Shown: positions 1 to 38,873 of the stretch, piece after piece
How the letters are laid out: each line of letters begins with the position of its first letter
How positions within the stretch are numbered: the stretch's first letter is position 1
Assembly: GCA_016177575.1 (NCBI GenBank)
Contig: JACOVA010000036.1
Coordinates: 1-38,873, forward strand
DNA: 38,873 nucleotides
From: Betaproteobacteria bacterium
GTDB lineage: Bacteria; Pseudomonadota; Gammaproteobacteria; Burkholderiales; SG8-39
Direction of reading: 5' to 3'
Notes under the pieces: model-generated
Told to the model about the DNA's origin: nothing
The model's input: the letters and a program-made list of their open reading frames with translations, nothing else
Databases searched by the model: none
Program-made: the position numbers and the translations under genes

Positions 1-42
1 AGCGGTAAACAGGATCGATCCACGCGGAGGAGCAGAAAAGGG

Positions 43-492
43 ATGGGAGGAACGTTTCACGGCGCAACGGTCATCACGCTCGACGCGAAGGGCCGGCTCG
101 CCATTCCCACGCGGCACCGAGAGGCGCTGCTCGCCTCGGGCAGGACGCTCGTGCTGACCGCGCATCCCGACGGCTGCGCGCTCGTCTATCCGGAATCGGC
201 CTGGGAGCGGGTGCGCGCGCAGGTGGAGAAATTTCCCAGCTTCCACGCCCAGGCGAGCTGGTGGAAGCGCCTGCTGCTCGGCTTCGAGGAGCACAGCGCT
301 CCCGACGCGGCGGGCCGGGTGCTGGTCTCGAGCGGCCTGCGGCTGCACGCCAAGCTCGAGCGCGAGGCGATGCTGGTCGGGCAGGGACATTACTTCGAGC
401 TGTGGGACGCGGGCGTCTGGAGCGCCAAGCTCTCTGCGGCGCTGTCCGGGTCGGGCGCCCCGCCGCCCGGCATGGAGGACTTTTCGCTTTGA
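43..492 (+). CDS. mraZ: Transcriptional regulator MraZ
   Basis: MraZ is a DNA-binding protein of the SpoVT/AbrB fold that usually represses its own dcw operon; it heads the cluster here as it normally does. The 149-residue protein carries the family's two DxxGR motifs, one per AbrB-like half: D14-A-K-G-R18 and D88-A-A-G-R92. Length is normal. The ATG at 43 follows a GGAGG at 26-30. The usual MraZ box of repeated TGGG units would lie upstream of base 1, so autoregulation cannot be judged from this window. rsmH begins 9 nt downstream. Confidence 0.95.
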   Translation: MGGTFHGATVITLDAKGRLAIPTRHREALLASGRTLVLTAHPDGCALVYPESAWERVRAQVEKFPSFHAQASWWKRLLLGFEEHSAPDAAGRVLVSSGLRLHAKLEREAMLVGQGHYFELWDAGVWSAKLSAALSGSGAPPPGMEDFSL

Positions 493-501
493 GCGCCGCC
501 G

Positions 502-1472
<971 letters not shown>

Positions 1473-1485
<13 letters not shown>

Positions 1486-1739
1486 ACCTCCTCCTCCTCC
1501 TGGTTCTCGTCGTCTGCGCGCTCGGGCTCGTCACCTCCCAGCACAAGTCGCGGCAGCTGTTCTCCGAGCTCGAGCGCGGGCAGCAGCGCGGCCGCGCGCT
1601 CGAGGTCGAGTACGGCCAGCTGCAGCTCGAGTCGAGCACCTGGGGCCTGCATTCGCGCGTCGAGAAGATCGCCGCCGGCTCGCTCGGCATGCGCGCCCCC
1701 GACCCGCGCCGCGTGCACGTCGTCGAGGCAGCGCAGTGA
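1473..1739 (+). CDS. ftsL: Cell division protein FtsL
   Basis: FtsL is a small bitopic divisome protein that forms a complex with FtsB and FtsQ and helps activate FtsWI septal synthesis. The 88-residue product has a very short cytoplasmic N-terminus (MAKLN), one membrane segment at about residues 5-20 and a periplasmic heptad-like helix (about 24-70), the standard FtsL layout. Sequence identity in this family is low, so the call rests on topology, size and position between rsmH and ftsI. The start is GTG at 1473, inside the end of rsmH. The stop overlaps the GTG start of ftsI (GTGA). Confidence 0.88.
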
Positions 1740-3463
1740 GCTCCGCCAGCGTGCCGATGCTGGTGCGCCTGCCGGCGTGGCGCGCGCGCTTCGCCCTGTT
1801 CGCGCTGCTCGCCGCGTTCGCGGTTCTGGCCGGGCGCTCCGCCTACCTGCAGTCGCTGAAGACCGGCTTCCTGCAGGAAAAGGGCGAGGCGCGCTATGCG
1901 CGCGTGCTCGAGGTGCCGGCCACGCGCGGGCGCATCGTCGATCGCAACGGCGAGGCGCTCGCCATCTCGACGCCGGTGAAATCGGTGTGGGCGATCCCGG
2001 AGGACTTCGACGCCAGCGCCGCGCAGCTGAAGAGCCTCGCGGCGCTGCTCGGGCAGGACGCGCGCGAGCTGCAGCGCAGGATCTCCGGGACGGAGCGCGA
2101 TTTCGTCTATCTGAAGCGCCAGATTCCGCCTCAGGCGGCGCAGCGCGTCGCCGAGCTGGGCATCGGCGGCGTCTACCAGCACAGCGAGTTCCGCCGCTAC
2201 TACCCGGGCGGCGAGACCACGGCGCACGTGATCGGCTTTACCGGCGTCGACGACGCGGGCCAGGAAGGCATCGAGCTCGCGCACCAGGCGCTGCTCGCCG
2301 GCGCCGCGGGCAGCCGCCGCGTCATCAAGGACCGGCTCGGCGGCATCGTCGAGGACGTCGAGTCGATCCGAGCCGCCCGCGACGGGCGCGATCTGACCCT
2401 GGCGCTGGACAGCAAGATCCAGAACCTCGCCTTCGGTGCCCTGAAGGCCGCGGTCGAGACGCACAAGGCGAAAGCAGGGGCGATCGTGGCGCTCGACGTG
2501 CGCAGCGGCGAGGTGCTGGCGCTCGCCAACCTGCCCAGCTACAACCCCAACAATCGCGCCCGCCTCACCGGAGCGCAGCTGCGCAACCGGGTGATGACCG
2601 ACACCTTCGAGCCGGGCTCGACGCTCAAGCCCTTTACCGTCGCGCTCGCCATCGAGCTCGGCCGCATCACCCCGCAGACGATGATCCAGACCGCGCCGGG
2701 CACGCTCACGATCGCCAAGTACACGATCCACGACGCGCACCCGGAGAGCGCGCTGAGCGCGGCGCAGGTGATCCAGAAGTCCTCCAACGTCGGCGCAGCG
2801 AAGATCGCGCTCGGGCTGCCGCGCGAGGAGATGCACGACCTGTTCCGCCGCGTCGGTTTCGGCGCGCCGCCGCGGCTCGGCTTCCCGGGCGAGGCCGCCG
2901 GGCGGCTGCGCGCGGCCAAGAGCTGGCGCCCGGTCGAGCAGGCGACCATGGCCTACGGCCACGGCATCTCGGTGAGCCTGATCCAGCTCGCGCGCGCCTA
3001 TACCGTATTTGCGCGCGACGGCGAGCTGGTGCCGCTGTCGCTCGTCAGGACGGGCATGCCGGCAGCCGGCAAGCGCGTGCTCTCTGCCGATGTGGCGCGC
3101 TCGGTGCGCGCGATGCTGGAGGCCGCGGTGCAGCCCGGCGGCACCGCGCCGCGCGCGCGCGTCGTCGGCTGGCGCGTCGCCGGCAAGACCGGCACTGCGC
3201 ACAAGCAGGAGAACGGCACGTACGCGGCGAACAGGTATGTCTCCTCCTTCGTCGGCTTCGCCCCGGTCTCCGATCCGCGCCTGCTGATCGCGGTGATGCT
3301 CGACGAGCCCGCCGCCGGCCAGCACTACGGCGGTCAGGCGGCGGCGCCGGTGTTCTCGCAGGTGATGCAGGGCGCGCTGCGCATGCTCGGCGCGCCGCAC
3401 GATGCGCCGCTCGCACCGCTCGAGATGCCGGGCGGCGGCGAGGAAGCGCGGGAGAACACGTAA
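1736..3463 (+). CDS. ftsI: Peptidoglycan D,D-transpeptidase FtsI (PBP3)
   Basis: FtsI is the septum-specific transpeptidase (class B penicillin-binding protein) that cross-links new peptidoglycan with FtsW. The 575-residue protein has an N-terminal membrane anchor (about residues 17-38), a dimerisation domain containing the RGRIVDRNG signature, and the three catalytic motifs: S295-T-L-K298 with the acylated serine, S349-S-N351, and K484-T-G486. All active-site residues are present and length is typical. The GTG start at 1736 overlaps the ftsL stop by 4 nt. The TAA stop shares its last base with the probable ATT start of murE. Confidence 0.96.
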   Translation: MSSASVPMLVRLPAWRARFALFALLAAFAVLAGRSAYLQSLKTGFLQEKGEARYARVLEVPATRGRIVDRNGEALAISTPVKSVWAIPEDFDASAAQLKSLAALLGQDARELQRRISGTERDFVYLKRQIPPQAAQRVAELGIGGVYQHSEFRRYYPGGETTAHVIGFTGVDDAGQEGIELAHQALLAGAAGSRRVIKDRLGGIVEDVESIRAARDGRDLTLALDSKIQNLAFGALKAAVETHKAKAGAIVALDVRSGEVLALANLPSYNPNNRARLTGAQLRNRVMTDTFEPGSTLKPFTVALAIELGRITPQTMIQTAPGTLTIAKYTIHDAHPESALSAAQVIQKSSNVGAAKIALGLPREEMHDLFRRVGFGAPPRLGFPGEAAGRLRAAKSWRPVEQATMAYGHGISVSLIQLARAYTVFARDGELVPLSLVRTGMPAAGKRVLSADVARSVRAMLEAAVQPGGTAPRARVVGWRVAGKTGTAHKQENGTYAANRYVSSFVGFAPVSDPRLLIAVMLDEPAAGQHYGGQAAAPVFSQVMQGALRMLGAPHDAPLAPLEMPGGGEEARENT

Positions 3464-4631
3464 TTGACAACGTCTTCGCGCTGCTGGAGCACCAGGGGGC
3501 GGTGATCGAGCGCCTCACGTCCGACAGCCGCCGCGCGTTGCCCGGGACGGCGTTCTTCGCCTGGCCCGGTGAGCGCGCGGACGGCCGGCGCTTCATCGCG
3601 CAGGCGATCGAGCGCGGCTGCGCCGCCGTGGTGTGGGATAGCGAAGGCTTCTCCTGGGATCAGGGCTGGCGCCTGCCCAATCTTGGCATCGCAAATTTGA
3701 AACTCGAGGCGGGAAAGCTGGCGCACGAGTTCTACGGCCGCCCGTCGGACGACATGTGGGTGTGCGGCGTCACCGGCACCAACGGCAAGACCTCCTGTTC
3801 GCAGTGGATTTCTTTTGCTCTTTCTTCAACAAGAACTAAAACGGCTGTCATCGGCACGCTCGGCAGCGGCTTCCCCGGCGCCCTGGAGGAGATCCCGAAC
3901 ACCACGCCCGATGCGCTCGAAGTGCATCGCCTTCTTGCCGGCTTCAAGGCTGCGGGGGCGCGCGCGGCGGCGATGGAAGTGTCCTCGCATGGGCTCGACC
4001 AGGGGCGGGTGAACGGCGTCGCGTTCGACTGCGCGCTGTTCACCAATCTGACGCACGACCACCTCGACTACCACGGCACGATGCAGGCCTACGCCGCGGC
4101 CAAGGCGCGCCTTTTCGAGTCGCCGGGCCTGCAGGCGGCGGTGCTCAACCTCGATGACCCGTTGGGCGCGCAGCTCGCGCAGCGGCTGCTTCAACGTCGC
4201 CAATGCGCTCGGCGTGCTGGGATGCCTGGTGGCGCACGGGATTCCGTTTCCGGAGGGCGCTAGGCTGCTCGAAACCCTGCCGCCGGTGCCCGGCCGGATG
4301 CAGATGATCGGCGAGCGCCCGCTGGTGGTGGTCGACTACGCCCACACCCCGGATGCGCTGGCGCAGGTCCTCGCGGCGCTGCGCCCGCTGGCGCAGGCGC
4401 GTGGCGGGCGGCTCGCGGTGGTGTTCGGCGCCGGCGGCGAGCGCGACGGTCGCGGTCGAGATCGACCGGGCGCGCGCGATCGAGTCGGCGATCGCGGCGG
4501 CCGACGGCGCCGACGTCGTCGTGCTCGCCGGCAAGGGCCACGAGCGCAGCCAGGAGATCGGCGGCGAGCGCATCGAGTTCTCCGACGCGCTGGTGGCCGG
4601 CGCGGCGCTTGGCCGGCGCAGGGACCGATGA
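3463..4631 (+). pseudogene. murE: UDP-MurNAc-tripeptide synthetase MurE, disrupted by two internal deletions
   Basis: MurE adds the third residue, normally meso-diaminopimelate in proteobacteria, to UDP-MurNAc-L-Ala-D-Glu. The sequence reads in three successive frames. From 3463 to about 4188 the N-terminal domain and the G105-T-N-G-K-T ATP loop run to VLNLDDPLGAQLAQRL. Continuing in that frame reaches a TAG at 4261-4263. From about 4184 to 4450 the +1 frame gives FNVANALGVLG, VVVDYAHTPDAL and VVFGAGGERD. From about 4450 to 4631 a third frame gives VEIDRARAI and LAGKGHERSQE. Compared with the well-known E. coli MurE (495 residues), about 50 residues are absent at each junction. The second gap removes the KRPLMG and DNPR region that binds diaminopimelate. 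What remains (about 389 codons) is otherwise undecayed. Either assembly errors or genuine recent deletions are possible. The start appears to be ATT at 3463, with GGAG 8 nt upstream; GTG at 3502 is the in-frame alternative. Confidence 0.85.
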
Positions 4632-5989
4632 TGAGCCTCGCCGAAGCCGCGCACGCGATCCAGGCGCGCGCCGTGGGCGCCGAGGCGCGCTTCGACGGCG
4701 TGTCGACCGACACGCGCACGATCGGCGGAGGCGAGCTGTTCGTCGCCATCCGCGGCGAGCGCTTCGACGGTCACGACTTCCTCGCCGCCGCCAAGGCGCG
4801 CGGCGCCGCCGCGGCGCTGGTCGACGAGAAATATGCGGGCCGGGAGCCGCTGCCGCGGTTGCGGTTTCCCCTGCTCGTCGCCGACGACACGCGCAGGGCG
4901 CTCGGGCGCCTCGGCAGGCACTGGCGGCTGCGCTTCGCGCCTGTCGTGATCGCGATCACCGGCTCGAACGGCAAAACCACCGCCAAGGAGATGCTGGCCG
5001 CGATCCTGCGCTGCCACGCGGGCGATGCGGGGTCCCTCGCCACGCGCGGCAACCTCAACACCGACATCGGCGTTCCGCTGACGCTGCTGCGCCTGCGCGC
5101 TGCGCACCGCTACCTGGCGGTGGAGCTCGGCATGAACCATCCGGGCGAGATCGCGCAGCTCGCGGCGATCGCGCGGCCGACCATCGCCCTCGTCAACAAC
5201 GCCCAGCGCGAGCACCTGGAATTCATGCACTCGATCGAGGCGGTGGCCGCCGAGAACGCGAGCGTGTTCGACGTGCTGCCCGAGGACGGCATCGCGGTGC
5301 TGAACGCGGATGACCCGATGGCGCGGCTGTTCAGGGAGAAGGCGCAAAAGAGAAAGCGCATCGAGTTCGGGCTCGAGCAGGGCGCGGTCGCCGCCCGCTA
5401 CGTGCTCAAGGGCCTCGAGAGCGAGATCGTCGTGCGCACGCCCGGCGGCGAGGCGAGCGCGACGCTCGCGATCCCCGGGCTGCACAACGTGCGCAACGCG
5501 CTCGCCGCCGCCGCATGCGCCCACGCGGCAGGAATCCCGCCCGCCGCGATCGGCGCCGGCCTCGCCGCGTTCCGCCCCTACGCCGGCCGCCAGCAGGTGA
5601 AGAAGACCGCCGCCGGCGCGACGCTGATCGACGACAGCTACAACGCCAATCCGGATTCGGTGCGCGCGGCGATCGACGTGCTCGCTGCCTGCCCCGGCCC
5701 GACCGCGCTGGTGCTCGGCGACATGGGCGAGGTCGGCGAGCAGGGCCCGCAGTTCCACGCCGAAGTAGGGCGGTATGCGAAGGAAAAAGGCATTCACTTG
5801 CTGCTTGCTTTCGGCGTCGCTGCGAAGGAAAGTGCCGCGGCTTTCGGCGCCGGCGCAAGACACCTTCAGGACTTGAATGAAATAAGAAACCTGGAAGAAG
5901 CAAGAACAATCCTGGTCAAAGGCTCGAGGTTCATGAAGATGGAGCGCGTGGTGGCCAGGCTGACCGGCGAGAAGGCGGAGGGGCACTGA
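4628..5989 (+). CDS. murF: UDP-MurNAc-tripeptide:D-Ala-D-Ala ligase MurF
   Basis: MurF attaches D-Ala-D-Ala to the UDP-MurNAc-tripeptide and so completes the cytoplasmic pentapeptide precursor. The 453-residue protein has the Mur-ligase N-terminal fold ([17 protein letters not shown]), the ATP loop G112-S-N-G-K116-T-T, the central NxEHLEFM region and the C-terminal [15 protein letters not shown] signature. Length matches E. coli MurF. The chosen ATG at 4628 overlaps the murE stop (ATGA); ATG 4631 is an equally possible start one codon later. The open frame extends further upstream, but that stretch is the middle piece of murE read in the same frame, not part of MurF. Codons between about 5765 and 5935 are AT-richer than the rest. 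Confidence 0.95.
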
Positions 5990-7080
5990 TGCTGCTCGAG
6001 CTCGCGCAGATGCTCGCCAAGGACGTGCGCCTGTTCAACGTGTTCCAGTACATCACGCTGCGCTCGGTGCTCGCCTGCCTGACCGCGCTCGCGATCTCGC
6101 TCATCCTCGGACCCTACGTCATCCGCAAGCTGACCGCCTACAAGATCGGCCAGGCGGTGCGCGACGACGGCCCGAAGTCGCACCTCACCAAGTCGGGCAC
6201 TCCGACCATGGGCGGGGCGCTGATCCTGGTCTCGATCGCGATCACGACGCTGCTGTGGGGGGACCTGGGCAACCGCTTCGTATGGGTGGTGCTGCTGGTC
6301 ACGCTCGCCTTCGGCGCCATCGGCTGGATCGACGACTACCGCAAGGTGGTGCAGAGGAATCCCAAGGGGCTGTCGGCGAAGGCGAAGTTCTTCTGGCAGT
6401 CGGTGTTCGGGCTCGCCGCCGCGGGCTATCTCGGCTGGATCGCCCAGGGCGTGCCGGCGATGAACGACCTGATCGTGCCGTTCTTCAAGTTCATCGCCTA
6501 TCCGCTCGGCACGGCCGGCTTCATCGTGCTCACCTACTTCGTCATCGTCGGCACCTCGAACGCGGTCAACCTCACCGACGGCCTGGACGGCCTCGCCATC
6601 ATGCCGACCGTGATGGTCGGCGGCGCGCTCGGCATCTTCGCCTACGTCGCCGGCCACGCGGTGTTCTCCAAGTACCTCGGCCTGCCCTACATCGCGGGCG
6701 CCGGCGAGCTGGCCGTGTTCTGCGGCGCGCTGGTGGGCGCGGGCCTCGGCTTCCTCTGGTTCAACGCCTACCCGGCGGAGGTGTTCATGGGCGACGTGGG
6801 CGCGCTCGCGCTCGGCGCCGCGCTCGGCTCGATCGCCGTGATCGTGCGCCAGGAGATCGTGTTGTTCATCATGGGCGGCGTGTTCGTCGCCGAGACGCTG
6901 TCGGTGATGATCCAGGTGCTGTACTTCAAGTGGACCGGCGGCAAGCGCATCTTCCGCATGGCGCCGCTGCATCACCATTACGAACTGGAGGGCTGGAAGG
7001 AGTCGCAGGTGGTGGTGCGCTTCTGGATCATCACCATGATGCTGGTGCTGTTCGGCCTCTCGACCCTGAAGCTCAGATGA
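5989..7080 (+). CDS. mraY: Phospho-N-acetylmuramoyl-pentapeptide-transferase MraY
   Basis: MraY is the integral membrane enzyme that transfers phospho-MurNAc-pentapeptide to undecaprenyl phosphate and forms lipid I. The 363-residue protein has about ten hydrophobic segments and the family motifs: [18 protein letters not shown] near the N-terminus, [19 protein letters not shown] with its catalytic acidic residues, [15 protein letters not shown], and [11 protein letters not shown] near the C-terminus. Length is normal (360 in E. coli). The ATG at 5989 shares a base with the murF stop, and the TGA at 7078-7080 overlaps the murD start, so it is tightly coupled on both sides. Confidence 0.97.
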
Positions 7081-8492
7081 TGCGCGAGCCGGCATTTTCG
7101 CTGCTCTCCCCGCCCAAGGCTTTTTCTTTGCAAGGAAAGAGAGTTCTCGTACTCGGGCTCGGCGACACCGGGCTCTCGGTCGCCAATTGGGTGAAGGGAC
7201 AGGGCGGGACCGTTCGCGTCGCGGACACGCGCGCGACCCCTCCGCATGGCAAGAGCCTGCCCCGAGACGAAATCGTCACCGGCAAGTTCAAGACTTCGCT
7301 GCTCGGGAACGTGGACCTGGTCTGCGTCAGCCCGGGCCTGTCGCTGCGGGAGGAGATCGTCCAGGCCGCGCTCGCCAGGGACATTCCCCTCGTCGGCGAC
7401 ATCGAGCTCTTTGCCTGGCATGTCAGGACCCATACGGACTCGAGAGTCGTCGCCGTTACCGGAACCAACGGCAAGAGCACCGTGAGCGCGCTCGCCGGGC
7501 ATCTGCTGCGCTCGGCCGGGATCGACTGCGAGGTCGCTGGAAACATTTCTCCACCGGCGCTCGATGCGCTTCGCAGCAGAGCTACGCCGCCCCGCGTCTG
7601 GGTGCTCGAGCTCTCCAGCTACCAGCTGGAGACGACCTGGTCGCTCGCGCCCGACGCCGCCGCCATGCTCAACCTCTCGGAAGACCACCTCGACCGCTAC
7701 GCGGGACTCGCCGAATACGCGGCCGCGAAAGCGCGCGTCTTCCGGGGCCAGGGCGTTCAGGTTCTCAACCGCTGCGACGCAGCTTCGATGGCGCTCGCCC
7801 TGCCGCAGCGAACCCAGGTGACCTTCGGCCTCGATGCGCCGGAGATGCCGGAGGATTTCGGCATCGGGAGCTCGGAAAATGCGGGCTGGCTCGTGCGCGG
7901 CGCCGAGCGCATCCTGCCCGCCGCGGACCTGCCCCTCGCGGGCGCGCATAACGCAGCCAATGCGCTCGCCGCCTGCGCGCTCGCGCATCAGGCGGGCGCG
8001 CCGCTCGCCGCGCTTGCCGGGGGCCTGCGCGGCTTCCGCGGCCTGCCGCACCGCATGCAGCGCATCGCGCTGCGCGGCGGCGTCGCCTGGTTCGACGACT
8101 CCAAGGGCACCAATGTGGGCGCCACGGTGGCCGCGCTGCGCGGCCTGGCGCAGAAGGCGGTGCTGATCCTCGGCGGCGAAGGCAAGGGCCAGGATTTCTC
8201 GCCTTTGGGTCCGGCCGTGAAACAGAAGGCGCGGCACGTGCTCTTGATCGGCAAGGACGCTTTGCTGATCAAGCGCGCTCTTGCCGATACGAAAATTTCC
8301 ATGGAAACCGCGGAAAGCCTGCAAGCAGCCGTGACGCGCGCTGCCGCGCTCGCGCAGCCCGGCGAGGCGGTGCTGCTCTCACCGGCCTGCGCCAGCTTCG
8401 ACATGTTCCGCGACTACCGGCACCGCGGCGAGGCGTTCGCCGCGGCGGTGCGCGCGCTTGGCGCGCCCAAGGACACATTCGGCGATGGCTAG
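7077..8492 (+). CDS. murD: UDP-MurNAc-L-alanine:D-glutamate ligase MurD
   Basis: MurD adds D-glutamate to UDP-MurNAc-L-alanine. The 471-residue protein begins with a Rossmann-like UDP-binding domain ([12 protein letters not shown]) and continues with the ATP loop G129-T-N-G-K133-S-T, the ELSSYQLE segment, the LSEDHLDRY segment, and the C-terminal domain with DDSKGTN and [12 protein letters not shown]. Two overlapping ATG codons (7077 and 7080) are available; 7077 is chosen for the ATGA overlap with mraY. The end overlaps the ftsW start by 8 nt. Codons near 7085-7145 and 7250-7300 are AT-richer than those of flanking genes. Confidence 0.95.
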
Positions 8493-9645
8493 CTACGTCT
8501 TTGCACAGGACCCGCCGACGGCCGAATACGACCGCTCGCTTGCGTGGGCGGCGCTGCTGCTGGTCTCGCTCGGCCTGGTGATGGTTTACTCGGCCTCGAT
8601 GGCGACCGCGGAGGCGAGCGGCTACGCGGGCCACAACCCGGCCTATTTCCTGCTGCGCCACGCCGCGTTTCTCTGTCTCGCGCTCGCCACCGCGACCGCG
8701 GTGTTCATGGTCCCGGCGCGCCATTGGCAGAAGGCCGCGCCGTGGCTGTTCTGCGGCTGCCTGCTGCTGCTCGCGCTGGTGCTCGTTCCCGCAATCGGGC
8801 GGGAGGTCAACGGCGCGCGCCGCTGGCTCGACCTCCGGGCGCTCACCGTGCAGCCCTCCGAGCTGATGAAGCTCGCGGTGGTGCTCTACGCCGCGGACTA
8901 CACGGTGCGCAAGCACGCGGTGCTGAGAAACTTCAAGCGCGGCCTGCTGCCGATGCTCGGGGTGATGCTGCTGGTCGCATGGCTGCTGCTGCGCGAGCCC
9001 GATTTCGGCGCACTGGTGGTGGTCGCGGTGAGCGCGTTCGGCGTGCTGTTTCTCGGCGGCATGAGCGGCCGGCACTTCAGCCTGCTGCTCGCCATGCTCG
9101 CCGCCGGCTTCGCGCTGCTGGTGCTGTCCTCGCCCTACCGCATGCAGCGCATCTTCGGCTTCATGGACCCCTGGTCGGACCCGTTCGGCCGCGGCTACCA
9201 GCTGTCGCACGCGCTGATCGCGTTCGGCCGCGGCGAGTGGCTGGGCGTCGGTCTCGGCGCGAGCGTCGAGAAGCTCCACTACCTGCCCGAGGCGCACACC
9301 GATTTCCTGCTCGCGGTGATCGCCGAGGAGCTGGGCCTCGCCGGCGTGGCCGCGGTGATCGCGCTGTTCGCCTGGATCGTGCTGCGCGCATTCGCCATCG
9401 GCCGGCAGGCGGCGCTGCGCGAGCGGCACTTCACGGCGCTCGCCGCGCAGGGCATCGGCATCTGGATCGGCTTCCAGGCCCTCATCAACATGGGCGTCAA
9501 CATGGGCCTGCTGCCCACCAAGGGATTGACGCTGCCGCTGATGAGCTTCGGCGGCAGCGGCCTGGTGGTGAACTGCGTCGCGCTCGCGATCCTGATCCGC
9601 ATCGACTGGGAGAACCGCCAGCTCGCACGGGGACTCAACGCGTGA
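8485..9645 (+). CDS. ftsW: Septal peptidoglycan glycosyltransferase FtsW (SEDS family)
   Basis: FtsW polymerises lipid II into septal glycan strands and works with the transpeptidase FtsI. The 386-residue protein has about ten membrane segments and hallmark SEDS motifs: GLVMVYSAS after the first helix, [18 protein letters not shown], the large-loop [17 protein letters not shown] containing the catalytic aspartate region, and [11 protein letters not shown] near the C-terminus. The ATG at 8485, preceded by AAGGA about 11 nt upstream, is preferred over a TTG at 8458 that would lie deeper inside murD. The stop overlaps a possible GTG start for murG. Confidence 0.95.
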
Positions 9646-9662
9646 GCGCGTTGGCACAGCGC

Positions 9663-10724
9663 ATGAGCAGAACCATCCTCATCATGGCGGGCGGCACCGG
9701 CGGGCACGTCTTCCCCGGCCTCGCGGTGGCCGACGAGATGCGCGGCCGCGGCTGGAGCGTGGTGTGGATGGGCGCGCGCAGCGGGCTGGAAGCGCGCCTG
9801 GTGCCGGCGCGCGGCTATCCGGTCGAGTGGATCCGCGCCACAGCGCTGCGCGGCAAGGGGCTCGCCGCGTTCTTCCTCCTGCCGCTGCAGCTGTCGATCG
9901 CGTTCTGGCAGAGCGCGCGCGCGATCTTTCGCATCCGGCCCGACGTCGTGCTCGGCATGGGCGGCTACGTCGCCTTTCCCGGCGGCATGATGGCCTCGCT
10001 GCTCGCCCGGCCGCTCGCGGTACACGAGCAGAACGCGGTCGCCGGGCTCGCCAACCGCGTGCTCGCCGGGGTCGCCGACCGCAGGCTCGCGGCGTTTCCC
10101 GGCACGCTCAAGAACGCCGCCTGGACCGGCAACCCGGTGCGCGCCGAAATCGCGCGCATCCCCGCGCCGGAGAGCCGTTATGCGGGCAATGAAGGACCGC
10201 TCAAGCTGCTGGTCGTGGGAGGCAGCCTTGGCGCCCAGGCGCTGAACGAGGTCGTGCCCAAGGCGCTCGCATTGATCGCGGCTTCCGACAGGCCGCAGGT
10301 CGTTCACCAGGCGGGCGAGAAGCATCTCGACAGCTTGAGAAGCAACTATCTCCATGCGGGCGTGCGGGGCGAGCTGCTCGCGTTCATCGACGACATGGCA
10401 CGGCGCTACGCCGAGGCCGATCTGGTGCTCGGTCGCGCCGGCGCGATGACGGTCGCCGAGCTCGCCGCCGGCGGCATGGCAAGCGTCCTGGTGCCTTACC
10501 CGCACGCGGTCGACGACCACCAGACGGTCAACGCGCGCTTCCTCGCCGACCGCGGCGCGGCGATCCTGCTGCCGCAGCCGAGGCTCACCCCGGAGGCGCT
10601 GGCGGCGCTGATCCGCTCGCTCGATCGCGACGCGCTGCTCGCCATGGCGCAGAAGGCGCGCGCGCTGGGAAAGCCCGACGCGGCGCGCCTGGTCGCCGAT
10701 CAATGCGTGGCACTGGCCGGATGA
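9663..10724 (+). CDS. murG: UDP-GlcNAc:lipid I N-acetylglucosaminyltransferase MurG
   Basis: MurG is the peripheral inner-membrane glycosyltransferase that adds GlcNAc to lipid I to make lipid II. The 353-residue protein shows the N-terminal [14 protein letters not shown] donor/phosphate loop, the [13 protein letters not shown] segment, the second glycine-rich loop [13 protein letters not shown], and the [13 protein letters not shown] and DDHQTVNA motifs of the UDP-GlcNAc site. ATG 9663 gives the usual MurG N-terminus. A GTG at 9642 (GTGA overlap with ftsW, with a GGGGA upstream) is a credible alternative that would add seven residues. The murC start follows 7 nt after the stop. Confidence 0.95.
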
Positions 10725-10731
10725 GCGCGCG

Positions 10732-12108
10732 ATGAAGCATAAGGTCAGGCGCATCCACTTTGTCGGCATCGGCGGCTCGGGCATGAGCGGCATCGCCGAA
10801 GTGCTGGTCAACCTCGGCTTTCAGGTGAGCGGCTCGGATCTGGCGGCCAATGCGGCGACCAAGCGGCTCGCCGCGCTGGGAACGAAGATTTCGCTCGAGC
10901 ACCAGCCCGCCAACATCGACGGCGCCGACGCGGTGGTGGTGTCGAGCGCGGTGCAGGCGGACAACCCCGAGCTCGCGGCGGCGCGCGCCAGGCACATCCC
11001 GGTGGTGCCGCGCGCGCTCATGCTCGCCGAGCTGATGCGCCTCAAGCAGGGCATCGCGATCGCCGGCACGCACGGCAAGACCACCACCACCAGCCTGGTG
11101 GCGAGCGTGCTCGCCGAGGGCGGGCTCGATCCCACGTTCGTGATCGGCGGCCGGCTGAACGCCGCCGGCTCCAATGCGCGCCTGGGCGCGGGCGACTTCA
11201 TCGTGGTCGAGGCCGACGAGTCGGACGCGAGCTTCCTCCACCTGCAGCCGGTGCTGGCGGTGGTCACCAGCATCGACGCCGACCACATGCAGACCTATCA
11301 GCACGATTTCGCGCGCTTGCGGCAGGCGTTCGTCCAGTTCCTGCAGAACCTGCCCTTCTACGGCGCCGCCGTGCTGTGCGTCGACGACCCGCAGGTGCGC
11401 GAGATCCTGCCGCTGGTGTCCAAGCCCGCGGTGACCTACGGCACCGGCGCCGAGGCGGCGCTGCGCGCCGAGGCGATCGAGCACGACGCGGGCCGCATGC
11501 GCTATCGCGTGCGGCGCGGCGAGGCGCGGCCGATGGAGGTCACGCTCAACCTGCCCGGCCATCACAATGTGCTCAATTCGCTCGCCGCCATCGCCGTCGG
11601 CCTGGAAATCGGCGTGGCCGAGCCGTCGATCCTCAAGGCGCTGGCCGAGTTCCGCGGCGTCGCGCGGCGCTTCCAGCAATGCGGCGAGATCGTGCTCGCG
11701 GGCGGCGCGCGCTGCACGCTCGTCGACGACTACGGCCACCACCCGGCCGAGATGGCGGCCACCATCGCCGCCGCGCGCGGTGCGTTCCCGGGGCGGCGTC
11801 TGGTGCTTGCCTTCCAGCCGCACCGCTTCACGCGCACCCGCGACCTGTTCGAGGATTTCGTGCGCGTGCTCTCGAGCGCGGACGCGCTGCTGCTGGCGGA
11901 GGTCTATCCGGCCGGCGAGCCGGCGATCGTCGCCGCCGACGGGCGGGCGCTCGCGCGCGCGGTGCGCGTCGCGGGCAAGGTCGAGCCGGTGTTCGTCGAG
12001 GACATCGGCGCCATGGCGGAGGCGATCAGGCGCGTGGCGCGGGGCGGCGATGTCGTGCTCACGATGGGCGCGGGGTCGATCGGCAACGTCGCGGCGCAGC
12101 TGACATGA
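10732..12108 (+). CDS. murC: UDP-N-acetylmuramate:L-alanine ligase MurC
   Basis: MurC starts the pentapeptide stem by ligating L-alanine to UDP-MurNAc. The 458-residue protein has the N-terminal UDP-binding glycine loop ([17 protein letters not shown]), the ATP loop G112-T-H-G-K116-T-T typical of MurC, the [12 protein letters not shown] segment, the DADHMQTY segment, and the C-terminal DDYGHHPAE and FQPHRFTRT motifs. The ATG at 10732 lies 7 nt after murG, and the stop overlaps murB (ATGA). Length is normal. Confidence 0.96.
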
Positions 12109-13034
12109 ACATGACCGAGACCATGCGCTTCGAGGGATTGCGCGGCGAGCTGAGGCAGAACGAGCCGATGGCGCGCTATCTGACCTGGCGCGCGGGCGGC
12201 CCGGCGAAGCGCTTCTTCAATCCCGTGGACCTCGACGACCTGGCGAAATTCCTCAGGCAGCTGCCGCCGGAGGAGCCGATCCTGTTCGTCGGGCTGGGAT
12301 CCAATCTGCTGGTGCGCGAGGGCGGCTGGCCCGGCACCGTCGTGCTCACGCACCGGCCGGCCAAGCACCCGAGCTTCGAGGACGGCCTGATCTACGCCGA
12401 GGCGGGCGTCGCGTGCCCGAAAGTCGCCCGTTTCGCGGCCATGCACAGCCTCGGCGCGGCCGAGTTCCTCGCCGGCATTCCCGGCACCGTGGGCGGCGCG
12501 CTGGCGATGAATGCCGGCTGCTACGGCGGCGAGACCTGGGACCTGGTCGAGCGCGTGGTGACCATCGACCGCGCGGGCGAATTGCGCAGCCACGCCAAGG
12601 ACGACTTCGAGGTCGGCTACCGCCGCTGCGAGCTGAAATCGGACGCGAGCGCGAGCGGCGGGGACGAGTGGTTCGCCTCCGCGCACTTCAAGCTGCCCGA
12701 GGGCGACACCGAGGAATCGCGCGAGATCATCAAGGCGCTGCTCAAGAAGCGCATCGCCGCGCAGCCGCTCGAGCTGCCCAACGCCGGCAGCGTGTTCCGC
12801 AATCCCGCCGAGGGCAGGCCCGCCGCGCGGCTGATCCAGTTCTGCGGCCTGAGGGGGTTCGAGCGCGGCGGGGCGCGCATCTCGGAGAAGCACGCCAATT
12901 TCATCGTCAACCCGAAGGGGGCCGCGAGCGCCGCCGACATCGAGTGGCTGATCCTGCACGTGCAGAAAGTGGTCGAGGACGAGACGCACGTGCGCCTGAT
13001 TGCCGAAGTTCAGATCGTCGGGGAGGCGAAATGA
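12105..13034 (+). CDS. murB: UDP-N-acetylenolpyruvoylglucosamine reductase MurB
   Basis: MurB is the FAD-dependent reductase that converts UDP-GlcNAc-enolpyruvate to UDP-MurNAc. The 309-residue protein has the N-terminal [13 protein letters not shown] motif, the FAD-binding [12 protein letters not shown] loop, the [23 protein letters not shown] segment and the C-terminal NAGSVFRNP and [11 protein letters not shown] motifs with the catalytic serine and acid region. ATG 12105 overlaps the murC stop; ATG 12111 is in frame two codons later. The stop overlaps the ddl start (ATGA). Confidence 0.95.
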
Positions 13035-13951
13035 GCGCGGCCGCCGGATTCGGCAAGGTCGCGGTGCTGATGGGCGGCAAGTCCGCCGAGCGCGAGATCT
13101 CGATCATGAGCGGCACCGGCGTGCTGAAGGCACTGTGCTCGAAGGGCGTCGACGCACATGCCTTCGACCCGGCGGAGCGCGACCTGGCCGAGCTCAAGCG
13201 CGAGGGCTATGCGCGCTGCTTCATGGCCCTGCACGGACGCGGCGGCGAGGACGGCACCCTGCAGGGCGCGCTCGAGGTGCTCGGCATTCCCTATACCGGC
13301 AGCGGCGTGCTCGGCTCGGCGCTCGCCATGGACAAGGCGCGCACGAAGCTCGTGTGGCGGGCGAGCGGATTGCCCACGCCGTCCTACGAGCCGATCGACG
13401 CTGCGAGCGATTTTGCAGGCGTTGCGGCGAGGCTTGGGCTGCCGTTGATCGTAAAGCCCGTTCAGGAGGGGTCGTCGATCGGCATCACGAAGGTGGCTGC
13501 CGTAGGCGGCATGGATGAGGCCTACACGCTCGCCGTCAACTATGCCCCTGACGTGATCGCAGAGAAGTTCATCGACGGCCCGGAGTACACCGCGAGCATT
13601 CTGGACGACGAGCCGCTTCCGCTCATCCGCATCGAAGCGCCGGAAGGCAGGTACGACTACCAGAACAAGTACTTCACGGATGTTACGAAATACCTCTGTC
13701 CTTGCGGTCTTCCGGCACCGAAGGAAGCGGCGATCAAGGCGCTGGCGCTCGACGCATTCAAGGTCGTGGGCTGCAGCGGATGGGGCCGAATCGACCTGAT
13801 GCTCGACGCGCGCAGCGATCCGTGGCTGCTCGAGGTGAATACCGCGCCCGGCATGACCGGCCACAGCCTGGTGCCGATGGCGGCGCGCGCGGTCGGCATT
13901 TCCTACGAGGAGCTGTGCGTGAAGATTCTGCAAACGGCGCATGTGGGATAA
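13031..13951 (+). CDS. ddl: D-alanine:D-alanine ligase (DdlB type)
   Basis: This ATP-grasp enzyme joins two D-alanines to form the dipeptide used by MurF. The 306-residue protein has the N-terminal [17 protein letters not shown] motif, the [10 protein letters not shown] segment, ATP-grasp elements ([14 protein letters not shown]) and the C-terminal metal and substrate residues in GRIDLML and [14 protein letters not shown]. Length matches E. coli DdlB (306). The ATG at 13031 is preceded by GGAGG with good spacing and overlaps the murB stop. The last 11 nt overlap ftsQ. Codon use between about 13370 and 13760 is more AT-rich than in neighbours. Confidence 0.95.
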
Positions 13952-14663
13952 CCCGCGCCTGCTGAACGCGGCGGCGAGCCTGCTCGCGGGGCTCGCCGCC
14001 GCGCTGCTCGCCTTCGGCGCCCTGCAGCTGCTGCTGCGCTCGCCCCTGTTTCCGGTCAAGGAGATCGTGCTGCAGGGGCCGCTCAAGAACGCCGCGCGCG
14101 GCGACATCGAGGCCGCGCTCGCGGGCCTCGGCGGCAATTTCTTCGCCGTCGACCTCGCCGCGATGCGCGCGCGCCTCGAGCAGGTCCCCTGGGTGCGGCG
14201 CGTCGACGTGCGCCGCGTATGGCCCGACCGGATCGAGGCGAGCATCGAAGAGCATGTCGCCTTCGCTCGCTGGGGCGACGACGCGCTCGTCAATACCTTC
14301 GGAGAAAAATTCCCCGGCAAAAGCAATGAACCGCTTCCCGTGTTCGCGGGACCGCCGGGCAGCGAGGCGGAGCTGGCGCGGCGCTACCGCCGCTTCACCG
14401 AGCTGCTGGCGCCGCTCGGCGAGGCGCCCGCGCGCGTGCTCCTCACCGCGCGCCACGCCTGGCAGCTGCGCCTCGCGGGCGGGCTGACGCTCGAGCTCGG
14501 GCGCGACGGCGCCGAAGCGGTCGAGCAGCGCCTGGCGCGCTTCGTCGCCGCCTATCCGGAGACGCTCGGCCGCCTCGGACGGCACGAGGGGTCCCGCTTC
14601 CAGCACGTCGACCTGCGCTACCCCAACGGCTTCGCCCTGCGCGTCGCGGGCGGGAGCGGCTGA
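13941..14663 (+). CDS. ftsQ: Cell division protein FtsQ
   Basis: FtsQ is a bitopic divisome protein that links FtsL/FtsB to the early cytoplasmic assembly. The 240-residue protein has a short cytoplasmic N-terminus, one membrane segment (about residues 9-30), a POTRA-type region starting at [12 protein letters not shown] (about 36), and the FtsQ beta-domain with [31 protein letters not shown]. The sequence beyond this is variable, as is usual for the family. The ATG at 13941 overlaps the ddl end by 11 nt; ftsA starts 3 nt after the stop. Confidence 0.93.
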
Positions 14664-14666
14664 GCC

Positions 14667-15896
14667 ATGCCCAAGGAGAACCGCAATCTGGTCGTCGGCC
14701 TGGACATCGGCACCTCCAAGGTGGCGGCGCTGGTCGCCGAGCTCGCCCCCGACGGCGCGCTCGAGGTGCTCGGCATGGGCAGCCACGAATCGAAGGGCCT
14801 CAAGAAAGGCGTGGTGGTCAACATCGAGGCCACCGTGGCCGGCATCCAGCGCGCGCTCGAGGAGGCCGAGCTGATGGCCGACTGCAAGATCGCTTCCGCC
14901 TTCACCGGCATCGCCGGCAGCCACATCCGCAGCTTCAACTCGACCGGCATGGTCGCGGTGAAGGACCGCGAGGTGAGCGCGGTGGACGTCGAGCGCGCGC
15001 TCGACACCGCAAGGGCGGTCAATATCCCGACCGACCAGCAGATCCTGCACGTGCTGCGGCAGGAGTTCATCATCGACGGGCAGGAAGACGTGCGCGAGCC
15101 GGTCGGCATGTCGGGGGTGCGCCTGGAAGTGAAGGTGCACATCGTCACCGGCGCGGTATCGGCGGCGCAGAACATCGTCAAGTGCGTGCGCCGCTGCGGC
15201 CTCGACGTGAACGACCTGATCCTGCAGCCGCTCGCCTCCTCGCGCGCGGTGCTGTCGGAGGACGAGAAGGACCTCGGCGTCTGCCTGGTCGACATCGGCG
15301 GCGGCACCACCGACCTCGCCATCTTCACCCACGGCGCGATCCGCCACACCGCGGTGATTCCGATCGCCGGCGACCAGATCACCAACGACATCGCCATGGC
15401 CCTCAGGACGCCCACCGCCGAGGCCGAGAGCATCAAGACGCGCCACGGCATGGCGCTGCGCCAGCTCGCCGACCCGAACGAAATGATCGAGGTGCCCGGC
15501 ATCGGCGACCGCGCGCCGCGCGTCATGTCGCGCCAGACGCTGGCCGAGGTGATCGAGCCGCGCGCAGAGGAGCTGTTCTCGCTGGTGCAGCAGGTGCTGC
15601 GCGAGTCGGGCTACGAGGAGCTGCTGTCCTCCGGCGTGGTGCTCACCGGCGGCTCGTCGGTGATGCAGGGCATGGTCGAGCTGGGCGAGGAGATCTTCCA
15701 CATGCCGGTGCGCATCGGCGTGCCGCGCTATGAAGGCGGTCTCGCGGACGTGGTGCGCAGCCCGCGCTACGCCACCGCGATGGGCCTCCTGTTCGAGGGC
15801 GTGCAGCAGTTGCAGCAGGGGCGCGTCGCACGCCAGAACGGTTCGGTGCGCGCCGTGGTCGGCAGGATGCGCGACTGGTTTCAGAAGAATTTTTGA
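14667..15896 (+). CDS. ftsA: Cell division protein FtsA
   Basis: FtsA is the actin-like ATPase that tethers FtsZ filaments to the inner membrane and recruits later divisome proteins. The 409-residue protein has the phosphate-1 loop VVGLDIGTSKVAAL, the phosphate-2 loop VDIGGGTTDLAIF, the adenosine motif LTGGSSVMQGM and a C-terminal amphipathic helix (GRMRDWFQKNF) that serves as the membrane-targeting sequence. The family's 1C domain lies between the two phosphate motifs. The gene starts 3 nt after ftsQ and precedes ftsZ by 29 nt. Confidence 0.97.
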   Translation: MPKENRNLVVGLDIGTSKVAALVAELAPDGALEVLGMGSHESKGLKKGVVVNIEATVAGIQRALEEAELMADCKIASAFTGIAGSHIRSFNSTGMVAVKDREVSAVDVERALDTARAVNIPTDQQILHVLRQEFIIDGQEDVREPVGMSGVRLEVKVHIVTGAVSAAQNIVKCVRRCGLDVNDLILQPLASSRAVLSEDEKDLGVCLVDIGGGTTDLAIFTHGAIRHTAVIPIAGDQITNDIAMALRTPTAEAESIKTRHGMALRQLADPNEMIEVPGIGDRAPRVMSRQTLAEVIEPRAEELFSLVQQVLRESGYEELLSSGVVLTGGSSVMQGMVELGEEIFHMPVRIGVPRYEGGLADVVRSPRYATAMGLLFEGVQQLQQGRVARQNGSVRAVVGRMRDWFQKNF

Positions 15897-15925
15897 CGTC
15901 GTTCCAACTGGCAAGGAGATGACAA

Positions 15926-17110
15926 ATGTTCGAAATCGTGAATGAGCAGGCGGCAGGACCGGTGATCAAGGTGATCGGTGTCGGCGGCGCCGGCGGCAAC
16001 GCCATCGATCACATGATCGAGCAGGGCGTCGAGGGCGTCGAGTTCTTCGCCGTCAACACCGACGCCCAGGTGCTCGCGCGCAACAGGGCGCGCAACCAGA
16101 TTCAGCTCGGCACCAGCGGGCTGGGCGCGGGCGCCAGGCCCGAGGAGGCGCGCCAGGTGGCGATCGCCGAGCGCGAGCGGCTCGAGGAAGCGATCGCGGG
16201 CGCGCACATGGTGTTCATCACCGCGGGCATGGGCGGCGGCACGGGCACCGGCGCGGGGCCCGTGATCGCGGAGGTGGCGCGCTCGCTCGGCATCCTCACT
16301 GTCGCGGTGGTCACCAAGCCCTTCACCTGGGAAGGCTCCAAGCGCATGAAGATCGCCGAGGCAGGCATCGAGGATCTGGCGCCGCACGTCGACTCGCTGA
16401 TCGTGATCCTCAACGACAAGCTCGAAGAGGTGCTCGGCGACGACGTGACGCAGGAAGACGCATTCAAGGCCGCCGACGACGTGCTCAACAACGCGGTCGC
16501 CGGGATCGCCGAGATCATCAACCAGCCCGGGCTGGTCAACGTCGATTTCCAGGACGTGCGCACGGTGATGTCCGAGCAGGGCATGGCGATGATGGGCTCG
16601 GCGCTGTCGGGCGGTGTCGACCGCGCACGCCTCGCCGCCGAGCAGGCGATCGCCTGCCCGCTGCTCGAAGGCGTCAACCTCGCCGGCGCGCGCGGAGTGC
16701 TGGTCAACATCACCGCTTCGCGGCCGAGCCTCAAGCTGCGCGAGACCAAGGAGGTGATGAACACGATCCGCGCCTTCGCCGCGGACGACGCGACCATCAT
16801 CTACGGCGGCGTCTACGACGATGCGCTCGGCGAGGACCTGCGCGTGACCGTGGTGGCGACCGGCCTCGGCCAGCCGCTCATGGCGCGCCAGCCCAGGCCG
16901 CAGCTGGTGGTGTCGCAGAAGACCGGCACCGACAACCAGCCCGCGTTCGCGGCCGCGGCGATGGCGGGCAGCGCGCCCGACTATGGCGCGATGGCGGAAA
17001 CGCCGGCAGTGTTCCGCAGGCGCGATCGCGCCGCGCAGGTCGAGGCGCTCGCCAACAGCGGCGTCGACAAGTACGACATTCCCGCGTTCCTGCGCAAGCA
17101 AGCCGACTAA
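15926..17110 (+). CDS. ftsZ: Cell division GTPase FtsZ
   Basis: FtsZ is the tubulin-like GTPase that forms the cytokinetic ring. The 394-residue protein has IGVGGAGGNA at the N-terminus, the tubulin signature G103-GGTGTG-109, the T7 synergy loop NVDFQDVRTVM that completes GTP hydrolysis in the neighbouring subunit, and the C-terminal conserved peptide DIPAFLRKQAD that binds FtsA and ZapD. The start is supported by AAGGAG 8 nt upstream of the ATG. An imperfect hairpin follows about 25 nt after the stop. lpxC, its usual next neighbour, lies 9.7 kb away. Confidence 0.98.
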   Translation: MFEIVNEQAAGPVIKVIGVGGAGGNAIDHMIEQGVEGVEFFAVNTDAQVLARNRARNQIQLGTSGLGAGARPEEARQVAIAERERLEEAIAGAHMVFITAGMGGGTGTGAGPVIAEVARSLGILTVAVVTKPFTWEGSKRMKIAEAGIEDLAPHVDSLIVILNDKLEEVLGDDVTQEDAFKAADDVLNNAVAGIAEIINQPGLVNVDFQDVRTVMSEQGMAMMGSALSGGVDRARLAAEQAIACPLLEGVNLAGARGVLVNITASRPSLKLRETKEVMNTIRAFAADDATIIYGGVYDDALGEDLRVTVVATGLGQPLMARQPRPQLVVSQKTGTDNQPAFAAAAMAGSAPDYGAMAETPAVFRRRDRAAQVEALANSGVDKYDIPAFLRKQAD

Positions 17111-17134
17111 GCGCGCGTCGTGCTAGGCGAGGCT

Positions 17135-17163
17135 GAAGGGCCTGCTCATCCGCAGGGGCCTTC
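17135..17163 (+). terminator. Candidate terminator hairpin after ftsZ
   Basis: An imperfect stem pairs GAAGG (17135-17139) plus CCTGC (17141-17145) with GCAGG (17152-17156) plus CCTTC (17159-17163), leaving a 6-nt loop and a small internal bulge. It is placed where the dcw transcript would end before the unrelated transporter genes. There is no T-run, so intrinsic termination is only a possibility. Confidence 0.4.
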
Positions 17164-17220
17164 TGGCGCCAGCCGGAAATCGGGTAACATGCCGGGGCCA
17201 ACTTGGAGGAGGAGGCTTCA

Positions 17221-18378
17221 ATGAAATTCGCACCCCATCGGGCCGCGGCGCTTGCCGCTACCCTGCTGTTCGCGGGCGCCGCAGCCGCCCAGGTCAAGCT
17301 GCCGCCGACGATTTCCTGGAGCGCCTACGACGTCGGCTCGGGCGGCTACAACCAGGCCGTCGCCATCGGCAACGCGCTCAAACAGAAGTACAACGTCAGC
17401 CTGCGCGTGCTTCCGGGCAAGAACGACGTCTCGCGCAACCTGCCGATCCGCGAAGGCCAGGTGCAGTTCTCCGCCAACGGCGTGGGCGGGGCGTATCTCG
17501 CGCAAGAGGGCGTGTTCGAGTTCGGCGCCCCCAACTGGGGCCCGCAGCCGATCCGCGGTTTGATGCTGAACACGTCCGACCAGGTGCTCACGGTCGTCGC
17601 CGCGGGCGACGCCGGCGTGCGCACGATCGCCGACCTGAAGGGCAAGCGCGTCGCCTGGGTGATCGGCTCGCCCGCGCTCAACCAGAACATCACCGCGATG
17701 CTCGCGTTCGCCGGCCTCAGCTGGAACGACGTGCGCAAGGTCGAGTTCGGTGGCTTCGGCGCGGCCATGGACGGCATCATCAACAACCAGGTCGACGCCG
17801 CCTTCAGCTCGTCCATTTCCGGCAAGTCCTACCAGATCGCCAAATCGCCGCGCGGCCTCGTTTACCCGGTGATCTCGCACAAGGACAAGGCGGGCTGGGC
17901 GCGCATGAACGCGGTGGCGCCGTTCTTCTTCCCCTTTATGGGTACCGAGGGCGCCGAGCTCTCCAAGGACAAGCCCGCGGAATCGGCCACCTACCCGTAC
18001 CCGATCCTGATGACCTACGCCTCGCAGGACGGGAGCCTGGTCTACAACATGACCAAGGCGATGGTCGAGACCTACGACATGTACAAGGGCGCGGCGCCGG
18101 GCAACGCCGGCTGGGCGGTCGAGCGGCAGAACTTCGCCTGGGTGATCCCGTTCCACGACGGCGCCATCCGCTTCTGGAAGGAGATGGGCCAGTGGAAGCC
18201 CGAGCACCAGGCGCACAACGACAAGCTGATCCAGCGCCAGAAGGTGCTCGCCACCGCCTGGGCCGAGGTGAAGAAGGGCTCGCACGCAGACGACAAGGCG
18301 TTCGTGACGGTCTGGCAGAAGCGGCGCGCCGCGGCCCTCACCCAGGCCGGCTTCGACCCGGTGCAGACCAGCTGGTAG
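17221..18378 (+). CDS. TAXI-family TRAP transporter solute-binding protein
   Basis: This is the periplasmic substrate-binding subunit of a tripartite ATP-independent periplasmic transporter of the TAXI subclass; the ligand is unknown. The 385-residue protein starts with a Sec signal peptide (positively charged MKFAPHR, hydrophobic stretch, likely cleavage after AAA at residue 23). The mature part has the TAXI pattern of an early WSAYDVGSGGYNQAVAIGNAL motif, then LKGKRVAWVIGSPALNQN, GGFGAAMDGIINNQVDAAF and a late YPYPILMTY segment. ATG 17221 is preferred over an upstream in-frame codon because a strong GGAGGAGG lies 6-8 nt before it and the signal peptide begins there. The permease gene follows 14 nt downstream, so the two form an operon. 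Confidence 0.9.
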   Translation: MKFAPHRAAALAATLLFAGAAAAQVKLPPTISWSAYDVGSGGYNQAVAIGNALKQKYNVSLRVLPGKNDVSRNLPIREGQVQFSANGVGGAYLAQEGVFEFGAPNWGPQPIRGLMLNTSDQVLTVVAAGDAGVRTIADLKGKRVAWVIGSPALNQNITAMLAFAGLSWNDVRKVEFGGFGAAMDGIINNQVDAAFSSSISGKSYQIAKSPRGLVYPVISHKDKAGWARMNAVAPFFFPFMGTEGAELSKDKPAESATYPYPILMTYASQDGSLVYNMTKAMVETYDMYKGAAPGNAGWAVERQNFAWVIPFHDGAIRFWKEMGQWKPEHQAHNDKLIQRQKVLATAWAEVKKGSHADDKAFVTVWQKRRAAALTQAGFDPVQTSW

Positions 18379-18392
18379 CGCCCTAGCCCTTC

Positions 18393-20333
18393 ATGGCCGA
18401 CGCCGCCGAGGCGCCGGGCGAGGCACGCTACCGCTCGCTCTCGCCGCTGTGGCGCGGGGGGCTGATTCTGCTCGTCAGCGCGGCGATCGGGCTCGCGCTC
18501 AACCAGCTCCTCAACCTCGGCTTTTTCGTCGGCAAGACGCTCCTCGACAGCGCGTACCTGTACTGGCTGTGCGCGCTGCTCGTGGGCGGCGTGTTCCTGC
18601 TGGTGCCGGCGGGCAGGCGCGCGCGGCGCGACGGCGTGCCCTGGTACGACGCGCTGCTGTTCGCGACTTCGTTCGCCGTGTTCGCCTATTTCGCGCTGCA
18701 CGCGCAGCGCATCGTCGAAGAGGGCTGGGAGTACAAGGCGCCGCGCGATGCGGTGTGGTTGGCCTACGCCGGATGGCTGATGCTGCTGGAGGCGACGCGG
18801 CGCGCGGGCGGCACCGCGGTATTCGTGGTGGTGGCGCTGGTGTCACTGTACCCGGTATTCGCCGGCCACATGCCGGGGCCGATCTCGGGGTTGCCGCGCG
18901 ACCTCGCCGCCACGGCGTCGTTTCATTTCGCCAGCAGCGAAAGCGCGCTCGGCATCCCGACGCGCGCCTTCGGCGAGCTGGTAATCGGCTTCGTCATGTT
19001 CGGCGCGGTGCTGCAGTACACGGGCGCGGCGCACTTCTTCAACAACCTCGCCTTCGCGCTGTTCGGCTCGGTGCGCGGCGGCCCCGCCAAGGTGTCGATC
19101 TTCGCCAGCGGCCTCATGGGCTCGGTGTCCGGAAGCGTGGTCTCCAACGTGCTCACCACCGGGGTGGTGACGATTCCGGCGATGAAGCGCATCGGCTTCT
19201 CGCCCACCTACGCCGGCGGCGTCGAGGCCTGCGCCTCCACCGGCGGCGTGCTGATGCCGCCGGTGATGGGCGCTACCGCCTTCGTCATGGCGGCGTTCCT
19301 CGGCGTGCCCTACGTGACGATCGCGATCGCCGCGCTGGTGCCTTCGCTGCTCTTTTACTTCGCCCTGTTCGTGCAGATCGACGGCTACGCGGCGAAAAAC
19401 GGCCTCAAGGGCCTGCCGCGCGCGGAGCTGCCCTCGATCCGGCGGACTTTCGCCGAGGGCTGGCATTACCTGTTCGTGTTCGCGCTGCTGGTGTGGATGC
19501 TGCTCGTGCTGCAGCGCGAGTCGCTCGCGCCGTTCTACGCCACCGCGCTGCTGCTGGTCATCAACCAGGTCTGGCCCCGCTACCGGCTCGACTGGCGGCG
19601 GCTGCGCACGCTGCTCGAGGGCGTGAGCGGCGCTCTCTCGGAGCTCGCGGCGCTGCTCGCCGGCGTGGGCCTGATCATCGGCGCGCTCTCGGTCACCGGG
19701 CTCGCCGGCACGCTCGCCAACGACCTGGTCTATCTTGCCGGCAACAACGTCTACGTGCTGCTGGTGATGGGCGCGATCACCAGCTTCATCTTCGGCATGG
19801 GCATGACCATCACCGCCTGCTACATCTTCCTCGCCATCGTGCTCGCACCGCCGCTCGTCGGCGCCGGCTTCGACCCGGTGGCGGTGCACTTGTTCATGCT
19901 GTACTGGGGCATGGTGTCGTTCATCACGCCGCCGGTGGCGCTCGCCGCCTTCGTCGCCGCGGGCATCGCCAAGGCGCCGCCCATGCAGGTCGGCCTGCAG
20001 TCGGTTCGCCTGGGCGCCGCGATGTACTTCGTGCCGTTCTTCTTCGTGCTCAACCCGGCGCTCATCCTGCGCGGCTCGCCGGGGGAGATCGCGGTGGTGG
20101 TCGGCACCGCGGTGGCGGGCATCGCGCTCATCGGCTTTGCGCTGGAAGGCTATGCCGCCGGCATCGGCCGGCTGGGCATCGCCGCGCGGCTGTTCGTCTT
20201 CGCCGGCGGAGTCCTGATGGCGATGCCGGGAGGCGGCGAGCTCGGACTTTCGCACCTGCAGCTCTCGCTCGGCGGGCTCGTGCTCGCGCTGGCGGGCGCG
20301 GCGGTTGCGTGGCTGACGGCGCGAGCACGCTAG
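18393..20333 (+). CDS. TRAP transporter permease, fused DctQ-DctM type (TAXI)
   Basis: This is the membrane part of the TRAP system, in which the small (DctQ-like) and large (DctM-like) subunits are fused, as is usual for TAXI transporters. The 646-residue protein has many hydrophobic helices: a four-helix N-terminal part to about residue 160, then the DctM-type core with GSVSGSVVSNVLTTGVVTIPAMKRIGFSPTYAG split around residues 245-280, a CASTGGVLMPPVMG motif, and a second inverted half containing FGMGMTITACYIF and MVSFITPPVALAAF. It would work with the upstream binding protein in ion-driven uptake of an unknown solute. The predicted ATG at 18393 has no clear Shine-Dalgarno sequence. Confidence 0.9.
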   Translation: MADAAEAPGEARYRSLSPLWRGGLILLVSAAIGLALNQLLNLGFFVGKTLLDSAYLYWLCALLVGGVFLLVPAGRRARRDGVPWYDALLFATSFAVFAYFALHAQRIVEEGWEYKAPRDAVWLAYAGWLMLLEATRRAGGTAVFVVVALVSLYPVFAGHMPGPISGLPRDLAATASFHFASSESALGIPTRAFGELVIGFVMFGAVLQYTGAAHFFNNLAFALFGSVRGGPAKVSIFASGLMGSVSGSVVSNVLTTGVVTIPAMKRIGFSPTYAGGVEACASTGGVLMPPVMGATAFVMAAFLGVPYVTIAIAALVPSLLFYFALFVQIDGYAAKNGLKGLPRAELPSIRRTFAEGWHYLFVFALLVWMLLVLQRESLAPFYATALLLVINQVWPRYRLDWRRLRTLLEGVSGALSELAALLAGVGLIIGALSVTGLAGTLANDLVYLAGNNVYVLLVMGAITSFIFGMGMTITACYIFLAIVLAPPLVGAGFDPVAVHLFMLYWGMVSFITPPVALAAFVAAGIAKAPPMQVGLQSVRLGAAMYFVPFFFVLNPALILRGSPGEIAVVVGTAVAGIALIGFALEGYAAGIGRLGIAARLFVFAGGVLMAMPGGGELGLSHLQLSLGGLVLALAGAAVAWLTARAR

Positions 20334-20348
20334 CTGCGCGCGCGGACA

Positions 20349-20378
20349 CGCTGCCGCCTCCACCTTGCCGGGGCAGCG
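20349..20378. terminator. Candidate bidirectional terminator between convergent genes
   Basis: CGCTGCC at 20349-20355 and its exact inverted copy GGCAGCG at 20372-20378 enclose a 16-nt loop in the 46-bp gap between the convergent permease and repeat-protein genes. No T-tract follows on either strand, so its strength is uncertain. Confidence 0.35.
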
Positions 20379-20379
20379 G

Positions 20380-20544
20380 CTACTTCATCGCATCCTTCTT
20401 CATCATCTGGTCCTTCTTCATCATCTCCTCTTTCTTCGTCATTTCCTCCTTTTTCATCATCTCGTCCTTCTGCATGTCGGAGGCGCAGCCGCCCGCCGCA
20501 ACCGCCATGCAACCCGCAAACACCATCGCCAGAAGCTTGCTCAT
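20380..20544 (-). CDS. Small exported Met/Lys repeat protein (MXKDX-like)
   Basis: The 54-residue product has an N-terminal export signal (MSKLLAMVFAGCMAVAAGGC) with two cysteines, C12 and C20, either of which could sit in a loose lipobox. The rest is almost entirely short charged repeats rich in Met, Lys, Asp and Glu. It resembles the proteins annotated as pentapeptide MXKDX repeat proteins, whose function is unknown, but here the unit is six residues (MMKKEE, MTKKEE, MMKKDQ, MMKKDA). The ATG at 20544 is preceded on the minus strand by GGGAG. The gene ends the minus-strand series after the sigma-like gene, 52 nt downstream of it, and may share its transcript. A metal-binding or envelope-stress role is conceivable but unsupported. 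Confidence 0.75.
   Translation of the reverse strand: MSKLLAMVFAGCMAVAAGGCASDMQKDEMMKKEEMTKKEEMMKKDQMMKKDAMK
20389..20460 (-). repeat. 18-nt tandem coding repeats (hexapeptide units)
   Basis: Four imperfect 18-nt units encode the hexads of residues 29-52 (consensus M-x-K-K-[ED]-x) in the small exported protein. On the plus strand they show as recurring TTCTTCATCAT-like blocks. The units differ at synonymous and non-synonymous positions. Confidence 0.75.
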
Positions 20545-20596
20545 GTTGATCTCCCTCGTTGAGGTGGCACGATAAAAAAACGGCGGGACCCAGGCT

Positions 20597-20965
20597 TTAC
20601 GCATGGCGCATCGGGCGAAACCAGCGATCTTCCAGGCCCTGGCGCAGGCGCATGCGGGCGCGATACAGCAGCACCCGCAGGTTGGCCGGCGTCACCTGCA
20701 AGGTCCTGCAGATCTCTTCCCCGCTCAGGCCGTCGAGCTCGCGCAGGCTGAACGCCCGCGCCTGCAGCGGCGGCAGCGCCGCGATGCAGTCGTGAAGCAC
20801 CTGCCGGAACTCGCGCTGCTCGAGCGCCTGTCCCGGCTCGGACCATGGTGTCGGGGCGCCACGCCAGTTGCCGTCGGCGTCAAAGAGGTCGTCGAGCGGA
20901 TCGGCGCCGCCAAGGTCTGCTGCGCCGAGGCGAAAGAGAACGCTGCCGGAAGCGTGTGTGCTCAT
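20597..20965 (-). CDS. Sigma-70-family factor containing only region 4
   Basis: The 122-residue protein matches the C-terminal part of an ECF-like sigma factor: a linker with FDADGNWRGAP and PGQALEQREF (residues 28-53), then region 4 with CIAALPPLQARAFSLRELDG (60-79) and a helix-turn-helix, GLSGEEICRTLQVTPANLRV (79-98), ending in LYRARMRLRQGLEDRWF. The roughly 80-residue region 2 that binds core polymerase and the -10 element is missing; only about 23 residues precede the linker. The start at 20965 has a strong AAGGAG 6 nt upstream, so the short form looks translatable. It could be a stand-alone region-4 regulator, a remnant of a deleted sigma gene, or an assembly deletion. It lies 70 bp after the histidine kinase, behind the CGTGA repeats. 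Confidence 0.7.
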   Translation of the reverse strand: MSTHASGSVLFRLGAADLGGADPLDDLFDADGNWRGAPTPWSEPGQALEQREFRQVLHDCIAALPPLQARAFSLRELDGLSGEEICRTLQVTPANLRVLLYRARMRLRQGLEDRWFRPMRHA

Positions 20966-20995
20966 GGTCGTCTCCTTGTTCCGGAGTTGCCGGGG

Positions 20996-21013
20996 TCTCG
21001 CGATAACGCGAGA
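20996..21013. promoter_or_regulatory. Perfect hairpin in the leader of the sigma-like gene
   Basis: TCTCGCG (20996-21002), ATAA loop, CGCGAGA (21007-21013): a 7-bp perfect inverted repeat between the kinase stop and the sigma-like start, 31 nt upstream of that ATG. No T-run follows on the minus strand. It could be a weak terminator or attenuator, an operator, or a 5' leader structure. Confidence 0.5.
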
Positions 21014-21035
21014 TCGTCAGGCTAACGACCATTTT

Positions 21036-21062
21036 TCACGCCCGCCTCACGGATTCTTCACG
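21036..21062 (-). promoter_or_regulatory. Three CGTGA direct repeats at 11-bp spacing upstream of the sigma-like gene
   Basis: On the minus strand CGTGA occurs three times at exact 11-bp intervals (plus-strand TCACG at 21036, 21047 and 21058). The array overlaps the last codons of the kinase gene and its stop. Tandem half-sites at about 11 bp are the typical layout for OmpR/PhoB-family regulators, and two of the same repeats lie upstream of the adjacent response regulator gene (23304 and 23315). Confidence 0.6.
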
Positions 21063-22553
21063 CGCCGGATTCTGCTCGGCGACGGATCCCCGCGCTGCCG
21101 GCGCGATCGGCAGGCCGAACTCGACGCAGGTCCCCACGCCGGGCGTGCTCGTGAGCGAGACGGTCTGGCCGTGCAGCTCTACGATACGCCGCACGATGGC
21201 AAGCCCGAGGCCGCTGCGCGCGCCCCGCGCCTGGCCGCCGCCCCGGTAGAACCGATCAAAGACGCGCGGCAAATCCTCCACGGCAATGCCGCTGCCGGTA
21301 TCGGCCACGCTGACCCGGATGCGCCGCTCGTCGGGAAGCGTCTCCAGGCTGACGCGACCGCCGGCCGGGGTGTGCCGCAGCGCGTTGTCCAGCAGGTTCT
21401 CGAGCACCCGCTCGATGAGCGCGATGTCCCCGTGCGCGCGTGGCCCCGTCGGATCGAACCGCGTCAGCAACTCGACCCCGGCCTGCTGCGCGCGCAGGCG
21501 AAAGCGCAGCGCCACATCCTGCAGCAGCTCGCTCAAGGCGAAGGCTTCGCGCTGCGGCACGACCGCCCCCGACTCCAGCTTCGAGAGCTCGAACAGGGCG
21601 GCGATCAGCTGCTCCAGGTGCTCGCATTGCCGGCAGGCCGTTTCGAGATATTGCCGGCGGGAATCCTCCGGCAGCCGGGCGCCCTTGAGCAGCACCGTTT
21701 CGAGATAGCCGCGCATCGAGGCGAGCGGGGTGCGCAGATCGTGCGAGACATTGGCGATCAGCTCGCGCCGCAACGCGTCGCCCGCCTTGAGCTCGTGCAG
21801 CTGCCGCTCGATCTGGCGCGTCAGGTCCGCGAACTGGCGATCGAGTACGGCGATCTCGTTGCTCGAGGCGCCGCTCTCCGCGCGCTCGTCCCGGGCGATC
21901 CCCGCCCCGGCAGACCAGGCCTGCATGCGCTGCGCCAGCCCTCGCAGCGGCAGCGTGAGCGCATGAAACAGCCCCGCGCCCACCGCGAACATCGCGAGTA
22001 GCACGGCCGCGGCAATCGTCAGCCCCGTCTGCAGCGTATAGCTGCCGCGGACCGCGGCCGCCACCGACTCGAAACGCGCGCTCCCCAGCACGACGTACAG
22101 GTAACCGGCGAGCGCGCCCTCGGCGTTGACGGGCGCGACCGAGAACACGCGTCGGCGCCTGCTGTCCGTCGGGTCGTCGCCGTACAGCGGCCGCACATCG
22201 TTGTCGGCGAGGAACTGCCGGATCGGCGCGAGATCGACCGCGCGGCGCGCGAGCCGCGCTTGCGGCACGAGGGTGGCGAGGATCCGGCCGTCGGAGGTGA
22301 GCAGGTACACCTCGGCGGAAGGATTCAGCATCATGGCGCGGTCCGCCAGTTCGTTCAGCGCCGCCCGATTGACGCCGCTGCGGCCGATGAGCGCCGTCTG
22401 GTCCGTCACGTACATGGCGATGCCGGCATTCAGGCGCTGCGACACCTCCGCGTGGTAGCGCTCGGTAATCTGCGTCAGCAGAGCGACGAGAACCACCGCG
22501 AGCAGGCCCAGCAGCGCTCCGAAAGTCAGCGTCAGCCGCGTATAGAGGCGCAT
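21036..22553 (-). CDS. Two-component sensor histidine kinase
   Basis: This inner-membrane sensor kinase autophosphorylates and should pass phosphate to the adjacent response regulator. The 505-residue protein has a first membrane helix (about residues 9-27), a periplasmic sensor domain of about 145 residues of unrecognised type, a second helix (about 177-199), a HAMP linker, a HisKA domain with phospho-acceptor H271 in NVSHDLRTPLAS, and a HATPase domain with ENLLDNALRHTP, VADTGSGI and RSGLGLAIVRRI. ATG 22553 lies 8 nt after the regulator stop. A GTG at 22565 overlapping that stop (GTGA) would add four residues. No ligand can be inferred from sequence alone. Confidence 0.93.
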   Translation of the reverse strand: MRLYTRLTLTFGALLGLLAVVLVALLTQITERYHAEVSQRLNAGIAMYVTDQTALIGRSGVNRAALNELADRAMMLNPSAEVYLLTSDGRILATLVPQARLARRAVDLAPIRQFLADNDVRPLYGDDPTDSRRRRVFSVAPVNAEGALAGYLYVVLGSARFESVAAAVRGSYTLQTGLTIAAAVLLAMFAVGAGLFHALTLPLRGLAQRMQAWSAGAGIARDERAESGASSNEIAVLDRQFADLTRQIERQLHELKAGDALRRELIANVSHDLRTPLASMRGYLETVLLKGARLPEDSRRQYLETACRQCEHLEQLIAALFELSKLESGAVVPQREAFALSELLQDVALRFRLRAQQAGVELLTRFDPTGPRAHGDIALIERVLENLLDNALRHTPAGGRVSLETLPDERRIRVSVADTGSGIAVEDLPRVFDRFYRGGGQARGARSGLGLAIVRRIVELHGQTVSLTSTPGVGTCVEFGLPIAPAARGSVAEQNPAREESVRRA

Positions 22554-22561
22554 GCGAGGTT

Positions 22562-23260
22562 TCACGCCGACGCGAAGCGATAGCCCACGCCCCAGATCGT
22601 CAGCAGGTAACGCGGTGCCGTCGGCAACGGCTCGATCTTGGCGCGTAGCCGGTTGATGTGCGAGCTCACCGTGTGCTCGTAAGCCTCGTGCTGCAGGCCC
22701 CATACCTGGTCGAGCAGCTGCGCGCGGGTGAACACGCGTCCCGGATGCTGCGCGAAATGCACCAGCAGATCGAATTCCCGCGCCGTGAGCTCGACTGGCC
22801 TGCCGCCGCAGCGCACGCTCCGCTGCTCGAGATCGATCTCGATCTCCCCTACGCGCAGCATCCGCAGGTTCGACGCGGTACCCGCCGCGAGATGCTGGAC
22901 GCGGCGCAATATCGCTTTCACCCGCGCGATGAACTCGATGACGCTGAAAGGCTTGGTGAGATAGTCGTCCGCCCCGGTCTCGAGGCCGAGCACCCTGTCC
23001 ATTTCCGTAGAGCGGGCGGTCAGCATGAGAATGGGGGTGTACTTGCCCCGGAGGCGCACGCGCCGGCAGAGCTCCAGTCCATCGATGCCGGGCAGCCGCA
23101 GGTCGAGCACCAGGAGGTCCCAGCTGCGGCCGAGCGCCCGCTCGAGACCGGCCACGCCGTCGCTGCAAACGACGACCTCGAGCCCCAGATCCTGCAGATG
23201 CAGCCGGATCAGCTCGGCGATGTCATGATCGTCCTCGACGACCAGAACGCTTCTTTGCAT
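22562..23260 (-). CDS. OmpR/PhoB-family response regulator
   Basis: This DNA-binding regulator is paired with the downstream kinase. The 232-residue protein has a receiver domain with the acidic pocket E9-D10-D11, phospho-acceptor D53 (VLDLRLPG), T81 and K103 (LTKPF). A C-terminal winged helix follows with the family's ELTAREFDLLVHFAQHPGRVFTRAQLLDQVWG and HINRLRAKIEP-type recognition region, ending in IWGVGYRF. The ATG at 23260 has no strong Shine-Dalgarno sequence. Direct CGTGA repeats in its own upstream region suggest autoregulation. The gene leads a minus-strand series of regulator, kinase, sigma-like protein and small exported protein. Confidence 0.94.
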   Translation of the reverse strand: MQRSVLVVEDDHDIAELIRLHLQDLGLEVVVCSDGVAGLERALGRSWDLLVLDLRLPGIDGLELCRRVRLRGKYTPILMLTARSTEMDRVLGLETGADDYLTKPFSVIEFIARVKAILRRVQHLAAGTASNLRMLRVGEIEIDLEQRSVRCGGRPVELTAREFDLLVHFAQHPGRVFTRAQLLDQVWGLQHEAYEHTVSSHINRLRAKIEPLPTAPRYLLTIWGVGYRFASA

Positions 23261-23280
23261 GGCGCGCGCAACGTTACACT

Positions 23281-23319
23281 CGTGAACACTACGATCGAAT
23301 TATTCACGAAATCCTCACG
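23281..23319 (-). promoter_or_regulatory. Candidate autoregulatory site of the response regulator
   Basis: On the minus strand two CGTGA direct repeats are spaced 11 bp (plus TCACG at 23304-23308 and 23315-23319). A 20-bp stretch here, plus-strand TTCACG-n4-CCTCACGGAT at 23303-23322, is matched at 21035-21054 upstream of the sigma-like gene. A plus-strand CGTGAA at 23281-23286 also forms an inverted pair with TTCACG at 23303-23308. A loose -10 (TAACGT on the minus strand) follows before the ATG at 23260. Confidence 0.55.
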
Positions 23320-23335
23320 GATAGGATCTATCCGT
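23317..23335. terminator. 8-bp perfect palindrome at the end of the ATPase gene
   Basis: ACGGATAG (23317-23324), GAT, CTATCCGT (23328-23335) abuts the stop of the DUF4143 ATPase gene and overlaps the response-regulator promoter region. The 3-nt spacer makes a tight hairpin. It may end the ATPase transcript or be a protein-binding palindrome; the sequence does not decide. Confidence 0.4.
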
Positions 23336-24472
23336 TCAAGGTAGCTCGAGTTCCTCGCAGAGCCGGATGAAAGGCACGACCGTCACCTTGCCGGTTGAAA
23401 AATGCCGCTCGCCGAGGTGGGTCTGGAAGAAGCGGGGGATCGGCGTACGCTCGGCGAAGTAGCGCAGCGCTGGGCCGATCGACTTCTCCCCGGATTTGCA
23501 TTCGACGGCGAAAACGGGCTTCTGGTCTTGCAGCACGACGAAATCCACCTCGCGCTTGTCGGTATCCCGCAGGTACCGGAGTTCCATCGAGTAGCCCTGA
23601 GTGTCTTCGACCCAGTGGCAGTACTTGAGGAGCTGGCAGGCGAGCATGTTCTCGAACCTCGGTCCGTCGGCTTCGACGCTGGACCAGTCCCAGAGGTAGA
23701 GCTTCCTTTCTTTCTTTACGGCACGAATCCTGGGTGCGCCGTAGGGAGAGACCCGGAAGCAAACGTACAGGTTTTCGAGGATCTGCAGCCAGCGCTCCGC
23801 GGTCTTGTGGTCGATCTGAAGGTCCTCGCGCAGGCTCTTGACCGAAAGCGGCGAGCCCACCTTCGAGGGCAGCATGTCGGTCAAATGCTCGATGAGGCTG
23901 ATCTCGCGCACGTGCTCGAGATCGCGCAGGTCTTCGCGGATCACCCTGGAGATACGGTCGCGGCGCCAGATGCGATGCTCCGCTTCGTTCTGCGCGAACA
24001 GCGGCTCCGGAAAGCCGCCGAACTTGAGCAGGGCATCGAGCTCGGAACGCGACGGCTTGCGGCTCAGCTCGCGCAGGGAAAACGGATGCAGGCGAAAGTA
24101 GCGGTAGCGTCCGGCGAGCGAATCGCCGCCCTTGCGGTAGTAGTCGAGCCGGGCCGAGCCGGTGACGATGATCCTGCGCCTGGATTTTTCCGTGTCGTAG
24201 ATGCCCTTGAGCAGGTTTCGCCAGCGGCCGTACTTGTGGATTTCGTCCAGCAGCAGCAGCCGCTCCCCGGCCGGCAGCTCCGCCCGCCGCAGCCGTGGCG
24301 GGACCGCCGGATGGTCCCAGTTCAGGTAGCCTGGGTGGGTTGCGTCGGCATCCTTGCCCAGGAAGCCCAGGGCAAAGGTCGTCTTGCCGACCTGGCGCGG
24401 GCCGCCGACGAAGACCATTTTTTTCTTGAGCGCGTCCGCGACGGAGTCCTTGAGATAACGCGTCACATGCAT
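23336..24472 (-). CDS. AAA_14/DUF4143 ATP-binding protein
   Basis: The 378-residue protein belongs to the widespread bacterial and archaeal group of single-gene ATPases with an N-terminal AAA domain and a C-terminal DUF4143 domain; physiological roles are mostly unknown. The P-loop is G24-P-R-Q-V-G-K-T31 and Walker B is LLLLDEIHK with D76-E77. SGSARLDYYRKGGDSLAGR gives the family's sensor/arginine segment. A winged-helix-like part (VKSLREDLQIDHKTAERWL) follows, then REVDFVV and AVECKSG, the E-VD...ExK pattern of a PD-(D/E)xK-like fold. Such genes are frequently horizontally acquired, and its codons look less GC-biased than dcw genes. It stands alone between divergent and downstream operons and has its own operator-like promoter. 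Confidence 0.88.
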   Translation of the reverse strand: MHVTRYLKDSVADALKKKMVFVGGPRQVGKTTFALGFLGKDADATHPGYLNWDHPAVPPRLRRAELPAGERLLLLDEIHKYGRWRNLLKGIYDTEKSRRRIIVTGSARLDYYRKGGDSLAGRYRYFRLHPFSLRELSRKPSRSELDALLKFGGFPEPLFAQNEAEHRIWRRDRISRVIREDLRDLEHVREISLIEHLTDMLPSKVGSPLSVKSLREDLQIDHKTAERWLQILENLYVCFRVSPYGAPRIRAVKKERKLYLWDWSSVEADGPRFENMLACQLLKYCHWVEDTQGYSMELRYLRDTDKREVDFVVLQDQKPVFAVECKSGEKSIGPALRYFAERTPIPRFFQTHLGERHFSTGKVTVVPFIRLCEELELP

Positions 24473-24527
24473 GGAATGGAGTATAGTCCACTTCGCTCAT
24501 GAGTTAAATGGACTTTGGTCCACTTCG
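24470..24527 (-). promoter_or_regulatory. Promoter with paired operator-like repeats for the DUF4143 ATPase
   Basis: Two 20-bp direct copies, plus-strand 24476-24495 and 24508-24527, agree at 17 of 20 positions (ATGGASTWTRGTCCACTTCG) and start 32 bp apart. Each contains a short dyad such as TGGAC-TTTG-GTCCA at 24509-24522. CTCATGAG, an 8-bp palindrome, lies between them at 24496-24503. On the minus strand a consensus-like -10 TATACT (24485-24480) is embedded in the proximal copy, with TTAACT 16 bp upstream as -35. The predicted transcript start falls on or next to the ATG at 24472, so the mRNA may be leaderless. Confidence 0.6.
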
Positions 24528-24593
24528 AAACCATGCGAGCGGACTTGCGGCTTTTAATAGCGGCGGCCGGCCCGGGTCGGGGCACGGTTCCGG

Positions 24594-24607
24594 TTGATTT
24601 GCGTCAA
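24594..24607 (+). promoter_or_regulatory. FNR/Anr-type box upstream of the nitrilase operon
   Basis: TTGATTTGCGTCAA differs from the FNR consensus TTGAT-n4-ATCAA at one base. It lies 73 bp upstream of the nitrilase ATG, in a GC-rich intergenic region. A -10-like CATACT at 24641-24646 follows, though the spacing is not the classical -41.5. Oxygen-responsive control would suit the oxygen-sensitive radical SAM enzyme encoded second. Confidence 0.55.
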
Positions 24608-24680
24608 CGCGCGGCGCCCCGCACTGCGCCGGCATCACCTCATACTATCGACCAGATTCTTCCCCGCTCATGGAGCTGGC

Positions 24681-25616
24681 ATGAACGAGCCCTTTACCGC
24701 TGCGGTCGTGCAGGCGGCGCCGGTCGCGTTCGATCGCGAACGCACGCTGGAAAAGCTGCGCGATCTGGCCGCCGACGCTGCGCGCCGCGAAGCGCGCCTG
24801 GTCGTGTTTCCCGAAGCCTTCGTCTCCGCCTACCCGAAGGGGCTCGATTTCGGCGCCCGCGTCGGCATGCGCTCGCGCGAGGGGCGCGAGGATTTCCGGC
24901 GCTATTTCGATTCCGCGGTGGACGTGCCTGGCCCGGCAGTGGACCTGCTCGCGCGCGTGGCGCGCGAGAACCGTATCCATCTCGTGGTCGGCGTGATCGA
25001 GCGCGAGATCGGCACGCTGTATTGCACGGTGCTGTTCTTCGCGCCCGAAGGGCGCTACCTCGGCAAGCACCGCAAGCTCATGCCCACGGCGATGGAGCGC
25101 CTCGTCTGGGGTTTCGGCGACGGCTCGACGCTGCCGGTGTTCGATACTCCGCTCGGGCGGCTCGGCGCGGTGATCTGCTGGGAGAACTACATGCCGCTGC
25201 TGCGCACGGCGATGTACGCGAAGAACATCCAGCTCTACTGCGCGCCGACCGCCGATGGCCGGAAGACGTGGGTGGCGACCATGCAGCACGTGGCGCTCGA
25301 AGGCCGTTGCTTCGTCTTTTCCTGTAACCAGTTCACGCGGCGGCGCGACTTCCCGGCCGACTACCGCGCGATCCAGGGCGATGCGCCGGACACGGTGATC
25401 TCCGAAGGCGGCAGCTGCATTGTCAGCCCGCTCGGGGAGTTGCTCGCCGGGCCTGACTCCGACGGCGAGTGCATCCTCACCGCGCAAGTCGACCCGGGGG
25501 AGGTCGCGCGCGGCAAGTACGACTTCGACGTCGTGGGCCATTACGCGCGCCCCGACGTGTTCCGACTCACCGTCAACGAGCGGCCGCAACCGCCGGTCGT
25601 GCTGGAGCGGGATTGA
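24681..25616 (+). CDS. Nitrilase-family carbon-nitrogen hydrolase
   Basis: This cytoplasmic enzyme of the nitrilase superfamily probably hydrolyses a nitrile to a carboxylic acid; the substrate is unknown. The 311-residue protein has the catalytic triad of the fold: E45 in VVFPEAF, K132 in KHRKLMPT and C166 in GAVICWENYMPLLR. The CWExxMPLxR context, together with a GxGDGSTLPVFDTPLGRLG segment before it, points to the true nitrilase branch rather than amidases or carbamoylases. ATG 24681 is chosen because it starts the family's conserved N-terminus (FTAAVVQAAPV). The TGA overlaps the probable TTG start of the radical SAM gene, so the two are translationally coupled. Confidence 0.9.
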   Translation: MNEPFTAAVVQAAPVAFDRERTLEKLRDLAADAARREARLVVFPEAFVSAYPKGLDFGARVGMRSREGREDFRRYFDSAVDVPGPAVDLLARVARENRIHLVVGVIEREIGTLYCTVLFFAPEGRYLGKHRKLMPTAMERLVWGFGDGSTLPVFDTPLGRLGAVICWENYMPLLRTAMYAKNIQLYCAPTADGRKTWVATMQHVALEGRCFVFSCNQFTRRRDFPADYRAIQGDAPDTVISEGGSCIVSPLGELLAGPDSDGECILTAQVDPGEVARGKYDFDVVGHYARPDVFRLTVNERPQPPVVLERD

Positions 25617-26794
25617 GCAGCCGGCTCGACGGGGTTGCCGGCGGGAAGGCCCTGCGCTTTCACGCCATGGCGAAGCCCGCCTCCTCGGCTTGCAACCTGC
25701 GCTGCAACTACTGCTACTACCTGCACCGGCCGGGAACGGCGCCCGCAGGGCGCATGAGCCGCGAGGTGCTGGAAGCCTGGGTGCGGCAGACGCTGGAGGC
25801 ACAGCGCGGCGCGGCGGAGGTGGACTTCGGCTGGCAGGGCGGCGAGCCGACGCTCGCCGGCCTTGATTTCTTTCGCGACGCGGTGGCGCTGCAGGAACGC
25901 TACCGCGACCCGGGGTGCGAGGTACGCAACGCGCTGCAGACCAACGGCACGCTGCTCGACGCAGGCTGGGCGGCGTTTCTCGCCGAGCACCGGTTTCTCG
26001 TCGGTCTGTCGCTCGACGGGCCGGCGCGCTTTCACGACCCGTTGCGGCGTGACCGCGCCGGGCGAGCGAGCCATGCACGCGCGATGCGGGCGCTCGACCT
26101 GCTTCGGCGCGCGGGGGCGGAGGTGAATTCGCTCACCGTCGTGCACGCGCTCAACTGGCGGCACGGCCGCGAGGTCTACCGCTTCCTGCGCCGCGCGGGC
26201 CTGCGGCACATGCAGTTCATCCCGGTTGTCGAACGGCTGCGCGGGGACGGTGAATTTGCCGGACCGCCGCCTGGCGACGCTCGGGCCGTGCTCTCACCCT
26301 GGACACCGCCGCCCGAGGGCTTCGGGAGCTTTCTTTGCGAGGTGCTCGACGACTGGATCGGCGCCGACGCGGGCAGCGTGTTCGTGCAGGTGTTCGAGGA
26401 GTACGTTGCGGCGCTCGCCGGTCTCCCGCCGCGGCTGTGCGTGCTGTCGCCCGATTGCTCGTCCACGCCGATCGTCGAAGCGAACGGCGACGTCTACGCC
26501 TGCGACCACTACGCCTATCCGGGCTGGCGCCTCGGCAACCTGCTCGAGACGCCGGTGCGGGAGTTGCTCGCCTCGGAGCGTCAGCGGGAATTCGGGCGCG
26601 CGAAGTGCGAGGCGCTCGCCGCCGAGTGCCGGCGCTGCCCGTTCCTCACGGCATGCGCGGGCGGCTGCCCGAAGCATCGGTTCGTGCCTTCCGCGGACGG
26701 TCGCAGTGCGCTTAGCTACCTCTGTCCGTCCTATCGCCGGTTCTTCGCCCACGGCGCTCCGCGGCTCGCGCCGTTCGCGTGCGCCGCTTGGTAG
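25613..26794 (+). CDS. Radical SAM/SPASM protein, anaerobic sulfatase-maturase-like
   Basis: This radical SAM enzyme resembles the anSME family that oxidises Cys or Ser of sulfatases to formylglycine; its actual substrate is unknown. The 393-residue protein has FHAMAKP followed by the cluster motif C27-x3-C31-x2-C34, then GGEPT (76-80), LQTNGTLL and GLSLDGP. A C-terminal SPASM domain follows with C276, C282, C297 (VYACDHY), C332, C339, C342, C348, C352 and C371 to hold two auxiliary clusters. No sulfatase gene is present in the window. TTG 25613 (TTGA overlap, GGAG about 6 nt upstream) is preferred. ATG 25667 would leave almost no sequence before the cluster motif but cannot be excluded. It ends 12 nt before lpxC. 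Confidence 0.85.
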   Translation: MSSRLDGVAGGKALRFHAMAKPASSACNLRCNYCYYLHRPGTAPAGRMSREVLEAWVRQTLEAQRGAAEVDFGWQGGEPTLAGLDFFRDAVALQERYRDPGCEVRNALQTNGTLLDAGWAAFLAEHRFLVGLSLDGPARFHDPLRRDRAGRASHARAMRALDLLRRAGAEVNSLTVVHALNWRHGREVYRFLRRAGLRHMQFIPVVERLRGDGEFAGPPPGDARAVLSPWTPPPEGFGSFLCEVLDDWIGADAGSVFVQVFEEYVAALAGLPPRLCVLSPDCSSTPIVEANGDVYACDHYAYPGWRLGNLLETPVRELLASERQREFGRAKCEALAAECRRCPFLTACAGGCPKHRFVPSADGRSALSYLCPSYRRFFAHGAPRLAPFACAAW

Positions 26795-26797
26795 AAT
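26789..26797 (+). promoter_or_regulatory. Extended -10 promoter for lpxC
   Basis: TG-G-TAGAAT at 26789-26797 is an extended -10 element that overlaps the stop codon of the radical SAM gene. Its predicted start point is about 26803-26805, only a few bases before the lpxC ATG at 26807. The lpxC mRNA from this promoter would have almost no leader. No convincing -35 is visible. Confidence 0.45.
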
Positions 26798-26806
26798 CGC
26801 GCTTCC

Positions 26807-27724
26807 ATGCTCCGCCAGAGAACCCTGAAATCGCTCGTCCACGCCACCGGCGTGGGCCTGCACACGGGGCGCAAGGTGCGCATGACGCTGCGCCCGGCGC
26901 AGCCCGACACCGGCGTCGTGTTCCGCAGGCTCGATCTCGCCGCGCCGGTCGATCTGCCGGCGCGCGCCGACCTGGTCGGCGAGACGCGCCTGTGCTCGTG
27001 CCTGGTGCGCGGCGAGGTGAAAGTGTTCACCGTGGAGCACCTGATGTCGGCGCTCGCGGGATTGGGGATCGACAACGTCTACGTCGACTTGGACGGCCCC
27101 GAAGTGCCGATCATGGACGGCAGCGCGGCGACGTTCGTGCTGCTCTTGCAGCAGGCAGGCGTGGAGGAGCAGGCCGCCGCGAAGCGTTTCCTGCGGCTCA
27201 AGAAAAGGATCGAGGCCCGCGACGGCGACAAGTGGGCGGTGCTCGAGCCCTATGAGGGCTTCCGGCTCTCCTTCTCGATCGTGTACGACCACCCGGTGAT
27301 CGAGAAGTCGAAGACCTCGCTCAGCGTGGATTTCGCCGAGACCTCGTACCTCAAGGAGGTCGCGCGCGCGCGCACCTACGGCTTCATGCACGACGTCGAG
27401 GACCTGCGCGACTCGGGGCTGGCGCTGGGCGGCGGGCTGGAAAACGCGGTGGTGCTCGACGAGTACCGCGTGCTGAACGCCGAGGGGCTGCGCTTCGGCG
27501 ACGAGTTCATCCGCCACAAGGTGCTCGACGCGATCGGCGACCTGTACCTGCTCGGCAGGCCGCTGCTCGCCGCCTTCAGCGCGCACAAGTCGGGACACGC
27601 GCTCAACAACCGGCTGCTGCGCGAGCTGCTCGCCGATTCGGCGGCCAGCGAAGTGGTCACCTTCGAGCGCGCCGAGGAGGCGCCCGCCGGCGTGGCCGGG
27701 CTGCTGCGCCAGGCTAGCGCTTAA
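26807..27724 (+). CDS. lpxC: UDP-3-O-acyl-N-acetylglucosamine deacetylase LpxC
   Basis: LpxC is the zinc enzyme that performs the committed step of lipid A synthesis, which shows that the organism makes lipopolysaccharide. The 305-residue protein has zinc ligands H78 (TVEHLMSAL), H237 and D241 (HKVLDAIGD), the general acid/base H264 in HKSGHALNN, and the [10 protein letters not shown] segment. Length matches E. coli (305). lpxC normally follows ftsZ directly, but here it is 9.7 kb downstream, next to its own promoter. Its 3' end overlaps the convergent dciA gene by 11 bp. Confidence 0.97.
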
Positions 27725-28151
27725 ACTGATGATCGAGCAGCGTTTTCAAAGCCCGGCGCGCGGGCGAGTCCGGCAGCCTGCGATACAGCTCGCGCAGGGC
27801 GCTCAGGCCCGCGGGCGAGACGCGCGGATGCACCCGCCGTGTGACTTCCTGCACAGGCGCCGCCTCCGGTTGCACCCTCACGGAAACTGAATTAACCTTT
27901 GCGCCCTGATCTGACAAGAATTTACCAAGGCTCTCGGACAGAAGCTTCAGCTTGGCCGCCGCGGCAGGGGTCGCGGCCAACAACACGAGCCGGCCGTCCC
28001 TGAGGTTCACCGCCCGGATTCTGCGGGCGAGCTCGGGCGGTAGAAAGTCAATGCAAAGCCTGGAAAGCGCGGCAAGCTCGAGCGCTTTCGCGACCACGGG
28101 CTGCAAGCCGATGTCGGTCTGCAGTAGGCGGCCGACGTGGGTGGGGTGCAC
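27714..28151 (-). CDS. dciA: DciA family protein (DUF721)
   Basis: DciA-type proteins help load the replicative helicase DnaB in bacteria lacking DnaC-like loaders. The 145-residue protein has the DUF721 core at about residues 10-95 ([23 protein letters not shown], then [19 protein letters not shown]), with a basic C-terminal tail. The family is weakly conserved; position between lpxC and the M23 peptidase supports the call. The start is GTG at 28151. It is divergent from the M23 gene with 27 bp between the starts, and convergent with lpxC. Confidence 0.8.
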
Positions 28152-28178
28152 GGCAAAGGGCGTTCAGAGGGAGGCGAC

Positions 28179-29132
28179 GTGCAGATTATCGTGATCTCCG
28201 ACCGGCTGGCAAAGGCGCGCTCGCTCACGCTCTCGGCGCGCCACATGCTCGCCTCGATCGGGCTCGCGCTGCTCGTGCTGGTGGGCCTGACCGCGGCGCT
28301 GTACTGGCTCAGCCTGCGTTTCGCCGCCGAAGTGAAGATCCCGCTCATCCACCAGCTGGTGCTCGCCGCGCAAAGGGGCGAGACCGAGCGCTCGCGCGAG
28401 TTCATGCAGCAGAACCTGAATGTGATGGCGGTCAGGATCGGCGAGATGCAGGCGCAGCTGACGCGCCTGGACGCCCTCGGCGAGCGGCTCTCGGCGCTGG
28501 CGGGCATGCGTCCGCAGGAGCTCCGCTTGTCCGAAGCGCCGGGCCTGGGCGGCGCGCAGTCGATGACGATTCCGCCGCAGAACCTGACCCTCGAGCAGTT
28601 CAACGAGAAAGTCTCCCTGCTGTCGCGCCAGATGGAGAACCGCACCGATCTGCTCGGCCTGCTCGAGGCGCAGCTGTTCGAGCAGGCGGTGAAGAAGAAG
28701 GCGATGCCGACCATGATGCCCGTCACCGCGCCGTTCAACGCTTCCGGCTTCGGCATGCGCATCGATCCCATCACCGGTCAGCAGGCGATGCACGAGGGCA
28801 TCGATTTCCTCGCCGACACGGGCACGCCGGTGGTCGCGGCCGCAGGCGGCGTGGTGCAGTTCGCGGGCTTTCACCCGCAGTACGGCAACATGATCGACAT
28901 CGACCACGGCAACGACCTGGTGACGCGCTACGCGCACCTGTCGAAGGTGATGGTGAAGGAGGGCGACGTACTGCAGCGCGGCCGGCGCATCGCCGACAGC
29001 GGCAGCACCGGGCGCTCCACCGGGCCGCACCTGCATTTCGAAGTGCGCTTCCGCGGCGCGGCGCAGAACCCGACGCGCTTTCTGCTCGCCAAGAATCCGC
29101 AGGTCCCCGTCGCAAGGGCGAAACCGCAGTAG
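28179..29132 (+). CDS. M23-family peptidase, membrane-anchored
   Basis: This LytM-like zinc metalloprotease or regulator likely acts on periplasmic peptidoglycan cross-links. The 317-residue protein has a short cytoplasmic N-terminus, one membrane helix (about residues 21-43), a coiled-coil-like stretch (about 60-175), and a C-terminal M23 domain with H-EG-I-D in QAMHEGIDFLADTG and the HLHFEVR motif, so the zinc ligands are present and it may be catalytically active. GTG 28179 is chosen because AGGGAGG lies 5 nt upstream; an in-frame start at 28137 would run into dciA. It precedes secA by 79 bp. Confidence 0.88.
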   Translation: MQIIVISDRLAKARSLTLSARHMLASIGLALLVLVGLTAALYWLSLRFAAEVKIPLIHQLVLAAQRGETERSREFMQQNLNVMAVRIGEMQAQLTRLDALGERLSALAGMRPQELRLSEAPGLGGAQSMTIPPQNLTLEQFNEKVSLLSRQMENRTDLLGLLEAQLFEQAVKKKAMPTMMPVTAPFNASGFGMRIDPITGQQAMHEGIDFLADTGTPVVAAAGGVVQFAGFHPQYGNMIDIDHGNDLVTRYAHLSKVMVKEGDVLQRGRRIADSGSTGRSTGPHLHFEVRFRGAAQNPTRFLLAKNPQVPVARAKPQ

Positions 29133-29159
29133 AGCAACGCCGGGGCGCCCTGCCCGGCG

Positions 29160-29168
29160 TGCTAAAAT
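29160..29168 (+). promoter_or_regulatory. Extended -10 promoter for secA
   Basis: TG-C-TAAAAT at 29160-29168 is a good extended -10 element in the 79-bp gap before secA. The predicted start point, about 29175, would give a leader of roughly 35 nt that contains the GC-rich hairpin at 29180-29206. No clear -35 is visible. Confidence 0.5.
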
Positions 29169-29179
29169 CCGCGCTTTTC

Positions 29180-29206
29180 CGGGGGCTTAGCGGGCCCGCG
29201 CCCCCG
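29180..29206 (+). promoter_or_regulatory. GC-rich hairpin just before the secA start codon
   Basis: CGGGGGC (29180-29186) pairs perfectly with GCCCCCG (29200-29206) across a 13-nt loop that itself contains GCGGGCCCGC. The stem ends 5 nt before the secA ATG, where a ribosome-binding site would be expected, and no Shine-Dalgarno sequence is visible. It could limit translation of secA or act as a weak terminator of the upstream gene. Confidence 0.5.
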
Positions 29207-29211
29207 AACTC

Positions 29212-31967
<2,756 letters not shown>

Positions 31968-31968
<1 letters not shown>

Positions 31969-33164
31969 TGGCGGTGAACCTGCCGCCGCCCGATCCCGCG
32001 CAGCTCCACCCCGTGCGCGGCGTGGAGCTGGGGGTCGCGATGGCGGGAATTAGGAAGCCGGACCGCAAGGACCTGCTGGTGGTGCGCCTTGCGCCCGGGG
32101 CCGCGGTCGCCGGAGTGTTCACGCAGAACCGCTTCTGCGCCGCCCCGGTGACGCTCGCGAAGAAGCACCTGAAGAACCCGGTGAGAGCGTTGATCGTGAA
32201 TACCGGCAATGCCAATGCAGGGACCGGGAAGGAGGGTCTGAAGAGAGCCTTTTCGGTGTGTCGAGCCCTGGGAAAGGCGATCGATGCGAAACCCTCTCAA
32301 ATTCTCCCTTTCTCTACCGGAGTCATCATGGAGCAGCTTCCGGCCGAGAAGCTGATCGCCGCGCTTCCTGCTCTCCGCGACGCCGACTGGCTGGAAGCGG
32401 CCGAGGCGATCATGACCACCGATACCGTGCCCAAGGCGTTTTCGCGCAGGGTCAGGCTCTCGGGCGGTGAGGCGGTCGTTACCGGCATTGCCAAGGGCGC
32501 AGGGATGATCCGGCCCGATATGGCGACCCTGCTGGCGTTCATCGCGACCGACGCCAAGGTATTGCCGGCGATACTGCATCGGATGGTCAAGGCGACCGCC
32601 GCCGCGTCGTTCAATTGCATCACTGTGGACGGCGATACTTCGACCAACGATTGCTTTGTCCTGATTGCGACGGGAAAGGGACCTGCCGTTTCCTCCCGGA
32701 AAGACCTTCTTCAACTGGAAAGGGCAGTCCTCGAAATAACACAGCTACTTGCCCAAGCCCTGGTGCGCGACGGCGAGGGCGCGACCAAGTTCGTCACCGT
32801 CCGGATCGAGCGTGGCCGCAGCGCGGCCGAATGCCGCAGGGTCGCCTACGCGGTCGCGCACTCGCCGCTCGTGAAGACCGCTTTCTTCGCCTCGGACCCC
32901 AACCTCGGTCGCATCCTCGCCGCGATCGGCAACGCAGGCGTGAAGCTCGAGACTGAGCGGGTGGACCTTTACCTCGACGGCGTTTGCGTGGTCAGGAAAG
33001 GCGGAAGAGACCCTTCCTACCTCGAGTCCGAGGCCGTCACGGCAATGAAAAAGCCCGAGTTCACCGTGCGGGCCGTCCTCAACCGCGGCAAGGCGGCGGC
33101 GACCGTATGGACTTGCGACCTGTCGTTCGACTACGTGAAAATCAACGCCGAATACCGCACATGA
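31968..33164 (+). CDS. argJ: Bifunctional glutamate N-acetyltransferase/amino-acid acetyltransferase ArgJ
   Basis: ArgJ transfers the acetyl group from N-acetylornithine to glutamate, recycling acetyl in arginine synthesis. The precursor self-cleaves into two chains before a catalytic threonine. The 398-residue protein has the [11 protein letters not shown] and [12 protein letters not shown] motifs and the cleavage region [16 protein letters not shown], where the conserved Ala-Thr junction is intact. The usual Asn after Pro is Asp here. Downstream are [19 protein letters not shown] and [12 protein letters not shown]. The ATG shares a base with the secA stop, so the genes are coupled. Bases 32200-32345 and 32640-32760 use AT-richer codons. 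Confidence 0.95.
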
Positions 33165-34027
33165 GCAAGGAACTGGAGAGAATCCTCGGGCGGCTCGAGC
33201 AGCTGCTGCCCGCGCCGCCGCCGCCCACCGACTGGCGGGCGAGCATCGCCTTCCGCTGGCGCAGGGGTGGAGGAGGAAGAAGCGGCGGCAGCGGCTGGCT
33301 GCAGCCGGTGCGCCACGTGCACCGCATGCGGCTCTCCGACCTGCAGGGCATCGGCGCGCAGATCGCCAGGGTCGAGCAGAACACGCGCCAGTTCCTCGCT
33401 GGCCGGCCGGCGAACAACGTGCTGCTCACCGGCGCGCGCGGCACCGGCAAGAGCTCGATCGTCAAGGGGCTGCTCAACAAGTACCGGAAACAGGGTCTGC
33501 GCCTGATCGAGGTGGAGAAGAGCGACCTGGTCGACCTGCCCTTCATCGTCGACTGCGTCGCCGCGCGGCCCGAGCGCTTCCTCGTGTTCTGCGACGACCT
33601 GAGCTTTCACGGCGCCGAGGAAGGCTACATCGCGCTCAAGGTGGCGCTCGATGGCTCGATCTCGACCACCTCGGAGAACCTGCTCATCTACGCCACCTCC
33701 AACCGCCGTCACCTGATGCCGGAGTACATGGCCGAGAACCTCGAGACCAAGTACGTCGGCGACGAGATCCACCCGGGCGAGACGGTCGAGGAGAAGATCT
33801 CGCTCTCGGAGCGTTTCGGCCTGTGGGTGTCGTTCTATCCCTTCGACCAGGATGAATACCTGCTCATCGTGGCGCACTGGTTGAAATGTTTTGCTTGCAG
33901 TTCAAGAGCCATTCAAGATTCAAAGGAAGAGGCGCTGCAATGGTCGCTGCAGCGCGGCTCGCGCAGCGGCCGCGTCGCCCACCAGTTCGCAAGGGATTGG
34001 GCGGGCAGGCACGCGAAGAAGAAGTAG
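33161..34027 (+). CDS. DUF815-family AAA ATPase
   Basis: The 288-residue protein belongs to a conserved but poorly characterised ATP-binding family (DUF815) that commonly sits next to argJ and a Nudix gene in Betaproteobacteria. It has a P-loop GARGTGKSS (about residues 90-98), a Walker B-like [22 protein letters not shown] as a sensor-1 region, and a conserved C-terminal [13 protein letters not shown] Gly-rich basic patch ([13 protein letters not shown]) lies near residue 35. ATG 33161 overlaps the argJ stop. A markedly AT-rich stretch, 33885-33935, encodes the variable segment [18 protein letters not shown]. Confidence 0.88.
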
Positions 34028-34029
34028 CG

Positions 34030-34932
34030 GTGCTCGAGGTCGCGGCGGCCGTGATCGAGCGCGCCGACGGCGCGTTCCTGCTGGCGCAGCGGCCCGCGGG
34101 CAAGGTCTACGCAGGCTGGTGGGAGTTCCCCGGCGGCAAGCTGCACGCGGGCGAGAGCGCGGCCGAGGCGCTCGGGCGCGAACTGCACGAGGAGCTCGGC
34201 ATCGACGTGGGCCGCGCCTATCCGTGGATCACCCGCGTGCACGTCTACGAGCACGCGACCGTAATGCTGCATTTCTTCCGCATCGTCGAATGGTCGGGCG
34301 AGCCGAAGTCCAGGGAAGGCCAGGCGTTCGTCTGGCAGCGGCTGGATGCGCCGATCGCCGAGCCGATGCTGCCCGCCAACGGGCCGGTACTCGCGTCGCT
34401 CGCGTTGCCGCTCGAATACGCGATCACCGATGCGCAGAACTTGGGCACGGCGGAGCAACTCGCGCGCGTCGAGGCGCGGATGAAGGGCGGCCTGCGCCTG
34501 ATACAGGTGCGCGACAAGGACAACTGGGAGCGCGCGCGGCTGATCTACGTCGTTACCAGCATGGCGAGACAATATGGCGCCAAGGTTCTCGTCAACGGCG
34601 GCCCCGCGGTCGACGGCATCCATTTCACCGCCGAGCAGCTGATGACACTGCGTGCCCGGCCGAAGGGCGAACTAGTTGCCGCGTCCTGCCACACCGGACA
34701 GGAGCTGGGCCACGCCATGGCCATCGGGCTGGATTTCGTCGTGCTCGGCCCCGTCAAGGCGACGCCGTCGCATCGCGGCGCGCCGCTGCTCGGCTGGGAC
34801 GGCTTCAGGCGCATTGCCGAAGGCGCCTCGATCCCTGTTTACGCGATTGGCGGCCTGCGCCCGGTGGACCTGAACGACGCCAGGCGCGCGGGCGCGCACG
34901 GCCTGGCGATGATCTCGGGCAGCTGGAGCTGA
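34030..34932 (+). CDS. Nudix hydrolase fused to a ThiE-like domain
   Basis: The N-terminal half is a MutT-type Nudix hydrolase expected to clear oxidised nucleoside triphosphates such as 8-oxo-dGTP. The complete Nudix box is GKLHAGE-x7-RELHEELGI, preceded by VYAGWWEFPGG. The C-terminal half resembles thiamine-phosphate synthase (RLIQVRDKDN, AASCHTGQELGHA, FVVLGPVKATPSH, VYAIGGL). The phosphate/substrate loop VNGGPAVDGIHF looks shortened and lacks the usual NDR-type acid, so thiamine synthesis is doubtful. This fusion is a known arrangement in Proteobacteria. The GTG at 34030 follows the ATPase stop by 2 nt and gives the usual MutT N-terminus; earlier in-frame starts lie inside the ATPase gene. 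Confidence 0.85.
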   Translation: MLEVAAAVIERADGAFLLAQRPAGKVYAGWWEFPGGKLHAGESAAEALGRELHEELGIDVGRAYPWITRVHVYEHATVMLHFFRIVEWSGEPKSREGQAFVWQRLDAPIAEPMLPANGPVLASLALPLEYAITDAQNLGTAEQLARVEARMKGGLRLIQVRDKDNWERARLIYVVTSMARQYGAKVLVNGGPAVDGIHFTAEQLMTLRARPKGELVAASCHTGQELGHAMAIGLDFVVLGPVKATPSHRGAPLLGWDGFRRIAEGASIPVYAIGGLRPVDLNDARRAGAHGLAMISGSWS

Positions 34933-34933
34933 A

Positions 34934-35731
34934 TCATCCGGCGATCAGCTCGATCGGGTGGGGCTGGCGGATGCCGAAGCCCTGCGCGTAGGCCACCCCC
35001 AGCGCCTTCAGGCGGGTCAGGATGTCCTGGTCCTCGACCATCTCGGCGATGACCCGGAAGCCCATCACCTCGCCGACGCGCAGTATCGCCCTCAGCTTGG
35101 ACTCCGCAGCAGGATTGACGAGGAGCCTGCGCACGATCACGCCATCGATCTTGACGAAATCGGCCTGCAGGCGCTTGAGCGGGGCGAAGGTCGCCGAGCG
35201 GCGCCCGAATCCACCCACCGCCACGCCACAGCCGACCGCGCGGATCGCGGTCGCGAAGCGCACCGCCGCCTCGAGGCGCGCCAAGGTGTCCGACTCGCTG
35301 ATCTCGAACAGCAGCGCCGTGCCGGGCACCCCGGCGGATACCAGTTCCAACGCGACCGCCTTGGGAAACGCGGCATCGTCGATGGTCTGGCTGGAAAGGT
35401 TGATCGAAAAGCGCGGAATCCGGATCCCGCGCGCGAGGTGCCCCACCACCTTGCGCACCACCCAGCGGTCCAGATCGGGCATCAGGCGGTAGTGCTCGAA
35501 CACCGGCAGGAACTCCCCCGGCGGCAGCATCGCCTTTTCCTCCTCGTGCAGCCGTACCAGCACTTCGGCGATCGGGAAGCGGACCGCTCCGGAGAGCGCG
35601 GCGATCGGCTGGCAGTAGAGCGCCAGCTCGTCCTTGGCGAGCGCAATGCGCAGGCGCTCGGCCGGCTCGACCCAGCCGGCAAGCTGGTGGTCCATCTTCT
35701 GCAGCAGCGGATCGACGTCCTTCGCGCTCAC
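34934..35731 (-). CDS. Degenerate EAL-domain protein
   Basis: The 265-residue protein has an EAL (c-di-GMP phosphodiesterase) fold but altered catalytic sites. The EAL motif reads E56-V57-L58. N111 (SINLSS), E143 (FEISES), K194 (VKIDG), E230 and Q250 are kept, but the DDFG metal-binding motif is G173-G174-F-G. Without the paired aspartates, two-metal catalysis is unlikely. It may bind c-di-GMP or act as a protein-interaction module. No membrane segment or other domain is seen. The GTG start at 35731 overlaps the yacG stop (GTGA), and the gene ends one base from the convergent Nudix gene. Longer in-frame reading upstream is the shadow of yacG. Confidence 0.85.
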
Positions 35732-35925
35732 TCCGTTGCATCCGGTTCGTGCTCGAGATCGTTTTCGCCAGGCCCCGCGACGCGATAGCTTTCCGAAGCC
35801 CAGGCACCGAGGTCGATCTGCTTGCAGCGCTCGCTGCAGAACGGGCGCCACGGATTTGCGGGCGCGAACGGCGCTTGCGCCCCGCAGCGCGGGCAGGGGA
35901 CCGTCTTAGCGGGAGCGGCAGTCAA
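35728..35925 (-). CDS. yacG: DNA gyrase inhibitor YacG
   Basis: YacG is a small zinc protein that binds GyrB and inhibits gyrase in E. coli. The 65-residue protein has the four zinc cysteines in CPRCG (residues 11-15) and [17 protein letters not shown] (about 29-45), followed by the characteristic acidic tail. The start is TTG at 35925, supported by GAGG about 5 nt upstream on the minus strand, 6 nt after the zapD stop. It lies between zapD and the EAL gene. Confidence 0.92.
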
Positions 35926-35931
35926 GCTGCC

Positions 35932-36690
35932 TCAGAGGTTGCAGAACGTCAGCTCGAAGCCGACGTCCCAGTCGGCGGTCTTGGCGCGCGCCTCCTCGCC
36001 GTTCTGGGCCAGGAAGCGGATGTTGAGCACGTACTTGTTGGCGCTGATCTCGGGCACGCAGGGCAGAGCGGGCTCCAGGCGCACGCGCAGCATCTGCGCG
36101 GTCTTGCCGCCGAGCATCTGCTGGAAGGTGCCGAGCGGGGCCGCCAGGCTCTGCGGCTTGCCCGACTCGCGCAGGATGCGCAGGATGATCGCCGTGCCGT
36201 CGCGCAGCGGGTAGAGCGGGCTGGTCCAGGCGGCGAGCTGGCCGATGCGCTCCTCGGCCGGCCGGTGCAGCCAGTAGTGGTAGGAGGGCAGGTCGAACTC
36301 GCAGGCGCCACCGGGAATCCCGGTGCGCTGCTTGATCGACATCAGCCATTCGTTCTCGCGCAGGTACTGGCCGATCCTGCCGGTCATGGAGAACAGCGCC
36401 GCCGCCGCCTGCTCGATGTCGCGCAGCACCCCGGCGAGCGCCTCCTCGGAGATCTCGGGGTTGTTGCGGAACGACAGCAGGACCTGCTTCTGGCGCTCGA
36501 GCTCCTGCAGCAGATCGGACTTGAGGTCGGCACGGCCGGCGACCTCGAGGATCTCGAACAAGGTCAGCAGCGCGACATGGTGGTCGAGCGGGTCGGTGCG
36601 CGCGATGAAATGGCGCGAGCGCTCGAACAGGTCCTCCAAGCGCAGCAGCGTCCGGATGCGCTCGTTGAGCGGGTACTCATACGTGATCAC
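35932..36690 (-). CDS. zapD: Cell division protein ZapD
   Basis: ZapD (YacF, DUF1342) binds the C-terminal peptide of FtsZ and bundles filaments, supporting Z-ring assembly. The 252-residue protein has the family N-terminus YEYPLNERIRTLLRLEDLF, a helical domain, the SFRNNPEISEEAL segment and a beta-rich C-terminal domain with GACEFDLPSYHYWLHRP and MLRVRLEPALPCVPEISANKY. Length matches E. coli (247). The start is GTG at 36690. It is the functional partner of ftsZ elsewhere in this window. A 74-bp gap separates it from coaE. Confidence 0.94.
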   Translation of the reverse strand: MITYEYPLNERIRTLLRLEDLFERSRHFIARTDPLDHHVALLTLFEILEVAGRADLKSDLLQELERQKQVLLSFRNNPEISEEALAGVLRDIEQAAAALFSMTGRIGQYLRENEWLMSIKQRTGIPGGACEFDLPSYHYWLHRPAEERIGQLAAWTSPLYPLRDGTAIILRILRESGKPQSLAAPLGTFQQMLGGKTAQMLRVRLEPALPCVPEISANKYVLNIRFLAQNGEEARAKTADWDVGFELTFCNL

Positions 36691-36764
36691 GGCCAGCCGC
36701 GCCTCGCCGAGGGGCGAAAATGCCCGGATTCTGAGTGATTTAGGCGCTCAACACAAATTGACTT

Positions 36765-37367
36765 CTAGGCTGCGGCGAGCCGGAGGTAGCTCTGATGGAG
36801 CTCGCGGACACGATGCTGCAGTGCCGCAATCGGGCCTGAATTGTCGATCACGTCGTCCGCTGCGGCAAGCCTTGTTTGCCTCTGGATCTGAGCGTCTATG
36901 ATGCGCCGGACCTCGGATTCCGAAAGACCGCTGCGCTGCCGCGTGCGCGCCATCTGGAGCGCCTCCGGGCAGTCGACCACCAGCACCCGGCCGACCCGCG
37001 CGCGATAGTCGGAGGACTCGAGCAGCAGCGGCACCACCTGCACCACGTAGGGGCCGGGCGCCGCCGCGGTGCGCCGCTCGACCTCGGCGCGGATGAGCGG
37101 GTGCAGGAGCGATTCCAGGCGCTTTTTCTCGCCCGCGTCGCCAAAGACCCGCTCGCGCATGCGCTTGCGGTCCATGGCACCCGAGGGGAGGACGAACTCG
37201 GCCCCGAACAGCCGCTTCACCTCGGCGACCGCGGCGCCGCCCGGGCCGGTCAGCTCGTGGGCGATGGCGTCGGTGTCGATGACCGTGGCGCCGAGGCGCG
37301 CGAACTCCTCCGCGGCCGCGCTCTTGCCGCTGCCGATGCCGCCCGTGAGGCCGACCACCAGCTTCAT
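36765..37367 (-). CDS. coaE: Dephospho-CoA kinase
   Basis: CoaE phosphorylates dephospho-CoA at the 3'-ribose hydroxyl, the last step of coenzyme A synthesis. The 200-residue protein has the P-loop VGLTGGIGSGKSAAA (K15), the substrate region ATVIDTDAIAHELTGPGG, MRERVFGD, LLLESSDYRARV and a lid segment with RQRSGLSESEVRRIIDAQ. Length is typical. The ATG at 37367 overlaps the pilD stop (ATGA). The upstream continuation of the same frame is the shadow of pilD. Confidence 0.95.
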   Translation of the reverse strand: MKLVVGLTGGIGSGKSAAAEEFARLGATVIDTDAIAHELTGPGGAAVAEVKRLFGAEFVLPSGAMDRKRMRERVFGDAGEKKRLESLLHPLIRAEVERRTAAAPGPYVVQVVPLLLESSDYRARVGRVLVVDCPEALQMARTRQRSGLSESEVRRIIDAQIQRQTRLAAADDVIDNSGPIAALQHRVRELHQSYLRLAAA

Positions 37368-38248
37368 CCGAACATTCGCAGCGCCGGAACCAGGTCCATG
37401 ATCGGGCGGCCGAGCAGCATGGCGGCGATGCCCGCGACGGCGATGTAAGGCCCGAAATGGAACTTGAAGCCGCCGTCCCAGCCGCCGCGTGCGGCGAGCA
37501 TCTGGGCGATGCCGAACGCGAGGCCGACGACCGAGGACATGAGGATGACGAGCGGCAGCAGCTTCCAGCCGAGAAAGGCGCCGACGGCGGCGTTCATCTT
37601 GAAGTCGCCGTAGCCCATGCCTTCCTTGCCCGTGGCGAGCCTGAATCCCCAGTACACCAGCCAGAGCGCGAGGTATCCGGCCGCGGCCCCGATCACGGCA
37701 TCGAACAGCGGCGCGTAGGTGCCGAAGGCGTTGAGCAGCAGCCCGGCCCATATGAGCGGCAATGTGATGTCGTCGGGCAGATAGCCGGTCGCCTGGTCGA
37801 TGAAGGCGAGGGCGATCGTGCACCAGATGAAAAGCGCGCCGCCGAGGGCGGCGATGCCGAAGCCGAAATGCCATGCCGACCAGGCCGCCCCGAAACCCGC
37901 GAGCAGCTCGACGGCGGGATACCTGAGGCTGATTCGCGCCCCGCAATTCGCGCATTTTCCCTTGAGCAAAAGCCAGCTGAAGACGGGAACGTTGTGCCAG
38001 GCCCTGATCGCCGCGCCGCAACTGGGGCAGCGCGAGCGCGGCGAGATCAGGTTGTAGCGCTGCTCCGGTGGCGCGCCGCCCGGCGTGTCGCGTCCCATGA
38101 GCTCGGCACATTCGGCGCGCCAGGCGCGCTCCATCATGACGGGAAGGCGATGGATGACGACGTTCAGGAACGAGCCGACGCACAGCCCCAGGGCAAGCGC
38201 CGCCCAGGGAAACACCGCGGGCTGGGTAAGCCAGCCCAGTTCCTGCAT
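37364..38248 (-). CDS. pilD: Type IV prepilin peptidase PilD
   Basis: PilD cleaves the leader of type IV pilins and type II pseudopilins and methylates the new N-terminus. The 294-residue membrane protein has an N-terminal CVGSFLNVVIHRLP motif and a cytoplasmic loop with two cysteine pairs, C74-PS-C77 and C99-AN-C102. Two catalytic aspartates of the GxGD family follow, D151 (FIDQATGYLPDD) and D215 (GMGYGDFK). About eight membrane helices are visible. Its presence beside pilC indicates a type IV pilus or type II secretion system. ATG 38248 lies 22 bp after the pilC stop. Confidence 0.95.
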   Translation of the reverse strand: MQELGWLTQPAVFPWAALALGLCVGSFLNVVIHRLPVMMERAWRAECAELMGRDTPGGAPPEQRYNLISPRSRCPSCGAAIRAWHNVPVFSWLLLKGKCANCGARISLRYPAVELLAGFGAAWSAWHFGFGIAALGGALFIWCTIALAFIDQATGYLPDDITLPLIWAGLLLNAFGTYAPLFDAVIGAAAGYLALWLVYWGFRLATGKEGMGYGDFKMNAAVGAFLGWKLLPLVILMSSVVGLAFGIAQMLAARGGWDGGFKFHFGPYIAVAGIAAMLLGRPIMDLVPALRMFG

Positions 38249-38270
38249 GCGCTGCTCTGCTTCGACCCGG

Positions 38271-38873
38271 CTAGACCGCGCCGCCGAGCTTGAAGATCGG
38301 CAGGTACATCGCCACCACCATGCCGCCGATCAGGGTGCCGAGCACCACCATGATGATCGGCTCCATCAGCGAGGACAGCGCCTCCACGGCGTCGTCCACC
38401 TCGGCCTCGAAGAAGTCGGCCACCTTGCCGAGCATCGCGTCGAGCGCGCCGGTTTCCTCGCCGATCAGGCACATCTGGATCACCATCGGCGGAAACACGC
38501 CCGAGTTCTGCATCGCGACCGTGAGCGAGGTGCCGGTCGAGACCTCCTGCTTGATCTGCACCGTGGCGGTCTGGTAGACGTAGTTGCCCGAGGCGCCGCC
38601 CACCGAATCGAGCGCCTCGACCAGCGGCACGCCGGCCGAGAACATGGTCGAGAGCGTGCGCGTCCAGCGCGCGACCGCCGCCTTGCGCAGCAGCGTGCCG
38701 AAGATCGGCATCCTAAGGCTGATCCGGTCCATGAAGATCTGCACCGCGAGCGAGCGCTTCCACGCCTCGAGGAAGCCGTAGACCGCACCGCCCAGCGCCG
38801 GGAACAGGATGTACCCGTTGGCGCCGGTCCAGTCCGATATCGCCATCCCGACCAGCGTCGGCGTGGGCAGATC
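38271..38873 (-). CDS. pilC: Type IV pilus inner-membrane platform protein PilC, C-terminal part
   Basis: This is the C-terminal 200 residues of a PilC/GspF-type platform protein; the gene continues beyond the window edge at 38873. The visible part contains the second GspF domain: RMPIFGTLLRKAAVARWTRTLSTMFSAGVPLVEAL, then a middle segment with MVIQMCLIGEETGALDAML, and a C-terminal hydrophobic hairpin ending MYLPIFKLGGAV. The open frame runs to the last base without a stop, so the ATG at 38846 is internal, not the start. It heads the run pilC-pilD-coaE on the minus strand. Confidence 0.94.
   Translation of the reverse strand, partial: DLPTPTLVGMAISDWTGANGYILFPALGGAVYGFLEAWKRSLAVQIFMDRISLRMPIFGTLLRKAAVARWTRTLSTMFSAGVPLVEALDSVGGASGNYVYQTATVQIKQEVSTGTSLTVAMQNSGVFPPMVIQMCLIGEETGALDAMLGKVADFFEAEVDDAVEALSSLMEPIIMVVLGTLIGGMVVAMYLPIFKLGGAV

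Follow-up and report, generated by a model that had tools for sequence, protein, structure and literature searches.

The window, a stretch of 38,873 nucleotides from a Betaproteobacteria bacterium, carries four minus-strand genes in the order given by the initial annotation: a response regulator, a sensor kinase, a sigma-like gene and a gene for a Met/Lys-repeat lipoprotein (Table 1). The regulator consists of a receiver and a winged-helix domain and adjoins a HisKA/HATPase kinase, and the putative operator copies stand in tandem about one helical turn apart (11-bp period), as in the OmpR/PhoB family. The kinase has an extracytoplasmic domain of approximately 140 residues, as judged by eye. 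Its sensor motif, NPxxExYLL...G, is kept across 78 aligned kinases, and a Protein Data Bank sequence search with the sensor region returned no credible relative.

Table 1 Genes and putative regulator sites of the locus, with the basis of each assignment.
Feature	Position	Strand	Basis
OmpR/PhoB-family response regulator, 232 aa	22562..23260	-	Response_reg and Trans_reg_C above Pfam cut-offs
Membrane sensor histidine kinase, 505 aa	21036..22553	-	HisKA and HATPase_c
Sigma region-4-only protein, 122 aa	20597..20965	-	Sigma70_r4_2 54.8 bits, without region 2
Met/Lys-rich predicted lipoprotein, 54 aa	20380..20544	-	Composition; TIGR02953 match below cut-off
Two-copy putative regulator site CGTGAGGATTTCGTGA	23304..23319	-	Begins 58-59 bp before regulator ATG; repeat search and matrix
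Three-copy putative regulator array	21036..21062	-	71-97 bp before sigma-like ATG; repeat search and matrix

A position search confirms all five annotated TCACG starts (21036, 21047, 21058, 23304 and 23315) and their 11-bp spacing; two further copies without this spacing are found inside the kinase gene (22406) and at the regulator stop (22562). The longer element said to be shared by the two sites, TTCACG-n4-CCTCACGGAT, is present at 21035 and 23303, and the arrays spell TTCAC-N6-CTCAC(-N6-TTCAC). The three-copy array extends over the final codons of the kinase gene, whose stop codon occupies 21036-21038. The window contains CGTGA-N6-CGTGA three times, whereas shuffled sequences lead one to expect 0.08 occurrences. 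The genome-wide search proposed in the initial annotation, run over the whole 1,955,053-base assembly (1.96 Mb, 64% complete), gives three matches, every one at the regulator-kinase locus, and none for the reversed control pattern. A matrix derived from 77 other loci, with the window left out, places the three sites at ranks 1-3 of the window, the top match being 23304..23319 and the second and third falling in the 21036..21062 array. Elsewhere in the genome, the conserved site has one more match (C2:6539), which falls within an open reading frame and is ascribed to chance, and one-mismatch versions occur at four places on other contigs.

The 77 related regulator-kinase loci were gathered on kinase similarity alone, the window excluded (13 of 13, 20 of 22 and 40 of 61 places, plus 4 of 96 plasmid records), and regulators were located in 75 of them. 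In 37 loci, direct TCAC repeats with an 11-bp period (consensus GTGA-N7-GTGA) precede the regulator gene or stand at the 3' end of the kinase gene. There are 68 sites near the regulator start or kinase end versus 46 elsewhere, a 23.5-fold enrichment, and TCAC ranks highest of the 136 tetramers. Of the periods from 8 to 24, 11 is the strongest (37 loci), followed by 22, equal to two periods (20 loci); periods 10 and 12 are not enriched. Upstream and kinase-end sites occur together, as in the window, in 8 loci. The strict direct repeat is absent near the genes in 40 loci, and 28 have neither a direct nor an inverted site. The inverted consensus, TCAC-N17-GTGA, is found in 14 loci, 13 of them within one supported clade; near the window's regulator and kinase, a search for an inverted TCACR-N15-YGTGA site found none, only direct repeats. 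The window lacks the inverted site of the Msr-linked clade, and its regulator does not group with that clade in a tree that did not place it firmly and whose bootstrap had not settled. A plain motif search of 101 genomes gave 146 matches against 125 for the reversed control, and raw motif counts were therefore set aside in favour of position-restricted ones. Conservation in orthologous loci had been named beforehand as the point on which the repeats would stand or fall; since the direct repeats recur in 37 of the 77 related loci, refutation by non-conservation fails. With predicted sites before both the regulator gene and the sigma-lipoprotein pair, conserved in relatives, the annotated prediction that the regulator controls itself and the downstream pair is well supported.

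The sigma-like gene encodes region 4 only, whereas an ECF sigma factor has regions 2 and 4. The protein aligns solely to positions 89-185 of PRK12520, a sigma model of 191 positions, and the genome's own full-length sigma paralogue matches the window only from its residue 89 onward. This paralogue lies with an anti-sigma gene on another contig (C41), with neither MxKDx nor MsrP within the 7 kb examined. An anti-sigma query from a related locus (L233) matches 35 of the 36 other sigma loci and nothing at the window's sigma locus or elsewhere in the window, and a contig search with the sigma fragment leads to one distant locus. Among the matches listed for 199 relatives, and among those with E up to 1e-18 in 399 genomes of the order, the relatives of the fragment have longer frames. 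The four shortest noted (132-154 aa; G070, G075, G010 and G295) were rejected as clean region-4-only genes: a stretch of region 2 precedes every one of them in a different frame, although this match is weak in G075 (E about 4e-4) and G295 (about 5e-4), and they are interrupted genes or assembly errors. Because these short relatives are interrupted genes, relic status becomes more likely for the window's fragment, and the gene is probably a relic or accessory rather than a functional sigma factor. The conserved four-gene order expected in other genomes was not found in its exact form; the sigma relatives examined have longer frames. In 3 of 36 loci (L014, L025 and L029), all relatives of the window's family, full-length sigma homologues stand beside MxKDx and MsrP. 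These sigma factors are of the TIGR02943/PRK12520 type and near relatives of the window's fragment; unlike it, they are full-length and accompanied by an anti-sigma, and two of the three loci also hold Hsp20 and ArgB.

The predicted mature part of the lipoprotein holds 9 Met and 10 Lys per 35 residues, with the cleavage site placed by eye. Scanned without its first Met, it scores 22.9 bits against the TIGR02953 penta_MxKDx model, under the cut-off of 41, and a six-frame search of its own genome with this model gives no hit at E 0.01. In its signal sequence it is similar to the MxKDx peptide of L014. Near related kinases the gene content includes MxKDx Met-rich peptides, MsrP/cytochrome-b pairs, MsrA/MsrB, or a fusion of an exported Met/Lys repeat with MsrA and MsrB; a kinase-end site lies upstream of this fusion in three loci (Pfam-checked in L193). 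By tblastn, the neighbours in the 77 loci include MsrA/MsrB (15), MsrP with cytochrome b (7) and Spondin_N (10), as well as thioredoxin-like genes, and the family neighbourhoods are broader than methionine repair. The clean tests of linkage are the distances to the kinase: in the 35 genomes searched, an MxKDx peptide above cut-off is present in 10 and no more than 5 kb from the kinase in 6 of these, and 8 of 55 MsrA places are within that distance as well. A crude Met/Lys detector finds 11 of 77 kinase loci (847 kb) versus 3 of 59 control loci (180 kb), with no per-base enrichment in the kinase loci; the three control loci all belong to the 29 sigma-relative loci, and it was through them that the link between sigma and MxKDx came to light. 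One of the 11 kinase loci, L129, resembles an EF-hand protein. MsrA, MsrB, MsrP and cytochrome-b queries (the last two from L121, E 1e-3) match nothing in the whole window, and the sole MsrA of the 64%-complete assembly sits on another contig. The assembly's only PF00174 protein was considered as MsrP and rejected, its length and sequence looking, in our reading, like the sulfite-oxidase type.

The initial annotation knew of no described system with such a composition, a view that gives way to published two-component or ECF-sigma control of Met-rich MxKDx-type peptides (OrhK/OrhR and BcrS/BcrX). In uropathogenic E. coli, the two-component pair OrhK/OrhR (C3564/C3565), which goes with c3566-c3568, lies beside a Met-rich peptide gene; OrhR binds its target promoter, with the inverted repeat TCACA-N15-TGTGA as the proposed site, and also controls MsrQ/MsrP-like genes, as far as the available passages describe (PMC8550376). 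The window likewise has its two-component pair near a Met-rich exported peptide gene, but with direct repeats, a region-4 sigma gene and no MsrPQ; no sigma gene is named in the passages on OrhKR. An E. coli plasmid relative shares the OrhK/OrhR gene content, its kinase adjoining cytochrome b, a Mo-oxidoreductase and a Met/Lys-rich peptide; kinase and regulator are 39% and 52% identical to those of the window, a comparison that covers the plasmid proteins and not OrhK/OrhR themselves. In Azospira, the SigF/NrsF-MrpX-YedYZ system, reportedly described by Melnyk in 2015, is said to set a sigma gene beside a Met-rich MXKDX-type exported peptide and to confer hypochlorite resistance. The Brucella BcrS/AbcS-BcrXQP system, in the parts of its description available, has the same sigma-peptide adjacency, with hypochlorite resistance reported (PMC8315932). 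The switch in both, as far as described, is a full-length ECF sigma with an NrsF-type anti-sigma. Unlike these, the window has a sigma gene without region 2, no match to the L233-type anti-sigma query and a two-component array in front. Its sigma-lipoprotein unit looks like a sigma-MrpX pair that was brought under two-component control and lost sigma region 2.

The best explanation, to which we give a probability of roughly 60%, is a sensor-driven, self-regulating two-component system with a sacrificial methionine sink in the envelope, belonging to a proteobacterial family of wide distribution in which OrhKR-like plasmid systems are also found. The kinase would respond to a change beyond the inner membrane, with oxidant stress of the hypochlorous-acid type or envelope damage as the most likely signal. 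The phosphorylated regulator would bind the directly repeated TCAC elements with their 11-bp spacing, of which two precede its own gene and three stand at the 3' end of the kinase gene, and turn on the small downstream unit, leading to the Met/Lys-rich exported lipoprotein. This lipoprotein may act like MrpX/BcrX as a methionine sink, possibly recycled by reductases made elsewhere. The region-4 gene would descend from a full-length ECF sigma of the type found beside MxKDx and MsrP in some family relatives.

It is unlikely that the system instead senses copper or silver, with the lipoprotein binding Cu(I)/Ag(I) rather than absorbing oxidant. Met-rich exported proteins do bind Cu(I), and the kinase and regulator match cztS_silS_copS (153.7 bits) and cztR_silR_copR (171.2 bits); however, these scores are far under the cut-offs of 292.55 and 279.2, the seven window proteins scanned include no copper gene, and relatives have Msr, thioredoxin-like and MxKDx genes among their linked neighbours. 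We hold it just as improbable that the regulator's control is limited to its own gene and an envelope regulon, with sigma fragment and lipoprotein as passengers behind a kinase-end array that has lost its true target. The neighbours of kinase-end arrays do vary widely (Spondin_N, thioredoxin-like, DUF1223, Msr fusions), and the sigma gene is truncated, with four interrupted relatives in other genomes. Both small genes nevertheless have intact frames, Shine-Dalgarno-like sequences (AAGGAG before the sigma-like ATG) and coding-like GC3 (0.83 for sigma, 0.85 for the lipoprotein), and sigma and MxKDx types co-occur in three family relatives.

Still more doubtful is a working sigma mimic, in which the region-4 protein would be made together with the lipoprotein on activation and bind the anti-sigma of the C41 paralogue or the RNA polymerase flap. 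Such a mimic would be a decoy coupling the two-component system to an ECF-sigma regulon, a transcriptional counterpart of the PhyR sigma-like domain or half of a split sigma like SigO/RsoA.

A CreBC/BlrAB-type system is very improbable: the arrays come close to the cre/blr tag, given as TTCAC-N6-TTCAC in the available part of its source (PMC3660660), but match it inexactly, regulator and kinase score 202.9 and 153.7 against CreB and CreC cut-offs of 273 and 356, the regulator shares 39.9% identity with E. coli CreB versus 52-65% with six related regulators, and searches of the window with E. coli CreA and with most of the E. coli CreD sequence come back empty. CreBC/BlrAB, PhoBR and HprSR share with the window an OmpR-family regulator, and the CreB tag has the same 11-bp period; unlike their members, the window's regulator is only 37-40% identical to E. 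coli CreB, PhoB and HprR, and the NCBIfam cut-offs for CreB, CreC and PhoB are missed. The regulator stays under the cut-off of each of 25 NCBIfam models among the matches listed. Assignment to HprSR finds no support in the 36.7% identity to E. coli HprR, and the window has no MsrP/cytochrome-b match.

Under the preferred reading of a self-regulating system with a methionine sink, the window has close known relatives and is a variant of known envelope oxidant-protection systems that incorporates a truncated sigma factor. ECF sigma/anti-sigma pairs and two-component systems are two known switches for one oxidant defence based on a Met-rich peptide, and the window seems to be a hybrid, in which a two-component operator array precedes a broken sigma gene together with its peptide. 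Fused to MsrA and MsrB in three genomes, Met/Lys repeats of this type are physically joined to methionine repair. In conclusion, the comparison supplies a large family of regulators with operator consensus sequences that can be tested.

The four minus-strand genes of the window locus are accompanied by five spaced TCACG copies, which the initial annotation took to mark a candidate self-contained four-gene regulon; the copies, their exact 11-bp spacing and their shared strings are all present where it placed them. The spaced pair occurs 3 times in the window vs 0.08 expected, and a search of the window's own genome (1,955,053-base assembly, 64% complete) returns these same 3 sites and no others, with 0 matches to the reversed control pattern in that assembly. 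The three-copy array and the 3' end of the kinase gene overlap. Downstream, the sigma-like and lipoprotein genes alike have a Shine-Dalgarno-like sequence and coding-like third-position GC. Three-copy TCACG arrays with 11-bp spacing and identical spacers are also found in one genome of the window's genus (G010) and one of its family (G045); the surrounding sequence examined, 12 kb and 8 kb respectively, contains no match to the window kinase.

Features of the window locus and similar arrays elsewhere
Feature	Strand	Position	Remark
Response regulator	minus	22562-23260	four-gene set
Kinase	minus	21036-22553	four-gene set
122-aa protein, sigma region 4 only	minus	20597-20965	four-gene set
54-aa predicted lipoprotein, Met/Lys-rich	minus	20380-20544	four-gene set
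Two-copy site		23304-23319	before regulator
Three-copy array		21036-21062	kinase 3' end
Hairpin TCTCGCG-ATAA-CGCGAGA		20996-21013	leader ahead of sigma-like gene
Near-perfect palindrome CGGATAG-GAT-CTATCCG		23318-23334	overlaps edge of two-copy site; directly after AAA_14/DUF4143 ATPase gene
Three-copy array		G010:C17:6158-6185	same genus
Three-copy array		G045:C61:23780-23807	same family

Conservation of the repeats in related loci, on which the initial annotation had made its proposal depend, is observed. The 77 loci compared were gathered on kinase similarity alone (73 from 199 relatives, 399 order genomes and 369 class genomes, plus 4 plasmid loci; 21 + 2 further listed kinase places lie outside the set), and 37 of them keep GTGA/TCAC direct repeats of 11-bp period within the counted zones, that is, the 300 bp ahead of the regulator start and the stretch from -60 to +300 relative to the kinase stop. 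These zones hold 68 sites in 49.6 kb vs 46 in the remaining 797.6 kb, a 23.5-fold density, and GTGA/TCAC ranks first of 136 tetramers for zone enrichment. Among periods 8 to 24, 11 is the main one, followed by 22 (two periods) in 20 loci. Regulator-upstream and kinase-end sites occur together in 8/77 loci and in the window; at one related locus, L206, the array starts 25 bp before the kinase stop, exactly as in the window. The spacer and flank consensus ahead of regulators is nntGTGATgaTTtcGTGATan. With the window left out of its training, a 21-bp matrix ranks the window sites 1, 2 and 3 (scores 23.98, 16.23 and 9.71; next best 9.47), although only the first is significant on its own, since the best of 20 shuffles reaches 19.76; because the training sites were chosen by their GTGA cores, the independent part of this test is confined to spacer and flanks. 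The repeats are predicted, with a probability of roughly 0.85, to be operators through which the regulator would control its own gene.

A second arrangement, the inverted TCAC-N17-GTGA, is present in 14/77 loci (first of 256 tetramers) and was not found in the window. It shares its geometry with TCACA-N15-TGTGA, the site proposed for OrhR in part of PMC8550376. Thirteen of the 14 regulators with this site belong to a single supported clade with 20 members, which also contains most Msr-gene loci of the regulator tree. One or other geometry is carried by 49/77 loci and neither by 28; judged from these motifs, a single regulator family seems to use two, direct 11-bp repeats or the inverted site.

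In Azospira, according to citing papers, the Met-rich peptide MrpX and MsrPQ-like enzymes are reportedly under ECF-sigma control and confer oxidant resistance. The same combination is described under an ECF sigma in Brucella BcrS/AbcS-BcrXQP (in part of PMC8315932) and under a two-component system in OrhK/OrhR (in part of PMC8550376); all three systems are assigned to hypochlorite or peroxide resistance, and BcrS and HprSR-MsrPQ are treated in a review (part of PMC10151825). The TTCAC tag described for CreB/BlrA (in part of PMC3660660) shares the 11-bp period of the window repeats. A CreBC identity is improbable: the window proteins score below both the CreB and the CreC cut-off, and neither CreA nor the greater part of CreD has a match in the window. 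Among the papers listed on OrhK/OrhR, Met-rich/MXKDX plus sigma, MsrP/MsrQ plus two-component, and Spondin plus two-component plus Msr, none concerns, by title and abstract, this kinase-regulator family with a region-4-only sigma.

The nearest relatives of the sigma fragment, among the matches listed (199 relatives, and 399 order genomes at E up to 1e-18), are sigmas of the TIGR02943/PRK12520 type, with identities no higher than 52%. Four of their shortest frames (132-154 aa) each have a region-2 match further upstream in a different frame, a weak one in two cases, and are therefore interrupted genes or assembly errors; they are L239-L242, from G070, G075, G010 and G295, G010 being of the window's genus. 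Among these listed matches, no intact gene restricted to region 4, as in the window, was seen. Split or mimic sigma domains have precedents in SigO/RsoA and PhyR (part of PMC8103513); that the window protein is itself a working sigma mimic is improbable, and slightly more so in view of the interrupted relatives. In 35/36 other loci of this sigma type an anti-sigma adjoins the sigma, and in 3/36, all of the window's family, a Met-rich exported MxKDx peptide and the repair enzyme MsrP lie beside it. One such peptide starts MNKLMTMVFAGCMAVAMGG; the window lipoprotein starts MSKLLAMVFAGCMAVAAGG. The own genome retains a full-length sigma copy with anti-sigma on contig C41, adjoining Hsp20 and ArgB, and TIGR02943-type pairs at the loci examined (L092, L005-L033, L216-L221) are commonly near Hsp20 (24/37) and ArgB (27/37), counts in which the window locus is scored as a miss. 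Queries with anti-sigma, MsrA, MsrB, MsrP and cytochrome b give 0 matches anywhere in the window. Given this linkage and these absences, the sigma fragment and the lipoprotein together resemble a reduced sigma-MrpX module that would now stand behind a two-component array, a history we infer from gene content.

Across the 77 loci, tblastn places MsrA and/or MsrB in 15, MsrP with cytochrome b in 7 and a Spondin_N-like protein in 10; thioredoxin-like and DUF1223 proteins are further neighbours. MxKDx peptides over the cut-off occur in 10/35 genomes, in 6 of the 10 less than 5 kb from the kinase, as are 8/55 MsrA places in the same 35. In three genomes of one family (L193, L196, L201), the kinase-end site is followed by a DUF1223-type gene (Pfam check in L193) and an exported fusion protein (420-449 aa) whose Met/Lys repeats stand N-terminal to MsrA and MsrB (tblastn matches in all three, Pfam check in L193). 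Six related loci, which form one group (support 96/77, not starred), have ECF sigma genes divergent from the regulator; the one checked by Pfam, L134, has regions 2 and 4. Related kinases match 96 plasmid records (54 Escherichia, 13 Klebsiella, 12 Rahnella), and an IncF conjugative E. coli plasmid from river water (L168) carries an OrhKR-like kinase, MsrPQ-like genes and a Met/Lys-rich peptide. In conclusion, the window system is somewhat more likely than not to serve as an envelope defence against methionine oxidation.
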